This document shows positions 1 through 64,000 of a stretch of DNA of 64,000 nt, one piece after another. Every line of letters starts with the position of its first letter. Within the stretch, counting starts at the first letter, position 1. Origin of the DNA: Fervidobacterium pennivorans DSM 9078 (GTDB lineage Bacteria; Thermotogota; Thermotogae; Thermotogales; Fervidobacteriaceae); assembly GCF_000235405.2 (NCBI RefSeq), contig NC_017095.1, positions 496,001 to 560,000 on the forward strand, given 5' to 3'. The translations under genes were made by a program, and so were the position numbers. The notes beneath the pieces were generated by a model. It had not been told where the DNA came from. It saw only the letters and a list, made by a program, of their open reading frames with translations, and ran no database searches.

Positions 1-149
1 GTACCGTTTGTGGTTACATTTATGACCCAGAAGTTGGAGACCCAGATTCCGGAATTGAACCAGGCACACCTTTCGAAAATCTTCCTGATGACTGGACATG
101 CCCGGTTTGTGGAGTAAGTAAAGATATGTTTGAACCTCTTGAAGACTAA
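1..149 (+). CDS. Rubredoxin, C-terminal part (5' end outside window)
   Basis: The reading frame is open from base 3 to the TAA at 147-149 and encodes the last 48 residues of a rubredoxin. Visible are the end of the first iron knuckle (VCGYIYDP), the acidic middle with [15 protein letters not shown], and the second knuckle [11 protein letters not shown]. Rubredoxins are small cytoplasmic electron carriers with one Fe(Cys)4 centre; in anaerobes they typically feed rubrerythrin and superoxide reductase, both of which are encoded further along this window (58.6-59.5 kb). The upstream gene context is not visible, so whether it is free-standing or a domain of a larger protein cannot be decided. Confidence 0.9.
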
Positions 150-230
150 GAACGTTGAGAAAATAAGGACGCACTAACACGTAGTTTTAACTTGCTAGAT
201 TTCATTTGTATTTTTCAAAAGTTCAAAATT

Positions 231-252
231 CGGGGGGCATGCCCCCCGATTT
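231..252 (+). terminator. Intrinsic terminator after rubredoxin
   Basis: A perfect GC-rich palindrome, CGGGGGGCATGCCCCCCG at 231-248, is followed by a short ATTTAT tract. It separates the rubredoxin gene from gltX. The U-tract is weak, so this may be partial. Confidence 0.7.
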
Positions 253-305
253 ATGTATAGATAGCTTATATATGAAAAAACCAAATTAGCTTCGGAGGGA
301 TATGA

Positions 306-1724
306 ATGTCTAATAACGGTCAAGTTAGAGTAAGATTTGCCCCAAGTCCAACAGGTTATCTGCATGTTGGTGGTGCAAGAACAGCTTTATTTAACTATCT
401 CTTTGCAAGGAAAACAAACGGAAAATTCATTTTAAGAATTGAGGACACAGACCTTGAAAGGTCCGAAAAAGTTTTCGAAGAACAACTCATCAATGCTTTA
501 AGGTGGCTTGGGTTAGATTGGGACGAAGGACCAGATATTGGTGGTCCGTACGGTCCGTACAGGCAGAGCGAACGGACAGAGCTATACCATTACTATGCAC
601 AAGAATTGATAAAGCAAGGGAAAGCTTACGAGGTTTACGCCTACCCGGAGGAAATTGAACAACTTCGTGAGAAACTACTTGCTGAAGGCAAGGCACCGCA
701 TTACACGCGTGAGATGCTTGAACCATACAATACTGCAGAAAGAAAAAGAGAGTACGAAGAAAAAGGGTTGAGACCTGCGATTTACTTCTCTATGCCTCGG
801 AAGGATTATGTAATCAATGATGTTGTAAAAGGTGAGGTTGTATTCAAAGCTGGCAGTGTTGGTGACTTCGCACTTTTGAGAAGTAACGGCATGCCTACGT
901 ATAACTACGCTTGTGTTATTGATGATGGTCTCATGAAAATAACCCATGTGCTAAGAGGGGACGACCACCTTTCCAACACTGTAAAACAAGTTGCGCTGTA
1001 TGAAGCACTTGGTTGGCCTGTTCCTGTGTTTGGTCATGTGTCGATGATTCTTGGACCTGACGGAAGTAAACTTAGCAAGCGCCATGGTGCTACTTCAGTC
1101 GAAGAATTCAAAGCAAGAGGATACTTACCAGAAGCTTTGGTCAATTTCCTAGCACTTCTTGGTTGGTCGCATCCAGAGGGGAAGGAAATCCTTACAAAAG
1201 AGGAACTCATAAGCAGTTTCTCCTTGGAACGATTGGTTAAAAACCCAGCTATTTTCAATCCTGATAAATTGAGATGGATGAACTCCGAGCATATCAGGAT
1301 GAAGGATACCAAAGAATTAGTAAAACTTGCGAAAATGTTCATCAACAGAGACGTTGACGAGGCTTATTTAGAAAAAGTTATTGTAGCTGTAAAAGACAGA
1401 ATCGAAGAACTCTCCCAACTGCCAGAGTTAACAGATTTCTTCTTCGAAAGACCGAATGTTTCCGTAGAAAAAACCCCAGAAGCTGTTGAAACGTATAAAG
1501 CCCTACTTGAAGAGTTACAAAAGGTAGAAGTTTGGAATAAGGAAAACATATATGCTTCGTTTAAAACAGCGATGAAAAATGCAAAACTAAAAGGTAAAGA
1601 CTTTTACATGACACTCAGGCTTATTTTAACAGGTAAGAACGAGGGACCAGAGTTGATAGATATTCTTGAAATACTTGGGAAGGAAGAAGTCATAGCACGT
1701 ATTCAAAATTATTTAAACGCGTAA
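306..1724 (+). CDS. gltX: Glutamyl-tRNA synthetase
   Basis: Class Ic aminoacyl-tRNA synthetase that charges tRNA with glutamate in the cytoplasm. The Rossmann fold opens with [17 protein letters not shown] (HIGH-type motif HVGG at residues 20-23), and the KMSKS-type loop is GSKLSKRHG with KLSKR at 255-259. At 472 residues it has the normal bacterial length with an all-helical anticodon-binding C-terminus. The start ATG at 306 follows the SD CGGAGGGA (293-300); the ATG at 302 is out of frame and stops after three codons. It is first in a run of three synthetase genes (cysS, proS). Thermotogales usually carry two GluRS paralogues; which one this is, and whether it also charges tRNA-Gln, cannot be told here. 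Confidence 0.96.
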
Positions 1725-1754
1725 ATTAAATTAACCAAAGAGTGGTGAATAACA

Positions 1755-3185
1755 ATGAAAAAAGTGTATATCACCGATACTTTGACAAAAGAAAAAGTTC
1801 CGCTCGAACCTGTTGAACCCGGTATCGTAAAGATGTACGTATGCGGTCCAACTGTCTATAACTATATTCACATTGGCAATGCACGTCCAATGGTTGTTTT
1901 CGATGCGTTTAGAAGGTTTCTTGAGTTTATCGGATACAAGGTTATAATGGTTCAAAACTTCACAGATATAGATGATAAGATTATTAATGAAGCAAGAGAA
2001 TGGGGAGTAGATTGGAAAACCGTTGCGGACACTTTTATTGCTGAATACTTCCATGATGCACATTCTCTCGGAGTGCGTGCAGCAAACTTTCACCCAAGAA
2101 CCACGGATTTCGTGGATGACATAGTAAACGCTGTTCAAAGAATAATAGAAAATGGTTATGGATATGTTGCAGCAAATGGTGATGTATATTTCAGTGTAAG
2201 AAAATTGACAGACTACGGTAAGCTATCAGGCAAGAATCCGGACGATTTAAGAGCAGGGGCAAGGGTTGATGTCAATGAATTAAAACGTGACCCGCTTGAT
2301 TTTGTCTTGTGGAAATCTGCTAAACCGGGGGAACCAACCTGGGATAGTCCATGGTGTTTAGGCAGACCTGGTTGGCATATCGAATGTTCAGTGATGTCAC
2401 AAAAATTGCTGGGTGATATGTTTGACATCCATGGTGGTGGGGAGGACCTCATATTTCCGCATCATGAAGATGAAATAGCGCAAAGTGAAGCATTAACCGG
2501 GAAACCTCCCGCGAAGTATTGGATGCACAATGGAATGATAATAGTTCGCGGAGATAAGATGAGTAAATCATTGGGAAACACTTTCCTGGTTAGAGAGGCT
2601 GTAAAGAAATACGGCAAAGACGGTGTGAAACTCTTTTTATTGTCGAAACACTACAGGTCACCAATTGAGTTCTCAGATGAAGTGCTTGAAGATAATTCAA
2701 AAGCAGCCCAAAGGGTTCTTGCAGCATTAAATAGATTTAGGGAAAAATATCCGTATCCACTGGTTCCGAAAGAAGATGCAGAAATGAAAGAATTGGTTCA
2801 AAGGTTTGTTGAGGCACTGTCTGACGATTTCAACACTCCTGTAGCGCTTTCTATCATCTTTGATGTCGTTCGCGAATTAAATAAGGCGATGGATAATGGA
2901 GACGATGGAAGAGCGTTAAGGATGTATCACCTAATTAAACGAGTATTTGGACCGGTTCTTGGAGTTTTTGACACGGAGAGTGAGAAAAAAGCACCGACTT
3001 CAGCTGTTTCGAGCAATTTTGAGACTTTAATAAGGTCACTTGTAGAGGTGCGAAATGAATTTAGAAAATCAAAACAGTTTGATTTTGCTGATAGAATTAG
3101 AAATGTTTTGGCTGAATCTGGTATTAAGTTGTACGATACGCCTGAGGGAACAAAATACGAAATCGTTGAGAAGGAAGAAAAATAA
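1755..3185 (+). CDS. cysS: Cysteinyl-tRNA synthetase
   Basis: Class Ia synthetase that attaches cysteine to tRNA-Cys. Zinc-site Cys30 lies in YVCGPTVYN, the HIGH motif is HIGN at 39-42, a second zinc-site segment is WHIECSVMS, then [13 protein letters not shown], and the signature loop is KMSKS at 268-272 (KMSKSLGN). The C-terminal half is helical, as in the family. It begins 30 bases after gltX with a modest SD (AGAGTGGTG) and is followed after 20 bases by proS, so the three synthetase genes probably form one transcript. Confidence 0.96.
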
Positions 3186-3205
3186 GAAGTGGTGGAGGGA
3201 GCAAA

Positions 3206-4924
3206 ATGAGGTATTCTCAATTTTACGCACCAACGCTCAAAGAAGCACCAGCCGATTCCGAAGTTCCAAGTCAAGAATTGCTTATCAGAGGAGGGTTTAT
3301 ACGTAAAATTGCAGCAGGTATCTATTCTTACCTGCCGCTTGGTAGACGTGTGCTACTTAAGATTGAAAGAATAGTCAGAGAAGAAATGGACAAGATAGGT
3401 GCTAATGAAATCCTGATGCCAATAATTCAACCCGCTGAATTGTGGAAACAGTCCGGCAGGTGGGATGATTACGGACCAGAGATGATGAAACTTAAAGATA
3501 GGCATGACAGAGAATTTACACTTGGTCCTACGCATGAGGAGTTAGTAACATTTTTAGTGCAAAACGAACTCAACAGCTATAGACAATTACCAATAACTCT
3601 CTATCAAATTGCCAACAAATACCGTGATGAAATCCGACCAAGATTTGGAGTGCTGAGAGCTCGTGAATTCATAATGAAAGATGGTTACAGTTTCCATGAT
3701 AGCTGGGAATCCTTAGATGAAACGTACAGAGCTCACAGGGAAGCGTATTCAAATATAATGGAACGCATAGGGCTAAAGTATGCAATTGTTGAGGCGTCTT
3801 CAGGAGCTATAGGTGGTAGCGAAAGTCATGAATTTGTAGCCTTTGCCAATACCGGAGAAAGCAACATTTTGTATTGTGATTGTGGATATGCGGGAAATGA
3901 CGAGCGTGTTCCGTATGTTGGAGAAGTTGTTTACGAAAATGAAGAAGAGAAACCTATAGAAAAGGTTTATACCCCGAACGTAAGGACAGTAGAAGATGTT
4001 GCTAATTTCCTCAATGTTCCTGTAAGAAAAATAGTGAAAACACTCATTTACAAAGGCAGAAATGGTTACTACATGGCTCTTGTTCCTGGTGACAGAGAGC
4101 TCAACGAGGAAAAGTTGAAGGCATTTGTTAACGACCAGTCCCTTACCTTTGCTACACCTGATGAGATATTCAGAGACTTCGGAGTGCCAATTGGATTCTT
4201 AGGCCCTGTAGGAGTCAAGGGTATAAAGATTATAGCCGACAACCAGGTCAAGGGTATGAAAAATTTTGTAGTTGGTGGTATGGAGAAAGATTACCACTAT
4301 GTCAATGTCAACGTTGGTCGGGACTTTGTCCCTGATGAATGGACTGACCTTGTTGTTGCTATTGCTGGGGACCCTTGTCCGGTTTGTGGAAAACCTTTAA
4401 ACATGAAGAAAGGAATTGAATTAGGACACATCTTTAAACTTGGAACAAAGTATTCAGAAGCGATGGGGACAAAATATATGGACAGAGATGGGCAGCTAAA
4501 ACCATTCATAATGGGATGCTACGGCTGGGGTATCTCGAGAACAATGGGTGCGATTGTAGAACAGCTTCACGATGACAAAGGTATCATATGGCCAATTTCT
4601 GTTGCTCCATTTACAACAATCATTACTCCTGTTAGCAACAACGAGAATCTGATGAAATTTGCGACAGAGCTTTACAATTACCTAATTGAGCGTAACGAAG
4701 AAGTGCTCTTCGACGATAGAAATGTATCGCCTGGTGTCAAATTCAGCGACGCAGACTTAATAGGAATACCATTTAGAATAACGGCTGGTAAGGCTTTGAA
4801 CGAAGGCTTTGTTGAAATTAAGTGGAGAACTGGTCATCAGTTCAGAATAGAAGCAGATTTTGAAAAAATTTACCGATTCTTACAAGAATCGAAAGAGAAA
4901 TACAATCCACACGAAAGAGCATAA
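3206..4924 (+). CDS. proS: Prolyl-tRNA synthetase, bacterial type with editing insertion
   Basis: Class II synthetase for tRNA-Pro. Class II motif 2 is visible around [20 protein letters not shown] and motif 3 as [12 protein letters not shown]. Between them (about residues 230-390) lies the INS editing domain of the bacterial-type enzyme, which hydrolyses mischarged Ala-tRNA-Pro. The length of 572 residues is normal. The ATG at 3206 is preceded by GGTGGAGGGAGC. It closes the gltX-cysS-proS run and is followed by an intrinsic terminator at 4937-4976. Confidence 0.96.
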
Positions 4925-4936
4925 ACTGATTAGAGC

Positions 4937-4976
4937 CAAACCACCCGAGACAAAATGTCGAAGGGTGGTTTGTTTT
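4937..4976 (+). terminator. Intrinsic terminator after proS
   Basis: CAAACCACCC (4937-4946) pairs with GGGTGGTTTG (4963-4972), with an inner GAC/GTC pair in the loop, followed by TTTT. It ends the aminoacyl-tRNA synthetase operon before rtcB. Confidence 0.8.
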
Positions 4977-5044
4977 AAATTCTTTCTTCAAAGCTTTTAT
5001 GCACAACTTCCGGAGTTTACGTTATTGAAAGGAGGTGTTTGAAT

Positions 5045-6460
5045 ATGTCCATCCCGGGTGTTGAGAAGGAAGGAAAATATATTTACAGGATTAAAAAAAC
5101 GGGCAATATGAGGGTTGATGCAATAGTTCTTGCTGATTACGAAACTATCGATGAGGAAGCTATTGAACAACTTAAAAATGTGGCAACATTACCGGGAATT
5201 GTGAAAGCAGCATACGCTATGCCTGATATACATTGGGGATACGGCTTTCCTATTGGTGGTGTTGCAGCATTCGATTTAGAAGATGGAATAATAAGCCCCG
5301 GCGGGGTTGGCTTTGACATAAATTGCGGTGTCAGAATGCTGGTAGTAGATGGCAATTCCGATATTGTAAAGAAGAACTTGGAAAGTCTCATCAAACGCAT
5401 CTACGAAAGCGTACCTGTTGGAGTCGGTGAAACAAGCGATTTAAGGTTTTCAAAAAACGACTTTAAAAAGATCGTAGAGCAAGGAGTCAGGAAAGTTATT
5501 GAAATGGGCTATGGAACAGAAGAAGATTTGTTGCGAATAGAAGACAGAGGAACATTAGAAGACTGCGACTTTTCTGATGTTAGTGAAGAAGCGTATGAGA
5601 GAGGGAAAGATGAACTAGGAACACTTGGTGCAGGAAACCATTTCATTGAGATACAACTAGTAGAAGAAGTATATGATGAGGAAATCGCATCTGTGTTTGG
5701 TATTAAAAAGGGAGATATAACGATACTTATACATACCGGTAGCAGAGGCTTTGGACACCAGATAGCAACCGATTACATAAAATACATGAGAGACAACCTC
5801 AAAGACCACAACAAGAATCTACCAGACAAACAGCTTATCAATGCGCCCTTTAAAAGCGAGTGGGGACAAGCATATTACAGCGCGATGAACTGCGCTGCGA
5901 ATTACGCGTTTGCAAACAGGCAAATCATAACTCACATGATTAGAAAAGCGTTCAAAAGTGTGGTTGGAATGAATGTCAGGCTTGTTTATGACGTTGCACA
6001 CAACATTGCAAAAGTGGAGGAATACGAAATAGATGGAAGGAAAAGAAAAGTGATTGTTCACAGAAAAGGAGCAACACGAGCATTTGGACCTGGGAACGCA
6101 GCACTTCCAGAGATATTCAAAAAAACTGGACAACCAGTCATTATACCAGGGAGTATGGGAACAGCGTCTTACATACTTGTTGGAACCAAAAAAGCTGAAG
6201 AAATGACCTTTGGTTCAACGGCTCACGGAGCAGGTAGAGCACTTGGAAGAAGAGAGGCAACGAGAGAGTTAACGGTAAACCATGTCTTGAAAGAACTTGA
6301 ATCAAAGGGCATTAAAATCATGGCGAAGTCTAAGAAAGGTATAGTAGAAGAAGCTCCGGAAGCTTACAAAAATGTTGATAAAGTGGTTCAAATTGTCGAT
6401 GAACTTGGAATTTCTTTGAAGATAGCCAAGTGTATTCCACTTGGAGTGGTTAAAGGATGA
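5045..6460 (+). CDS. rtcB: RtcB RNA-splicing ligase
   Basis: GTP- and Mn-dependent RNA ligase that joins 2',3'-cyclic phosphate or 3'-phosphate ends to 5'-OH ends; in bacteria it is tied to RNA repair. Metal and catalytic motifs are all present: FDINCGVR (Asp91, Cys94), GAGNHFIE, HTGSRGFGHQ, YDVAHNIAK and GSTAHGAGR, whose His394 should carry the guanylate. No intein interrupts it, unlike some rtcB genes. I chose ATG 5045 because GGAGG (5031-5035) is 9 bases upstream; a TTG at 5039 in the same frame is too close. It overlaps the following MFS gene by four bases (ATGA). No archease gene is adjacent. Confidence 0.93.
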   Translation: MSIPGVEKEGKYIYRIKKTGNMRVDAIVLADYETIDEEAIEQLKNVATLPGIVKAAYAMPDIHWGYGFPIGGVAAFDLEDGIISPGGVGFDINCGVRMLVVDGNSDIVKKNLESLIKRIYESVPVGVGETSDLRFSKNDFKKIVEQGVRKVIEMGYGTEEDLLRIEDRGTLEDCDFSDVSEEAYERGKDELGTLGAGNHFIEIQLVEEVYDEEIASVFGIKKGDITILIHTGSRGFGHQIATDYIKYMRDNLKDHNKNLPDKQLINAPFKSEWGQAYYSAMNCAANYAFANRQIITHMIRKAFKSVVGMNVRLVYDVAHNIAKVEEYEIDGRKRKVIVHRKGATRAFGPGNAALPEIFKKTGQPVIIPGSMGTASYILVGTKKAEEMTFGSTAHGAGRALGRREATRELTVNHVLKELESKGIKIMAKSKKGIVEEAPEAYKNVDKVVQIVDELGISLKIAKCIPLGVVKG

Positions 6461-7821
6461 GTCAAGAAAGTGGCAAATTCAAGTTTCACAAAAATAAAAA
6501 TGAATTCTTTTTAACGCTTGAGGGAGTTTTTTCTTCGTTTTACTTTGTTCTAACTCAAACAGCAATCTTCACAGCAGTAGCTATCTACTTCGGACTTAAT
6601 GAAGTATGGTTAGGACTTGCTGCGTCATTCCCTATGGCGTTCCAGATATTTCAGCTTTTTGCACCTGCTGTTATCGAAAAATTTTCTAGTAAGAAAATGC
6701 TTTTAGCATTCTTCAATTCAGGACGATTCTTGTGGGTAGTGCTACTTCCATTTTTGTTTGTTGAGCAAAGAAGCCCAAAGCTTTTTATTGCTGTCTTTGC
6801 TTTGAGTCAAATCTTTGCTGCTTTTGCAGGTAATATCTGGGTCAGTATGATTTCAGACATGATACCAGAAGAGCGAAGGGGTAAATACCTGGGCTTAAGA
6901 AACTTTTTTGTTTCGCTTTCAACGTTATTGGTGTTTTATTTGTTTTCAGTTATAAACGACAATGTCAAAATTCCATTTAACTTTCTATTGATAATTACTG
7001 CTACATTGCTTGGAAGTTTCCTGTCGCTCCTTACATTGATGCCTCTTGAAGAAAGAAGGGCAACTAAAACAGGAACTGTTAATGATTTAAAACTTGTCCT
7101 TGCAGATAAGAACTTTATGAAATTATCCAAAGCCTATTTTGCTTGGAACTTCGTGGTACTTCTGGCAGCACCTTTTTTTCCTTACCATCAACTCCACAAT
7201 CTTAAATTACCCATGACCTATATCAGCTATGCTTCCATAACAGCTTCAGTTTTGTCTATGGTATTTTACACGATTTGGGGAAAGCTCTCCGATGAATTTG
7301 GTCACAAAAGTGTTTTAATTGCTGGTTTATCTATAGTGTCAATAACGCCAGCTATTTGGATATTGATGAACGAAAGAGATTGGATTTTGGCCTTGGCTTT
7401 GGATGCAGTTCTATCAGGTGTAGGTTGGGCAGCAGTGAACCTTGCGTTTATAACCCTTCCGATGGAAACGGCGTCTTCGAATTCACCAATGTATTTTGCA
7501 GTTTTCTCTGCCCTTGGTGGTTTGGGCGGAATGATTGGTTCTCTTGTTGGTGGTCCCTTAGCAAGTTTTTTCAACTCCTTTGATTTCTATATAGGTGATT
7601 TCCATATTTACGGACTCCAGATATTTTTCATAATGGAAAGCGCATTGAGATATTCCGTAATTCCGTTGTTTGCAAAGATATCAAGTAGAAAATACGTTTC
7701 TTTACCGACGCTGTTTACAAACGTGCTTTCAATTTTGTCCGGAAGGCATGTTGTGAGAATTCATGAAGGAAACCGTTCAGATGTTATTATAGGTAGAAAA
7801 AGAATAAGCCGTTGGTGGTAA
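6457..7821 (+). CDS. Major facilitator superfamily transporter
   Basis: A 454-residue membrane protein with about 12 hydrophobic segments and the MFS layout: a first half of six helices, a cytoplasmic charged loop (LMPLEERRATKT), and a second half with KLSDEFGHKSVL resembling the conserved loop 2-3/8-9 motif. The substrate cannot be predicted from sequence. Translation is coupled to rtcB through an ATGA overlap, so the two are co-expressed, though no functional link is obvious. A bidirectional terminator follows. Confidence 0.8.
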   Translation: MSQESGKFKFHKNKNEFFLTLEGVFSSFYFVLTQTAIFTAVAIYFGLNEVWLGLAASFPMAFQIFQLFAPAVIEKFSSKKMLLAFFNSGRFLWVVLLPFLFVEQRSPKLFIAVFALSQIFAAFAGNIWVSMISDMIPEERRGKYLGLRNFFVSLSTLLVFYLFSVINDNVKIPFNFLLIITATLLGSFLSLLTLMPLEERRATKTGTVNDLKLVLADKNFMKLSKAYFAWNFVVLLAAPFFPYHQLHNLKLPMTYISYASITASVLSMVFYTIWGKLSDEFGHKSVLIAGLSIVSITPAIWILMNERDWILALALDAVLSGVGWAAVNLAFITLPMETASSNSPMYFAVFSALGGLGGMIGSLVGGPLASFFNSFDFYIGDFHIYGLQIFFIMESALRYSVIPLFAKISSRKYVSLPTLFTNVLSILSGRHVVRIHEGNRSDVIIGRKRISRWW

Positions 7822-7824
7822 TAG

Positions 7825-7852
7825 ATAAGGGCTGGGAAATCCCAGCCCTTAT
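7825..7852. terminator. Bidirectional terminator between convergent genes
   Basis: A 12-bp perfect stem, ATAAGGGCTGGG / CCCAGCCCTTAT, with an AAAT loop. It lies between the MFS gene and the convergent decarboxylase gene and has A/T-rich flanks on both sides. Confidence 0.8.
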
Positions 7853-7874
7853 TCATTAATGTTTACAAATTCGC

Positions 7875-9059
7875 TTAATCTTCTGAATTTTCACTTTCAA
7901 CTTCTACGATTTCAGGAATTTTTACCTCATATTCTTCGTCTGACAAAATTCCGTTTACAAACACTATCTTTGGTGAATCTATACCATTGAAATTTGTTCC
8001 ATACTCGGTAGTGTAAGCACCTGCTGTATGAAAGTATACAATATCTCCAAGTGTTGTGCTTTTTGGTAATTGAGCATCATAGTACATCACATCAACGCTA
8101 TCGCATGTAGGCCCAGCGAGGACAAAGGTATCGAGTTCTTCATCTTCTTTACCGTCAACAGTTATTCGGTAGCGTATGTTCTGAATTGTTTCTGTCAGGC
8201 CATGGAACACACCCGCATCAAGGTATAACCAGTTCTCCTCACCTTTTTTACTTCTCAAGATAACTTTTGTAATCATAATTCCTGCATTTCCAACCATCGA
8301 CCTACCGGGTTCTACGATGACGGTTATATTATCGCCCAGGTATTCTTCCACAGCCTCGTTTATTACTTTTGCTATTTGCTTGACAGTTGGTATGTCCCTA
8401 ACGTATTTGACAGGCATCCCACCGCCTGTGTTAATCATGGACAAGTTGATACCAAATTCCTTTGCTTCTTCAAACACAACGGAAGCTTCCCTTATAGCTG
8501 TTCGCCAGTTTTCAGGGTTGTAGTTTTGAGAACCAACGTGGAAACTCAAACCTATGGGGTTCAATCCTAATGTTTTCGCATATTTTACTAGTTCAATCGC
8601 ATGACTTACGCTTGTTCCAAACTTTCTTGTAAGCGGCCAATCAGCATCGTCTTCCATGCCGTTTGTACTTATTCTGACGTAAATATCTGAGCCAGGAGCA
8701 ACCATGGCTATCTTTTCTAGTTCCATTTCGGAATCTACAGCGAACATCCTAATGCCATGGTCGTATGCAAATTTTATATCTTCTAACTTTTTAATTGTGT
8801 TTCCGAAACTCATTCTGTATGGTTCCACACCAAGTGAAAGTAATTTTTCGATTTCACCACGTGATGCCACATCAAAATGGCTTCCTAAATCTCTCAGAAG
8901 CTTTACAATTTCGACATGAGAATTTGCTTTGACGGCGTAGTAGACCTTACAATTTCTAATATTATTAACTAAGTTCATGTAATTTTGCTTTATCACGTTC
9001 AAATCCATCACTAAAACAGGCGTTCCATAAATCTCTGCAATTTGTCTGAGTTGTTCCAT
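7875..9059 (-). CDS. Ornithine/lysine decarboxylase-like PLP enzyme (fold III)
   Basis: Alanine-racemase-fold PLP decarboxylase of 394 residues. Lys44 in YYAVKAN is the expected PLP lysine; also visible are HVGSQ, the glycine-rich phosphate-binding EPGRSMVGNAG, and the active-site GPTCDSVD. The segment DDADWPLTRKFGTS is typical of the ornithine/lysine/arginine branch rather than of diaminopimelate decarboxylase, so polyamine synthesis is the best guess. Start chosen at ATG 9059, 11 bases after AAGGAGG; the longer frame to 9200 adds residues without an SD. It is divergent from the GGDEF-like gene at 9193. Confidence 0.85.
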   Translation of the reverse strand: MEQLRQIAEIYGTPVLVMDLNVIKQNYMNLVNNIRNCKVYYAVKANSHVEIVKLLRDLGSHFDVASRGEIEKLLSLGVEPYRMSFGNTIKKLEDIKFAYDHGIRMFAVDSEMELEKIAMVAPGSDIYVRISTNGMEDDADWPLTRKFGTSVSHAIELVKYAKTLGLNPIGLSFHVGSQNYNPENWRTAIREASVVFEEAKEFGINLSMINTGGGMPVKYVRDIPTVKQIAKVINEAVEEYLGDNITVIVEPGRSMVGNAGIMITKVILRSKKGEENWLYLDAGVFHGLTETIQNIRYRITVDGKEDEELDTFVLAGPTCDSVDVMYYDAQLPKSTTLGDIVYFHTAGAYTTEYGTNFNGIDSPKIVFVNGILSDEEYEVKIPEIVEVESENSED

Positions 9060-9192
9060 CTCTTTATATACCTCCTTGTGTAAATTGTCGGTCTTATGAT
9101 AGAATATATTTGCCAGAATATACATAAACAGAAGTTTAAAATACAGTGTTGGTATGTTACAATCTGTATAACATAACATTGGGGGGAAAGAA

Positions 9193-10842
9193 GTGACCAA
9201 AAAGACTTTGATATTTGTATTTTCGTTGTTCTTGATAGGTTCTGTCTCCTTGTTCTTCTCGAAACCATTTGTTTTTAGTTACGACATACGAATGATTATT
9301 GCTTCATTGATAGCTATGTTTTTAGCTCAGTATATTGAAATTCCCATTGGTGGGGTTAGATTCACTGCCAAGCCTTTTTTGTACCTGTTTTTAATTCCTT
9401 TTATCACTCCGGAAACGGTAATGTTTCTCTCATTGCTCACGATACCTCTAGTAAAGAAAATTCCTTGGCAAACAAAGCTTCTTAGATTAGCTTTTGAGTT
9501 CTTGCAATTTTCAGTAGGTATCTTTTTTTTCAAACATGCTATTTATGACTATCTATCGCTGGTTTATTTCGCTGCCGGTTATTTTGCCACAAACGTTATA
9601 CTCAGTTTTGTTTACATACCCTTTTTTACAAAGACGAACTTGAAGAACTATCTTAGTGTAGGATTTCTTGTGTTTTTACTAGGTCTCTACGCCTCTTTGA
9701 TTGTAACCACGCTTTACATTTTGCCAGAAGTGAAGTTGACTTATTTGATTTTTACATTTCTACTCTACGCTGGTTTTTTGGTCCAGCTGCATTATACTGT
9801 AACAGCACAAGTGTGGTATCAAGAATTGAAGTACGAGCAGGATGAGATTAAGAGAGAAATTGAAAACCTTTCAAAGATACCAGCTGTCTTGGAAGAACTG
9901 GGAAGGGAGGATGTAGATAAAGTATTAAGTGATCTACTTGAAGTATCGTGTAAAATGATAGGTTTTTCTGCTGCGTTGCTGAACTTATTTGATTATAAGT
10001 CAGGTAGGGTTGTAAGAGTTGCAAAGTATGGGATTAAAGACGAAGATTTCGAGATGTTAAAAAGCAGACAACCGCAGATAAAAGATACACTGGTACTGAT
10101 GCAGAGTCGTTTTGACTCAGGAGGGGTTTATTTTATTCCGAAAGGTAGTATTAATTTGGATCAGACGTATGTTTTCAGACCATTAGAATATGCTATGCTA
10201 GATGTTGATAATGCATGGGACCCGGATGATTTATTCCTTGTGCCATTAATATACAATAACAAGACAATTGGATACATCAGCTTCGACAAACCTATCAATG
10301 GTTTAAGACCGGCAAAAAGGGAAATCGAATTGTCAAAGTTTTTTGCTTGGCAATTTGTACAAATTGTAAAAGAAAGTAAGTATCGAGGATTTTTCTTAAG
10401 TTACTACCCAGAAGAAACTACAGTCTCAGAATTAATGGAAGAAATATCGAAAGCTATAGAGATGAAACGAACTTTTTCGTTCGTGTATTTGGACATAGAT
10501 AATTTTGATAAGCTTAATCTTGAAAAAGGCTATGCTTTTGGCGATGAGATATTGCGAGAAATCAAGAAATCTTTAGAAAATGAAGTAAGAAACTATGGGT
10601 TTTACACTCGTATAGGTGATGAGTTTATGATTTTGCTGTGGACAAAAAGCAAGTCGGATGCAATGATTTTAGTCCAAAAAGTAATTGAAAATGTTAAAGA
10701 GAAGTACCCTTATGTGAGTATCAGTGGTGCAGTTGTCAAGTATCCAGTTGATGCGGGCAATTTGGAAGGGATATTGAACAAAGCTAAAACTGCTTTGAAT
10801 GCGAGTAAGAAGTCTGGAGGAGGACGCTTAATCAACATATGA
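9193..10842 (+). CDS. Membrane protein with degenerate GGDEF domain
   Basis: The first 200 residues or so hold six or seven hydrophobic segments. A cytoplasmic region follows (about 230-400) that resembles a GAF-type sensory domain, then a C-terminal nucleotide-cyclase-like domain (about 410-549). The metal-binding DID of LDIDNF is kept, but the signature reads IGDEF (474-478) instead of GGDEF, and the usual N-terminal D-LTGL-R stretch is missing. Diguanylate cyclase activity is therefore uncertain; it may bind rather than make c-di-GMP. GTG start at 9193 after GGGGGGAAAG. It overlaps truA by four bases (ATGA). Confidence 0.75.
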   Translation: MTKKTLIFVFSLFLIGSVSLFFSKPFVFSYDIRMIIASLIAMFLAQYIEIPIGGVRFTAKPFLYLFLIPFITPETVMFLSLLTIPLVKKIPWQTKLLRLAFEFLQFSVGIFFFKHAIYDYLSLVYFAAGYFATNVILSFVYIPFFTKTNLKNYLSVGFLVFLLGLYASLIVTTLYILPEVKLTYLIFTFLLYAGFLVQLHYTVTAQVWYQELKYEQDEIKREIENLSKIPAVLEELGREDVDKVLSDLLEVSCKMIGFSAALLNLFDYKSGRVVRVAKYGIKDEDFEMLKSRQPQIKDTLVLMQSRFDSGGVYFIPKGSINLDQTYVFRPLEYAMLDVDNAWDPDDLFLVPLIYNNKTIGYISFDKPINGLRPAKREIELSKFFAWQFVQIVKESKYRGFFLSYYPEETTVSELMEEISKAIEMKRTFSFVYLDIDNFDKLNLEKGYAFGDEILREIKKSLENEVRNYGFYTRIGDEFMILLWTKSKSDAMILVQKVIENVKEKYPYVSISGAVVKYPVDAGNLEGILNKAKTALNASKKSGGGRLINI

Positions 10843-11579
10843 GAAGAGTAGCCATAGAATTCGCATATGATGGCACAGACTTTTTTGGCTATCAGCGTCA
10901 AACCGATGTGAGAACTGTGCAAGAAGATTTGGAAAAAGCACTCGAACGAATATTCAAAGTACCTATTCAAACATATGCGGCGGGACGTACTGATACGGGT
11001 GTTCATGCAAATGGACAAGTTGCAGCGTTTGATTGTCCAAACGATAAACTTACAGAAAACGATATCAGAAACGCTTTAAATGCAAACCTACCGAAAGATA
11101 TATACGTTAAGAAAGTCTGGTTCGCAAGTGAAAATTTCAACCCACGATACGAGGCAAAGCGCAGAATCTATCACTATTACATTCTAAATTCGAAAATGAA
11201 CGACATATTCCTCAGAAGGTATGCTTGGTGGTTTCCGTATGAGTTGGATATCGCGAGAATGAGAGCAGGTGCTGAATACCTTATAGGGACACATGATTTC
11301 ACAGCTTTTAGCAAAAAGGGAGAAGAAGACATAAGGACCGAGAGAACCATTACTGCTATTAGAATTGTAAAATTGAAGAAAAATCTCATACTTGTGAGAG
11401 TCGAAGGTATATCGTATTTACGAGGAATGGTTAGGAGTATTGTTGCAAACCTCGTAAAAGTTGGAGTTGGAAGCTGGGGACCAGAGAAGATACTGGAGGT
11501 GTTAGAATCAAAAGATCGCTCAAAATCAGCCGGATTGGCACCTGCGCATGGATTGTTTTTGTACAAGGTGTTGTTTTAG
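10839..11579 (+). CDS. truA: tRNA pseudouridine(38-40) synthase
   Basis: TruA converts uridines 38-40 in the anticodon stem-loop to pseudouridine. The catalytic Asp52 lies in AAGRTDTGVHA; also seen are YEAKRRIYHYYI, FTAFSKKG and the C-terminal GLAPAHGLFLYKV typical of the family. 246 residues is normal length. It starts inside the stop of the GGDEF-like gene (ATGA) and its 3' end probably overlaps the start of the next gene by about 70 bases (see 11507). Confidence 0.95.
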   Translation: MRRVAIEFAYDGTDFFGYQRQTDVRTVQEDLEKALERIFKVPIQTYAAGRTDTGVHANGQVAAFDCPNDKLTENDIRNALNANLPKDIYVKKVWFASENFNPRYEAKRRIYHYYILNSKMNDIFLRRYAWWFPYELDIARMRAGAEYLIGTHDFTAFSKKGEEDIRTERTITAIRIVKLKKNLILVRVEGISYLRGMVRSIVANLVKVGVGSWGPEKILEVLESKDRSKSAGLAPAHGLFLYKVLF

Positions 11580-12805
11580 GCATTGTCTTTGCCGGCATTC
11601 AAATACCGGATGAAAGTTTAGGTGCGGAAGTTTTATCTGTAATAAAAAAATGGGTGGAAAGACCTCAAATTGTTGTTTTTGAAAAAAACATCGCACCACA
11701 TCTTTCTATCTTTATTACTAAAGAGTTGTCAAAGGCTGGTTTTTTTGCAACAAACGTAATCTTGAACAGTGAGCTTGATAGTGAGATAGAGCTTGAGTTA
11801 GCCTCCACATCCGCATCGATTGATGTTTCTAATTTTGCTGCTCGAGAGCTTTTGAAGATAAGTGTTGAATCTATAGGAGATACTATTTCTTTAACAACGA
11901 ACGCAAGTACGATAGTATTTAAATCTGAAGAAGAGTTTTTGAGTGGTTTTCTCGAATACATTACCACCAGTTTTAGTTTTGTTCGTATTGAAACTGGCTC
12001 AAACGAGGATACACGCGATTTCTATCCAGAGACTGTCGTTTACGACCCAAAGTCAAGCAAGTTATACGTAACCGTTCCGACAGGCGTACCTCTGATAGTT
12101 GTTCCAAACTATATGAATTACATACCCGCTACCGTAACTATGGATGGAAGCTTTTACAGGGATAAAGTTCTCTATGTATCTGAAAAAATCCAATATCAAG
12201 TTGATTCATTACCACTTTTATACACAGGTTATTCTATTTTGACGGATAATTATATTCTTAACCTTAGAACTGGTAGGAAAGAAGTGATACTTTCAGTACC
12301 GATATTTGGCTGGGACAAGTATATCATTTATGCGGATGGTTCGATTAGCGATGTGTCTCTTACTTGGAAATTGAAAGTTTCGAATACTCCTTTGGATTTT
12401 TTGCTGGTAGAGAACATGCTTTATTTATTGGACGTTACTAAAAACGTTTATGTGGTAAATCTTAAAACCCGCAAAGTTATTTTTGCAGGCAATTTTGAAG
12501 AGGCTGTTTGTTTCGATTATGACGAACGTAGGGCAACTGTAATATTAAAATCTTTGAAAGAAAACTACGTTTTGTCTGTAAATGGTTCAATTAAAGTGGA
12601 TAGAACAGAAAGTTTCTTCAAGAATGATTTTCCAAACAAAAGGCTATATCCAATATTCACCAACATCAAGGATTTTGGTTTTGGCTTTTTTTATGATGAT
12701 ATTTACCTCGGAAATTCAATTTTCTACATGTTTATCTCAAAAGGCGTGCTGAACATAGTAACGGATGTGGGAACATGGCAAGTGGAAGTCAAAAAGCAAG
12801 ATTAG
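11507..12805 (+). CDS. Secreted protein of unknown function, probable ATC start
   Basis: I do not recognise the family. The frame is open from 11435. No ATG, GTG or TTG occurs before a GTG at 11654, yet the sequence before that GTG reads as a classic signal peptide: basic start KRSLKISR, then hydrophobic IVFVQGVVLGIVFAG, then IQIPDE. An SD, GGAGG (11495-11499), stands 7 bases before ATC 11507, so I place the start there (432 residues). The GTG at 11654 has no SD and would lose the signal peptide. The rest is rich in beta-strand-like hydrophobic alternation, suggesting an exported envelope protein. It overlaps truA upstream and tlyA downstream (31 bases), so it is translationally coupled in the truA-tlyA operon. 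A sequencing error at the start codon is possible. Confidence 0.6.
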   Translation: MKRSLKISRIGTCAWIVFVQGVVLGIVFAGIQIPDESLGAEVLSVIKKWVERPQIVVFEKNIAPHLSIFITKELSKAGFFATNVILNSELDSEIELELASTSASIDVSNFAARELLKISVESIGDTISLTTNASTIVFKSEEEFLSGFLEYITTSFSFVRIETGSNEDTRDFYPETVVYDPKSSKLYVTVPTGVPLIVVPNYMNYIPATVTMDGSFYRDKVLYVSEKIQYQVDSLPLLYTGYSILTDNYILNLRTGRKEVILSVPIFGWDKYIIYADGSISDVSLTWKLKVSNTPLDFLLVENMLYLLDVTKNVYVVNLKTRKVIFAGNFEEAVCFDYDERRATVILKSLKENYVLSVNGSIKVDRTESFFKNDFPNKRLYPIFTNIKDFGFGFFYDDIYLGNSIFYMFISKGVLNIVTDVGTWQVEVKKQD

Positions 12806-13614
12806 ATGTAACTTTGGTTAGAAATGGGCTTGTTGAGAGTAGGAACAAAGCCAAACAAGTTATAGAATCCGGAAAAGTGTCAGTTAATGGGCAGATATGC
12901 AAGGAGCCATCCAGATTAGTCAGTCCTTTTGATAATATAGAGGTCTTAGAAACTCCTAGATATGTTAGTCGTGCAGGTTATAAAATCGAGGGTCTGTTTA
13001 AGAATATTTCTCACATGGAAGATACAGAAATAGAAATTCGTGGAAAAGTGATATGTGATATAGGAAGTTCAACAGGTGGTTTTGTTGATTTCTTTATCCA
13101 AAACGGTGCTCTAAAGGTTTACGCTGTTGATGTGAATACTGAGCAATTACATCCCAAGCTACGAAGCGATGAAAGAGTGAAACTTATCCAAAAAAATGCA
13201 AAAGAATTAAGTTTTGAAGACTTGAGAGAATTTGTTGATATTGTTAGCACTGATGTTTCTTTTATATCCGTCAGAAAAATTAAGAAAACCATTTTGAATT
13301 TACTGAAACCTGGAGGATATGGTATAATTTTGATAAAGCCACAATTTGAAGTTGGTTATTCTCATCGTGGAGTGATTAAAGACAAGCCAGAACATGTAAG
13401 GGTCTTAAGAGAGGTCGTGAGGGATTTTATAAAAGAAGGCTTTAAGCTTGTGCATTTAGATTTTTCCAGGATTCTTGGAGGAGACGGGAATATTGAGTTC
13501 TTTGCTGTATTTCAAAAATGTTTAGATGTTTCTCTCGATAAAAACATTGCCGATACTTTTTTGGACAGTAAAATAGTTGAAGTTGTTAACGACGCTTGGG
13601 AGGAGCTCGGGTGA
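12775..13614 (+). CDS. tlyA: TlyA-family rRNA 2'-O-methyltransferase
   Basis: The N-terminal S4 RNA-binding domain (about residues 8-65, ARLDVTLVRNGLVESRNKAKQVIESG is its start, given in part) precedes an FtsJ-like Rossmann methyltransferase domain with the SAM motif CDIGSSTGGF, DVNTEQLHPKLR and a late IKPQFEVG segment. Known members methylate 2'-hydroxyls of cytidines in 16S and/or 23S rRNA and affect capreomycin sensitivity; older annotation calls them hemolysin A. It begins within the preceding gene and its TGA overlaps the ATG of the next gene (TGATG). Confidence 0.88.
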   Translation: MASGSQKARLDVTLVRNGLVESRNKAKQVIESGKVSVNGQICKEPSRLVSPFDNIEVLETPRYVSRAGYKIEGLFKNISHMEDTEIEIRGKVICDIGSSTGGFVDFFIQNGALKVYAVDVNTEQLHPKLRSDERVKLIQKNAKELSFEDLREFVDIVSTDVSFISVRKIKKTILNLLKPGGYGIILIKPQFEVGYSHRGVIKDKPEHVRVLREVVRDFIKEGFKLVHLDFSRILGGDGNIEFFAVFQKCLDVSLDKNIADTFLDSKIVEVVNDAWEELG

Positions 13615-15017
13615 TGGCGAAAATCAAGGACTTAAAATTAGCCCTCGCAATTTTTCTTGCACTCATTGTCTTAACAACCGTTTTTGCAGATTCTGATATA
13701 ATAGATTTGGTTCATAAGGATTATGATTTCTTTATCAGAGTTTCAAACGGTGGTAATTGGTACGATGAGCTTAAGAAGGTACCATTTTTCTCATTTGTTT
13801 TAAATAGAAAAGGATTAGGATTTGAAGAATCATTTTTAAGGATCCTTGAAGACATGCGTTATCGAACAGGTGTGTTACCTTCTATTATTCAAGATGCGAT
13901 TTCAACAGATGTTTTATTTGCTTCTAAAGGAATCCAAATTGACTTGAGTAACGTTGTGTCGTTCGATATTAACTACTATTTCGACTTTATAAAAACTATT
14001 GCTGCAAACAGTTTCTTTGCCTTTCAAACAAAGTCGCCATCGCAGTTTGTAAAAGGAATAGCGTATCTGCTTTCGGTTAATTACAAAACGCTGCCAAACA
14101 ATCAGTATTTACTCGGTGATTCTCTTTACTGTGGGTATTCTGGAAAATACTTCGTAATAGCTGGAAGTAAGACAGCGTTAGAGTTAGCATTAAAGACTTA
14201 CGCAACTCCAGATATGCAGTTATCAAGAACATCAAAAGTTTTTGAAAGATTGAAGGCAGGAACCTTCTTTATAAGCGGATATTCGAAACCAGAAACTCTG
14301 AGATTTAACTTACCAGGGGCATCGATTGACTCTTCTGAGTCAGAGTATGTTCTATTTTACTCGACTGTTTCTGCAGGAAACCTTAGCATAACATTTGAAC
14401 AGAAAAATAAAAAGCAGCTGACAACTAAACGCATAAGTGAAAATATTGGAAACATTCCCATGGCTTGGAATTACTACTTATCGGTGCCTTCAAGTGACAC
14501 GGAAAGCATTGTTGAGATTCTCAAACAGTGGTTACAGGGTTCTAATGCAGATTTAAGAAGAGTCCTTGAATTTGTTTCAGCACTTTCGAAATCCTCTTCA
14601 AATGTTTACGTTGTTGGCAGATTGGAAACCGGAGACTTTCTATTCATATTCGACAATTCTACCACAAAAGCATTGGAGACAACCGTTGCTAAACTTGGTG
14701 CAAAGTACGATGCGCAAAAACAGGAATGGGAAATTACTTTTCAAAATTCTAAATTGTATACTTTTTACATTGCAAATAGGGTTTTTTTTGGCTCAATTGA
14801 TAGGGCAAAGTACGAGCAGTATGAAAAGACTCGAGGACGATTGAAAGAACTACCAATGTATTTCGATTTTTCCAAACTTACAACATACGAGTTTAAACTT
14901 TTACTGGACATTGGTGATATAATTAAATCGACTACAGGTTTTAATGTGTCCTCTAAACTGTTATTTTGGAAATACACTACTGGTTATTTCAGCTATTACA
15001 AAATCATAATCTCCTAA
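13614..15017 (+). CDS. Secreted protein of unknown function
   Basis: Start taken at ATG 13614, 8 bases after GGGAGGAG; a TTG at 13596 in the same frame lies within the SD region. The protein (467 residues) opens with a signal peptide, [20 protein letters not shown] then TTVFADS, and has no further clear membrane segment. The body contains repeated patterns such as [29 protein letters not shown] and many alternating hydrophobic/polar stretches. Family not recognised. It sits between tlyA and cheA with overlapping or very short spacing, so it is expressed with the chemotaxis genes. Confidence 0.65.
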
Positions 15018-15031
15018 AAGGAGTGAAGGAC

Positions 15032-17077
15032 ATGGGAGAGTACAATGAATATCTCAGCGTATTTATCGACGAATCAAAAGAGTATATCCAGCTTTTGAAC
15101 GAAGCATTACTAGAACTAGAAAAGAACACTTCTGATGTTGAACAAATAAACAGGGCCTTCCGTGCGTTGCATACCCTAAAGGGTATGGCTGGAACTATGG
15201 GGTTTGAAAGACTTGCAAAGTTGTGCCATAGAATGGAAAACTACTTAGATGCGGTAAGAAGCGGGAAGGTAGAAATTACTAGCGATGAACTTGACTATTT
15301 GTTTGCCGGTCTCGATATGATAGAAAAGATGTTGAAAGCTATTGTTGAACACGGGTCAGATGAACTGGACGAGAGCAGTGAGGGGCTTGTAGAAGTGTTT
15401 GAAAGAATTGCAAAAGGCGAAAAGGTAGAAAAGAGCGGTAGAAAAATTGACAAATCCGAGTTTGGAGAGGTAAAGGAAACGAAGGAAAAGACATCAGCTG
15501 AAACGAGCACAAAAGTGTTTACAGAAAGTTTCACTCAAGAGGTTTTAAGAGATGTATTGGAAGAAGCTGAAAAAAAGGGTGTACCTGCATATCATATCGT
15601 TGTAAATCTCCAAGAGGGCACGCAGCTTAAATCAGCAAGAATGTACATGGTATTCCACGCACTTGAAGAAATAGGTGTTGAGATAGTTCACTCTATACCA
15701 CCTGTTGAGGATATAGAGAATGAAAAGTTCGATTTAACTGTAGAATTGATAGGTATTGGTAACGTACCGCAGGAAAAGATATATGAAAAGATAATGGGTG
15801 TTTCAGAAATCAAAAGTGTTATTGTCAAACCACTGAAAATTGAAGAAAAGAAGAAAGAAACAGCAGTTGGTAGTGAAACTAAGGAACCTGAAGAGCAAAG
15901 TGTTAAAGAACAAAAGAGAACAAAGATTACGCAAACAGTGAGAGTCGATACGGAAAAACTCGACACATTGATGAACTTGATGGGAGAGCTTGTTATTGCA
16001 AGAAGTAGGATAGCAGATATTCTGAAAAAGTACAACATCAAAGAAGTGGACGAATCATTGGCTCAACTTAGTAGAATAACTTTGGACTTACAGAACATTG
16101 TCATGAAAGTTAGAATGGTACCTATCGAATTTGTTTTTAACAGATTCCCAAGAGTTGTTAGGGACTTAGCAAGAAACTTAGGTAAGGAAATCAATTTTAT
16201 CATGGAGGGTGAAGAAACAGAACTTGATAGAACTTTTGTTGAAGTTATAGGAGATCCTCTTGTTCATCTCATTAGAAATGCCATCGACCATGGTATAGAA
16301 ACAAAAGAGGAGCGAATTGCTTTAGGAAAACCTCCAATAGGAACTGTTAAACTATCAGCACGGCACGAGGGCAACAATGTTGTTATTGAAGTCGAAGATG
16401 ATGGAAGAGGTTTGAACCGCGAGAAGATATTGAGAAAAGCTATCGAGAGAGGTTTAATAACCGAAGAAAAAGCAGCTACGCTACCCGATGAAAAAGTTTT
16501 TGACTTCATATTCCTACCGGGTTTTTCAACGAAAGATCAGGTGAGCGAACTCTCCGGTCGAGGCGTTGGAATGGATGTGGTTAAAAACACTATAGAGTCT
16601 TTGAATGGTTCGGTTTCCATAGAGAGCAAACCTGGAAAAGGAACAAAGGTAACTATACGCTTACCACTTACATTGGCGATAATCCAAGCATTACTCGTTA
16701 AGGTTAACAATTACGTCTATGCTATCCCTATCTCCATTATTGATAGCACATTAATCATTAGTCCTGAGGAAATAAAAGTTGTTCAAAACGAGGAAGTCAT
16801 TGTTATCAGAGGAGAAGTGATACCGTTGATAAAGCTATGGCATGTGTTTAACTTCCCACATGAAGAAACCCCGAGTGAAATGAAAGTAGTTGTTGTAAAG
16901 CATGGCAACAGAAAATATGGATTAACTGTTGATACGCTTATAGGTCAGGAAGATATAGTCATCAAATCTCTTGGAAAGATTTTCAGCGATGTGAAGATAT
17001 TCAGTGGAGGAGCCACACTTGGTGATGGAAGCATTGCATTGATATTGGATGTGGCAAATATTGTAGAGATGGCATAA
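15032..17077 (+). CDS. cheA: Chemotaxis histidine kinase CheA
   Basis: Cytoplasmic kinase of the chemoreceptor array. P1 Hpt domain with phospho-acceptor His47 ([19 protein letters not shown]), a P2 CheY-binding region around residues 170-275, P3 dimerisation helices ([17 protein letters not shown]), a P4 ATP-binding domain with N box [11 protein letters not shown]1 DDGRG and G2 [10 protein letters not shown], and a CheW-like P5 at the end. Its 681 residues are close to the well-known Thermotoga enzyme. Start ATG 15032 follows AAAAGGAGTGAAGG. It leads cheW, cheY, fliO and fliP. Confidence 0.96.
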
Positions 17078-17125
17078 TAGAAGTTGGTGGAAGAGTATGT
17101 GAACGGTCTTAAGGGGGTGAATATC

Positions 17126-17569
17126 GTGGCAGATAATATGGAATTTGAAGTTCTTGTTTTCAAAGCACTTAATCAAGAGATGGCAATCGGTGTTGAAATG
17201 GTTGAAATAGTTATAGAGAAAACCGAAATAACACCAGTTCCAAGAGCCAAGAAGATAATTGAGGGTGTGATTAACTTAAGAGGAAAGATTGTTCCGGTAA
17301 TAAGTCTCCCAATGTTGCTTGCCAATGAGAGTAACACCGAATACAAGAAAATAATAATTGCCAAGGTAGAGGACGTTGAATTCGGACTTATGGTCGATGA
17401 AGTTGTTGGAGTTATGCGAGTAAGAAGCGAAGAACTTGAAACTAACCTTGGCAAGATGAATACTTATGGCAAAAAAGCAAAAGGGCTCATAAAAAAAGAC
17501 GCACGTTTGATAGTATACCTCAATTTAGAAGAAATAGTTAAAGAAATTGTAGGGTCGGAGGTGGCATAA
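17126..17569 (+). CDS. cheW: Chemotaxis adaptor CheW
   Basis: SH3-like adaptor that couples CheA to chemoreceptors. MEFEVLVFKALNQEMAIGVEMVEIV starts the fold (shown in part), followed by INLRGKIVPVISL, the most conserved CheW segment. Start chosen at GTG 17126, 8 bases after AAGGGGG (17111-17117), giving 147 residues; an in-frame TTG at 17084 lacks an SD and would add a nonconserved tail. Only one base separates its stop from cheY. Confidence 0.93.
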   Translation: MADNMEFEVLVFKALNQEMAIGVEMVEIVIEKTEITPVPRAKKIIEGVINLRGKIVPVISLPMLLANESNTEYKKIIIAKVEDVEFGLMVDEVVGVMRVRSEELETNLGKMNTYGKKAKGLIKKDARLIVYLNLEEIVKEIVGSEVA

Positions 17570-17570
17570 G

Positions 17571-17930
17571 ATGGCACGTATTTTAGTTGTTGATGATGCA
17601 GCTTTCATGCGCATGATGTTGAAGGATATTCTCACAAAGGCAGGTCACGAAGTTGTTGGAGAAGCTGCTAACGGAGTTGAAGCAGTGGAAAAATATAAAG
17701 AGCTTAAACCTGACGTTGTTACCATGGATATCACCATGCCCGAAATGAATGGTATTGATGCTATCAAAGAAATTAAAAAGATAGATCCAAACGCTACGGT
17801 TATTGTCTGTAGTGCAATGGGACAACAAGCAATGGTTATAGAAGCTATTCAGGCCGGAGCCAAAGATTTCATAGTTAAGCCATTCCAACCCGCAAGGGTA
17901 ATTGAAGCGGTTCAAAAAGTACTTAAGTAG
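17571..17930 (+). CDS. cheY: Chemotaxis response regulator CheY
   Basis: Single receiver domain of 119 residues that carries the phosphate from CheA to the flagellar switch. The acidic pocket is Asp8/Asp9 (VVDDA), the phospho-acceptor is Asp53 (TMDITMPEMNG), the switch residue is Ser81 (CSAMG), and the conserved lysine is Lys103 (IVKPFQP). SD GGAGGTGG lies at the cheW stop. Nothing unusual. Confidence 0.97.
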   Translation: MARILVVDDAAFMRMMLKDILTKAGHEVVGEAANGVEAVEKYKELKPDVVTMDITMPEMNGIDAIKEIKKIDPNATVIVCSAMGQQAMVIEAIQAGAKDFIVKPFQPARVIEAVQKVLK

Positions 17931-17963
17931 TTTTAAATACATTTTATCTAAGGAGAGAGGAAA

Positions 17964-18281
17964 ATCGGAGGACTTGGTGGTTTCTTAATAGGTCTGATTT
18001 CTATAATAGCGATACTCTTTGGTACTTATTGGATATTAAAAAAAAGGCTCCCCAACGCAGTTGGGGGGCGCTTTGCTAAAGTGATTAGCAGAGTTTACTT
18101 GGATAGAAATACGTCGTTGGTACTTGTTAGAATATTGAAAGAATACTATGTTATCTTGATAAGTCAGAACCAAGCGACAGTTGTAAAAAAGTTGGACACA
18201 ATTGAAGAAGGCGAAATAAGTTCTGAGATTGGCTCAAATTTTGAGACCATCCTTCAAAGATTTGTTGGTGGTAAGAAATGA
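17964..18281 (+). CDS. fliO: Flagellar export protein FliO-like, probable ATC start
   Basis: Between cheY and fliP lies an open frame with the FliO plan: a short N-terminus, one membrane helix (FLIGLISIIAILFGTYWIL), a basic stretch (KKRLPN), then a small cytoplasmic domain with ISRVYLDRNTSLVLVRI and YYVILIS. No ATG, GTG or TTG precedes the membrane helix: the frame opens after a TAA at 17949-17951 and the first canonical start is GTG 18081, which would delete the helix. An SD, AAGGAGAGAGG (17950-17960), is placed correctly for ATC 17964, giving 105 residues. The end overlaps fliP (ATGA). FliO helps assemble the FliP/Q/R export gate. Identity rests on position and architecture, since FliO sequences diverge. 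Confidence 0.65.
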   Translation: MGGLGGFLIGLISIIAILFGTYWILKKRLPNAVGGRFAKVISRVYLDRNTSLVLVRILKEYYVILISQNQATVVKKLDTIEEGEISSEIGSNFETILQRFVGGKK

Positions 18282-19030
18282 AAAAGATAGCTACCTTGCT
18301 TTTCATTTTGATGCTGACCACTTCTTTCTTTCCTCAAGACGAGGTACCTATTCCTGGTATACGTATCCAAGTTACTCCTAATCAATCTCCTCGTGACCTT
18401 GTAGCGACTTTGGAAATACTTTTGGTGTTGACGGTGCTTACCTTAGCACCGAGCATTCTGATGCTTTTTACCTCTTTTACGAGGATAATAATTGTTTTCT
18501 CTTTTGTGAGAAATGCTTTGGGTACAAGGCAGGTGCCACCGAACCAGGTGCTGATAGGTCTCGCACTCGTTTTGACATTTTTCATAATGCAACCCACATG
18601 GAATGAGATAAACACAAATGCTCTGCAACCGTATATGGATGGTAAGATAACCTATGAAGAGTTCTTTTCGCGAACAATGGCGGCTGTTAGAAAATTCATG
18701 ATTAGCGAGCTTGTTAACCACCACAACGAAGACAACGTGTTCGTTCTTGCCAAAGCCCTCAAGCAAGATGTTCAGAAGATTGAAGACGCTCCAGATTCGT
18801 TGCTAACATCGGCGTTCGTGTTGGGTGAGATAGAAATAGGCTTCAAAATGGGTATTCTAATATACGTACCTTTCATAATAATAGACATGGTGGTAGCAAG
18901 TATTCTTCTTTCGCTTGGTATGATTATGATTCCTCCGGTTTTAGTTTCTCTTCCCTTCAAAGTACTCATATTCGTTTTAGCAAATGGATGGGAGTCCGTT
19001 ATTGTGAGCCTTGTTAAGAGCTTTGGTTGA
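18278..19030 (+). CDS. fliP: Flagellar type III export gate protein FliP
   Basis: Membrane core of the flagellar secretion gate. A cleavable signal-like start (MKKIATLLFILMLTTSFF) precedes conserved family blocks: LTLAPSILMLFTSFTRIIIVFSF, GTRQVPPNQVLIGLALVLTF and the C-terminal membrane pair around GFKMGILIYVPFIIIDMVVAS (each shown in part). 250 residues is normal. It overlaps fliO by four bases. FliQ, FliR and FlhB do not follow, so the block is split from the rest of the export apparatus. Confidence 0.95.
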   Translation: MKKIATLLFILMLTTSFFPQDEVPIPGIRIQVTPNQSPRDLVATLEILLVLTVLTLAPSILMLFTSFTRIIIVFSFVRNALGTRQVPPNQVLIGLALVLTFFIMQPTWNEINTNALQPYMDGKITYEEFFSRTMAAVRKFMISELVNHHNEDNVFVLAKALKQDVQKIEDAPDSLLTSAFVLGEIEIGFKMGILIYVPFIIIDMVVASILLSLGMIMIPPVLVSLPFKVLIFVLANGWESVIVSLVKSFG

Positions 19031-19131
19031 TTTTTACATGAATTCAACCAATGCTTTGGCCAAAAAATATGACTTTGTCAAAAACTTGTTTCTGAATATT
19101 GTAATATTGTAACTATGAGGGAGCAGATTGT

Positions 19132-20142
19132 ATGGTAGAAAAAAGTAATCCAAGGAAACTTAAGGAGCAAGGACATGCTGGGGCAAAACACAACCCACAC
19201 CAAGAAGATACTCATTTGCACAAACATCCACATGATTACATTCACAAACATACCAACATAGAGGTAGAAATAGATGTGGCCCGGTTTACATTCGTTGTGA
19301 TACTAAACCTTGGAATAACTTTGGTAGAATTTGTTGGTGGTATTATCGCAGGTAGTTTAGCACTAATTTCAGATTCTGCCCACAATTTTGGTGATGTACT
19401 TTCTTTAATGCTTTCTTACGTGGCTGAAAGAATTTCGAGAAAGCCAAAAAACTACAAGAAAACTTTTGGATATAAACGTGCAAACATAATAGCTGCATTT
19501 TTCAACTCAGCTACACTTTTGATCATAAGTGGATTGCTTACAGTGGAAGCAATTCGCAGATTTTTTGAACCAGTATCATCGATAAAGACTAACGTCGTTT
19601 TAGTTGTCGGAACCATTGGACTTATCGCGAATTTTTTGAGCATGATGATATTGAAAAAGTGGTCCAAAGCAAGCTTGAATATAAGGTCCGCATATTTGCA
19701 CATGTTAATGGATTCTTTGTCATCTATAGCAGTTCTTATAGGTGCTGTATTCATAAAGTTTTATGGGTTGAAATTCTTAGATTCGATTGTAACCATTTTG
19801 ATAGCGCTGTATGTAGTCAAAGAAGCGATTGAAATCTTTAGTGGTTCTCTATCGATTCTTATGGAAAGTACTCCTGTGGGTTTCAATATTGAAAGTATTA
19901 GTTCTCAACTGTTGCGAAACCCCGTGATAAAAGATATCCATCATGTTCATATCTGGGCACTTGACGAAAGGAGTATTCTTTTTGAAGGACATGTCAACCT
20001 TAGGGAAGATGTAAAAGTAAGTGAGACAATGGACATATACAACGAAATCAAATCGGAACTTGAAAAGTTTGGTATTAATCATGTCACTATTCAGTTTGAG
20101 TACAACGGTTGCAAAGGCAATGGATTAATCTCGTGTTCCTAA
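19132..20142 (+). CDS. Cation diffusion facilitator (probable zinc exporter)
   Basis: CDF/SLC30 family proton antiporter of 336 residues. It has a histidine-rich N-terminus (HNPHQEDTHLHKHPHDYIHK), six membrane segments, metal-site motifs SDSAHNFGD in helix 2 and MLMDSLSS in helix 5, and a C-terminal ferredoxin-like cytoplasmic domain with DIHHVHIWALDE. The HD/HD site pattern and His-rich tail fit Zn (or Co/Cd) efflux. ATG 19132 follows GAGGGAGC. A weak promoter may lie at TTGTCA (19075). A strong terminator follows. Confidence 0.9.
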   Translation: MVEKSNPRKLKEQGHAGAKHNPHQEDTHLHKHPHDYIHKHTNIEVEIDVARFTFVVILNLGITLVEFVGGIIAGSLALISDSAHNFGDVLSLMLSYVAERISRKPKNYKKTFGYKRANIIAAFFNSATLLIISGLLTVEAIRRFFEPVSSIKTNVVLVVGTIGLIANFLSMMILKKWSKASLNIRSAYLHMLMDSLSSIAVLIGAVFIKFYGLKFLDSIVTILIALYVVKEAIEIFSGSLSILMESTPVGFNIESISSQLLRNPVIKDIHHVHIWALDERSILFEGHVNLREDVKVSETMDIYNEIKSELEKFGINHVTIQFEYNGCKGNGLISCS

Positions 20143-20165
20143 CAGCAAAATTGTGTTAAATACAA

Positions 20166-20197
20166 TCAGGAGGGTTTAATACCCTCCTGATTTTTTA
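20166..20197. terminator. Terminator between CDF gene and convergent nadE
   Basis: A 10-bp perfect stem, TCAGGAGGGT / ACCCTCCTGA with loop TTAAT, followed by TTTTTTATTTT on the plus strand. On the minus strand the flank is less T-rich, but the hairpin can still serve nadE. Confidence 0.85.
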
Positions 20198-20219
20198 TTT
20201 TAAATTATACGTTTGTTTT

Positions 20220-21971
20220 TCACTTTCTTTTGTATTCCCTGTATCCATTCGTTATAGGTAGCCTTCTATCCTTTCCGAAAGCCCTTTTTCTAACTTTTGG
20301 CCCTGGAGGCGTTTGTCTGCGTTTGTACTCGTTTATATTCACCATTCTTACAACCTCTCTTACGATTTTTTCTTCAAACCCAAGGTTTACAATTTCTTCA
20401 ATACTCATGTCTTCTTCTACGTAAAGTTCCAATATTTGATCCAATATTTCATAAGGTGGAAGCTTGTCTTGGTCAGTTTGATTTTCTCTCAGTTCCGCAC
20501 TTGGTGGTTTTATGAATACCCTTTGAGGTATAATTTCTCTTCCGGCCTTTTGATTCACATACTCGCTCAGTTTGTAAACCATCGTCTTATATACATCTTT
20601 GATTACAGCATATCCGCCAGCTGTATCACCGTACAAAGTAGAATACCCCGTTGCACTCTCACTTTTATTGCCCGTTGTTAAGACAAGCCAACCAAATTTG
20701 TTTGAAAGTGCCATAAGGATAACTCCGCGGATTCTTGCTTGCAAGTTTTCTTCAGTAGTATCGAATGGTAAGTCTTTAAAAATAGGTTTCAAAGTTTCAA
20801 GAAATGTTTCGTATACCTCTACAATAGGAATTGTTAAGAATCTTATTCCTAGATTCTCTGCCAGCAACCTTGCATCTTCTTTACTGTGTTCTGATGAAAA
20901 TGGACCAGGCATAGAAACACCTATCACATTTTCTTTGCCTATCGCATCAACTGCGATGCAAGCAACCAAAGAACTGTCTATACCACCGCTAAGTCCGATA
21001 ACTGCCTCTTTCATTCCATTTTTCCTCATATAGTCTCGTAGGCTAATAACCAACGCGTTATAAACCTCCTCAACTTCTGGAAGTGCAGGTTCTGTGCGGT
21101 TAGTTATTTCCTTTCTTTGAGTTTTAGCTTCGAAAGGTATTGTGACAATTTCCAAGGTTTCTAAATCTTCTTTTGTAACCAAGAGTTTATCCTGCCTTCT
21201 TCTTGGGTCTTTTAAACGTGCCTTGTTTACCCCTTCAATATCGACATCAACCACAAGCAAATCTTCTTCAAACTGTTTTCCTCTAGCTAAAACTTTGCCT
21301 GATTCATCTAATACAAGGCTTGCACCGTCAAAGACGAGTTCGTCCTGACCACCGACAAGGTTTACGTATGCCACTATCGCCAGGTTGTCGTTTGCCCTTG
21401 TCGAGAGCATTTTTTCTCTCCATTCGAGCTTCTTTTGGTAGTACGGTGAAGCTGAGATGTTTGCCAAAATCTGTGCGTCACCGTAAAGAGCCTCAGCACG
21501 TGCTGGTCCACCAGGATACCAGATATCTTCGCATATGGTTATTCCCATTCGCACATCGCCGAATTGAATTACTAAGGCCTTGTTACCCTTTTGAAAGTAC
21601 CGCATTTCGTCAAAAACACCATAATTAGGCAGGTAGTTCTTATGGTACTTTGCAATAACTTTACCGTCGTTTATTACAGCAGCCGAATTGTAAATATCAC
21701 CGTCCATATCAACGAACCCTACAACCGCAATGAGTGACTTTGGCACATATTGTACAATTTCTTCAAGAGCTTTTATATTGTCTTGAATGAAGTGAGTTTT
21801 GAACAATAAATCTTCAGGCGGGTAACCTGTTATCGACATTTCAGGGAAAAGCAAAACATCTGCATCATATGATACAGCCTGCTTTATAAACTCAATAATT
21901 TTTTGCTTGTTTCCTTCTATATCACCAACTGTTGTGTTTATTTGTGCCAAAGCAATCCTTACATTTCTCAC
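20220..21971 (-). CDS. nadE: Glutamine-dependent NAD+ synthetase
   Basis: Two-domain cytoplasmic enzyme that makes NAD+ from deamido-NAD+. The N-terminal carbon-nitrogen hydrolase domain releases ammonia from glutamine (Glu in LLFPEMSITGYPPEDL, Lys in KYHKNYLPNYG, Cys in GITICEDIW). The C-terminal NAD synthase domain has the PP-loop GLSGGIDSSLVA and TGNKSESATGYSTLYGD. I place the start at GTG 21971, 6 bases after AAGGAGGG. An upstream ATG (21995) overlaps the previous stop but the SD lies downstream of it. About 583 residues, normal for the glutaminase form. Confidence 0.94.
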   Translation of the reverse strand: MRNVRIALAQINTTVGDIEGNKQKIIEFIKQAVSYDADVLLFPEMSITGYPPEDLLFKTHFIQDNIKALEEIVQYVPKSLIAVVGFVDMDGDIYNSAAVINDGKVIAKYHKNYLPNYGVFDEMRYFQKGNKALVIQFGDVRMGITICEDIWYPGGPARAEALYGDAQILANISASPYYQKKLEWREKMLSTRANDNLAIVAYVNLVGGQDELVFDGASLVLDESGKVLARGKQFEEDLLVVDVDIEGVNKARLKDPRRRQDKLLVTKEDLETLEIVTIPFEAKTQRKEITNRTEPALPEVEEVYNALVISLRDYMRKNGMKEAVIGLSGGIDSSLVACIAVDAIGKENVIGVSMPGPFSSEHSKEDARLLAENLGIRFLTIPIVEVYETFLETLKPIFKDLPFDTTEENLQARIRGVILMALSNKFGWLVLTTGNKSESATGYSTLYGDTAGGYAVIKDVYKTMVYKLSEYVNQKAGREIIPQRVFIKPPSAELRENQTDQDKLPPYEILDQILELYVEEDMSIEEIVNLGFEEKIVREVVRMVNINEYKRRQTPPGPKVRKRAFGKDRRLPITNGYREYKRK

Positions 21972-21991
21972 AAAACTCCCTCCTTGTATAC

Positions 21992-24076
21992 TCATCTTTC
22001 AGCATCTAGATCTTCTTCAACTTCTTTGGTTCTTCCCAAGGATAAAAGGAATGGTAAAACAGTTAGAGCCAGCACAGCGGCAGTTGATATACCCAACGAC
22101 ACAAGAATCGCTATCCTTTTAAACATGGCTAACTCTCCTCCAAACAGTAGTGTCAAAAAACCACCAACAATACCGAATGCATTTCCTAATATCGCGGGAC
22201 CTACGTTTTTTATTGAGCTGAAAATATTTTTAGTTTTGCCATAATCGTGACCAACATGTATAGAATAGTCAATGGCAAGGCCTATAATGATGCTTGAAGT
22301 CAACGCGGTTGATATTTCAAGCTTCATCCTGAAGATAGCCATATAAAAGAAATTTAGAATGGTAGCGAAAACAACAGGAGAAATTAGTTTTATGGACTCT
22401 GTGAAGTCTTTAAACACAACAACAATTGTTACAAATACGATGATTAAAGATGCAACTAAACTTTGAATCTGACTGGTGAGTATATTATCGTTAACCGCCT
22501 TCCATATAAAGGGAGTTCCTGCAAGGTAGTAATTGTAGTTGTACTTCTTCATAACTTTGTCGATGATTTTTGTAACCTTTTCCAAATTATCTGCTCCTTC
22601 TGGTGAAAGGTTTATCGAAATTCGTATTGTCTTCGCATCTGCAATGTAGTATCTCAACAAAGGTTGAGTTCGTGAAGCCAAAATGAGGGCCGTAATGGGA
22701 ACGTTCCTAGGGAAATCGACACTACTAACTTCAGAATATTGCGAGAGCTCAGCAATTATTTCGTCTATATTTCTGTCGTCAAACGGTAGAAATATACCTT
22801 CTTCTTTTTCCAATACCAGGTAGATAGCATCTTTCATACCAAAGTTATCTTCTAAAAGCTTGTAAGCCTTCGTTATTTCTGATTTCTTTGAAAAATAATC
22901 TGTACTCGTCAAACCTACCTTAATAGAGGGTATTAAAAAGAACGATAGACCAACTAAAAAGATAACGGCAAATAATATGCCCATAGCTGGTTTGCTGCCT
23001 ATGTACTTTATTCCAAAGGACTTAGGTTTTCTTGATGCTCTTCTATGCGCGCGCGATAACAATTCATCACCAACTGTTACGGTAAGTAAAAAGTCTATGA
23101 AAAGCCCCAAGGAAACGAGAAAACCAAATTCTCTAAACGCTGGTATCTTCACAAACAAAAATGATAAGAAACCGACAGCCGTTGTGAACATTGAGAAGAA
23201 TATAGGAGTTGAAATATGCTTACGAACATTGACTTCGGTTCTGAAAATTGCATTGTAATAATGCAGAGGATAAGCTGAACCGATAATTATTAAAAACGAT
23301 GCTGTCATCGATGTGAGGATATTTAGAACTCCTCCGAACGCAAAATGAATAGCATATGTGTAAATCGAAGCCATTATTGGTACGAGGAGTGAAACTATAG
23401 TTGCTCTTAAAGATTGCGTTTGATAAAAGAAAATAGCAAATATAACTCCAAACATCAAAATGGGATAGAAAAACATTGATCTCTTTAGCTCGTCAAAAAG
23501 CTTATTGTTTACAGAAGCTTCGGACAAAACAACTACTGGCTCATTTTTAAGAGCATTTGTAATTTTCCTGACGATAGGTTCAACTTGCCCGTCTATAGAT
23601 ATCATTACCAAAAACAGAGCATATCTTCCATCTTTGGATATAAAACTTCGATATTCTTTTGGCAGATTTTCTAAGTCCAGAGCGTCATTTTGTATATATG
23701 CCTCGGCTCCTGGGTAGTTCAATATAGATATTACAGTCTGAACATTTTCAAAATTCTCAAGTTTTTTGTGTAACCTTCTTAAGTCCTTCAAGCTTCCTGG
23801 TTTATCAAGTCTTGCAGTAGCTTCATAAATTACTGTTACCCTTGCCTTATCACCAAATTTAAGACTCATACGCACAAGGTTTTGAACCGAAGGGTCATCT
23901 ATCTCCGTTATAGGCTTACCTGGTTTGTAGCCCGGTAAAAATGTTTCAATTCTAGTTTCAATTTTTGCATTATTTAGGATGATGATAACGGAAAGTACTA
24001 AAATCAGAAGGCTGATAATGGTAAACTTGTATTTGGCTATATAATCCAAAAAAGTAAACCCTAAGTTTTTTCTCAC
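21992..24076 (-). CDS. MMPL/RND-superfamily membrane transporter
   Basis: A 694-residue exporter-like protein with the duplicated RND plan: one helix, a large periplasmic loop, a five-helix bundle (with ILTSMTASFLIIIGSAYPLH), then a second helix, loop and bundle (TSSIIIGLAIDYSIHVGHDYG). The GLAIDYSIH segment matches the conserved RND helix-4-like motif of the hydrophobe/MMPL branch; substrates could be lipids or hopanoid-like compounds but cannot be predicted. Start chosen at GTG 24076 behind GGAGAGGTGAT; a TTG at 24103 in frame lacks an SD. It is transcribed just ahead of nadE. Confidence 0.8.
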   Translation of the reverse strand: MRKNLGFTFLDYIAKYKFTIISLLILVLSVIIILNNAKIETRIETFLPGYKPGKPITEIDDPSVQNLVRMSLKFGDKARVTVIYEATARLDKPGSLKDLRRLHKKLENFENVQTVISILNYPGAEAYIQNDALDLENLPKEYRSFISKDGRYALFLVMISIDGQVEPIVRKITNALKNEPVVVLSEASVNNKLFDELKRSMFFYPILMFGVIFAIFFYQTQSLRATIVSLLVPIMASIYTYAIHFAFGGVLNILTSMTASFLIIIGSAYPLHYYNAIFRTEVNVRKHISTPIFFSMFTTAVGFLSFLFVKIPAFREFGFLVSLGLFIDFLLTVTVGDELLSRAHRRASRKPKSFGIKYIGSKPAMGILFAVIFLVGLSFFLIPSIKVGLTSTDYFSKKSEITKAYKLLEDNFGMKDAIYLVLEKEEGIFLPFDDRNIDEIIAELSQYSEVSSVDFPRNVPITALILASRTQPLLRYYIADAKTIRISINLSPEGADNLEKVTKIIDKVMKKYNYNYYLAGTPFIWKAVNDNILTSQIQSLVASLIIVFVTIVVVFKDFTESIKLISPVVFATILNFFYMAIFRMKLEISTALTSSIIIGLAIDYSIHVGHDYGKTKNIFSSIKNVGPAILGNAFGIVGGFLTLLFGGELAMFKRIAILVSLGISTAAVLALTVLPFLLSLGRTKEVEEDLDAER

Positions 24077-24161
24077 CTTGTTTATCACCTCTCCAGCGAG
24101 CAAATATTACATATTCAATCAAAATTGTTTAAAGAACAGAAGGAACAGGTCTCAAAAGTGC

Positions 24162-24899
24162 TTAGATATAAATCATTTTCTTCGTCATTCCGCCATCAAC
24201 TACGAAATATTGTCCGGTAATGAAACCGCTTTTTTCTTCATCTACAAGGAACAGTACTATTTCTGCGATATCAGAAATGGTTCCAGCACGCCCAGTTAAA
24301 TGTTGTGCATGTTCTTTCTCAGAAATTACCTCGCCCTCATGCAAAATCCAACCAGGACATATTGCATTAACTCTTATTTTTGGTCCTAATGAATTAGCCA
24401 GCGCGTGCGTAAGACCTAATATTCCTGCTTTCGATGCACTGTAAGCTTCGTTACCCGGTTCGGACATCAATGCACGGGTTGAGGAAATGTTTACTATAGC
24501 TCCTCTACCTGCTGTTTCAAGTATGAGTGGTACCCCAAACCGCGCCATCAGGAAGTACCCTGTCAAGTTCACATCTATAACTCTTTTCCATTCGGAAACA
24601 GAGAGGTCAAGAAAATTTTTGAATCCCCCTATCGCAGCGTTATTGACGATCGCATCCAGTCTTTCGAACCTTTCCTTGAGCAGTATGTAAAACTCACTTA
24701 CTGAATATTCATCAGATGTATCTCCGTGGTATAAAAATACTTTCTCCTGATCCTTAATCGGAAAATTCTCAAGAGCTTGCTTATCGTAATCTATTATACC
24801 GACCCTCCAACCAATTTCGAGAAATTTCAAAGCAATTCCCTTTCCTATGTTTTTTGCACCACCGGTCACAACTACCACTTTTTGGTCATTGCTCCTCAT
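24162..24899 (-). CDS. Short-chain dehydrogenase/reductase
   Basis: Classical SDR of 245 residues. The cofactor motif is TGGAKNIGKGIA (residues 12-23), followed by NNAAIGG, the catalytic Ser of NISSTRAL, YSASK (Tyr/Lys pair) and the C-terminal GQYFVVDGGM. An acidic Asp after the second strand (IIDYDKQ) suggests NAD(H) preference. Similar proteins include FabG-like 3-oxoacyl reductases and sugar-alcohol dehydrogenases; the substrate is unknown. ATG 24899 follows GAGGTGAG. It is upstream of the RND gene on the same strand. Confidence 0.85.
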   Translation of the reverse strand: MRSNDQKVVVVTGGAKNIGKGIALKFLEIGWRVGIIDYDKQALENFPIKDQEKVFLYHGDTSDEYSVSEFYILLKERFERLDAIVNNAAIGGFKNFLDLSVSEWKRVIDVNLTGYFLMARFGVPLILETAGRGAIVNISSTRALMSEPGNEAYSASKAGILGLTHALANSLGPKIRVNAICPGWILHEGEVISEKEHAQHLTGRAGTISDIAEIVLFLVDEEKSGFITGQYFVVDGGMTKKMIYI

Positions 24900-24972
24900 G
24901 CTCTCACCTCAACCTTTTTTGATTTGGATCTTGTTGATTTACAAAATTATTATATCATTCATCACCGAAAGT

Positions 24973-24980
24973 GGTATAAT
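24973..24980 (+). promoter_or_regulatory. Extended -10 promoter for the PEBP gene
   Basis: TGGTATAAT with TATAAT at 24975-24980 is a textbook extended -10 element 45 bases before the start codon. No good -35 hexamer is seen at the usual spacing. Confidence 0.6.
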
Positions 24981-25024
24981 TTTAGTAAGGAATAATACTT
25001 TGGTATATGGGGAAGGTGTTTCCC

Positions 25025-25621
25025 ATGAGGTCCACGACTACGGCTAACAGGCTACCAATATTGTTGCGTGTAGCTGTGATATTTCTTGTAGCTACTCTAG
25101 TTATTACTTCGTTTCTTATATTACGTTCAGGATTGCAAAAAAAGGAGGTGAAACATATGGTGGTTTCCTCTGTTTTTAAAGACAAAGAATTCATACCTAA
25201 GAAGTATACGTGTGAAGGACAAGATGTCAATCCTGAACTGGTAATTTCTAATATCCCTGATGGTGCAAAAACAATAGCTATAATTTGCGACGATCCTGAC
25301 GCACCAATTGGTACGTTTGTTCACTGGGTACTTTGGAATTATCCAGTGAATGGTCCAATCGTAAATATTCCAGAGGCCCTTCCAAAAGTTGAGAAACTTC
25401 AAAACGGAGCTATGCAAGGATACAATGACTTTGGAAAAGTTGGGTATAACGGACCATGTCCACCAAAAGGTCATGGTGTACACCACTATCATTTCAAAAT
25501 TTACGCCGTTAACTCCCTTATAGAGCTGAAGGGAAAAGTTACAAAAAAAGAACTAGAAAAAGCGTTGAGTGGTAGAATCCTTGCACAGACAGAAATAGTG
25601 GGATTGTATGAAAGGAAATAG
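25025..25621 (+). CDS. YbhB/YbcL-type PEBP protein, membrane-anchored with internal start
   Basis: Phosphatidylethanolamine-binding-protein fold of the bacterial YbhB branch: CEGQDVNPEL, CDDPDAPIGTFVHWVLWN and GYNGPCPPKGHGVHHYHFKIYA are the ligand-pocket segments (last given in part). The ATG at 25025 follows GGGAAGGTG and gives a 198-residue protein with an N-terminal hydrophobic anchor (LLRVAVIFLVATLVITSFLI). A second, stronger SD (AAAGGAGGTGA, 25141-25151) inside the gene stands 8 bases before an in-frame ATG at 25157, which would give a 154-residue soluble form of the usual YbhB length. Both forms may be made. Function of the bacterial family is poorly known. Confidence 0.85.
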   Translation: MRSTTTANRLPILLRVAVIFLVATLVITSFLILRSGLQKKEVKHMVVSSVFKDKEFIPKKYTCEGQDVNPELVISNIPDGAKTIAIICDDPDAPIGTFVHWVLWNYPVNGPIVNIPEALPKVEKLQNGAMQGYNDFGKVGYNGPCPPKGHGVHHYHFKIYAVNSLIELKGKVTKKELEKALSGRILAQTEIVGLYERK

Positions 25622-26106
25622 TATTAAAATCTCTGGTAAATTCCACCAATAAACTTTATTAACGTAATCGGTGTTTAACCTTAGATTGTGAAATTCTAGT
25701 GTACTATCAATCTTGAAACGAAATAGAACTGAAGATAATAACCTACAAGCCCTACGGATACTTGCCCAATATTTGATTTCAAAGAAACTGGTCTACTCTG
25801 TAAAGATCGATAAGCTCCTAAAATCCTCAACTCAAAGTAAGTGTCTGAAAAATTTCAGGAAATGGTAATCAATCTTGCAGTACCCTCAAGTGTACATAAA
25901 GCCACATCCCTTCATAAGGATTATTAGGTTGTGCTCACAAATTTTTAGGCATTTTACCTACATAAGCCATTCAACACGTATATTCCAAAGTAGTTTTCCT
26001 TAGGTTGTTGTTAGAAAGATTGTCAGGAATCTTTTCAACGGTTAGAATACATGTTAGAATTAATATTGTGTTCATTTTCGAATAAAGAACAAACTGGAGG
26101 TATTCT
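25622..26106. other. 485-bp gap without an intact gene
   Basis: No ORF with an SD, tRNA, repeat or hairpin terminator was found. On the minus strand 25699-25854 is open for 52 codons with a strand-like pattern (TYFELRILGAY, SVGLVGYYLQF) and similar character resumes after several stops (ITLIKFIGGIYQRF then stop at about 25624). This could be the remnant of a decayed envelope-protein gene, but the evidence is weak. The thiI promoter must lie at the right edge. Confidence 0.35.
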
Positions 26107-27279
26107 ATGGAAACAGTCGTAGTTGTAAGGTATTCTGAGATAGGACTAAAAGGGAAGAACAGAGAATGGTTTGAAAAAAAGCTTATTGACAATATTTTGA
26201 AAATTGTCAAACCAGCCGCAGTGAACAAAAGGTATGGAAGAATCATTGTTAGAATTGGTAGGAATAACGCAGATTTGATTTTGGAACGATTGCATTATGT
26301 ATTTGGAATTCAAAACTACAGCCTAGGGGTTTCCGTTGGGCATGACTTAGAGGAACTAAAGCAAGTTGTTCTCGATTTAGCTAAGAAACATGTGAATGAG
26401 GGGTTAAAAACGTTCAAAATTAACGCACAAAGAGGATACAAAGATTTTCCTATGACCAGTCTTGAGATAAACCGAGAGTTTGGGGCATATGTACTTCAGG
26501 CTTTCCCTCACTTGAAAGTCGATGTTCATAATCCCGAATTCGAGATTGGAATTGATGTTAGGGAAAAAGAAATATTCGTTTTTTCTGGAAAAATCCAGTC
26601 GTCTGGAGGGCTTCCTGTTGGAGTATCTGGAAGGGCTTTATTGTTGCTGAGTGGAGGAATCGATAGCCCTGTTGCAGGATGGTATGCAATGCGCAGAGGA
26701 CTTGAACTTCAAACCGTTACCTTCCTGAGTCCACCACTTACAACTGAAAAATCGGAAGAAAAAGTTCTTAGTGTTGGAAAAGTGCTCAGCAAATACCTAC
26801 CAAACGGTCTGCGAATGTGGATAGTCCCGCTAACAGAGGTTCAAACTTACATAAAGGAAAATGCACCTGACGAATATTCACTGATACTGCAAAGACGGTC
26901 TATGATGAGAATTGCAAGTATGATTGCACGTAGAGTGAAGGCAAAGGCAGTTATCACAGGTGAAAACCTTGGTCAGGTTGCTAGTCAAACGATAGAAAAT
27001 ATGGCAGCGATAGAAGAGGCAAGCTCGCTAATTGTGTTAAGACCTCTTGTGGGATTTGATAAAGTGGAAATAACTAACAAAGCAAAGGAGATAGGAACCT
27101 TTGAGATATCAATTAAACCTTACATTGATAGTTGTGTCGCATTTGCCCCAAAGCATCCGGCGACAAGGTCCAACATAAATGAACTAAGGGAAATCGAAGC
27201 AAAATTAGGGAAGCTACATGAATTGGAGTTCGAAGCATTTAAATCTCGAAAAAGTTACAGAATAGTAAGTGAGGAGTGA
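26107..27279 (+). CDS. thiI: tRNA 4-thiouridine synthetase ThiI
   Basis: Adenylates uridine 8 of tRNA for sulfur transfer, and in many bacteria also supplies sulfur for thiamine. The N-terminal ferredoxin-like/THUMP region (KRYGRIIVRI, RGYKDFPMTSLE) is followed by the PP-loop LLSGGIDSPVAGW and GENLGQVASQT. At 390 residues it lacks the C-terminal rhodanese domain of the E. coli enzyme, so sulfur must come from another carrier; a Cys in YIDSCVAFAPKHP is retained. ATG 26107 follows ACTGGAGGT. Confidence 0.94.
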   Translation: METVVVVRYSEIGLKGKNREWFEKKLIDNILKIVKPAAVNKRYGRIIVRIGRNNADLILERLHYVFGIQNYSLGVSVGHDLEELKQVVLDLAKKHVNEGLKTFKINAQRGYKDFPMTSLEINREFGAYVLQAFPHLKVDVHNPEFEIGIDVREKEIFVFSGKIQSSGGLPVGVSGRALLLLSGGIDSPVAGWYAMRRGLELQTVTFLSPPLTTEKSEEKVLSVGKVLSKYLPNGLRMWIVPLTEVQTYIKENAPDEYSLILQRRSMMRIASMIARRVKAKAVITGENLGQVASQTIENMAAIEEASSLIVLRPLVGFDKVEITNKAKEIGTFEISIKPYIDSCVAFAPKHPATRSNINELREIEAKLGKLHELEFEAFKSRKSYRIVSEE

Positions 27280-27319
27280 TAGAGGATTAGTATTACCTTA
27301 TCTGAAAGGAGGAAAGAAG

Positions 27320-27649
27320 ATGCCTGAATTCTCAAATGCATTCAGTGGATTAAAAAATGATAGAAAATTAACAAAGGAAGAGTTGATAAGAGCTATAAGG
27401 TTTATGATAGCGGCAGAATATGAAGCTATTCAACTTTATACCCAGCTTGCCGAGTCAACTGACAACGAATTGGTTCGCAAAGTTCTTCTAGACATAGCGG
27501 ATGAAGAAAAGGTGCATGCTGGAGAATTTTTGAGATTACTTATGGAGCTTGATGATAAGGAATTTGAGTTCTACAAAGAAGGGTACGCAGAAGTTGAGGA
27601 AGAAATAGAAAAGCTCAATAAGAGGAGACAACCGAAAAAGAAATCGTAA
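27320..27649 (+). CDS. Half-ferritin (encapsulated-ferritin-like) protein
   Basis: A 109-residue two-helix ferritin-like protein. Iron-ligand pattern: Glu33 in IAAEYEAIQLY and the pair Glu63/His66 in DEEKVHAGEF, one half of a di-iron site, as in encapsulated ferritins that must dimerise to form it. The C-terminus is acidic, then strongly basic (KRRQPKKKS). Start at ATG 27320 after AAAGGAGGAAAG; the longer frame overlapping thiI has no SD. No encapsulin shell gene is seen in this window. Likely role is iron oxidation/storage or peroxide handling. Confidence 0.8.
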   Translation: MPEFSNAFSGLKNDRKLTKEELIRAIRFMIAAEYEAIQLYTQLAESTDNELVRKVLLDIADEEKVHAGEFLRLLMELDDKEFEFYKEGYAEVEEEIEKLNKRRQPKKKS

Positions 27650-27657
27650 ACTCAAAC

Positions 27658-27687
27658 AGGGGACGTTTATCATTGCGTCCCCTTTTT
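27658..27687 (+). terminator. Intrinsic terminator after half-ferritin gene
   Basis: AGGGGACG (27658-27665) pairs with CGTCCCCT (27676-27683), followed by a run of T residues to 27687. Confidence 0.85.
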
Positions 27688-27710
27688 AACTTCTTATTTT
27701 TCTCAACTTA

Positions 27711-27719
27711 TGATATAAT
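27711..27719 (+). promoter_or_regulatory. Extended -10 promoter for fba
   Basis: TGATATAAT, with TATAAT at 27714-27719, lies 58 bases before the fba start codon and directly after the preceding terminator. The -35 region (TTCTTA at 27691) is poor. Confidence 0.55.
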
Positions 27720-27776
27720 TCTTTTAGATTTTAAAGTTCCTAATACGAAATTCTGAAGACGAAAGGAGTGGAACTT

Positions 27777-28712
27777 ATGTACGTGAACACGAAGGACATT
27801 TTGGAAAAAGCTAGCAAAGAGTACTACGCGGTTCCTGCTTTTAACATCAACAACATGGAGTTTTTCCATGCAATACTTGAAGGTGCATTGGAAAAAAGAG
27901 CGCCACTTATCATTGAAACAAGCGAAGGTGCGATAAAATATGCAGGAAACGGGGACATATTTAAGGGTGCACGATATTTCGTTGAGTTGGTAAGATTATT
28001 TGCCGATAGTGTTGATATACCGATAGCGCTCCACCTTGACCACGGTAAGCATTTTGAGTATATAATAGCAGCGATAAAGGCAGGATATTCTTCGGTTATG
28101 ATTGACGCTTCTGAAAAGCCTTTTGAGGAAAATCTTAAGGAAACTAAAGAGATAGTAAAAATAGCGCATGCAGCAGGTGTTTCTGTCGAAGCCGAGCTTG
28201 GACAACTCGCAGGTGTTGAAGATAACGTAGTTGCTGCTGAGTCCGTGTTGGTAGATCCTGAGCAAGCAAAGATATTTGTCGAAGAGACGGGCGTCGACTT
28301 CCTGGCTCCAGCAATTGGAACGAGCCACGGCGCATTCAAGTTCAAAGGTGAAGCAAAGCTCGATTTTGAAAGACTCAAAAAGGTTAAAGAACTGACAAAA
28401 ATTCCACTTGTTCTCCATGGTGCCTCGAGTGTTTTGCCAGAATACGTGAAGATGGCAGAGGAATACGGAGCAGACTTAGGCGGAGCAAAGGGTGTACCCG
28501 AGGACCAACTTAAGAAGTGCGTTGAGCTTGGTATAAACAAAGTCAATACAGATACGGATTTAAGAATTGCCTTTATCGCAGGACTTAGAAAGTTCCTAAA
28601 AGAGAATCCAAAAGAGTTCGATCCAAGGCATTACTTAGGGGCAGGTAAGAAATTAGTCAAAGAAGTTGTTATGAACAGACTTGAATTCCTTGGAGCAGCC
28701 GGGAAAGCATAA
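27777..28712 (+). CDS. fba: Class II fructose-1,6-bisphosphate aldolase
   Basis: Zinc-dependent glycolytic aldolase that splits fructose-1,6-bisphosphate into DHAP and glyceraldehyde-3-phosphate. Zinc and catalytic segments: LHLDHGKHFEYI, EAELGQLAGVED, PAIGTSHGAFKF, LVLHGASSVLPE and KVNTDTDLR. Start chosen at ATG 27777, 9 bases after AAAGGAG; an in-frame GTG at 27768 lies in the SD. The 311-residue product starts MYVNTKDILEKAS. It is followed after 63 bases by ackA; the same pair occurs in Thermotoga as far as I recall. Confidence 0.95.
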   Translation: MYVNTKDILEKASKEYYAVPAFNINNMEFFHAILEGALEKRAPLIIETSEGAIKYAGNGDIFKGARYFVELVRLFADSVDIPIALHLDHGKHFEYIIAAIKAGYSSVMIDASEKPFEENLKETKEIVKIAHAAGVSVEAELGQLAGVEDNVVAAESVLVDPEQAKIFVEETGVDFLAPAIGTSHGAFKFKGEAKLDFERLKKVKELTKIPLVLHGASSVLPEYVKMAEEYGADLGGAKGVPEDQLKKCVELGINKVNTDTDLRIAFIAGLRKFLKENPKEFDPRHYLGAGKKLVKEVVMNRLEFLGAAGKA

Positions 28713-28775
28713 TCCCAACTTCCTGAAATGAGAATTTGTGCTTAACTTTTAAACACATACAGAGGAGGGATCCAA

Positions 28776-29996
28776 GTGCGAGTCTTGGTTGTTAACTGTG
28801 GGAGCTCGTCGATAAAGTATCAGTTCCTTGATATGGATACAGAACAGGTACTGTGCAAGGGACTTGCGGAAAGAATAGGAATCCCAGGAAGCAGAATTGT
28901 TCACAAGAAAGATGAGCAAAAAGTTGTTATTGAAAAGCCAATGAAAGACCATGAAGACGCTCTCAAATATGTACTTGAACTGATAGTTGACGAAAAGGTC
29001 GGAGGAGTAAAAGACTTGAGTGAAATTGATGCGGTTGGTCACAGAGTTGTCCATGGTGGAGAAAAGTTCTCAGGCTCAGTTTTGATTGATGACGAAGTGA
29101 TGAGAGCACTCGAAGAATATTCGTACCTTGCTCCACTCCACAACCCACCGAACATAATGGGTATAAGAGCTATGATGAAACTTTTGCCAGGAGTTCCAAA
29201 CGTTGCAGTCTTTGATACAGCATTCCATTCAAAGATGCCAGCAAAAGCGTATCTTTACGCAATACCCTATGAATACTACAAGAAATACAAAATCAGAAGG
29301 TATGGTTTCCATGGAACAAGCCATAGGTATGTATCAAAAAGAACTGCAGAAATCCTGGGACTTGATTATCAGAAATCCAAAATCATAACAGTTCATCTCG
29401 GCAACGGAGCATCCGTAGCAGCTGTTATGAATGGTCACAGTATTGACACATCGATGGGGTTTACTCCACTTGAAGGATTGGTAATGGGAACGAGAAGCGG
29501 AGACATTGACCCATCAATTGTGACATTCCTTATGGAAAAAGAAGGCTTGACTGCCGAAGAGGTTTATACAATTCTTAACAAAAAAAGTGGAGTACTTGGC
29601 TTAACAGATGGTTTCAGCTCAGATATGAGAGATATAGAAGACAAAGCACTTGAGGGCGACCCAGTTTGCAGACTTGCCCTGGACATTTACGAATACAGAA
29701 TTGCAAAGTATATCGGCGCTTACGTGGCTGCAATGAACGGTGTTGATGCAATAGCATTTACAGCAGGTGTCGGTGAAAACTCCCCAATAACAAGGAAAGA
29801 AGTTTGTGAAAACTACCTTGGTTACCTCGGCATAAAGATAGATGATGAGAAAAACAATGTGAAGGGTGAAGAAAGGATTATAACAACACCAGATTCAAAA
29901 GTAAAAGTTCTCGTAGTTCCAACAAACGAAGAGCTCATGATAGCAAGAGATACTAAAGAGATTATAGAAAAAGGTTTAAGGCAGTTGGAATACTAA
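28776..29996 (+). CDS. ackA: Acetate kinase
   Basis: ATP-forming step of fermentation: acetyl phosphate plus ADP gives acetate and ATP. Family blocks: [14 protein letters not shown] at the start, [37 protein letters not shown] and [20 protein letters not shown] (given as blocks). 406 residues is normal. GTG start at 28776 behind GAGGAGGGA. Sits with fba as an energy-metabolism pair. Confidence 0.96.
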
Positions 29997-30027
29997 AAAC
30001 TGAAGTTCTCTAAACTAAAATTTGCGG

Positions 30028-30033
30028 TATAAT
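30028..30033 (+). promoter_or_regulatory. Possible -10 element upstream of a hairpin and fliH
   Basis: TATAAT at 30028-30033 (GCGGTATAATATATAT). No convincing -35 is present. A transcript from here would meet the hairpin at 30053 within about 15-20 bases. Confidence 0.35.
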
Positions 30034-30052
30034 ATATATCGGTGACTTGGAA

Positions 30053-30086
30053 ATGTTGGGCACTTACTCAAGTGCCCAACATTCTT
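30053..30086 (+). terminator. Terminator or attenuator between ackA and fliH
   Basis: A 13-bp perfect stem, ATGTTGGGCACTT / AAGTGCCCAACAT with loop ACTC, followed by TCTTTT. It ends ackA transcription and may also limit transcripts entering fliH. Confidence 0.85.
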
Positions 30087-30128
30087 TTAAAAAACAACGA
30101 AGTAAATTTAGTAAAGAAGGTGAATAAA

Positions 30129-30836
30129 TTGATAATAAAGAAGCGCTATGTTTATCTTGACGCACCATTGAAGATAGAAAACAAAGAGGCAACTTCCACT
30201 ACCACTGAAGAACAAGTAGAACAAACTAAGGAAAAAGAAAAACAACTCCTTGAAATCGTGGCTAAAGCAAATCGTGAAGCCGAACAGATTGTTTTGGAAG
30301 CGCAAAATCAAGCGCAACAAATACTTTTGCAAGCCCAGGAAGAGTACAATAGAATTATCGAAGAAGCAAATCAGAAAGCACTTGTCATTACCAAAGAGGC
30401 AGAGCAGAGTGCTCAGAGCATGCTCACGAATTTACAAAATCAGATACAGTATTTGCTTGAAAGTTTTGAACAACAGCTCGATATTTTCTACAATGAATAT
30501 TGTGAGAAGCTAACATCTATTTCGCTCGTGCTCATTGAAAAGTTTTTAGAAAAGAACATAGACCCTGAGGTTGCAAAAAGAAAAATAGAAAAGATTCTTA
30601 CACACCTTGCAGGTTCAACAAAGGTTAAAATTCATATTAATCCGAAGGATGCAAAGCTTATAAGTGAAGAAACGTTAGAATATGCAAAATCAAAAGGTTA
30701 CGAGATAGTATTGAACGACAATGTGGAACACGGTGTTATTGCCGAAACCGAGCTTGGAACAATTGATGCAACTTTGAAATTTCAATTCGCATTACTGGAA
30801 GAGATTTTCGACGAAGTATTTAAAAAAGAGGAATGA
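30129..30836 (+). CDS. fliH: Flagellar assembly protein FliH
   Basis: Regulator/stator of the flagellar export ATPase. A long charged and glutamine-rich helix (residues about 35-130, with repeats such as EAEQIVLEAQNQAQQILLQA) leads to a compact C-terminal domain, the FliH/V-ATPase subunit E-like plan. Start taken at TTG 30129 behind AAGAAGGTGA, giving 235 residues starting with IIKKRYVYLDAP; the longer frame to 30042 runs through the terminator hairpin and has no SD. fliI follows 28 bases later. Confidence 0.85.
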   Translation: MIIKKRYVYLDAPLKIENKEATSTTTEEQVEQTKEKEKQLLEIVAKANREAEQIVLEAQNQAQQILLQAQEEYNRIIEEANQKALVITKEAEQSAQSMLTNLQNQIQYLLESFEQQLDIFYNEYCEKLTSISLVLIEKFLEKNIDPEVAKRKIEKILTHLAGSTKVKIHINPKDAKLISEETLEYAKSKGYEIVLNDNVEHGVIAETELGTIDATLKFQFALLEEIFDEVFKKEE

Positions 30837-30864
30837 AAAATTGCCATGAGGGGATAAGAACATT

Positions 30865-32208
30865 ATGACCAATAAAAACGTTAATTTTAAGAAGTGTAAT
30901 TCATTTAAGTTGATGGAACTATTCGAGGAAAAGGTTAAAGAAATAAATCCATATGAATACATCGGAGAGGTCCAAAAAGTCATAGGCCTTACAATAGAAT
31001 CGAAAGGTCCAGATGCAGCCTACGGAGAACTTTGTAAAATCATAGTAGGCAATAAAAAGGCGCTTGCTGAAGTCGTCGGATTTAAAGAAGATATGACAGT
31101 ATTAATGCCATTAGAAGACATAACAGGTTTGAAAAAAGGTTGTGAGGTCATAAAAACTAACAAGACCGTAAGCATACCTGTTGGTGAAGAATTGCGTGGA
31201 AGGGTTGTTGATGCACTTGGAAGACCTATAGATGGAAAAAGACTTGTACTTAGAGAGTATCGTCCCATTATAAACGAAGCCCCAAACCCACTTATTCGAA
31301 AAAGGATTTTAGAACCACTTCCGGTTGGTGTTCGTGCTATCGATGGCTTTATCACACTTGGAAAAGGACAAAGGATAGGTATCTTCGCTGGTAGTGGTGT
31401 TGGTAAGAGTACACTTCTTGGAATGATTGCAAGGAATACAATGGCTGACATAAACGTAATAGCGTTGATAGGAGAGCGTGGAAGGGAAGTTAGAGAATTT
31501 ATTGAGAAAGACTTGGGAGAAGAAGGTCTAAAACGTTCCGTTGTTGTAGTCTCAACATCAGACCAGCCTGCTTTGTTGAGAATCAAAGCCTTACTTACGG
31601 CAACGACTATAGCAGAGTATTTCCGAGATAAAGGCTATGCTGTTATGTTAATGGTTGACTCGTTAACAAGATGGGCGATGGCTCAACGTGAGGTTGGACT
31701 TGCTATTGGCGAACCACCTACAACACGAGGTTATCCCCCAAGCGTTTTTGCACAACTTCCTAAAATCCTCGAACGTGCTGGTAACTCTGACAAGGGTAGT
31801 ATAACTGGTATCTACACGGTTCTTGTTGAAGCTGATGATTTCAACGAGCCTATTTCCGATACTGTTCGTGGTATCGTTGACGGGCATATAATACTCTCTC
31901 GTCGCCTTGCTGAATCAAACCATTATCCGGCGATAGATGTACTCATGAGTGTTAGTCGTTTAATGACAGACATTGTAAAACCAGAACATCTTCATGCAGC
32001 ACGCTTGCTAAGAGATATAATGGCCACATACAATGACGCAAAAGACCTTATAGATGTTGGAGCATACAAAAAGGGAACAAATCCCAAGATAGATAAGGCT
32101 ATAGAACTCATTGACGAAATCAACAAGTTTCTTAGACAAGGTATTCATGAAAAGATGACGTTTGAAGATACTGTTGAGTATTTATTGTCCATCGCTAGAA
32201 AACTTTGA
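30865..32208 (+). CDS. fliI: Flagellum-specific ATPase FliI
   Basis: Hexameric ATPase of the flagellar type III export system, related to F1-beta. Walker A is FAGSGVGKST (GSGVGKST at 176-183), with LIGERGREVREF and the Walker B-like VMLMVDSLTRWAMAQREVG (in part). RGYPPSVFAQLPKILERAG is the family signature. 447 residues is normal. ATG 30865 follows GAGGGGAT. The fliHI pair is separated here from other flagellar genes. Confidence 0.95.
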   Translation: MTNKNVNFKKCNSFKLMELFEEKVKEINPYEYIGEVQKVIGLTIESKGPDAAYGELCKIIVGNKKALAEVVGFKEDMTVLMPLEDITGLKKGCEVIKTNKTVSIPVGEELRGRVVDALGRPIDGKRLVLREYRPIINEAPNPLIRKRILEPLPVGVRAIDGFITLGKGQRIGIFAGSGVGKSTLLGMIARNTMADINVIALIGERGREVREFIEKDLGEEGLKRSVVVVSTSDQPALLRIKALLTATTIAEYFRDKGYAVMLMVDSLTRWAMAQREVGLAIGEPPTTRGYPPSVFAQLPKILERAGNSDKGSITGIYTVLVEADDFNEPISDTVRGIVDGHIILSRRLAESNHYPAIDVLMSVSRLMTDIVKPEHLHAARLLRDIMATYNDAKDLIDVGAYKKGTNPKIDKAIELIDEINKFLRQGIHEKMTFEDTVEYLLSIARKL

Positions 32209-32227
32209 TATTTAGGGTGGTAACGTT

Positions 32228-32986
32228 ATGGACTTTGATAAACTGATTGAAAAGTTCTCCGAAGAGCTCAAGAAATCAAAGTTTGTTGTTGCACTCACCG
32301 GTGCAGGTGTCAGTGTTCCCAGTGGAATACCGGACTTTAGAAGTCCAAATGGGCTTTACGCGAAATATGGTCAGGATATCTTTGAAATCGATGAGTTTTA
32401 CAGAAATCCAGATAGGTTTTACAATTTTGCAAGGGAAGGTCTTATACCTATGTTGTCAGCACAACCAAATATCGTTCACAACATGCTGGCAAGGCTGGAA
32501 GAAGCGGGAATATTGAAAGGGGTCATAACTCAGAACATCGATGGTTTGCACCAAAAAGCAGGCAGTAGGAATGTTGCAGAAATTCATGGAAGTGTTAGAG
32601 TTTGGAACTGTTTGAAATGTGCTAAACGTTACGAAATCCTTGATGATAAGCAAAGAGAGTTTCTGTTATCTACCAATTTCAGATGCTCTTGTGGCGGTTT
32701 GCTAAAGCCAGATATAACTTTCTTTGGTGAAATATTACCTATGGATGAGTTTGCAAAAGCTCAGAAATGGGCAGAAAGTAGCGATTTGTTCCTAACTTTA
32801 GGCACCTCGCTCGTAGTTTATCCAGCTGCACAATTACCTATTCATGCTCTCAAAAATGGAGCTAAACTTGTAATTGTGAATAAAGGAGAGACACCTCTCG
32901 ATAGGTATGCAACATTTAAGTTTGATATTGACTTGATCGAATTTTCAAACAAGCTTCTTAAGGCACTTAACATTTCTTTGGATTGA
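32228..32986 (+). CDS. NAD-dependent protein deacylase (sirtuin)
   Basis: Sir2 family, 252 residues. NAD-binding segments GAGVSVPSGIPDFRSPNGLY and TQNIDGLHQKAG, catalytic His in EIHGSV, and four zinc cysteines in the pairs CLKCAKRYE and CSCGG, followed by KPDITFFGE and GTSLVVYPAA. The lack of the Tyr/Arg pair of SirT5-like desuccinylases in the visible substrate loop suggests deacetylase activity. ATG 32228 is preceded by AGGGTGGTAA. Only two bases separate its end from the convergent msrBA gene. Confidence 0.93.
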   Translation: MDFDKLIEKFSEELKKSKFVVALTGAGVSVPSGIPDFRSPNGLYAKYGQDIFEIDEFYRNPDRFYNFAREGLIPMLSAQPNIVHNMLARLEEAGILKGVITQNIDGLHQKAGSRNVAEIHGSVRVWNCLKCAKRYEILDDKQREFLLSTNFRCSCGGLLKPDITFFGEILPMDEFAKAQKWAESSDLFLTLGTSLVVYPAAQLPIHALKNGAKLVIVNKGETPLDRYATFKFDIDLIEFSNKLLKALNISLD

Positions 32987-32988
32987 AT

Positions 32989-33849
32989 TCAGAATATCTT
33001 TCGCCTGTAATGACAATACGGCACTTTTCCTGTTTTCTCATAATAATCTTGGTGATAATTTTCAGCAAGCCAAAATGTCGAAGCTTTCCTAAGCAGAGTT
33101 GCAACCTTGTATCGTTTCTTTAGTTCTTCTATTATCTTTTCAGCAATTTCTTTTTGTCTCTCATTTGTGTAGAATATGGCACTTTTGTATTGCTCACCAA
33201 TATCAGGTCCTTGCCCGTTTTCTTGTGTGAAGTCGTGAATTTCAAAGAAATACTTTACCAGTTGTTCCTCGTTTATTAAGTTTGGAACGAATATGACCTC
33301 TACGGTTTCCAAATGTCCTGTCAATCCGGTACATACTTGTTCGTATGTTGGATTGGGCCAACGTCCACCCATGTAGCCGACTCTTGTATCCACAACCCCA
33401 TGGAGTTGTTTGAAAAGATGTTCAACGCCCCAGAAACAGCCACCAGCGAAAAACATTCTATCGATAGGTGGTTTTTGCCCTTCTGGTATAAACTTCAAAG
33501 AGACTGAATTCACGCAGTGCCTGACATTCTTTTTTGTGAACCCTTCTCCATAAAAGATATGTCCCAGATGAACACCGCAACAGGCACAAATAATTTCCGT
33601 CCTTATTCCGTCCTTATCGATTTGCTTAAATATCGCACCAGGAATCTCATCATCAAATGCTGGCCAACCACATCCAGAGTGGAATTTATCAGAAGAATTG
33701 TATAGTGGTATTCCGCAATTCTTACACACGTAAATGCCTTTTTCGAAATGGTTTTCGTATTCTCCAGAAAATGGTGGTTCGGTGCCTTTTTCAAAAAGCA
33801 CGAATCTTTCAAATTCGCTTAGTTCCAGGTTGATGATTTTCTTTTTCAT
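32989..33849 (-). CDS. msrBA: Fused peptide methionine sulfoxide reductase MsrB-MsrA
   Basis: Two repair enzymes in one 286-residue chain. MsrB comes first (about 1-130): zinc pairs CKNCG and CACCG, SGCGWPAF, and the catalytic Cys in RHCVNS. MsrA follows (about 131-286): FFAGGCFWGVEHLF with its nucleophile Cys, then GYMGG and DFTQENGQGPDIGEQY. Together they reduce both R- and S-methionine sulfoxide. No signal peptide, so cytoplasmic. The B-then-A order is less common than A-then-B. ATG 33849 with SD GAGAGGAAAAAG. Confidence 0.93.
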   Translation of the reverse strand: MKKKIINLELSEFERFVLFEKGTEPPFSGEYENHFEKGIYVCKNCGIPLYNSSDKFHSGCGWPAFDDEIPGAIFKQIDKDGIRTEIICACCGVHLGHIFYGEGFTKKNVRHCVNSVSLKFIPEGQKPPIDRMFFAGGCFWGVEHLFKQLHGVVDTRVGYMGGRWPNPTYEQVCTGLTGHLETVEVIFVPNLINEEQLVKYFFEIHDFTQENGQGPDIGEQYKSAIFYTNERQKEIAEKIIEELKKRYKVATLLRKASTFWLAENYHQDYYEKTGKVPYCHYRRKIF

Positions 33850-33887
33850 ACTTTTTCCTCTCTTTACGCTTTCTTACTTATTACCAA

Positions 33888-34703
33888 TTACCAAGGAACT
33901 CGACCGGGAGCAAACCTTCTTTCGAGAGCTTTTTTGGCTTCCAAAATAACAAACTCATCGCTTGAGTAGACAACAACACCGGTGGTTGCAAATGGCTTGT
34001 TTATATGTATTTCGCCCTGACTAATATAAATAACTGAGTTAACCAAGACAGCTTTTCTCAAAGTTTCGAGTTCCGGAGGCTTAATAGACCAATACAACTT
34101 TGCTGGCACACCGTTTAAGAATAAAAAACCATCCTTATCTTTTGTGATAAAAAGTGCTGAATATCCAAGGTTGCGTAGTAAATTTGCTTTCCCTTCGTCT
34201 TCAACTAATACCGGATATGTGAGTCTACGTGTCACGAGTGACGAGATCAAATTTACGTCGATTTTCCCTCTTGCATCAAAAATAGGAATTACTCCCGCAA
34301 TGGAAAGACCAGTAGAGAACTTTTCATATATATCGGCAGTTATATAGGGAGACTTGTGCACTCTGTAAAAATAATCTTCGTCATCCACACTTAACGTATC
34401 AAGTGGACCAACAAGATAATAAGAAAATCCTTTGGATTTTACATACCATCCGACATATTTGCCAACGTCTTGGGCAAGTAGAGTATTTCCAAGACTTCCA
34501 AGTGTCAATAAACTTATATCTTCAATAATTTCTTCTAACCTTTGCGTGCAAATCAAACTAGCTTGAACTTTCAACGGCCATAATCTATTTAGATTAGTTG
34601 ATGTTTCCACGTTAGTTGGAAGATTCAATGCCCCGAAGATACTCAGGGAAAAGGCGAACAAAACTATAAAGAACACCATTTTCTTCATTAGATTTACTAA
34701 CAA
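33888..34703 (-). CDS. Secreted GH3-like protein, probably not catalytic
   Basis: A 271-residue protein with a signal peptide (MKKMVFFIVLFAFSLSIFGA). The segment GWYVKSKGFSYYLVGPLDTL then YFYRVHKSPYITADIYEKF and AGVIPIFDARG resembles the N-terminal barrel of NagZ/GH3 beta-N-acetylhexosaminidases, but the usual KHFPGHG stretch is replaced by PIFDARG and no SDxxxM nucleophile motif is seen. It may be a divergent or inactive relative; this is inference from pattern only. TTG 34703 follows GAGGTGG. Its 5' end overlaps the upstream HAD gene by about 90 bases. Confidence 0.55.
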   Translation of the reverse strand: MLVNLMKKMVFFIVLFAFSLSIFGALNLPTNVETSTNLNRLWPLKVQASLICTQRLEEIIEDISLLTLGSLGNTLLAQDVGKYVGWYVKSKGFSYYLVGPLDTLSVDDEDYFYRVHKSPYITADIYEKFSTGLSIAGVIPIFDARGKIDVNLISSLVTRRLTYPVLVEDEGKANLLRNLGYSALFITKDKDGFLFLNGVPAKLYWSIKPPELETLRKAVLVNSVIYISQGEIHINKPFATTGVVVYSSDEFVILEAKKALERRFAPGRVPW

Positions 34704-35457
34704 AATCCGCCACCTCTTTTAACTTGTCTACGGCGTTTTCAACGGCAACTTTTGTACCTGCAACTTCGAACATATAAATATCATTCTCGTTGTCCCCAAA
34801 AACAACAGTGTTCTTAAGGTCGAAGCCCAAATAATCCGCTAAAAACTTAAGGGCATTACCTTTATTAGCATCAGCAGGGACAATATCCAAAAAGATTGGA
34901 AAACTCTTGAAAACATTCGCTCTTCCATCCACAATTTCTTTGAGAGGTTCGATTAAGTTGTCCAGAATACCTTGCTCGGCAATCGCTAACATTTTTATCG
35001 GTGGATGTTCGATTGCTTTTAAGTCATTAACTACGTAGTAAGGAACGTCCGCATGTTTTGCATATAACTTTATTTCTTCGTTGTCTTTTTCGCTGTAAAG
35101 CTTATCATCGACATATGTTTGAACGTGGATGTTCCTTTGCCTGAGAAAGCCTATAACCTTGTGTACTGTTTCCATATCTAATGTTTTCTCATAAATAAAA
35201 CCTACGTTTGGAACGTATACAACCGCTCCATTGTAGGAAATTATTGGGAAGATATCCTCACCAAAAACATTTTCCAATAACTTTTTAGCAGATATATGCA
35301 TTCGTCCAGTTGCAAAAATTACATTATCACCGTTTTCAAGGATGTTTAGTATCAATTGCTTCGTTTCTTGTGGAAATTCATTTTTAGAATTCAGCACGGT
35401 TCCGTCCAGGTCAAAGACGAAAGTTTTCGCATTTTTTAGTTTTCGAATATTACTCAA
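34612..35457 (-). CDS. Cof-type HAD-superfamily phosphatase
   Basis: HAD hydrolase of the Cof/type IIB group, 281 residues. Motif I FDLDGTVLNS with both aspartates, motif II FATGR, Lys in ADANKGNAL, and motif IV FGDNENDIYMF; a large alpha/beta cap lies between (about 85-190). Such enzymes dephosphorylate sugar phosphates, nucleotides or pyridoxal phosphate. TTG start at 35457 behind GGAGGGAAG. Its 3' end overlaps the GH3-like gene, so the two are coupled. Confidence 0.88.
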   Translation of the reverse strand: MSNIRKLKNAKTFVFDLDGTVLNSKNEFPQETKQLILNILENGDNVIFATGRMHISAKKLLENVFGEDIFPIISYNGAVVYVPNVGFIYEKTLDMETVHKVIGFLRQRNIHVQTYVDDKLYSEKDNEEIKLYAKHADVPYYVVNDLKAIEHPPIKMLAIAEQGILDNLIEPLKEIVDGRANVFKSFPIFLDIVPADANKGNALKFLADYLGFDLKNTVVFGDNENDIYMFEVAGTKVAVENAVDKLKEVADFVSKSNEENGVLYSFVRLFPEYLRGIESSN

Positions 35458-35490
35458 CCTACTTCCCTCCGTTCCTTTCGTTTGTTACCT

Positions 35491-36330
35491 TTAATTCTCA
35501 TTTGTAAATTTTAACCAAGTTTTCCACAGCATCAGAAATTGTTCCTCACTGAGCTGCTCAGGTCTTGCACTTGATGGAATGTTTGCTTCTTGGATTATCA
35601 GTTCTAAAACATTCGTATCTTTAGTTATGGTTTTTAGATTATTGTATATCGTTTTTCTCTTTTGAGAGAAGCTATTGGAAACAAATCTCCAAAAAGATTC
35701 AAGTTGTGAACCATCTGCAAATGGGAAAGGTTCTTTCCTTGTAATTTTCAAAACAACACTATCTACTTCCGGATTTGGCACAAATGCACTTTTTGGAATC
35801 GTCAAAATTTTTTCTACGTTTGCAACCGTTTGGAGCACAACAGTTAGAAATCCTCTATTAGAGCTACCCGGTTTTTCTAGTAATCTTTCCCCAACTTCCT
35901 TTTGCATCATGATAAATAATGCTGAAAATGGTGTAAAAATAAGCCTTTTAAGTATGGGAGCGGTGATGTAATAGGGAATGTTCGAAACACATTTGTATCC
36001 ACTTGGAAGAAACGACAGGTCAAGTGCTAGGAAGTCGGAGAAAATTAGATGGACATTTGGAAATGTTAATAACCGTTCTTCAAGGATAGGCTTGAGCCTT
36101 TCATCTATTTCTATAGCGTAAACCGTTGCACCAGTCTCTGCCAGTGCAACGGTTAAAGTTCCAGCTCCCGCACCTATTTCAAGGACTGTGTCATTCTTGT
36201 TTACTTCTGATAATTCAACAATCTTTTTCGCAAAAACTTCGTTGGACAAAAAATTTTGACCCAAAGATTTTTTTAAAGTAATACCATATTTCTTCAAATA
36301 ATCAGAAGTTTTCAGCTGCAAATTCACCAT
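35491..36330 (-). CDS. rsmA: 16S rRNA dimethyladenosine transferase
   Basis: KsgA/RsmA dimethylates two adjacent adenosines near the 3' end of 16S rRNA and checks small-subunit assembly. SLGQNFL, the SAM-binding LEIGAGAGTLT, EIDERL and the catalytic NIPYYITAPIL are all present, as is the C-terminal helical domain. 279 residues. The start is not settled: ATG 36330 has AGAGG directly against it, while TTG 36321 would be 9 bases from that SD. Confidence 0.94.
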   Translation of the reverse strand: MVNLQLKTSDYLKKYGITLKKSLGQNFLSNEVFAKKIVELSEVNKNDTVLEIGAGAGTLTVALAETGATVYAIEIDERLKPILEERLLTFPNVHLIFSDFLALDLSFLPSGYKCVSNIPYYITAPILKRLIFTPFSALFIMMQKEVGERLLEKPGSSNRGFLTVVLQTVANVEKILTIPKSAFVPNPEVDSVVLKITRKEPFPFADGSQLESFWRFVSNSFSQKRKTIYNNLKTITKDTNVLELIIQEANIPSSARPEQLSEEQFLMLWKTWLKFTNEN

Positions 36331-36353
36331 CCTCTGAATTTACTTTGTTGCGA

Positions 36354-37079
36354 TTATTTTCCACTTTTCGGAGCATTTTGCGTATTTTTCATATTTTGTT
36401 GGTTTTGGTGCATTTGTGGCATTGTTGTTCCAGGTTTCTTTTCTGCCAATCGTTCTACCACAATTCCGTTATTGTATTCCATTCTTACGATACCCTTCTC
36501 GTCTGTTGTTATCTTTATTTCAGTTCCTTCGTAGCTGAGAACGTAAGAACGGTCAGATAGTCGTTTCAGCATTGCAATTCCTGATGCCTTGTCTGTCTTT
36601 GATGGATTGAAGAGTGCTTGTGGTATGAGTATTTGGAAACGTGGCTGAGGCATTCTCAATATCATTTCAAAATGAGGGATAATAAAGTTGTTATCTAATA
36701 AGACGATATTTGGTTCTGTGAATGTGAATGTTTTAACAGAGGGTGCTTTTGGATCATAATACGCGTATAGTGTTATTGTAGTTTTACCTGCTTTATTAAC
36801 ACCAAGTATTTTAGCAACCAACTCTCCGTTTGTCTTAAACGTTGCTTCGTAAACTTGGAAGAATCCGTTAGGACCATAAGCAGTTCTCGTTTCGATAGTA
36901 TATTTCTCACCGTACTGTATTTCACTAACACTTATCCATCCGTTTTTTGTATATTCAACTCGAATACGCCCAAGTTCCATGTTGTCAATACGCGCGATGT
37001 ATTCAACACCAAACGTTGTTGCAGAAATGACAAGTAGCAACATTCCAGCGTAAATTAACCCTACAATACGTTTTTTCAT
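36354..37079 (-). CDS. Secreted protein of unknown function
   Basis: A 241-residue exported protein: signal peptide MKKRIVGLIYAGMLLLVISA then TTFGVEY. The body is beta-rich (ARIDNMELGRIRVEYT, FTFTEPNIVLLDNNFIIPHF) and ends in a Gln/Asn/Met-rich tail (MPQMHQNQQNMKNTQN). The pattern of lipid-contacting strands resembles LolA-like or DUF-type periplasmic proteins, but I do not recognise it. Start at ATG 37079, 8 bases after GGAGG; the longer frame to 37103 has no SD. Between rsmA and miaB on the same strand. Confidence 0.65.
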   Translation of the reverse strand: MKKRIVGLIYAGMLLLVISATTFGVEYIARIDNMELGRIRVEYTKNGWISVSEIQYGEKYTIETRTAYGPNGFFQVYEATFKTNGELVAKILGVNKAGKTTITLYAYYDPKAPSVKTFTFTEPNIVLLDNNFIIPHFEMILRMPQPRFQILIPQALFNPSKTDKASGIAMLKRLSDRSYVLSYEGTEIKITTDEKGIVRMEYNNGIVVERLAEKKPGTTMPQMHQNQQNMKNTQNAPKSGK

Positions 37080-37150
37080 ATGATTCACCTCCAAGATAAT
37101 CATACAGGATAAACCTTAAAAAATCATTAGAATTTCGAATAATTCTTACC

Positions 37151-38443
37151 TCATTCCAGTACCTCTTCCACGGTTCCATACAACGGACCCGCTGTGATTT
37201 TTGTTACCTTTACTACAACGGTTTTTCCAATAAGTTCATGTGAACCTTCAAAAGAGATAATTTTGTTACGTATATCCCTTCCGTAAAATAGGCCATTCTT
37301 TGCTTGAGCCTCAACTATTACCTCAACTCTTTTGTCTTTGTAGGATTCATTTAACTCTCTGTTTATCATTTTCTGCAGATTCAACAAGTAAGACATTCTA
37401 CGGACCTTTGTCTTATATGGTACATCGTCTTTAAAATGTTTCCATGCAACAGTTCCTTCACGTGGAGAGTAAATAGCAAGGTTGAGTCTTTCAAATTTTA
37501 TATCTTTTACAAGTTTAACCGTCGCTTCAAAGTCCTCGTCAGTTTCTCCAGGGAAACCTACGATGATATCACTTGAGATAGAGGCATCCGGAACAATATT
37601 TCTTATGTTGTTTATCAAATCAATATATTCCTCACGAGTGTACCTTCTATTCATAGCTCTTAATATCTTATCACTTCCGTGCTGGACTGGGAGGTGTATG
37701 GATTTCGCAATCTTGGGATTTTCAACCATAGCTTGTGGTATTTCTAAAGAAAAGTCTGTAGGGTATGATGTCAAGAACCATAGTCGCTTAACTCCATCAA
37801 TTTGTGCTGTTTCTCTTAGCAATTTAGCTAATGATGTTCCGTCATTCAGGTCTTTTCCATACGCATCTACGTTTTGTCCAAGGAATGTGAATTCCTTGTA
37901 GCCTTTTTCAACTAATGTGCGTACTTCAAGTAATACACTTTCCATTGGTCTTGATTTTTCTCTACCTCTTGTATACGGCACTATACAGTAAGTACAAAAT
38001 CTGTTGCATCCGTATATGATGGTTATCCAGGCGTGGTGTTTTGAACTTCTGGTTTCCACCTTATGGTAATCAATCTCATCGAGTGTATCATCAAGATAAA
38101 TTTGTTTGGCACCATTTTTAGCATTCAAAACAGCTTCTGGGACTTTAGCAATCGCACGAGTTCCAATAACAAATGAAACACCTCTTTTAAAGAGGTTCTC
38201 TTTTTCTTTATCGGCAACACAGCCCATAATTCCTATTCTTTTCCCTTTTTTTCTGAGCTTTCCAATATGACTATAAACCTTATCTTCTGACTTCTTTCTT
38301 ACAGCACATGTATTGAGAATTACTATGTCAGCTTCATCCTCGCTATCAACAACTTCGAATCCTCCATCTAGAAGCAGTTGCTTAGCTATTTCCGTGTCGT
38401 TTTCATTCATCTGGCAACCGTATGTATAAATATGGACTTTCAT
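37151..38443 (-). CDS. miaB: tRNA-2-methylthio-N6-dimethylallyladenosine synthase
   Basis: Radical-SAM methylthiotransferase acting on i6A37 of tRNA. The N-terminal UPF0004 domain binds one [4Fe-4S] cluster (Cys10, Cys46, Cys75); the radical-SAM cluster is CNRFCTYC (Cys146, 150, 153); a C-terminal TRAM domain binds t[14 protein letters not shown] identifies the MiaB branch rather than RimO or MtaB. 430 residues. Start at ATG 38443, 6 bases after AAGGAGG; the frame extends to 38467 without an SD. Confidence 0.93.
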
Positions 38444-38494
38444 ACTGAACCTCCTTAAGATGCACATGTCATAGTTGTATATTTTCGTAAAGTA

Positions 38495-38522
38495 ATTATA
38501 CTTTATCTACTCAAAAATTCAA
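38495..38522 (-). promoter_or_regulatory. Promoter of miaB
   Basis: On the minus strand TTGAAT is followed after 16 bases by TATAAT (plus-strand ATTATA at 38495-38500), about 50 bases upstream of the miaB start. Confidence 0.6.
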
Positions 38523-38548
38523 TCTATGTGCACCAAGAAAGATAAAAA

Positions 38549-38583
38549 ATTCGTCCATCTAATTAAAAAACAGATGGACGAAT
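38549..38583 (-). terminator. Terminator after udk
   Basis: A 12-bp perfect stem, ATTCGTCCATCT / AGATGGACGAAT, with the minus-strand copy followed by TTTTTTATC. It ends the udk transcript before the miaB promoter. Confidence 0.8.
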
Positions 38584-38615
38584 CTAAGGTATTCTCTCGA
38601 ACGTTTTACACAGGA

Positions 38616-39221
38616 CTATATTAAATTCTGCACATATTCAACTACGACTTCGATAGCCTTTTCGTTGTATCCCCCACGCGGTATGATTATATCTGCATGC
38701 TTTTTCGTAGGTTCAACATAAGCATCATGCATTGGCTTTACAGTATTTAAGTATTGGTCTATAACCGACTCGATAGTTCTTCCACGTTCGAAAATATCCC
38801 TTTGCAACCTTCTTATAAATCGTTCGTCTCCTTCTGTGTCTACGTATATTTTCAAGTCAGCCAATGCTCTCAGCTCGTCATAGTAAAGAGCGAAGATGCC
38901 CTCAATTAACAAGATTGGCTTCGGTTCGATCTTTGTAAAATTTCCCGTTCGCGTATACAAAGTAAAATCGTAATCAGGTAATTCTATAGCTTTTCCTGTT
39001 AAGAGTTCCTTCACATGTTTCACAATCAAAGTGTGTTCAATCATATCCGGGTGGTCATAATTGTATTTCTTCCTCTCTTCCAAGGGTATGTGCGACATGT
39101 CTCTATAATAATTATCCATTGGGAGCATGACACATTTTTCAGAGCCCAATCGTTCCATAATGCGCTTAGCAACTGTTGTCTTCCCTGAGCCAGTTCCTCC
39201 TCCAATAAGTATGATATACAT
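38616..39221 (-). CDS. udk: Uridine kinase
   Basis: P-loop kinase that phosphorylates uridine and cytidine in pyrimidine salvage. Walker A GGGTGSGKTTVAKRI sits at the N-terminus, then PMDNYYRD, YNYDHPD, PDYDFTLYTR and LLIEGIFALYYDELR. 201 residues, the usual size. ATG 39221 follows AGGAGGTAGCG. Last gene before a clear terminator; 32 bases downstream of the ROK regulator gene, so the two may be cotranscribed. Confidence 0.94.
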   Translation of the reverse strand: MYIILIGGGTGSGKTTVAKRIMERLGSEKCVMLPMDNYYRDMSHIPLEERKKYNYDHPDMIEHTLIVKHVKELLTGKAIELPDYDFTLYTRTGNFTKIEPKPILLIEGIFALYYDELRALADLKIYVDTEGDERFIRRLQRDIFERGRTIESVIDQYLNTVKPMHDAYVEPTKKHADIIIPRGGYNEKAIEVVVEYVQNLI

Positions 39222-39253
39222 TCTTCGCTACCTCCTGGAAGTAGTATCGAACT

Positions 39254-40375
39254 CTACAGTTTGGACGTCCGTGATTTTGAAAAGGTCTTCTTAACATAAT
39301 TCACAGCAGCTTCTAATGAAACTCCCCTTTCGACAGCATCGCGTACATGACCATATCGAACAGAAAAGTTGAAATTTGGAGACAGGCTTTTTGCCTTCAT
39401 CTCGATTTGCTGAGCTAGCCATTCGGAGCTTCCTTCTCCGTAAATCGCAATATTGCTAACACCCAAAATCAACGAAAGATTTCCAAGAACATATGCGAGC
39501 TTATCTATGACTTCAGAATAAATCTCTTTTGCCTTACTTTCGTTAGTTTTATATAAATTTCTAATTGTCTTCAATTCACTTAGATAATTTTCCTCGTGGG
39601 CTATGAACTCAACAAATGATATCGAACTTCCAGTATATTTTCTGAAAACGACAAAATCAGAAGCGACAGTTTCAAGGCATCCATAAGCTCCACAATAGCA
39701 CTTTTCATCTCCACCGAAGTATATATGTCCTAAGGCAATGTTCTTAAACTCATCTTTACTGAAAAGAGCGTGGTATTCGTAATAACAAGCTCCGATACCT
39801 GTCCCGTAGTTCAAAACAAAGACACGTTCTCTTCCAGTAGTTTTGGATTCATAGGCTGCGATTGCTTCAACATCTGACAAAATGACGTAAGGAACACCCA
39901 AAGATTTGAGTTTCAACGATTTCACAGGTTCGTATCGCTCAAGTTTTAGAATCTTTGAGTAAACTTTGTCATCAACAACAGTTCCAGAGAACGCTATTCC
40001 AATGCTGTCAAAATCATAGAACTTCTCAATAGTCTTCCTTAGAAGTTCGTTGATACCTTCGTTGTTTAAAAACTCACTTTTCATTTTGTATTCCGCACTC
40101 TCTAATTCTTCACCTTTTCCATTGTAAACAACAGCTCTTATACGTTCCCTACCAACATTTATTGCCAGGATATGCCAAGCTTCTTCAGAAATCGAAATCA
40201 ATTGAGGAGGTTTCCCCGTTGCTGGGAATTCCTCCTCAATCTCTATATAATCTCGTAATTTATCAAGTAGATATGTCATTGTTGAAGGATTAACACCGAT
40301 AATTTTCTCAAGTTCCTTTCTCCTAAGTTTTTTTGCTCTCAAAATATGAAGCAGTATTTTAGCTTCGTTATTCAA
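39254..40375 (-). CDS. ROK-family transcriptional regulator
   Basis: 373 residues: an N-terminal winged helix (LRRKELEKIIGVNPSTMTYLLD) and a ROK sugar-kinase-like body with the zinc/ROK signature GGDEKCYCGAYGCLETVAS. Such proteins are sugar-responsive repressors of transport operons (XylR/NagC type). Start at TTG 40375, 7 bases after GGAGG. It is followed by udk and preceded by treT on the same strand; the importer operon is divergent. A pair of similar 12-bp sites in the divergent promoter region (41736, 41932) is a good candidate for its operators. Confidence 0.88.
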   Translation of the reverse strand: MNNEAKILLHILRAKKLRRKELEKIIGVNPSTMTYLLDKLRDYIEIEEEFPATGKPPQLISISEEAWHILAINVGRERIRAVVYNGKGEELESAEYKMKSEFLNNEGINELLRKTIEKFYDFDSIGIAFSGTVVDDKVYSKILKLERYEPVKSLKLKSLGVPYVILSDVEAIAAYESKTTGRERVFVLNYGTGIGACYYEYHALFSKDEFKNIALGHIYFGGDEKCYCGAYGCLETVASDFVVFRKYTGSSISFVEFIAHEENYLSELKTIRNLYKTNESKAKEIYSEVIDKLAYVLGNLSLILGVSNIAIYGEGSSEWLAQQIEMKAKSLSPNFNFSVRYGHVRDAVERGVSLEAAVNYVKKTFSKSRTSKL

Positions 40376-40453
40376 CTCCCTACCTCCAGTCCAGATAAAA
40401 CAAAGAGTCAACTATTTTCTGTCCACCCTGATTTATATTATACAGAATAACTT

Positions 40454-41674
40454 TCATTTAACAACAGATTTTATAATTTCCAAATATCTCTTCACATGCG
40501 CAGTTGATAAATACGTTTTTCTAACCTTTTCTTTAGCATTTTTTCCAAATTCGCGGAGTCGGCTTTGATTTTCCAAAAGGTCACAAACAGCATCTGCAAG
40601 TTCTTCAACGCTTTGCCTCAAATATCCGTTAACACCATCATCAATCTGAATTTTAACCCCGCCAACTGGTCGTGCAACAACAGGATGTTCTTTCCACATC
40701 ATTTCACTAATTACAAGTCCAAAGCCTTCCCTAGTAGCTGTGTGCAATCCTAAAGTAGAAAGTCTTTGAATAGCATTAACTTCTAAGTGACCCACACCTT
40801 TAAGGTCAGTGAGGAATAGGATATCCTTATCGACACCCGCATACCGCAGGACATCTTCAAAGAAAATCCAACCTTCCGGATCATCTTTCGCCATAGCTGA
40901 GACTATTGCAAGTTGTACGTCAAATCTTTCTTTCACTTTACGATACACATTGATAGCTGAAAACAAATCTTTCCAGGGGTCAAACCTGGCAACAACAGTT
41001 ATAATAGGTCTTGAGACGTCGATTTTGTAACGATCAACTACGCTTTTTAACTCTGCTTCTGAAATTTCTCTGTTCTTTGGACTGAGAGGGTCAATGCTTG
41101 GAGGAAATTCAACTGCAATGTTGTCAAATGGTGCTCTTACATAGTCCATTATATGGAATAGTGCTTTTTCATACTTTGTCATCTTAGAAGTCAATCTATT
41201 CCAGACTTTCAGGTTGGGGGTGCTTGTGTCAATATGACATCTCCAAATGTATTTTGTGTGAGTACCAGACCTGAAATATGGGATGTAGGCAGGTTGAGGG
41301 TCGTGGATTATTACAACGTCGGCATCAAGATTCAGTCTTTTGGCATTTTCTTCGTTCACTTTTTCAAACAGTTCCCATTCTTCTTCTGAAATTTCAATAT
41401 CAGCACCTTGAAGAGCATTGTGAAGTTTCTTAGTTACATTAAAAAACTCCATAGGTGCTTCAAGTACTTCCCAGGATGCATCCAACCCTGCATCCTTCAT
41501 TAAAGGAACAATAGTCATGAGCAGTTCAGCGACACCACCACCATATGCAGTTGCGTTAACGTGCACAACTTTGAGCCCTTTCAGCTTTTTTCCAAGTTCG
41601 AATATAGCTTCCACATCTTCTTTCGAGAATACACTGTAATCAGCAAGCCTCTTAACTGGCAGTTCTACAGTCAT
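40454..41674 (-). CDS. treT: Trehalose synthase TreT (glycosyltransferring)
   Basis: GT4-family retaining glycosyltransferase, 406 residues. It matches the TreT group, which reversibly makes trehalose from NDP-glucose and glucose: KVVHVNATAYGGGVAELL, VIIHDPQPAYIPYF, WRCHIDTSTPN, and the C-terminal E-x7-E motif EGFGLVISEMMWKEHPVVA. Start at ATG 41674, 8 bases after GGAGG. It faces away from a sugar ABC importer, as the treT gene of Thermococcus litoralis is associated with the trehalose/maltose importer. So import and breakdown of trehalose, or synthesis as a compatible solute, are both possible. Confidence 0.88.
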   Translation of the reverse strand: MTVELPVKRLADYSVFSKEDVEAIFELGKKLKGLKVVHVNATAYGGGVAELLMTIVPLMKDAGLDASWEVLEAPMEFFNVTKKLHNALQGADIEISEEEWELFEKVNEENAKRLNLDADVVIIHDPQPAYIPYFRSGTHTKYIWRCHIDTSTPNLKVWNRLTSKMTKYEKALFHIMDYVRAPFDNIAVEFPPSIDPLSPKNREISEAELKSVVDRYKIDVSRPIITVVARFDPWKDLFSAINVYRKVKERFDVQLAIVSAMAKDDPEGWIFFEDVLRYAGVDKDILFLTDLKGVGHLEVNAIQRLSTLGLHTATREGFGLVISEMMWKEHPVVARPVGGVKIQIDDGVNGYLRQSVEELADAVCDLLENQSRLREFGKNAKEKVRKTYLSTAHVKRYLEIIKSVVK

Positions 41675-41735
41675 AACCAACGCCTCCTCCTGACGGTTTT
41701 AGAGTTGAAAAAATACACTTCGTTCCATGGGAATT

Positions 41736-41747
41736 TTGAATTTCGAA
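41736..41747. promoter_or_regulatory. Candidate operator site near treT promoter
   Basis: TTGAATTTCGAA, a near-palindrome. It lies just downstream of a minus-strand extended -10 (TGATACAAT; plus-strand ATTGTA at 41762-41767), where a repressor would block treT. It differs by one base from the site at 41932. Confidence 0.45.
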
Positions 41748-41921
41748 TTTTCTTCAAAGACATTGTATCACAAATCTTGAATTGCAGACTAAGTATAAAA
41801 TAGACAAAAAAACTGTAAATTGTTTCATAATGACATATTATGGAACAAAAACCACCTATCCCTATGCCTTATGCGTTATTACTCGCAATTTCGATATTTT
41901 TTTATTCCACACATGTCGTGA

Positions 41922-41943
41922 TATACTACATTTGAAATTCGAA
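41922..41943 (+). promoter_or_regulatory. Original importer promoter with candidate operator
   Basis: Extended -10 TGATATACT (TATACT at 41922-41927) is followed at once by TTGAAATTCGAA (41932-41943), spanning the expected start of transcription. The IS insertion at 41960 now separates this promoter from the sugar-binding-protein gene by more than 1 kb. Confidence 0.45.
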
Positions 41944-41959
41944 CATACCCACACTACTT

Positions 41960-43018
41960 GATAGTGTTAACTTGTAGTGATGAAAGAGTGTAAGTGTGAA
42001 AGAATGCAATTGATATTGCCATTGTGTGTTTTCCAAAGATTCTTCACTACACAAAAGCCTTGAATGTATTTTGCTAAATTCTTCGTATTCTTCAGCCCTC
42101 GCTTGAGTCGGAAAAAGTCTTTCAACAATGAAAACTTAGATTCACATTGATTGTTTTTACCGAGCGGTACCACTACGTGATTGATATTTCTGAACAACAG
42201 CTTTACTGCACTTTCATATGCACCAAGTCCATCAGTAATAAGTTCAATGTTTCTAGGTTTTGAATTACCAAAGAACTTCTCGAGCAATACTTTGACTTGT
42301 CCCATATCACGATACTTTGAGACATGCCAACAAAGAATTAAGTTAGTTTCGTGATCAACTAATAGCCAAACATAGTACTTTTGTTCTTTGAACACAAGAA
42401 CAGTTTCATCAGCATGAACTGAGAAAACATTTTCGATGGTAAATGTTGGAAAAAGTACAGAGAATAAAGTACACAATTTAATAACCCATTTGTATATGGT
42501 GACATGAGATACTTTGATATTAAGAGAATGAGCAAGAGAGCGATAAGACATATTGTGTTTCATATACAAAACAAAAGCCTTTAAGACGAAAAAGATAGGG
42601 AAGCGGAAATATTTAAATTTCTCAGGAATAAGGGTGACTGGTTCGGGGAGGTTAAAAGGTACTCTATCTTTGGTACGACAAGCTCTACAACGGAAGACAA
42701 CGAAAGAGCGACGGACTTTGTAAATTTGCATAGATTTACCACAAGAAGTGCATTTGGGATAAGGGAAAGAGAAGTTTTTGCGTTTGTGAGAATGGGAGAG
42801 TTTGAAAGAATGATGGCAGAGTTTGCAAAGGAATTGTTGGTTACCGTATTTGTCATGACCGTTTTTGTATAAGCTGGTGGAACCGCATTTTGGACAAGAG
42901 AGCGTTGAGTTGTTCATATCGGGATACCTCCTTTGTCGAGAGTTGGTTGGGGGGTGTCCCCTCTTTATAAGGATAATGCGGTTTTTGGAAAGTTTCAATA
43001 CTTTTAGTTAACATTATC
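41960..43018 (-). mobile_element. IS6-like insertion sequence, copy 1
   Basis: A 1059-bp element. Both ends are visible: left GATAGTGTTAACTTGTAGTG, right end read inward GATAATGTTAACTAAAAGTA. It is flanked by an 8-bp direct repeat CACTACTT (41952-41959 and 43019-43026), the target duplication. The single gene is a DDE transposase read on the minus strand. Copy 2 at 57561 is the same length and differs at about nine positions, most of them near the 3' end of the transposase gene. The insertion lies in the 5' leader of the sugar-binding-protein gene, a few bases before its SD. Confidence 0.95.
41967..42917 (-). CDS. IS transposase, zinc-ribbon DDE type (copy 1)
   Basis: 316 residues. Two zinc-binding stretches come first (CPKCGSTSLYKNG...CKLC and CTSCGKSM...CRAC), then a helix-turn-helix-like region (SYRSLAHSLNIKVSHVTIYKW), and an IS6/IS240-type DDE core: HADETVLV, ITDGLGAYESA and the Glu in NNQCESKFSLLKD. 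The start is ATG 42917, 9 bases after AAAGGAGG; the longer frame runs to 42998. The gene is intact. Short ORFs inside it on the same strand are shadows. Confidence 0.9.
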   Translation of the reverse strand: MNNSTLSCPKCGSTSLYKNGHDKYGNQQFLCKLCHHSFKLSHSHKRKNFSFPYPKCTSCGKSMQIYKVRRSFVVFRCRACRTKDRVPFNLPEPVTLIPEKFKYFRFPIFFVLKAFVLYMKHNMSYRSLAHSLNIKVSHVTIYKWVIKLCTLFSVLFPTFTIENVFSVHADETVLVFKEQKYYVWLLVDHETNLILCWHVSKYRDMGQVKVLLEKFFGNSKPRNIELITDGLGAYESAVKLLFRNINHVVVPLGKNNQCESKFSLLKDFFRLKRGLKNTKNLAKYIQGFCVVKNLWKTHNGNINCILSHLHSFITTS

Positions 43019-43042
43019 CACTACTTAATGGGAGGTGTAAGT

Positions 43043-44293
43043 ATGAGGAAGTTCTTATTGGGAATTTTGTTGTTAACACTTGCGGTGGTAGCGTTTTCCA
43101 GCTCTCGAGTTACGATAACTATGACGGCAGGTGCAGTTGGTAAAGAACTTGAGGTTCTTTACGCTCAGCTTGATGTTTTCATGAGGCAGAACCCGAATAT
43201 CAAAGTTTCCGTCATGCCTATGCCAAACTCATCAACAGAAAGGCACGACCTTTATGTTACCTATTTGGCTTCGGGAGAGAAAGAACCCACAGTTCTAATG
43301 CTTGATGTCATTTGGCCAGCAGAATTTGCGCCGTATCTTGAAGATTTAACAGCTGATAAAGATTATTTTGAACTTAACAAATTCCTTCCTGGTACAGTTA
43401 AAGCCGCTACAGTGAATGGAAGGATTGTAGCGATTCCATGGTTCACCGATGCAGGCTTGTTGTATTACAGGAAAGACTTACTTGAAAAATATGGCTTCAA
43501 GAATCCTCCAAAAACATGGGATGAACTTGTAAAGATGGCAAAGACAATAACAGCAAAAGAAAAGAACATGGTTGGTTTTGTATGGCAAGGTGCAAGGTAT
43601 GAAGGTTTGGTTTGTGACTTCATGGAGTACCTTGTTTCATTTGGCGGCGATGTTCTTGATGATCAAGGCAATGTGATTATAAACAGTCCAGCTGCTGTAA
43701 AAGCACTCCAATTCATGGTTGACCTTATTTACACGCACAAAGTCTCTCCGCAAGCTGTTACAACATACATGGAAGAAGAGGCAAGAAGAGCCTTCCAGAA
43801 TGGTCAAGCAGTGTTCATGAGAAATTGGCCATACGCATGGTCTCTATTGAACGATCCCAAAGAGTCAAAAGTTGCTGGAAAGGTTGGAGTTGCACCACTT
43901 CCAGCAGGCCCAGCCGGAAAATCAGCAGCAACTCTTGGTGGATGGATGCTTGGTATCAACAAGAATGCTACCCCTGAGGAGAAAGAAGCTGCTAAGAAGC
44001 TCATTAAGTTCTTGACAAGCTATGAGCAACAACTTTACAAAGCAATTAACGCAGGTCAAAATCCAACGATGATGGATGTTTACAAGGACCCAGCACTCAA
44101 AAAGGCAGCTCCATTTATGGTTGAATTGTATGGAATGTTCATTAACGCCGTTCCAAGACCAAGGACAGCAAAATACAGTGAAATATCCGATGTTATTCAG
44201 AAATACGTACACGCTGCTTTAACAAGGCAGACCACACCGCAAAAAGCTATCGAAGATATGGCGAAAGAATTGAACAAAATTCTTGGAAAATGA
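43043..44293 (+). CDS. ABC importer sugar-binding protein (MalE-like)
   Basis: Extracellular solute-binding protein of family 1, 416 residues. Signal peptide MRKFLLGILLLTLAVVAFSS, then VTITMTAGAVGKELEVLYAQ, PTVLMLDVIWPAEFAPYLEDL, AIPWFTDAGLLYYRKDLLEKYG and LGGWMLGINKNA, the pattern of trehalose/maltose-type binding proteins. Start at ATG 43043, 7 bases after GGAGG. Its SD is 13 bases from the IS end; the original promoter is now more than 1 kb away. The gene itself is intact. A terminator hairpin follows, as is common after binding-protein genes. Confidence 0.9.
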   Translation: MRKFLLGILLLTLAVVAFSSSRVTITMTAGAVGKELEVLYAQLDVFMRQNPNIKVSVMPMPNSSTERHDLYVTYLASGEKEPTVLMLDVIWPAEFAPYLEDLTADKDYFELNKFLPGTVKAATVNGRIVAIPWFTDAGLLYYRKDLLEKYGFKNPPKTWDELVKMAKTITAKEKNMVGFVWQGARYEGLVCDFMEYLVSFGGDVLDDQGNVIINSPAAVKALQFMVDLIYTHKVSPQAVTTYMEEEARRAFQNGQAVFMRNWPYAWSLLNDPKESKVAGKVGVAPLPAGPAGKSAATLGGWMLGINKNATPEEKEAAKKLIKFLTSYEQQLYKAINAGQNPTMMDVYKDPALKKAAPFMVELYGMFINAVPRPRTAKYSEISDVIQKYVHAALTRQTTPQKAIEDMAKELNKILGK

Positions 44294-44338
44294 AATGAAT
44301 CGAGAATCAGTACGAGTAACCAAAACAACGAGAACTAC

Positions 44339-44363
44339 AACCGGGGGTTAGCCCCCGGTTTTT
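44339..44363 (+). terminator. Attenuating terminator between binding protein and permease genes
   Basis: AACCGGGGG / CCCCCGGTT stem with loop TTAG and a TTTTT tail. Partial termination here would keep the binding protein more abundant than the permeases. Confidence 0.85.
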
Positions 44364-44385
44364 CAAGAACATGGAGGTGAAGCTT

Positions 44386-45273
44386 TTGAAGGCAAAGACC
44401 AGAGAGACAGTTATAGCATGGTGGATGGTGTTACCCGCACTTTTAGTAATTTCTGTTATTGCTTTCTTCCCTCTATTTAAAACATTCTACGATAGCTTCT
44501 TTGAATTTGGATTGAGACCAGATATAGAAAAAAAGTTTGTCGGGTTTAAGAATTACATAGATTTATTCCACGACGATCGTTTTCTTGATGCTTTGAAAAC
44601 AACGATAATCTTCACTGTTGTTTCTGTGGCTCTTGAAACTGTATTTGGCCTTTTGATAGCTATTATTGTGAACCAGCCTTTCAAATTCAGAGGAGCTGTA
44701 AGAGCAGCCATGCTTATTCCTTGGGCAATACCAACAGCGATATCATCACAAATGTGGAAATGGATGTTCAATGACCAGGGAGGAATAGTGACGAAATTTT
44801 TAGAAAAGCTAAATATAATTGAACCAGGTTTTCCTATCCTTGGCTCACCAAAAACCGCACTTTGGGCGATTATCGCAGTTGATGTATGGAAAACGACACC
44901 TTTTATGGCTTTGCTTATACTTGCGGGGTTGCAATTAATTCCAGAGGAGTTGTATGAAGCTGCAAGAATAGACGGAGCTAATCTGTTACAGAGGTTCACA
45001 AAAATTACTCTCCCAATGCTGAGTTCAACGATAGCTGTTGCTTTGATATTTAGAACACTTGATGCTTTAAGGGTTTTTGATGTTGTATTTATAATGACTC
45101 GAGGAAGTGTAGGCACAGAAACTTTGGCTGTTTATAACCGTGTATTGCTGATGGACAGGGCTTTTACAGGTGCATGGTTTGGTTACGGTTCGGCACTTTC
45201 TGTGATCATATTCTTGTTAATCTCGATATTTGCAATAATCTATATAAAGAGCTTGAAGTTGAAACTGGATTAA
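44386..45273 (+). CDS. ABC sugar permease (MalF-like)
   Basis: 295-residue inner-membrane subunit with six membrane segments and the EAA loop EAARIDGANLLQRFTKITLP that contacts the ATPase. TTG start at 44386, 8 bases after GGAGG; the ATG at 44371 lies at the SD. Pairs with the next gene. No ATP-binding subunit is encoded here, so a shared MsmX/MalK-type ATPase elsewhere is presumably used. Confidence 0.92.
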   Translation: MKAKTRETVIAWWMVLPALLVISVIAFFPLFKTFYDSFFEFGLRPDIEKKFVGFKNYIDLFHDDRFLDALKTTIIFTVVSVALETVFGLLIAIIVNQPFKFRGAVRAAMLIPWAIPTAISSQMWKWMFNDQGGIVTKFLEKLNIIEPGFPILGSPKTALWAIIAVDVWKTTPFMALLILAGLQLIPEELYEAARIDGANLLQRFTKITLPMLSSTIAVALIFRTLDALRVFDVVFIMTRGSVGTETLAVYNRVLLMDRAFTGAWFGYGSALSVIIFLLISIFAIIYIKSLKLKLD

Positions 45274-45300
45274 TGACCAAAAAAATAAGAGGTGATAACC

Positions 45301-46146
45301 GTGTCCACAAAAGCAAAAAAGTTGATTTTCAAGGTAACCTTAACCATTGCAGTTATATTCGTTTTAATATGGTGCATTTTTCCATTCTACTGGGCGGTGG
45401 TATCATCTTTGAAACCCAATATAGAACTCTTTGATCCAAACCCAACTTTATTGCCTAAAAATCCGACGTTTTCGAACTATGTAAAGGTCTTTGCGGAAAG
45501 GCCATTCCACGTAAACATCTGGAATAGCATAGTTGTGTCTGGTATAACCACATTAACTACACTTATTTTCGGTTCTTTTGCAGGATACGCAATAGCACGC
45601 CTACGCATGAAAGGTAAAGCATTTGTAATGGCTCTTATTCTTTCTGTTAGTATGTTTCCGCAGATTTCTATTTTAGGTTCGCTCTTTGTTATCCTTAGAA
45701 AACTTGGAATGATAAACACTTACCAAGGCTTAATTCTGCCATATGTGGCTATTACATTGCCACTAACTACTTGGATACTCCAAAACTTTTTCAGGGACCT
45801 TCCAAAAGAGATAGAAGAAGCTGCAGCGATTGACGGGTGCTCGCGCTTGAGAACTCTCTTCCAGATAGTTTTTCCTATGTCTGCACCAGGTTTGGTTGCA
45901 ACGGGACTTTTAACGTTCATAACGGCATGGAACGAGTTCCTTTTTGCATTTACGTTCATGCAAAAACCACAGTATTACACTGTTCCTGTCGCTATAGCTA
46001 TGTTTGCCGGCAGAACTCAGTACGAACAACCCTGGGGTCAGTTAATGGCTGCTGCTGTTATTGTGACTGCCCCATTAGTAGCCTTAGTTTTAGTGTTCCA
46101 AAATAGAATTATATCTGGTTTGAGTGCAGGTGCGGTGAAAGGATGA
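45301..46146 (+). CDS. ABC sugar permease (MalG-like)
   Basis: 281 residues with six membrane segments. The EAA loop is EAAAIDGCSRLRTLFQIVFP. GTG start at 45301, behind AAGAGGTGAT; an in-frame GTG at 45292 is in the SD. Its stop overlaps the start of the PfkB gene (ATGA), so sugar uptake and kinase are translationally coupled. Confidence 0.92.
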   Translation: MSTKAKKLIFKVTLTIAVIFVLIWCIFPFYWAVVSSLKPNIELFDPNPTLLPKNPTFSNYVKVFAERPFHVNIWNSIVVSGITTLTTLIFGSFAGYAIARLRMKGKAFVMALILSVSMFPQISILGSLFVILRKLGMINTYQGLILPYVAITLPLTTWILQNFFRDLPKEIEEAAAIDGCSRLRTLFQIVFPMSAPGLVATGLLTFITAWNEFLFAFTFMQKPQYYTVPVAIAMFAGRTQYEQPWGQLMAAAVIVTAPLVALVLVFQNRIISGLSAGAVKG

Positions 46147-47150
46147 ACAGGTCGAAAACAGGTATGATACTTTTTGTCGGAGAACTCCTAGCGGATTTTA
46201 TAACTCTGCAAGATTTTTACGTTGCCGAGGAATTTGTCATAAAGACAGGAGGTTCTCCAGGGAATATAGCACGGTTTGCCTCTCAGCTTGGGGTTCCAAC
46301 CAAAATCATTTCACGTGTGGGAGACGACCCTATTGGTAGCAGAATTTTGAAAAAGTTAGAGCAAGCTGGCGTGGATATTTCATCAGTTCAGATAGACAAA
46401 CAACATGGGACAACACTTGTGTTTGTTCGAAAAACTCCAAACAGTCCTGATTTTTTCGTAATTCGAGGTGCGGATAGGTATCTCAAATTAGATGAGGATG
46501 AGATTGAGAATATCTTAGGAGGAGCTAATATCGTTCACCTGAGTTGCTGGATGCTAACACATGAGCAATTGTACGAAACAACAATGAAGATAGTCCGCAA
46601 AGCGTTAGAAATGGGTATTCAGATATCATTTGACCCAAATTGCCGAGATAAATTATTCAGTTGCAAAAAAATAAATCTCTCAAGAGTTTTTGAATTATTA
46701 AAGTACACAACGTATTCAAAGCCTTCCATAGACGATGCATTGGCCCTATTTGGAATGCCTGACAATCGAATTTCGGATTGTGAAAAGCGAAGTGAAGGGT
46801 TATTTTCTTCAAACGAAATAGACATTGAACTGGTCAAATATTATGTAAGCAAGTTTCATGAACATGGCGTAAAATACGTTGTACTCACGGTAGGCAAAGA
46901 TGGCGCATTCGCTTCTGATGGAGAAAGCCTAGTTCATATACCAGCTTCCGCAAGGAAAGTAGTTGACGCAACAGGTGCAGGTGATGGATTTTGGGCTGGG
47001 ATTTATTATGGACTAATCAATGGTTATGATTTTCTACAAGCTTGTAATATAGGTTCGATGGTTGCTGGTTACATAGTCGGATTTGTTGGTGCGGAGGTTG
47101 ATATAACTGATCTGAAAAAAGAATTCGAAAATAATATTCTGAGAGGATGA
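46143..47150 (+). CDS. PfkB-family sugar kinase (probable fructokinase)
   Basis: Ribokinase-fold kinase of 335 residues. Signature 1 region GGSPGNIARFASQLG and signature 2 DATGAGDGFWAGI with the catalytic Asp. Fructokinase is the most likely activity given the neighbouring sucrose-synthase/SPS-like enzyme and the sugar importer, but ribokinase-type substrates cannot be excluded from sequence. It overlaps the permease gene upstream and is followed after 9 bases by the glycosyltransferase gene. Confidence 0.85.
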   Translation: MNRSKTGMILFVGELLADFITLQDFYVAEEFVIKTGGSPGNIARFASQLGVPTKIISRVGDDPIGSRILKKLEQAGVDISSVQIDKQHGTTLVFVRKTPNSPDFFVIRGADRYLKLDEDEIENILGGANIVHLSCWMLTHEQLYETTMKIVRKALEMGIQISFDPNCRDKLFSCKKINLSRVFELLKYTTYSKPSIDDALALFGMPDNRISDCEKRSEGLFSSNEIDIELVKYYVSKFHEHGVKYVVLTVGKDGAFASDGESLVHIPASARKVVDATGAGDGFWAGIYYGLINGYDFLQACNIGSMVAGYIVGFVGAEVDITDLKKEFENNILRG

Positions 47151-47159
47151 GGTGAGACT

Positions 47160-48587
47160 TTGAGCACAACAAATACAATAAAAAAGGTAGCTTTCTTTAA
47201 TCCGCAGGGGAATTTTGATAAAGATGACAGTCACTTAACAGAGCATCCTGACTTCGGAGGACAACTAGTTTATGTGAAAGAGCTTGCAAAAGCTTTCGGA
47301 GAACTTGGCGTAGAAGTCGATATTATTACGAGACAAATTATTGATAAAGACTGGCCTGAATTTGCAGAGCCTTTCGATTATTATCCAGACGCTCCTAATG
47401 TTAGAATAGTTCGAATACCGTTCGGCGGAGATAAATTTTTGTGCAAGGAAGATTTATGGAAATATTTGCCCGATTACGTTGACAAGATTTACGAGTTATA
47501 CAAATCAGAAGGAAGATTTCCTGATTTTGTGACTACCCATTATGCTGATGGCGGTATTTCAGGGGTAATGTTCCTTAAAAAGACAGGGATACCGTTTTCA
47601 TTTACAGCACACTCTCTTGGTGCATGGAAACTGGAAAAGGTCTTAGAATCAGGGATGTCACGTGAAGATGCCGAGAGGAAATACAAATTTACAGTGCGTA
47701 TTACAGCTGAGAATCTCTCAATGCATTATGCTTCGTTCATAGTTTGTAGTACGAATCAGGAAAGATATGAACAGTATTCGCACAGGCTCTATGAGATAGA
47801 CCCGTACGATGATAAGTTCAAAGTTATTCCACCAGGAATCAATCACAAAATCTTCAATCAAGAACCCAAACCTGAAGACAAACAGATGGAAGAATACATC
47901 GAACAGCTACTTGTGAAAGCACCTATAAAAAGGCACAGATTGCCGTTCATAATAATGTCCAGTAGAATCGATAGAAAGAAAAACCACATTGCCGTAGTGA
48001 AAGCTTTCTTGCAAAATGAACATCTCAAAGATAGAGCGAACTTACTTATTGTCGTACGTGGTATTAACAACGTCCTGGAATATGTAAACACTGAAAAAAC
48101 AGAGGAAGCAATTATTCTTAAAGAAATAGTCGAAAGTTCTGATAATGAAATAGGAAAGAGCATATTTTTTGCAAATGTGTCCAACCAAAGACATTTGGCA
48201 AGCTTGTATCGCGTTGCTGCTGCAAGAGGGTCAGTGTTTGCACTACCAGCTCTCTATGAACCTTTTGGGCTGGCTGTTGTTGAAGCCGCTGCCTGTGGTT
48301 TGAAAATTGTTGTGACAAAAAACGGCGGACCAGCGGAAATATTTTCACATGGAGAAGGGCTTCTGATAGACCCAAGTAATATCAATGATATCGCAACAAA
48401 ACTACTACTGGCTCTGGAAAAATTTGACTGCCGAAAGTCTGTGGAACTTGCGAAAAAGTTCAGTTGGGAAAACACAGCGTTAGCATATTTGGAAAATATA
48501 AAACATGTCTTAGCTAATCCGGACAGCATAGTTAGTGTAGACGAGCAAAGGCTTAAAAAATTCTATGACCTAATTAATACACTCTGA
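47160..48587 (+). CDS. Sucrose synthase / sucrose-phosphate synthase-like GT4 enzyme
   Basis: 475-residue GT4 glycosyltransferase. The N-terminal FGGQLVYVKELAKAFGELGVEVDI and TAHSLGAWKLEKV fit the SPS/SuSy group (HPDFGGQ...TAHSLG), with SRIDRKKNH in the middle and the catalytic E-x7-E EPFGLAVVEAAACG near 370. It would either make sucrose(-6-phosphate) from NDP-glucose or, run in reverse, cleave sucrose to fructose and NDP-glucose. Next to a PfkB kinase and importer, the cleavage direction is attractive, as fructose would be phosphorylated at once. TTG start 47160 after GAGGTGAG. Confidence 0.8.
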   Translation: MSTTNTIKKVAFFNPQGNFDKDDSHLTEHPDFGGQLVYVKELAKAFGELGVEVDIITRQIIDKDWPEFAEPFDYYPDAPNVRIVRIPFGGDKFLCKEDLWKYLPDYVDKIYELYKSEGRFPDFVTTHYADGGISGVMFLKKTGIPFSFTAHSLGAWKLEKVLESGMSREDAERKYKFTVRITAENLSMHYASFIVCSTNQERYEQYSHRLYEIDPYDDKFKVIPPGINHKIFNQEPKPEDKQMEEYIEQLLVKAPIKRHRLPFIIMSSRIDRKKNHIAVVKAFLQNEHLKDRANLLIVVRGINNVLEYVNTEKTEEAIILKEIVESSDNEIGKSIFFANVSNQRHLASLYRVAAARGSVFALPALYEPFGLAVVEAAACGLKIVVTKNGGPAEIFSHGEGLLIDPSNINDIATKLLLALEKFDCRKSVELAKKFSWENTALAYLENIKHVLANPDSIVSVDEQRLKKFYDLINTL

Positions 48588-48614
48588 AAAAATGTCTGAT
48601 TTTTTAAAATTGAT

Positions 48615-48646
48615 AAGTCCCTCAGGACAGACCGAGGGACTTTTTT
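48615..48646 (+). terminator. Terminator of the sugar operon
   Basis: AAGTCCCTC / GAGGGACTT stem followed by TTTTTT. Ends the importer-kinase-glycosyltransferase transcript. Confidence 0.88.
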
Positions 48647-48689
48647 GCTTTTTAATTAAAGTATTGAGCAAATATTCTTTTCTCATCAG

Positions 48690-48717
48690 TTGAATAATTG
48701 TGTGGGGGTGGTATAAT
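48690..48717 (+). promoter_or_regulatory. Promoter of the mur cluster
   Basis: TTGAAT (48690-48695), 16 bases, then extended -10 TGGTATAAT (TATAAT 48712-48717). Transcription should begin near 48724, just before an ATG at 48726, which supports the later TTG start of murE. Confidence 0.65.
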
Positions 48718-48764
48718 TTTAAACGATGACCCAATCTTGCGCTATGAAAAAGGGGTGGATTACT

Positions 48765-50264
48765 TTGAAATTAAGACATCTTTTGGAAGCCATTCAGAAG
48801 TTTGTCGTTTTTGACAACATACCAGAAGAATTAAAAGACAAAGATGTAACTGGTGTTTTCAACAATTCAAGAAAGGTTATTCCAGGTTCTCTGTTCATCT
48901 GCAGGAAAGGTACAAAGTTTGATTCACATACCATTGTTGACACACTTTACAAAGAAAGTGGAGTAATCGCCTTTGTCACAGAGAGAGAAATCAATAACAA
49001 CCTTCCTTACGTCCAAGTTTATGATAGTAGACTTGCGGAAGCTTACCTCGCGGCTGAGTTTTACGAACATCCTTACAAGAAGCTAATAACTTTTGGAGTA
49101 ACTGGCACAAATGGAAAAACTACATGTGCGCATTTATTTCACCATTTAATGCAGCAACTGGGACTCACAGGAAGTTTGTCCGGAACAGTCATGAACGACA
49201 TTATGGGTGACAAGTTCTATATACATAACACCACTCCTGATGCGCTCACAATAATGGAAAACATGGCAAAAACGGTAAAGAGTGGTGGAAGCTATTATTC
49301 AATGGAAGTTTCCTCTCATTCGTTAGACCAAGCACGAGTAGAAACCATCAGATTTGATATAGCAGGTCTTACAAACATAACCAGAGACCATCTGGATTAT
49401 CACCCGACTTTTGAACATTACGTGAATTCAAAGCTCCACTTGTTTGATTTGCTTAAAAAAGATGGAATAGCAGTTGTTCATGAAGATTATGCACCGCTTG
49501 TGTCAAGCAAAAAGCTGCCGAAGCTTGTCACATTTGGAACAAGTGAAAGTGCAATTTATAGGATTTCAGATATATCAACTACTTGGAATGGGACAACCTT
49601 TACACTCACATCACCTTACGGTACAAAGAAAGTCTATACACAGATGATAGGTGATTACAATGCTTTCAATGTTACGCTGGTCATTGCCGGGTTATTCGAG
49701 CTTGGATACGAACCCGACGAAATCATCAGTTATGTAAGCACGTTTAGAGGTGTTGACGGAAGGTTTGAACCAATTCCAGAAGCAAGAAAACTTGGAATTG
49801 AAGTAATAATAGATTTTGCACACTCACCTGACGCCTTAGAAAAAGTTATACTTGCCGCGAGAAGACTGACAAAAGGAAGAATTATAGTTGTCTATGGAGC
49901 TGGTGGACAAGCTGATAGAGGCAAAAGACCGATGATGGCAGAAGTGGTAACGAAACTCGCGGATATAGCGATACTTACAACAGATGACCCTCGTGGAGAA
50001 GACCCAGAGGAGATTATAAAAGAAGTTGAAAAAGGTGTCCAACCTAATTCCCTTTCACTCACCGTCCTTGATAGACGCGAGGCTATAGATACAGCAATAA
50101 CACTCGCAACAAAAGGAGATGTTGTGCTTATTACCGGAAGAGGCCATGAACCATACCAGATATTCACGGAAACATTAAAGATACCTTTCAAAGATAGAGA
50201 TGTTGCTTTGGACATAATTCTCTCAAAGATTAACAAAAATCACTCAAGAGATGTGGATAAATAA
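48765..50264 (+). CDS. murE: UDP-MurNAc-tripeptide synthetase MurE
   Basis: Adds the third residue to the peptidoglycan stem peptide. ATP site FGVTGTNGKTT, the substrate region with TTPDA, SSHSLDQARV and NITRDHLDYH, and the amino-acid-binding motif DDPR at 407-410 (TTDDPRGEDPEE) where diaminopimelate enzymes have DNPR. That change, seen in Thermotoga MurE, points to lysine (L- and perhaps D-Lys) rather than meso-diaminopimelate. Start at TTG 48765 behind AAAAAGGGGTGG, giving 499 residues; ATGs at 48726 and 48744 have no SD. Confidence 0.94.
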   Translation: MKLRHLLEAIQKFVVFDNIPEELKDKDVTGVFNNSRKVIPGSLFICRKGTKFDSHTIVDTLYKESGVIAFVTEREINNNLPYVQVYDSRLAEAYLAAEFYEHPYKKLITFGVTGTNGKTTCAHLFHHLMQQLGLTGSLSGTVMNDIMGDKFYIHNTTPDALTIMENMAKTVKSGGSYYSMEVSSHSLDQARVETIRFDIAGLTNITRDHLDYHPTFEHYVNSKLHLFDLLKKDGIAVVHEDYAPLVSSKKLPKLVTFGTSESAIYRISDISTTWNGTTFTLTSPYGTKKVYTQMIGDYNAFNVTLVIAGLFELGYEPDEIISYVSTFRGVDGRFEPIPEARKLGIEVIIDFAHSPDALEKVILAARRLTKGRIIVVYGAGGQADRGKRPMMAEVVTKLADIAILTTDDPRGEDPEEIIKEVEKGVQPNSLSLTVLDRREAIDTAITLATKGDVVLITGRGHEPYQIFTETLKIPFKDRDVALDIILSKINKNHSRDVDK

Positions 50265-50287
50265 TAATTGGGGTGTTGGTGAACGAA

Positions 50288-51556
50288 ATGGAACTGAAAG
50301 ACTTGGTTGGTCGTCGTTTTGTTACAGATTCCAGAGAAGTAAAGCCTGGCGATGTGTTTGTTGCAATAAAGGGTAACAGAGTAGATGGACATGACTTTGC
50401 CCATCAAGCAGTTCAAGCAGGTGCATTTGCTGTTATTGTTGAAAAAGACGTGTCACTGCCTAACCAAGTAGTTGTTCCAAACACAGTTGAGTTTCTTGGA
50501 ATGTACGCTAGTAAGATACTAGAAAAATTCCGCCCGAAGATTGTTGGTATAACAGGGTCCAATGGTAAGACGACAACCAAAGAAATAGTTTCAGCTGTGC
50601 TCAGCGCAGAAATTCCTACATTTAAAAACGAGGGGAATCTTAATTCAGAGATCGGACTTCCCCTTTCAATTATCAACTCTTATCGTGGTGAACCTGTTGT
50701 TGTTTTGGAAATGGCTCAAAGAAATGTTGGAGATATTGAATACCTTTGTAAGCTCTTCCCTCCAGATATAGGTGTTCTTCTCAATGTAGGAAGTGCACAT
50801 GTTGGTGTTGTTGGTAATGTTGAGAATATATTCAAAGGCAAATGGCAAATTGTTGAGAATTCAAAACAAGCTTTGGTTAATTTCGATGATAAACGGATGA
50901 GATGTGAAAAATGCAAATACTTTGGCACAAAAGGTGGAAACTACGTTTTGAAAGAAAGAAGGTTTGACGGAAAAAACACGTTACTAACGTTCGAAACACA
51001 TGAAGGTGAATTTTATTACGCTTTGCCAGGTTTTTGGCCAAAAGCGATGGCTATATCTGTTCTTGTAGCATTCGCAATTGCCGATATGTTGGACATTTTA
51101 TTCAATCCTGTAAAACTTTTAACTTTCAAACCTCTTAAAGGACGCTTTAACATCTATAGACTTGGGAAAGCTTTCATAATTGACGATACATACAACGCGA
51201 GCTATGAGTCTTTTAGGCACGGGATAGAAGAAATCAAAGAACATTTTCCCAGGCCAGCTTATGCAGTTGTTGGTGCAATGAAAGAGCTTGGAGAGTACTC
51301 TACATATTATCATCAGTTGCTATCAAAACTGCTTGAGGAAATTGATGGCGTCATAGTGTATGACAAAGAACCAGAATCCAAAGATATAGCCCCAAACAAT
51401 CTTTTATTCAGAAGTGAGAAAGAAGATGAAATTGTAAAGTTCATTAAGGATAAGATATTGGTATCTGAGTTTTCTGGAACTCTTTATTTCAAGGCATCCC
51501 GAGCAGTTGAGTTAGATAAGATTGTTGACAAGCTCTTAGAAGGTTTAAATATATGA
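50288..51556 (+). CDS. murF: UDP-MurNAc-tripeptide-D-Ala-D-Ala ligase MurF
   Basis: Completes the cytoplasmic pentapeptide precursor. TDSREVKPGDVFVAIKG, ATP site GITGSNGKTTTKE, FKNEGNLNSEIGLPL and LNVGSAHVG are the family blocks. About 422-427 residues: the start is uncertain between ATG 50288 and GTGs at 50273/50279, because GGGGTG (50270-50275) fits none perfectly. The N-terminal domain is short for a MurF either way. Follows murE closely. Confidence 0.92.
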   Translation: MELKDLVGRRFVTDSREVKPGDVFVAIKGNRVDGHDFAHQAVQAGAFAVIVEKDVSLPNQVVVPNTVEFLGMYASKILEKFRPKIVGITGSNGKTTTKEIVSAVLSAEIPTFKNEGNLNSEIGLPLSIINSYRGEPVVVLEMAQRNVGDIEYLCKLFPPDIGVLLNVGSAHVGVVGNVENIFKGKWQIVENSKQALVNFDDKRMRCEKCKYFGTKGGNYVLKERRFDGKNTLLTFETHEGEFYYALPGFWPKAMAISVLVAFAIADMLDILFNPVKLLTFKPLKGRFNIYRLGKAFIIDDTYNASYESFRHGIEEIKEHFPRPAYAVVGAMKELGEYSTYYHQLLSKLLEEIDGVIVYDKEPESKDIAPNNLLFRSEKEDEIVKFIKDKILVSEFSGTLYFKASRAVELDKIVDKLLEGLNI

Positions 51557-51583
51557 AAATATAACTTTACGGAGGTCCGAAAA

Positions 51584-52513
51584 ATGCAAACATCGAATCT
51601 TTTTTTGGCAACAGTTCTAATTGCAGAATTCCTGATAGGTTTATTAGCCTTTCCACGATACATTGGCTATATGAAAAAACTAAAATTAGGACAGTACATA
51701 AGACAAGAAGGGCCTGATTTGCATAATTATAAAGAAGGCACCCCAACAGCAGGAGGTATAGTCTTTTTATCAATCGCACTTATAGCCGGAATCGTTCTTG
51801 GAGTGAAAAAAGAACTCCTGCTGACAATTTTGTTCTATGGTTTTATCGGGTTTTTGGATGATTTCGTTAGCATAGCAAAGAAGCGCTCTTTGGGACTTAA
51901 GGCCTGGCAAAAGTTAGCATTACAGATGCTGTTTTCGGTATGGATAGCCTTCACTGTTCTCCAATATCGTGAAAGCACTATATTTGGTCTTCCCGTTCCA
52001 AAGTGGTTTTTTTACATATTTACGATGTTTCTAATTTCTGGGTATTCCAACGCGACTAACCTGACAGATGGACTTGATGGACTTGCCGGATGGGTATTCA
52101 TCACTAGTTCATTGCCATTTTTGCTTTTGGCAAATGATTATAATCAAGTAATCTCAATATTAGTTCTCATCATGCCATTGCTTTCGTTTCTTGTGTATAA
52201 CACAAGACCTGCAAAAGTTTTCATGGGTGACACAGGTTCATTGGCACTCGGAGCTTATATCTCGACATATGCGTTAATGACAAGCAATGAACTTCCGCTT
52301 ATTTTCTTTACAACCATATTCTTGTTGGAAACGATAAGTGTAATACTCCAAGTTGGTTCATTCAAACTCAGGGGAAAAAGGATTTTTAAGATGGCACCTA
52401 TACACCACCATTTTGAACTGCTCGGCTGGCCAGAAGAAAAGATAGTTGGTGTCTTCAGTGCTTGGAACCTTGCAATTGCAATTACTTATCTCTCTTTCGC
52501 TTTAAAGTTTTAG
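51584..52513 (+). CDS. mraY: Phospho-MurNAc-pentapeptide transferase MraY
   Basis: Integral membrane enzyme that makes lipid I from UDP-MurNAc-pentapeptide and undecaprenyl phosphate. About ten membrane helices; GTPTAGGIVFL, FLDDFVSIAKKRSLGLKAWQK, NLTDGLDGLAG, KVFMGDTGSLALG and MAPIHHHFELLGW are the signature loops with catalytic aspartates and the histidine box. 309 residues. ATG 51584 after CGGAGGTCCG. Third of the mur genes in order. Confidence 0.95.
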   Translation: MQTSNLFLATVLIAEFLIGLLAFPRYIGYMKKLKLGQYIRQEGPDLHNYKEGTPTAGGIVFLSIALIAGIVLGVKKELLLTILFYGFIGFLDDFVSIAKKRSLGLKAWQKLALQMLFSVWIAFTVLQYRESTIFGLPVPKWFFYIFTMFLISGYSNATNLTDGLDGLAGWVFITSSLPFLLLANDYNQVISILVLIMPLLSFLVYNTRPAKVFMGDTGSLALGAYISTYALMTSNELPLIFFTTIFLLETISVILQVGSFKLRGKRIFKMAPIHHHFELLGWPEEKIVGVFSAWNLAIAITYLSFALKF

Positions 52514-52550
52514 AATATCAAAATCCTTTAACAACGGGGGTTTTTGTTAC

Positions 52551-53480
52551 TTGCGTTACTTGAATCCGTATTCGTTGGGATTTATTTTTAGCACATTGTT
52601 TTCCGCTCTTTTTGTCTATTGTTGTAAAAAGTTTAACGTACTTCTTGACCATCCATCGGAGAGGAAAGAACACAAAGAAGCAGTTCCTCTCGTAGGTGGT
52701 GTGGTTCTCTTTATTTACACATTGTACTTAAAATTCAATCAACAGTTCACAGATATAAGGAAAGAATTGCCGCTCTATATTGTATTCACGATAGGTCTGA
52801 TTGATGATTTGATAGAACTGCGTTATTACACGAAGTTACTTTTACAATTCTTTGCAGGTATGTTTTTTATCAACGCATATCATTTTGTATTTACAAACAA
52901 TGCAAAGCTCGACACTTTTTTGACCCTCGTTTTTTTCATGACGCTTTTGAATGCTTTCAACCTTGTGGACGGAATTAACGGACTTCTCATAGGATTGGCA
53001 ATAATTTACTTTACATTCACGCAGAATTTTATATACCTACCAGTGCTCTTTGTTTTGTTCCTTTTTAATGTTTTTGACAAATTGTTTATGGGTGATTCCG
53101 GTGCATTTTTGATTGCTTACTTGCTCATCTCTGATGAACAAGTTCCCAGGGAACTTACTAGAGCTCTGGTGTTTTTTGGCTATCCTATGTATGAAATAGC
53201 CTCCTCATTTCTGAGGAGGCTACTTTTGAAAAAGAATCCGTTCAAACCTGATAGGTTTCACTTGCATCACATAGGAACCAAACTTTTTGGCAGTACGTTC
53301 TTTTTGATTCTTGCATACTCGTTGGTCATAGGTTTTGTTTTGTTATCAGCCAAGAAATTCGGGTTGTTCGTCTATATCGCTATCAGCTTGTTGATTTTTC
53401 TCTTTCAGTTCATTTTTATCAAAAACAACTGTATCAACAGCTCCAATGGCATGACGGAGAGAGACAAGAGCAACTTCTAA
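52551..53480 (+). CDS. WecA/TagO-like polyprenyl-phosphate sugar-1-phosphate transferase
   Basis: MraY superfamily, 309 residues with about ten membrane segments: PLVGGVVLFIYT, GLIDDLIELRYYTKL, NLVDGINGLLIG, LFMGDSGAFLIA and FHLHHIGTKLFG. The His-rich loop (DRFHLHH) and the lack of the HHHFE box set it in the WecA/TagO branch, which transfers GlcNAc-1-phosphate to undecaprenyl phosphate to start secondary polymers. TTG start 52551. Placed directly after mraY, so two enzymes compete for the same lipid carrier. Its last 135 bases overlap the convergent gene at 53346. Confidence 0.85.
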   Translation: MRYLNPYSLGFIFSTLFSALFVYCCKKFNVLLDHPSERKEHKEAVPLVGGVVLFIYTLYLKFNQQFTDIRKELPLYIVFTIGLIDDLIELRYYTKLLLQFFAGMFFINAYHFVFTNNAKLDTFLTLVFFMTLLNAFNLVDGINGLLIGLAIIYFTFTQNFIYLPVLFVLFLFNVFDKLFMGDSGAFLIAYLLISDEQVPRELTRALVFFGYPMYEIASSFLRRLLLKKNPFKPDRFHLHHIGTKLFGSTFFLILAYSLVIGFVLLSAKKFGLFVYIAISLLIFLFQFIFIKNNCINSSNGMTERDKSNF

Positions 53481-54263
53481 TTGTGAATCGTTTGGTTCAG
53501 CAGTAGTAAGTTTTTGTAAAATCATACCAGGAAGTGCCAAGAATCGGATTTTTGGATATCTGTCAAAAAGTCTCAACAACTCATAAGAGATTCCTGCAAC
53601 CACGGGTATTGCGATGATTCTGAAAACAATGCGACCTAACATTGTAACTCCGAGAAGACCATATAAACTGTGCACCAGTATTGCGATTATTAAGAAAATC
53701 ATAACAAAATTCGTTCCACACCTTGGATGTATTGTTGAGTATTTCCTTGCGTTTTCGACAGTCAGTTCCTCGTTATGTTCGTATGTATGAACTGCCTTAT
53801 GCTCAGCTCCATGGTATCTGAATACGTTTTTGACATCCTCAAAGAGCGATATGAAAAACACGTATGATAGGAAAAAACCCAACCTTATCAAACCATCCAC
53901 CAAAGAAAAGAGAAATTCGTTATCTTTGAATCCCAACCATTTTGTTAAATAAGCAGGAAGGACAATAAACAAGCCTACAGCCAAACCAACAGCAACAAGA
54001 ATTGAGAAGAAAGATTCGCCTTTCTTCATTTTTTCATCAGAAGAGATTTCAGCACTGAGATTCAGCGCCTTTATACCAAAGTAAAGAGAGTAGTACAGGC
54101 TTATAAATCCACGTATAAATGGTATTCTCATCCATTTTTGACTGACACTTGGAGTTCCAAGCTCGCGAACTTGTATCTCCCCTGACTGCGTTCTAACAGC
54201 TACAACTACCTTTTTACCCATCATTAAAACGCCATCAATTACCGCTTGACCACCGACTTTCAA
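53346..54263 (-). CDS. YqhQ/DUF1385 family membrane protein
   Basis: 305 residues. Family landmarks: VGGQAVIDGVLMMGKK at the N-terminus, FRYHGAEHKAVHTYE, HPRCGTNF and about five membrane segments. The function is unknown; the conserved His, Glu and Cys residues suggest a metal site. Start at TTG 54263, 8 bases after AGAGG; the frame runs on to 54386 without an SD. A terminator hairpin (54296-54320) lies just upstream. The nonconserved C-terminal tail (about 35 residues) overlaps the end of the convergent WecA-like gene. Confidence 0.85.
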   Translation of the reverse strand: MKVGGQAVIDGVLMMGKKVVVAVRTQSGEIQVRELGTPSVSQKWMRIPFIRGFISLYYSLYFGIKALNLSAEISSDEKMKKGESFFSILVAVGLAVGLFIVLPAYLTKWLGFKDNEFLFSLVDGLIRLGFFLSYVFFISLFEDVKNVFRYHGAEHKAVHTYEHNEELTVENARKYSTIHPRCGTNFVMIFLIIAILVHSLYGLLGVTMLGRIVFRIIAIPVVAGISYELLRLFDRYPKIRFLALPGMILQKLTTAEPNDSQLEVALVSLRHAIGAVDTVVFDKNELKEKNQQADSDIDEQPEFLG

Positions 54264-54295
54264 AATCTTCACCTCTTTCCCGTTTGCTTTACATT

Positions 54296-54320
54296 TAAAA
54301 AAGGTGCCACAACGGCACCT
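54296..54320 (-). terminator. Terminator upstream of the YqhQ-family gene
   Basis: AGGTGCC / GGCACCT stem with a run of six T on the minus strand. It ends the transcript from the spoVS side. Confidence 0.75.
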
Positions 54321-54330
54321 AATATTAAAA

Positions 54331-54594
54331 TTATCGCTCACTTTCCTTTTTAATTTCTTGGTAAAATTCAATAATCTTCCTTGCATTTTGGTCTTCTAAT
54401 ATGATTTTGTAGAACTTGTAAGCTTCCATATCTTCGGGGGTGTTTTTTGTCATAAAATAGCTAACTACTTTGCTTCGGAATTGTTGCAAATCTTCTTGCG
54501 ACATTTGTGATATTGAATAGACTATCTCGTAAATCCTTTCGTCTGTAATGCAAGCTTTTGCAATAACTCTCAGTTCTTCCAACCGCTCCTCCAT
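54331..54594 (-). CDS. Small conserved-looking protein of unknown function
   Basis: 87 residues, mostly helical and charged (EERLEELRVIAKACITDERIYEIVYSISQ as the start, in part), with no membrane segment or recognised motif. Start ambiguous: ATG 54594 with weak SD GATGGAAG, or TTG 54582 behind GGAGGAG. Lies between spoVS and a terminator, so likely cotranscribed with spoVS. Confidence 0.6.
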   Translation of the reverse strand: MEERLEELRVIAKACITDERIYEIVYSISQMSQEDLQQFRSKVVSYFMTKNTPEDMEAYKFYKIILEDQNARKIIEFYQEIKKESER

Positions 54595-54624
54595 CTTCCA
54601 TCAAATTTTTTCAGTTCCACAAAA

Positions 54625-54903
54625 TTAGTTTTTAGACTCACTTTTTTGAAGGTAAACCTTGAAAGATATACCGGTTCTTGTTTCATTACCGATTTGAATT
54701 TCAATGAAAGCTGGGACAACGTAGAGGTCTAATCCTTCCTGCTCCAAAAATCTTCTTGCAACCGCTAAAGATTTCGATGCTTGGTTAACTGCGCCAGCAC
54801 CGATGGCTTGAATCTCTACCTTTTCGTTCTTCTTCAGTGATCCAACAATGGCACCCGCAACCTTGTTTGGACTTGACTTTGAGCTGACTTTCAAAATCTC
54901 CAT
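54625..54903 (-). CDS. spoVS: SpoVS-family nucleic-acid-binding protein
   Basis: 92-residue Alba-like small protein: MEILKVSSKSSPNKVAGAIV, IQAIGAGAVNQASKSLAVAR and FIEIQIGNETRTGISFKV are the highly conserved family segments. In Bacillus it affects spore coat and septum development; its presence in non-sporulating Thermotogae shows a more general role, perhaps RNA or DNA binding. ATG 54903 after CAAGGAGGAT. Nothing unusual in the sequence. Confidence 0.93.
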   Translation of the reverse strand: MEILKVSSKSSPNKVAGAIVGSLKKNEKVEIQAIGAGAVNQASKSLAVARRFLEQEGLDLYVVPAFIEIQIGNETRTGISFKVYLQKSESKN

Positions 54904-55112
54904 AATGCCTATCCTCCTTGTTCTACAGAGATTAGAATTGGCTTAATATGTTACTAAGTTTGACTATATTTTACCACAAAATTGTTAAAAAAGCAAATTC
55001 TTTTTGCAAAAACCAATTTTAATAAGAGGATTCGTAGGTAGATATCAAAAGTTGTCCAGAGGTTGTATTTATGCGGGGAAAAGAATTTTATTGGCAAAAT
55101 CTTATCCAAAAT
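54904..55112. other. Intergenic region upstream of spoVS
   Basis: A/T-rich, without an ORF or hairpin of note. It must hold the spoVS promoter on the minus strand. The rest of this 328-base gap is the small-RNA unit described separately. Confidence 0.5.
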
Positions 55113-55142
55113 TTGACATTACTTCCTAAAAAGTGGTATACT
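55113..55142 (+). promoter_or_regulatory. Strong promoter of a candidate small RNA
   Basis: Consensus TTGACA (55113-55118), 18-base spacer, extended -10 TGGTATACT (TATACT 55137-55142). It is the best-matching promoter noticed in the window, and no coding gene follows it on this strand. Confidence 0.7.
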
Positions 55143-55148
55143 ATGTGC

Positions 55149-55228
55149 AGTAATGGGGGTACTGGGGATAGGTGGGAGCTGTCTCTATACGTTATGTGTG
55201 CACGCCACAGGCGTGCACACTTTCATTT
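55149..55228 (+). ncRNA. Candidate small noncoding RNA, about 75-80 nt
   Basis: Between the promoter at 55113 and a strong terminator there is no room for a gene. The hairpin is GTGTGCACGCC / GGCGTGCACAC (55196-55206, 55210-55220; loop ACA), followed by TTTCATTTTTATT. The RNA body is G-rich, with runs GGGGG, GGGG, GG and GGG between 55154 and 55177. The only ATG in it (55153) lacks an SD. It lies antisense to nothing known, just beyond the 3' end of cysK. I do not recognise a family. Confidence 0.5.
55196..55228 (+). terminator. Terminator of the candidate small RNA
   Basis: 11-bp perfect stem with a 3-base loop and a T-rich tail on the plus strand. On the minus strand the tail (ATAACG) is not T-rich, so it is unlikely to have evolved as the cysK terminator. 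Confidence 0.8.
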
Positions 55229-55231
55229 TTA

Positions 55232-56149
55232 TTATTTTCTACACAGAGAAGAAATATATTTCGAACCATCGTCAGGAAAAACGGTGGCAACGCGCTGTAA
55301 ACCATATTTTTCTTTAACTAATATACTTGCGATTAGATTAGCAGCGGACGATATTCCCACAAATATTCCTTCCTTCCAAAGCTTAGAAGTCCATCTTATA
55401 GCTTCTTCGTCATCTACCTGAATTATTTCATCTACCAGCTGTAAATCTAAAATTTTAGGTACGAATCCAGCACCGATGCCTTGGATTCTGTGTTTACCTG
55501 GCGTTCCCCCGGTTATAACCGGTGATTGTAAGGGTTCTACACCTATAATTTTGATTTCAGAACAAAAGTTTTTCAGAAACTTTCCAACACCTGTTATTGT
55601 TCCACCGGTTCCGATACCCGCTACAAAGGCATCTAACTGAAAATCCATTTGGCTTAACAACTCTGGTCCAGTTGTCACAAAATGTGCATTGACGTTTTCA
55701 GGATTTTCAAATTGATTTGGCATGAACGCAGATTTTGTTGAAACAATCTCAAGCGCTTTTTCTACCGCCTTTGACATGTTTTCAGTAAGGATTACATCTG
55801 CACCTAAACTTGTCAATATTTGACGTCGTTCAACCGAAACAGTTTCTGGCATTGTAATGATTGTTTTTAGACCAAGTCTTGAACCTATCCAAGCGAGGGC
55901 AATTCCCGTATTACCACTGGTCGGCTCAACAATGATAGTATTGGGATTTATTAATCCATTCTGTATAGCCTTTAGAATCATAAAGTATACTGGTCTGTCT
56001 TTAATACTACCGGTTGGGTTATTTCGCTCAATCTTAACATAAATAGAGTATTTCTCCAGATAAACAAGAGGAGTCTTTCCAACGATTATATTTCGAAACA
56101 AACGGAGATATTCAGATAGTAACCGATTGCTGAGACATTCGTTCGTCAC
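55232..56149 (-). CDS. cysK: Cysteine synthase (O-acetylserine sulfhydrylase)
   Basis: PLP enzyme of fold II that makes cysteine from O-acetylserine and sulfide. ERNNPTGSIKDRPVYFM holds the PLP lysine, then EPTSGNTGIALAW, GIGTGGTITGVG (phosphate loop) and GISSAANL. 305 residues. GTG start at 56149, 7 bases after GGAGG, overlapping the cysE stop by four bases. With cysE it forms the complete two-step route from serine. Confidence 0.94.
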   Translation of the reverse strand: MTNECLSNRLLSEYLRLFRNIIVGKTPLVYLEKYSIYVKIERNNPTGSIKDRPVYFMILKAIQNGLINPNTIIVEPTSGNTGIALAWIGSRLGLKTIITMPETVSVERRQILTSLGADVILTENMSKAVEKALEIVSTKSAFMPNQFENPENVNAHFVTTGPELLSQMDFQLDAFVAGIGTGGTITGVGKFLKNFCSEIKIIGVEPLQSPVITGGTPGKHRIQGIGAGFVPKILDLQLVDEIIQVDDEEAIRWTSKLWKEGIFVGISSAANLIASILVKEKYGLQRVATVFPDDGSKYISSLCRK

Positions 56150-56865
56150 ATTAATACCTCCTCTAAGTTGTTTTCATTTCTGAAACAAAGTCCATCAGAC
56201 CCTTCACCGTCTTTGTGTATTGCAGAGTGAGATAGATGAGGGTTTGCATTTTCTGTGTTATTTTTAAAAACAATACGTGCAGGAATTCCAACAGCGGTTG
56301 CATCTTTTGGAACATCAGAAATAACAACACTGTTCGCGCCTATTTTGGCGTTGTCACCGATATACACTGGTCCAAGCACTTTTGCGCCTGCTCCGATTAT
56401 CACATTCCTCCCAACGGTTGGATGGCGTTTTCCTTTTGTTATGTATTTTGCACCAAGAGTAACACCATGATACAGTACTGTACCACTACCGACTACCGCT
56501 GTTGAACCGATAACGAGACCTGCCCCGTGGTCTATTACAACCCCCGGTTCTAACAGTGCAGCTGGATGAATATCAACGGTGTACAATATTCGATTGATAT
56601 GGTATATTAGATAAGCTAAGAACTTGAAACCCGACACGTAAAGCGCATGCGAAATTCTGTAAAGTCTTAACGCTCTGAAACCAGCGTGGAAGAGATACTG
56701 GTAGGAACTTTCGAAAGAGGGATCTAAACGTCTTAGGTATTCTTTGTCAAGCTTAATAGCCCTACTCGCATTAATTATCTCTGCTGTGAGCTTTTTAAAT
56801 TTTCTGAAATCTACCAAAAGATGCACCCCATTACAACCACTCTCCATCCATGTGAATTTACTCAC
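56146..56865 (-). CDS. cysE: Serine O-acetyltransferase
   Basis: First step of cysteine synthesis: acetyl-CoA plus serine gives O-acetylserine. Helical N-terminus with RISHALYVSG, then the left-handed beta-helix of hexapeptide repeats with DIHPAALLEPGVVIDHGAG, the loop GTVLYHGVTLG and KRHPTVGRNVIIGAGAKVLG (in blocks). The start is uncertain between GTG 56865, ATG 56847 and GTG 56826; none has a good SD. The C-terminal tail after the helix (HLSHSAIHKDGEGSD) is longer than usual. Coupled to cysK. Confidence 0.93.
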   Translation of the reverse strand: MSKFTWMESGCNGVHLLVDFRKFKKLTAEIINASRAIKLDKEYLRRLDPSFESSYQYLFHAGFRALRLYRISHALYVSGFKFLAYLIYHINRILYTVDIHPAALLEPGVVIDHGAGLVIGSTAVVGSGTVLYHGVTLGAKYITKGKRHPTVGRNVIIGAGAKVLGPVYIGDNAKIGANSVVISDVPKDATAVGIPARIVFKNNTENANPHLSHSAIHKDGEGSDGLCFRNENNLEEVLM

Positions 56866-56910
56866 TTAGGTCAGACTAAGTATAGGGTATCATAACATTC
56901 CAAATTTGTC
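56864..56910 (-). promoter_or_regulatory. cysE promoter region with a palindrome
   Basis: On the minus strand, a consensus TTGACA (plus-strand TGTCAA at about 56908) is followed by a weak -10. A palindrome ACTTAG-N6-CTAAGT (56864-56881) lies at or just after the expected transcription start, next to the possible GTG start, and could be an operator. Confidence 0.4.
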
Positions 56911-56973
56911 AAGCATGGAAGAAAAACCTTTAGATTCTTAAAAAGTTCACTTAAGAATAACAGAAACTCACTC

Positions 56974-57003
56974 TTGAAATTTTTGATAACTTTGTGGTAT
57001 AAT
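56974..57003 (+). promoter_or_regulatory. Promoter of the perR gene
   Basis: TTGAAA (56974-56979), 18-base spacer, extended -10 TGGTATAAT (TATAAT 56998-57003). The -10 lies inside the left arm of an inverted repeat described separately. Confidence 0.65.
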
Positions 57004-57037
57004 AGACTTGGACATTGTAAAAGGTTATACCAAAGTT
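56988..57037. promoter_or_regulatory. Inverted repeat over the perR promoter (candidate operator)
   Basis: AACTTTGTGGTATAAT (56988-57003) faces GGTTATACCAAAGTT (57023-57037); the right arm reversed reads AACTTTGGTATAACC. The arms match at 13-14 positions with one gap. The left arm covers the -10 box. It could be an autoregulatory site for PerR or a leader hairpin; it is not a classical PerR box. Confidence 0.45.
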
Positions 57038-57052
57038 CAAGGAGGAGGCGTG

Positions 57053-57487
57053 ATGGTAAAAAGTGATGTGAAAGACGTGAAAAGCGAGATACGCGAGTTG
57101 TTGAAAGAAAAAGGTGTAAAACCTACTGTTCATCGAGTGGAGATTTTAGAATACCTTAGTAAGACTTACTCACATCCTTCGGCAGATGATATTTATGAGC
57201 ACTTTGTTAAAGAGCAAAGACTATCAGTGCTTTCAAGGGCAACTGTATACAACACACTTAGAGCTCTGGCAGAGGCTGGATTGGTCAAAGTAATCATTAC
57301 TCCCGATGCTATAAGATACGATTTCGCAAAGGAAAATCACCACCATTTTTACTGCACACAATGTAAAAAGATATACGATGTTGAACTTAACGTTGAGCTT
57401 CCTAACATTAGCAAAGTTGATGGTCATGAAGTTCGAAATGTGCAACTCGCATTGGTAGGTGTGTGCAAAAGCTGTTTAAATCGCTGA
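57053..57487 (+). CDS. perR: Fur-family regulator, PerR type
   Basis: 144 residues: winged helix (VLSRATVYNTLRALAEAGLV) and a dimerisation domain. Structural zinc pairs are CTQC (Cys101/104) and CKSC (Cys138/141). The regulatory-metal ligands fit peroxide-sensing PerR rather than Fur: His41, Asp90 in RYDF, His96-98 and Asp109 in KIYD. PerR represses oxidative-stress genes until iron-bound His is oxidised by peroxide. The rubrerythrin and superoxide reductase genes follow, separated only by an IS. ATG 57053 after AAGGAGGAGG. Confidence 0.9.
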   Translation: MVKSDVKDVKSEIRELLKEKGVKPTVHRVEILEYLSKTYSHPSADDIYEHFVKEQRLSVLSRATVYNTLRALAEAGLVKVIITPDAIRYDFAKENHHHFYCTQCKKIYDVELNVELPNISKVDGHEVRNVQLALVGVCKSCLNR

Positions 57488-57514
57488 TAATGTACCAGTT
57501 TTTCAGATATTTTT

Positions 57515-57547
57515 GTTCATCTGTCCTCTGTCAAGGGAAGATGAACA
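57515..57547 (+). terminator. Hairpin after perR
   Basis: GTTCATCT (57515-57522) pairs with AGATGAAC (57539-57546), with further inner pairing. The following bases TTGTAAAAAA are not a good U-tract, so it may be a weak terminator or an RNA-processing hairpin. Confidence 0.45.
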
Positions 57548-57560
57548 TTGTAAAAAATTC

Positions 57561-58619
57561 GATAGTGTTAACTTGTAGTGATGAAAGAGTGTAATTGTGA
57601 AAGAATGCGATTGATATTGCCATTGTGCGTTTTCCAAAGATTCTTCACTACACAAAATCCTTGAATATATTTCGCTAAGTTCTTCGTATTCTTCAGCCCT
57701 CGCTTGAGTCGGAAAAAGTCTTTCAACAATGAAAACTTAGATTCACATTGATTGTTTTTACCGAGCGGTACCACTACGTGATTGATATTTCTGAACAACA
57801 GCTTTACTGCACTTTCATATGCACCAAGTCCATCAGTAATAAGTTCAATGTTTCTAGGTTTTGAATTACCAAAGAACTTCTCGAGCAATACTTTGACTTG
57901 TCCCATATCACGATACTTTGAGACATGCCAACAAAGAATTAAGTTAGTTTCGTGATCAACTAATAGCCAAACATAGTACTTTTGTTCTTTGAACACAAGA
58001 ACAGTTTCATCAGCATGAACTGAGAAAACATTTTCGATGGTAAATGTTGGAAAAAGTACAGAGAATAAAGTACACAATTTAATAACCCATTTGTATATGG
58101 TGACATGAGATACTTTGATATTAAGAGAATGAGCAAGAGAGCGATAAGACATATTGTGTTTCATATACAAAACAAAAGCCTTTAAGACGAAAAAGATAGG
58201 GAAGCGGAAATATTTAAATTTCTCAGGAATAAGGGTGACTGGTTCGGGGAGGTTAAAAGGTACTCTATCTTTGGTACGACAAGCTCTACAACGGAAGACA
58301 ACGAAAGAGCGACGGACTTTGTAAATTTGCATAGATTTACCACAAGAAGTGCATTTGGGATAAGGGAAAGGGAAGTTTTTGCGTTTTTGAGAATGGGAGA
58401 GTTTGAAAGAATGATGGCAGAGTTTGCAAAGGAATTGTTGGTTACCGTATTTGTCATGACCGTTTTTGTATAAGCTGGTGGAACCGCATTTTGGACAAGA
58501 GAGCGTTGAGTTGTTCATATCGGGATACCTCCTTTGTCGAGAGTTGGTTGGGGGGTGTCCCCTCTTTATAAGGATAATGCGGTTTTTGGAAAGTTTCAAT
58601 ACTTTTAGTTAACATTATC
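57561..58619 (-). mobile_element. IS6-like insertion sequence, copy 2
   Basis: Same 1059-bp element and ends as copy 1 at 41960. The target duplication is AAAAATTC (57553-57560 and 58620-58627). It lies between perR and the rubrerythrin gene, 12 bases before that gene's SD, in the same orientation as copy 1. Confidence 0.95.
57568..58518 (-). CDS. IS transposase, zinc-ribbon DDE type (copy 2)
   Basis: 316 residues, intact. It differs from copy 1 at four residues or so: Gln for His and Pro for Ser near the second zinc stretch, and Arg for Cys and Gln for His close to the C-terminus. The catalytic residues are unchanged, so both copies may be active. ATG 58518 by analogy with copy 1. Confidence 0.9.
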   Translation of the reverse strand: MNNSTLSCPKCGSTSLYKNGHDKYGNQQFLCKLCHHSFKLSHSQKRKNFPFPYPKCTSCGKSMQIYKVRRSFVVFRCRACRTKDRVPFNLPEPVTLIPEKFKYFRFPIFFVLKAFVLYMKHNMSYRSLAHSLNIKVSHVTIYKWVIKLCTLFSVLFPTFTIENVFSVHADETVLVFKEQKYYVWLLVDHETNLILCWHVSKYRDMGQVKVLLEKFFGNSKPRNIELITDGLGAYESAVKLLFRNINHVVVPLGKNNQCESKFSLLKDFFRLKRGLKNTKNLAKYIQGFCVVKNLWKTHNGNINRILSQLHSFITTS

Positions 58620-58643
58620 AAAAATTCAAGGGGAGGTGTGAAC

Positions 58644-59147
58644 ATGAGGGATATGACGAAAAAGTTCCTTGAAGATGCATTTGCGGGCGAGTCCATGGCA
58701 CACATGAAGTATCTCATTTTTGCAGATGAGGCTGAAAAATCCGGATTTAAGAAGTTAGCAAAGCTCTTTAAAGCCATTGCTTATGCAGAATTCGTTCATG
58801 CTAGAAACCACTTCAAAGCGCTCAAGAAGTTGGGAGATAATCCAGTCAACATCCAGTCCTGTATTGCAGGTGAAACATTCGAAGTAGAGGAAATGTATCC
58901 TGTTTACAACGAAACAGCGAAGTTGCAAGGGGAAAAAGAAGCACAAATCAGCACATACTATGCGTTGGAGGCGGAAAAAATTCACGCTGAAATGTATAAG
59001 AAAGCGCTTGAGCTTGTAAACGCAGGAAAGGACTATGAAGCTGAGAAAATCTACATTTGTTCAGTGTGTGGTTATACAACTGAAGAAGAGGCACCAGAAA
59101 AGTGCCCAGTGTGTGGTGCTCCAAAATCAGCATTTGTTGAATTTTAA
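58644..59147 (+). CDS. Rubrerythrin
   Basis: Anaerobe peroxidase that reduces hydrogen peroxide with electrons from rubredoxin. A four-helix di-iron domain (AHMKYLIFADEAEKSG, ALEAEKIHAEMYKKALE) is followed by a C-terminal rubredoxin-like Fe(Cys)4 domain, CSVCGYTTEEEAPEKCPVCG. 167 residues, slightly short for the family. Start at ATG 58644, 7 bases after GGAGG; a GTG at 58638 lies too close. Its upstream region is now IS DNA. Confidence 0.93.
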   Translation: MRDMTKKFLEDAFAGESMAHMKYLIFADEAEKSGFKKLAKLFKAIAYAEFVHARNHFKALKKLGDNPVNIQSCIAGETFEVEEMYPVYNETAKLQGEKEAQISTYYALEAEKIHAEMYKKALELVNAGKDYEAEKIYICSVCGYTTEEEAPEKCPVCGAPKSAFVEF

Positions 59148-59186
59148 ATCTTCACACCTATGGAACCCATGAAAGGGGGTTAAAAA

Positions 59187-59543
59187 ATGATAGGTGATTT
59201 TGTGAAATCAGGAGATTTTAAAGGTGAAAAGCACGTCCCTGTAATCTGTGCTCCAGACAAGGTCAAGAAAGGCGAATGGTTTGAAGCTGAAGTATCTGTG
59301 GGAAAAGAAATTCCGCACCCAAACACAGTTGAACACCATATTGCCTGGATAGAACTTTATGCAATGCCAGAAGGCGCACCATACATATTGAGAATTGGAA
59401 GATACGAATTCTCACCAACGCTCGAAGAACCCATCGTCAAAGTCAAAATAAGACTTGAGAAAACATCAAAGCTAATAGCCTTATCCTACTGTAATCTCCA
59501 CGGTCTTTGGGAAGGTTCCACCGACGTTGTTGTAGAAGAATAA
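59187..59543 (+). CDS. Superoxide reductase (neelaredoxin)
   Basis: One-iron superoxide reductase, class II, 118 residues: turns superoxide into hydrogen peroxide without making oxygen. Iron ligands and the catalytic loop: Glu14-Lys15-His16 (GEKHVP), His44 in PHPNTVEHH, His50/51, and Cys102/His105 in YCNLHGLW. The N-terminal desulforedoxin domain is absent, as in neelaredoxins. The peroxide made can be removed by the adjacent rubrerythrin, with rubredoxin supplying electrons. ATG 59187 after AAAGGGGG. Confidence 0.94.
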   Translation: MIGDFVKSGDFKGEKHVPVICAPDKVKKGEWFEAEVSVGKEIPHPNTVEHHIAWIELYAMPEGAPYILRIGRYEFSPTLEEPIVKVKIRLEKTSKLIALSYCNLHGLWEGSTDVVVEE

Positions 59544-59572
59544 GAATAATAGGTTTCCAATAAGTTAGCTTA

Positions 59573-59595
59573 AAGCCCCCTGGTCCAGGGGGCTT
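59573..59595. terminator. Bidirectional terminator
   Basis: AAGCCCCCTGG T CCAGGGGGCTT, an 11-bp perfect stem between the superoxide reductase gene and the convergent DUF554 gene. The plus-strand tail is TGTTATATTT. Confidence 0.8.
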
Positions 59596-59603
59596 GTTAT
59601 ATT

Positions 59604-60293
59604 TCATTGTTTAAAGAGCATTGTTAGAAACGTAAGTATCGGGGAAACCAAAAGTGCCGGTAAGTAATTCCCCACCTTCGTATCTTTTATCTCAAGTATC
59701 CTCAGACCTATTCCAAAGACCATCAAACCACCGGCTGCAACAAGGTCATTTAGATACATCGGGTCTGTCAAAAAGGTTAGTAGTCCTGCAAAGAGTGTTA
59801 TTCCACCTTGGACTACCAACACACTGACAGCGGAGAGCATCACTCCAAGCCCATAGGTTGACGAAAGAACGATAGACGAGACAAAGTCAAGCAGTGACTT
59901 TGTGTAAATAAGACTGCCATCACCTTTGAGACCTGCAGTTATGGAACCAACAATTGTCATAGGTCCTACAAGGAACAACAGTGAAGAAGTCACAAATCCA
60001 GTTGAAAAATCGCCTTCTTTGATGTTATCTCCAATTGCTTTTAACTTGCCTTCTATATTAAAAAATTCGCCGAACACACCACCCAGAACCATGGAAAACA
60101 ATACTATTAAAAAATTATTTGCACCTAGAATCATCTTTGAACCTATTCCAATCGTCGATAAACCAACGGCTATAAATAAGACTTTCTTGTATCTTTCCGA
60201 TATACCTTTCCTAAAGAAGAAACCAATAGAACTACCAAGAACAACGGCAACGGCATTTACAGCTGCTGGTATCAAACCTGTTACGTTTGCCAT
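59604..60293 (-). CDS. DUF554 family membrane protein
   Basis: 229 residues with about seven hydrophobic segments. Conserved blocks: AAVNAVAVVLGSSIGFFFRKG, AVGLSTIGIGSKM, FLVGPMTIVGSI and AAGGLMVFGIGLRILEIKDTKVGNYLPAL (in part). Function unknown; transporter-like. ATG 60293 behind GGGGGGG, 8 bases away. The gene is alone on its transcript apart from the possible upstream small gene. Confidence 0.85.
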   Translation of the reverse strand: MANVTGLIPAAVNAVAVVLGSSIGFFFRKGISERYKKVLFIAVGLSTIGIGSKMILGANNFLIVLFSMVLGGVFGEFFNIEGKLKAIGDNIKEGDFSTGFVTSSLLFLVGPMTIVGSITAGLKGDGSLIYTKSLLDFVSSIVLSSTYGLGVMLSAVSVLVVQGGITLFAGLLTFLTDPMYLNDLVAAGGLMVFGIGLRILEIKDTKVGNYLPALLVSPILTFLTMLFKQ

Positions 60294-60330
60294 ATTCAAA
60301 TCCCCCCCTAGTTTTCAAAGGTTATTCATC

Positions 60331-60744
60331 CTAGAAAGGCAAATAAATTGCAAAATTGATAAAGCTTTTAGGTTTATCAAGTAAGTCTTTTCCGCCAGCT
60401 TCAAGAGAAAACGTTACGTAGTTTATACCACTTATTCGAAAGTCGTAACCTACTGACAAAAATAGGTTTAAATTTGACCTGTAAGGTAGATAAAAACCAG
60501 GCGATACATATAACCCTTGTGTCTGTTTGGAAGATAATCTAAGACCAAATGATACATAGTTAACTCCTAAGTCGGCGAAAATATAAGAATAAGAATCATT
60601 CGACATCCTTAACTCGATTCCGACAAAATTCTCAACGTTTAGAAACACAAAGACTTTCGAAACAGCGGTGTTTCCGAATGTACTAGAAGAAAAAGGCAGA
60701 AGCATAATGACGAGTAAAGTAAACAATAACCCCATTTGTTTCAC
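60331..60744 (-). CDS. Small secreted beta-rich protein, unknown
   Basis: 137 residues: signal peptide MKQMGLLFTLLVIMLLPFSS then STFGNT. The mature part consists of alternating hydrophobic strands (VFVFLNVENFVGIELRM, YIFADLGVNYVSFGLRL, LNLFLSVGYDFRISG) and ends in FINFAIYLPF, a terminal aromatic residue as in outer-membrane barrel proteins. This suggests an outer-envelope (toga) protein; inference only. GTG 60744 after GGAGGTGAAGG. Confidence 0.6.
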   Translation of the reverse strand: MKQMGLLFTLLVIMLLPFSSSTFGNTAVSKVFVFLNVENFVGIELRMSNDSYSYIFADLGVNYVSFGLRLSSKQTQGLYVSPGFYLPYRSNLNLFLSVGYDFRISGINYVTFSLEAGGKDLLDKPKSFINFAIYLPF

Positions 60745-60773
60745 AGTACCTTCACCTCCGTTTAACTGTTTAT

Positions 60774-61895
60774 TTATTCAAAACTTTCGATTAAGGCGTT
60801 ATATAATGCATTGTGTAATCGCTTGTCTGTCGCCTTTGGAAGAATCATATATCTATCTGGTTCAACCATTTTTGCGATTACTTGCGCGGCTTTCATAAGT
60901 ATTGAAAGTGTTATTTTTCTTTGCTTTTCGACAGCAGCACGCATGATTCCTGGGAATGCCAGTAAGTTATTTACTTGGTTTGGATAATCGGACCGACCTG
61001 TCGCAACTATAAATGCCCCATTTTCATAAGCGACTTCAGGTGCTATTTCGGGTGTTGGATTAGCAAGAGCAAATATTATAGGCTTCCGTGCCATTCGCTT
61101 AATATCCTCACCTGTCAAGATATTGCCCTTTGAAACTCCGATGAAGGCATCAGCTTCCTTCAAACACTCTCTAAGAGTTGCAGAACTGTTGCTTGGATTT
61201 GTAAGTCTTGCAATTTCCAAATGGTATTTATGAAGTGATGTCTTTTCGTTCAATAAACCGTTGATATCACAAGCAAAAATATTCTTTGCTCCAAATTCGA
61301 GAAGAAGTTTTACTATATTGTAGCCAGCAGCACCTATACCGTTTACTACAATTTTCACATCTGATATTCTTTTATCTGCCAATTTCAAAGCATTTAACAA
61401 CCCAGCTACCACAACGACGGCTGTTCCTTGTTGGTCATCGTGAAATATGGGAATAGTCACTTCCCTATCGAGGCGGTTTAATATATCAAAACATCTTGGA
61501 GCAGATATGTCTTCTAAATTTATTCCTCCAAAAGAAGGTTCAAGAGCCTTTACAATGTTTACTATTTCCTCTACATTTTGAGTGCCAAGACATATTGGAA
61601 ACGCATCCAAATTTCCGAATTCTTTAAAAAGCATAGCTTTTCCTTCCATAACTGGTAAAGCACCGTAAGGACCTATGTTGCCAAGACCAAGGACCGCACT
61701 CCCATCACTTACAACCGCTATTGTATGTTTGCGTCTTGTATATATAAAGCAATGTTCTGGGTTTTTTGCACATTCGAGTGCAACCTCCGCTACTCCAGGT
61801 GTGTAGAGATATTTTAAGTTATCTTCAGTAACTTCCAAGGGTGTGGTTATCCTGTATTTTCCTTGTAAAAGCTTGTGAATATCTAAAGGTCCCAC
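60774..61895 (-). CDS. NAD(P)-dependent malic enzyme
   Basis: Oxidatively decarboxylates malate to pyruvate. Short single-domain bacterial type, 373 residues: YTPGVAEVA, VSDGSAVLGLGNIGPYGALPVMEGKA (in part) with the catalytic Lys, EDISAPRCFDIL and DDQQGTAVVV metal site, the nucleotide loop GIGAAGYNI, and FALANPTPEIAPE. No phosphotransacetylase-like extension. GTG 61895, 10 bases after GGAGG. Divergent from the GGDEF-EAL gene. Confidence 0.93.
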   Translation of the reverse strand: MGPLDIHKLLQGKYRITTPLEVTEDNLKYLYTPGVAEVALECAKNPEHCFIYTRRKHTIAVVSDGSAVLGLGNIGPYGALPVMEGKAMLFKEFGNLDAFPICLGTQNVEEIVNIVKALEPSFGGINLEDISAPRCFDILNRLDREVTIPIFHDDQQGTAVVVVAGLLNALKLADKRISDVKIVVNGIGAAGYNIVKLLLEFGAKNIFACDINGLLNEKTSLHKYHLEIARLTNPSNSSATLRECLKEADAFIGVSKGNILTGEDIKRMARKPIIFALANPTPEIAPEVAYENGAFIVATGRSDYPNQVNNLLAFPGIMRAAVEKQRKITLSILMKAAQVIAKMVEPDRYMILPKATDKRLHNALYNALIESFE

Positions 61896-61976
61896 TTGTC
61901 ATGCACCTCCTGCTATATGACCAAAAAGCAAATCAAGGATGATTCTCTGTTTTTATTCTATTTTTGTACTTTTTCC

Positions 61977-62016
61977 CGTTCTTTTTCCCAATAATTCGTT
62001 CTTTTTCCCAATAATT
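61977..62016. repeat. Perfect 20-bp tandem direct repeat
   Basis: CGTTCTTTTTCCCAATAATT occurs twice in a row (61977-61996, 61997-62016), with a partial third copy of CTTTTTCCC just before. It lies between the divergent malic enzyme and GGDEF-EAL genes, about 10 bases before a plus-strand extended -10 (TGATATAAT, 62023-62031). Confidence 0.9.
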
Positions 62017-62022
62017 ATGATA

Positions 62023-62031
62023 TGATATAAT
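62023..62031 (+). promoter_or_regulatory. Extended -10 promoter for the GGDEF-EAL gene
   Basis: TGATATAAT (TATAAT 62026-62031). The -35 position falls within the tandem repeat and is not a consensus hexamer, so an activator bound at the repeat may be needed. Confidence 0.5.
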
Positions 62032-62088
62032 TACCTTTAGAACTGGTTCCAAGTGGTGTATTACCGATTTTCAAAAGAGGTGATATAT

Positions 62089-64000
62089 ATTCTCTTAGTG
62101 TTGAACAAACTTTTGGCGTTGTCTGGGTTGCTGGTGTCCGTCGTTAACTTCGCATATGTATTAGATAGAAGAGTTTACAAAGTGTCTAAAGCTGCTATTT
62201 ATGTAGCTGTACAGGTTTTACTGTTCGGTGGCATAGAGTTTTTCAAGTACGATGTGCCTAATATACTTTTTCTAGAAAGGTTTCAAGACATACTTTTACT
62301 ATATATTCCAGTCGCTATCTTGTCTTTCAGCTTGGACTTGTCAGGTATTCAGAAATCTAAGCGAATGACTTTACCTGTATACTCTGTACCGACTTTTTAC
62401 CTAATTTTAGCATCTACTAACAAATTTCACAAGTTGTTTTGGGTGAGTGAGATAAGAACCGAATTTTACGGTTCAGAGAAAATGCGCCCATATGGTGGGT
62501 TCATTCCCTGGACGTATTTTATTTTTTCAGTCGTTTTACTCGCGCTCGCTTTTATTTATATAGTCAATAGTAGGAAACTCGACTTGAGAACGAAGTACCT
62601 TGCAGGTTTGACTTTTGCCTTTGGAACACTTGGATCGGTTACAGCATATCTTCTGAATTTCAACTATACTTTTCTTTCTTTCATATTGTCACATACAACA
62701 ATGTTCCTGGACCTTTTAGCTGTAAATTATGTGTGGAGGAAGCTATTACTTTCTGCACGATACAGTGCATACGAACACGCTGAAGAGGGATATATCGTGA
62801 TTGATAAACGTAGTGAACGTGTTATTGATATTAATGAAAAGGCGGCTCACCTCTTGAATTTGGATAGAAAAGCTATAGTTGGGAGAAAAGATGAGAACGT
62901 ACAAGCTTTAATTGAAAGGAGCGGAGAAATAGTCTTTGAAGCGAACAAATATCTGAAGATTTCTACCATCGAAGATGAGAAGAACGGAACGTTGCTTGTT
63001 GTTGTAAAAGACGTAACAGCAGAAATCATTTCTAAAAAAGATATTGAAAAAGTGCAAAGTCATTTCAAAACTCTTTTCGAGAATATTCCTGATGGAGCTG
63101 TGATTTTAGATGAAAAAGGAAAGGTAATTGAATGTAACAAGCAATTTTTATCGATGTTTGGGTATACGAAAGAAGAGGTATTGGGGAAAAATATAGGTGA
63201 CTTGATAGCGCCAGATGATTTGAAAAATGAACCAGAAAAACTTCAGAAATTAGCTATCGAACAAAAAGCATCAAGGGTTGAAACAATCAGGAAAAGAAAA
63301 GATGGTTCATTAATCGAGGTTAGAGTTACCGTATCCACTATGGAAACGGGGGAAGAAACATTTATGCAGGCGGTGTATACAGACTTAAAAGCAGAAAGAG
63401 AAGCGATGAACAGGGTTAGGAACATTTTACAAAAAGACACACTTACAGGACTTTACACAAGGCAGTATTTCATAAGAAAACTGAGTTCCGTAATCGAATT
63501 TTCTTCCACAAATGACTACAATGCGGTTATTGCAATTAATATTAGAGGATTCTCGTTGTTTAACAGTACCAGAGGACATAATTTCGGTGATGATTTGCTA
63601 AGAGAAATTTCAAGGAGGTTGAAGAGCGTACTTCGCGAAGGCGATACCATAGCTAGGCCCTACGCAGATGAATTTTGGATTTTGCTTGAAAAAGTTGGGA
63701 AAGACTACAGACAAGCTAAAGTAACAGTGGCAAACATCGTTGGGAAACTTGAATCAGAACTTAGGAAGTTCTACAACATCAATGGAGAAATTTTGGACAT
63801 AAGATTCTCAACCGGTATATACATCTTTACTTCAATGGATTCCCCGGAGGACGTGTTAAGAAAACTCAACTTAGCACTTGCACGTGCGAAAACATCGACT
63901 GATGGTGTGGTTTACTACAGTGCCCTTATTGATAATGAGCTCCAAGAATTAGCTGCCAGAGAAAGGGAACTGAAAGAAGCTGTCTACAACGGAGAATTAA
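62089..64000 (+). CDS. 7TM-PAS-PAS-GGDEF-EAL signalling protein, 3' end outside window, probable ATT start
   Basis: The open frame runs off the window. An N-terminal block of about seven membrane segments (to about residue 225) contains TNKFHKLFWVSEIR, typical of the 7TM sensor module of histidine kinases. Two PAS domains follow (about 225-320 and 325-440; second with NIPDGAVILDEKGKVIE), then a GGDEF-type domain whose signature is YADEF (525-529), so probably not a cyclase. The last residues (AARERELKEAVYNGEL) look like the start of an EAL phosphodiesterase domain. Start: AGAGG (62076-62080) stands 8 bases before ATT 62089; the next canonical starts (GTG 62098, TTG 62101) are 17-20 bases from that SD. 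Confidence 0.75.
   Translation, partial: MLLVLNKLLALSGLLVSVVNFAYVLDRRVYKVSKAAIYVAVQVLLFGGIEFFKYDVPNILFLERFQDILLLYIPVAILSFSLDLSGIQKSKRMTLPVYSVPTFYLILASTNKFHKLFWVSEIRTEFYGSEKMRPYGGFIPWTYFIFSVVLLALAFIYIVNSRKLDLRTKYLAGLTFAFGTLGSVTAYLLNFNYTFLSFILSHTTMFLDLLAVNYVWRKLLLSARYSAYEHAEEGYIVIDKRSERVIDINEKAAHLLNLDRKAIVGRKDENVQALIERSGEIVFEANKYLKISTIEDEKNGTLLVVVKDVTAEIISKKDIEKVQSHFKTLFENIPDGAVILDEKGKVIECNKQFLSMFGYTKEEVLGKNIGDLIAPDDLKNEPEKLQKLAIEQKASRVETIRKRKDGSLIEVRVTVSTMETGEETFMQAVYTDLKAEREAMNRVRNILQKDTLTGLYTRQYFIRKLSSVIEFSSTNDYNAVIAINIRGFSLFNSTRGHNFGDDLLREISRRLKSVLREGDTIARPYADEFWILLEKVGKDYRQAKVTVANIVGKLESELRKFYNINGEILDIRFSTGIYIFTSMDSPEDVLRKLNLALARAKTSTDGVVYYSALIDNELQELAARERELKEAVYNGEL

Follow-up and report, generated by a model that had tools for sequence, protein, structure and literature searches.

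The window analysed here is a stretch of 64,000 nt from Fervidobacterium pennivorans DSM 9078, covering positions 496001-560000 of a genome of 2,166,381 bp (hereafter G000). Next to cysK and spoVS, and on the plus strand opposite to both, it carries a compact series of transcription signals. The -35 hexamer TTGACA (55113-55118) is followed by an 18-nt spacer and an extended -10 element, TGGTATACT (55134-55142), in which TGG occupies 55134-55136 and TATACT 55137-55142; both hexamers were found by consensus scan, and the distance from the -10 element places the predicted transcription start at 55149-55150. About 6 nt past this start begins a G-rich core, GGGGGTACTGGGGATAGGTGG (55155-55175), with the 5′ half GGGGGT (55155-55160) and the 3′ half GGGGATAGGTGG (55164-55175). 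Four G runs lie here, at 55155-55159 (GGGGG), 55164-55167 (GGGG), 55171-55172 (GG) and 55174-55176 (GGG). A variable linker (55176-55195) then leads to a terminator-type hairpin of 11 bp, GTGTGCACGCC-ACA-GGCGTGCACAC (55196-55220), and to a T-rich tail, TTTCATTTTT (55221-55232). We refer to the predicted small RNA at 55149-55232, about 80 nt long and recognised by the covariance model R1, as G-RNA.

Direct reading of the sequence thus finds promoter, G runs, hairpin and tail where an earlier note on this DNA had placed them, and in the orientation that it gave. Only the extent needs correction: the T tail runs up to 55232, where it meets the 3′ end of cysK, and on the other side conservation reaches upstream to a box, AAAAGTTGTC...TATTTATGCGG (55048-55075, plus strand), whose pattern occurs once in the window against 0.02 occurrences expected. 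We predict that this box is probably a regulator site.

Counted singly, promoter-like and terminator-like sites are not commoner than in shuffled sequence, and single elements are therefore no proof of a transcription unit. Within 52000-58000, the promoter ranks joint first (11/12 with TGn), and the hairpin, with 11 pairs of which 8 are G-C, is the longest stem of terminator type. It is the combination that stands out: a promoter scoring at least 11/12 that has a perfect, G+C-rich stem of at least 8 bp and a T tail within the next 160 nt occurs once in the 64 kb, at G-RNA, and in none of 30 dinucleotide shuffles.

The unit was recovered by BLAST from eight Fervidobacterium genomes (G000, G001, G003, G004, G005, G006, G007 and G008) and from G013, which belongs to another genus of the same family. 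The covariance model R1 returned the same picture, with G-RNA in 8/9 Fervidobacterium genomes and G013 at E < 1e-21, and a search of 103 Thermotogota genomes under stricter filters gave nothing convincing beyond the BLAST set. The two copies in G008 are identical, lie close to the ends of a single contig and probably reflect an overlap in the assembly. Conservation is sharply segmented. Mean identity is 0.72 in the upstream box (10 of 28 positions invariant), 0.94 in the -35 region, 0.88 in the -10 region, 0.98 in the core (20/21 positions invariant) and 0.91 in the hairpin, as against 0.38 in the promoter spacer, 0.39 in the linker and 0.34-0.37 in the DNA on either side of the upstream box. 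The -35 hexamer is invariant in nine loci; the -10 element is conserved in nine, reading TAAAAT in G013. While the linker varies freely in length, from about 17 to 37 nt, the hairpin is unusually conserved in sequence, and 9 of its 11 pairs are constant; in G005 one pair has changed on both sides, from C-G to U-A, a compensatory change. No conserved fold was found for the core, whose predicted pairs differ among species. The earlier note had made its proposal of an undescribed small-RNA gene depend on conservation of promoter and hairpin in close relatives; both are conserved in nine genomes, together with the core, and in Rfam 15 no family reaches its gathering score, the best match, to an unrelated family, having E 4.6.

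The genes around the unit change from genome to genome. It is flanked by spoVS and cysK in G000, G007 and G008, by a gene of dihydroorotase type, so assigned by eye, together with cysK in G005 and G006, by the same gene and an acetate/butyrate-kinase-type gene in G013, and by other genes in G001 and G004. The unit is thus a gene in its own right, distinct from cysK and spoVS, and the link with sulfur metabolism via cysK/cysE that the earlier note had left open is not supported; the predicted downstream targets described below are competence and purine genes. The same comparison bears on the idea that the unit works mainly as a cis-antisense device, in which a minus-strand read-through RNA from cysE-cysK, fully complementary to G-RNA, would couple it to sulfur metabolism. 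The minus strand has no T tail behind the hairpin, so that cysK transcription may run on, and cysK converges on the unit in G000, G005, G006, G007 and G008. In G013, G001 and G004, however, the partner gene is a different one and the core is equally conserved, and we consider this explanation very improbable.

As an observation on the neighbourhood, open frames encoding NLVQRGQNR or NLVLRGQNR recur upstream of the dihydroorotase-type gene (loci L005, L007, L008 and L010). Their recurrence suggests a conserved nucleotide element divergent to G-RNA, perhaps a PyrR-type site.

With a promoter, a Rho-independent terminator, no conserved ORF and a conservation that does not depend on neighbours, the unit has the features of a trans-encoded, intrinsically terminated sRNA, and on these features we take the locus to be a genuine small-RNA gene that is conserved in Fervidobacterium. 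Several other identities were considered and rejected. Reading frames do cross the site, but a small ORF is rejected: in the 22 nt past the core the sole start codons are 17-19 nt away and present in 4/9 sequences, none stands at a distance suited to ribosome binding, and the linker is diverged and variable in length. A leader or riboswitch is rejected in view of the downstream gene, which is convergent or far and differs among genomes, and a terminator of cysK in view of the missing T run on the cysK strand. The window contains no tRNA or tmRNA. Regarding a phage origin, IMG/VR has no exact match to the G-RNA hairpin or to the seed of C-RNA1 (see below), and the 19 viral matches to a 15-mer of the core, not inspected singly, are no more than expected by chance. 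Further matches in Lentisphaeria, a MAG, G022, G068, G009 and G044 lie within ORFs or lack promoter and hairpin, and were taken as chance.

The G runs also invite an explanation by protein binding, in which two GGA motifs (GGGGA and GGUGGRA) recruit CsrA or the runs form a protein-bound two-layer quadruplex. The two motifs and the four runs are kept in 9/9 sequences, the runs (at least 2 G each, with short loops) satisfy the sequence pattern of a G-quadruplex, and a CsrA-like ORF is present in the sampled genome. CsrA sponges usually have many GGA loops. G-RNA has two GGA motifs only and no conserved core hairpin, and so departs from the CsrB/RsmZ type, while a G-quadruplex does not account for the constancy of the A, U and C that separate the G runs. 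Protein binding would further leave unaccounted for the invariant first block, GGGGGYACU, and the antiparallel match of both core halves to C-RNA1, and we judge it improbable. Less plausible again is a 23S rRNA decoy that would bind an rRNA-binding factor. Here, GGAUAGGUGGGAG equals a segment of 23S rRNA, with an identity of 13 nt in the clade of G000 and 15 nt in G013; against this, the identity falls to 10 nt in G001, G003 and G004, and that segment contains nothing that corresponds to the invariant 5′ half GGGGGYACUGG. We regard a decoy as highly unlikely.

If G-RNA acts by base-pairing, its partners may be mRNAs or other small RNAs. A role as a direct regulator, with the core pairing to C-rich mRNA stretches such as the 3′ untranslated region of glnA, finds some encouragement in CCAGTACCCCCA, a perfect 12-nt complement to the core 5′ half located just before the terminator behind glnA (L400 70-130, G000:1950070-1950130). 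One or two 12-nt matches are, however, expected by chance in the sampled DNA. In a sample of 824 kb of G000 (38%), containing 730 ORFs called by a simple script, the ribosome-binding regions (-30 to +9) yielded no complement to G-RNA longer than 8 nt. We therefore consider direct regulation of mRNAs unlikely. The absence of own targets at these 730 ribosome-binding sites is instead a property expected of an RNA sponge.

Small-RNA partners emerged when the complement of the core 3′ half (CCACCTATCCCC, allowing one mismatch) was searched in the genus: CCCCCTATCCCC occurs about twice per genome. The 11-mer CCCCTATCCCC has 59 occurrences in 20 family genomes, where base composition predicts at most about 0.3 per genome, and these fall mostly in two intergenic genes, both conserved and equipped with promoter and terminator, as well as opposite ribosome-binding sites, on the other strand. 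We labelled the two genes C-RNA1 and C-RNA2. In G000, C-RNA1 is an intergenic C-rich unit with promoter and terminator on the minus strand (G000:C1:184803-184877, loci L122/L237), reading GAGAACCCCCTATCCCCCTTGAGATACACCCCCCACGGC... before the terminator and convergent with a gene whose product has an MnmE-like C-terminus (assigned by eye). C-RNA2, a second C-rich unit with a seed common to C-RNA1, also lies on the minus strand (G000:C1:1898851-1898940, locus L154), reads CAGCGACCCCCCTATCCCCCCTTGGAA... before its terminator, and is about 0.6 kb from dprA, whose own ribosome-binding site is complementary. A model of C-RNA1 found it in 97/103 Thermotogota genomes, mostly with strong E-values; a model of C-RNA2 found this RNA in the family and weaker relatives in the next one. 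Outside the family, CCCTATCC is kept in 26/29 inspected loci, and a T run stands behind in 27/29. Rfam has no match for the C-RNA1 or C-RNA2 loci. C-RNA1 is thus predicted to be an uncatalogued, phylum-wide C-rich small RNA, arguably a larger discovery than G-RNA. G-RNA itself was not detected in G002 and G009, both of which have C-RNA1 and the comM site described below, a distribution that speaks against the sponge model proposed here.

The complementarity between G-RNA and C-RNA1 is bipartite. The core halves GGGGGU and GGGGAUAGGUGG face, in C-RNA1, CCUAUCCCC followed by ACCCCC, which is the order required for antiparallel pairing. In G000, the motif CCTATCCCC-N(1-18)-CCCCC is confined to C-RNA1 and the antisense of G-RNA itself; over 20 family genomes nearly all matches are again C-RNA1 or G-RNA antisense, and the backward control of the motif gives 2 matches in the same 20. 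The predicted duplex (RNAduplex, with a cofold structure for the 5′ half) joins GGGGGU/ACCCCC, an internal loop, GGGGAUAGG/CCUAUCCCC and GGG/CCC in about 18 bp. Its predicted binding energy at 70 °C is -15.1 to -17.6 kcal/mol, a gain of 2.4-7.3 kcal/mol over the shuffle mean whichever partner is shuffled, and in every genome tested it beats at least 91 of 100 such shuffles. Binding to C-RNA2 is predicted at -11.1 to -14.1 kcal/mol at 70 °C and is less distinct, up to 42 of 100 shuffles being equally good; in the clade of G000, the linker start GAGCUG can lengthen this predicted pairing with CAGC of C-RNA2. Loop-tolerant duplex energy was dropped as a means of ranking partners because it does not discriminate, with C-RNA1 at -34.9 and the best GC-rich windows of G000 at -36 to -40. 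The case therefore rests on the contiguity of the helices, on their order and on conservation. The core and the C-rich seeds hardly vary among genomes, which leaves little room for compensatory change between the RNAs. The earlier suggestion that the G runs pair with C-rich targets thus takes a specific form, the predicted partners being two other small RNAs. We note that pairing does not account for the invariant ACU between the halves, nor for the invariant sequence of the stem.

What the C-RNAs in turn may act on is indicated by the ribosome-binding sites. In the 730-ORF sample, perfect complements to C-RNA1 lie in the -30 to +9 regions of purK (19 nt), a GGDEF protein gene (18 nt), dprA (12 nt) and purH (12 nt), the gene identities being assigned by Pfam. 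Matches of at least 12 nt thus occur at 4/730 ORFs against a shuffle mean of 0.1, and none of 300 shuffles reaches four. The comM gene ran off the sampled stretch and stands outside the scored set; on direct reading, its ATG is preceded by AAGGGGGATAGG, which matches C-RNA1 perfectly over 12 nt, and its ribosome-binding site, GGGGATAGGAGG, resembles the 3′ half of the G-RNA core. By script, this site is strongly complementary to C-RNA1 in 9/10 Fervidobacterium and g2 genomes, and in the tenth, G001, it is complementary too once the correct start is taken. Beyond these, the complementarity possibly extends to G011 and G030 and is absent in most of the remaining order, and radC of G005 also bears the motif. 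Across the family, ribosome-binding sites that read GGGGGATAG..ATG outnumber the backward control about threefold, a ratio to be read with the preference of Shine-Dalgarno sequences for G runs ahead of ATG and with the fact that some matches are repeats. Besides the 19-nt complement in its leader, purK (L390 around 10639-10732, G000:1420639-1420732) has a second complement to C-RNA1, AAAGCCGTGGGGG, near the start of its coding sequence.

In sum, we propose that G-RNA is a sponge that titrates C-RNA1 and C-RNA2 and thereby releases DNA-uptake and purine genes, and consider this the best explanation of the sequence data, with a probability of roughly 0.68. This reading is favoured because core, promoter and hairpin are conserved against a diverged linker and spacer in changing neighbourhoods, and because the bipartite motif is near-exclusive to C-RNA1, its antiparallel order is right, and C-RNA1 fits ribosome-binding sites beyond what shuffles give. 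Under this model, G-RNA would be expressed as a stand-alone, intrinsically terminated RNA whose invariant core base-pairs with the C-rich seed of both partners. The C-RNAs would be trans-acting regulators, their C-rich 5′ domains covering the ribosome-binding sites of comM, dprA, purK, purH and the GGDEF gene, and the perfect complements of 12-19 nt suggest repression. By imitating a ribosome-binding site, G-RNA would draw the C-RNAs away, possibly towards joint decay, and the net result would be more ComM, DprA and purine enzymes; the conserved upstream box may set the timing. A wider and more tentative scenario, to which we give somewhat less than even odds, holds that C-RNA1 is an ancient, phylum-wide RNA silencing dispersed genes at their ribosome-binding sites, that in Fervidobacteriaceae it joined comM/dprA with purine synthesis, and that the G-RNA of Fervidobacterium evolved as an off-switch imitating the competence ribosome-binding site.

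The proposed arrangement has a precedent in RosA of Bacillus subtilis, a sponge of RoxS and FsrA whose G-rich regions neutralise C-rich seeds (PMC8216469). Like RosA, G-RNA appears to be a stand-alone, G-rich sRNA directed against the C-rich seeds of two sRNAs that bind ribosome-binding sites, a functional likeness for which we claim no homology. RosA is about 229 nt long with three G-rich regions, controlled by CcpA and experimentally proven, whereas the predicted G-RNA has about 80 nt and one bipartite core; partners, targets and phylum differ as well. RsaI of Staphylococcus aureus, as described in the same paper, likewise sets G-rich regions against C-rich sRNAs but has in addition a C-rich region for mRNA targets, which G-RNA lacks. 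C-RNA1 in turn recalls RocR of Legionella pneumophila, in the account of a review (PMC9977716) one trans-acting sRNA on the 5′ regions of several DNA-uptake mRNAs. In that account RocR needs the ProQ-type chaperone RocC, whereas no chaperone was identified for C-RNA1, and the predicted targets of C-RNA1, unlike those of RocR, are comM, dprA and purine genes; the review's passages on RocR mention no RNA that titrates it. The csRNAs of Streptococcus pneumoniae (PMC4507080) offer another functional likeness, several related sRNAs restraining competence by pairing with a competence mRNA. These are controlled by CiaR and target comC, whereas late competence genes and an added sponge are predicted here.

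Thermotogota are deep-branching bacteria with almost no known sRNA regulation; a transcriptome study of T. maritima, in its account of ncRNAs, lists only 12-13 putative ones, without structure or function (PMC3636130). In Thermotoga, the putative competence genes do not form a cluster (PMC4029938), and a multi-target RNA would therefore be a natural route to their co-ordination. A conserved pair of sRNA and sponge, if borne out, would give Thermotogota a base-pairing regulatory network and an independent case, in a thermophile, of the RosA principle of a G-rich sponge against C-rich sRNAs. The sponge would also offer a handle for making genetically stubborn thermophiles transformable.

Three minor observations concern sequences related to these RNAs. 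In the loci sampled, 23S rRNA (L371 near 12050, plus strand; L394 near 9484, minus strand) holds GGATAGGTGGGAGGC, identical over 10-15 nt to the core and linker of G-RNA. In G008, an insertion of about 1 kb, similar to the IS element at 57568-58599 of the window, interrupts C-RNA1 (L209, G008:C1:1943246-1944787); the seed remains and the terminator is displaced. Finally, G003 has a further C-rich, sRNA-like unit (L233, G003:C56:9150-9217), in which ACCCCCTATCCCC...ACCCCCAGTGGCCCGC is followed by a hairpin and a T tail.
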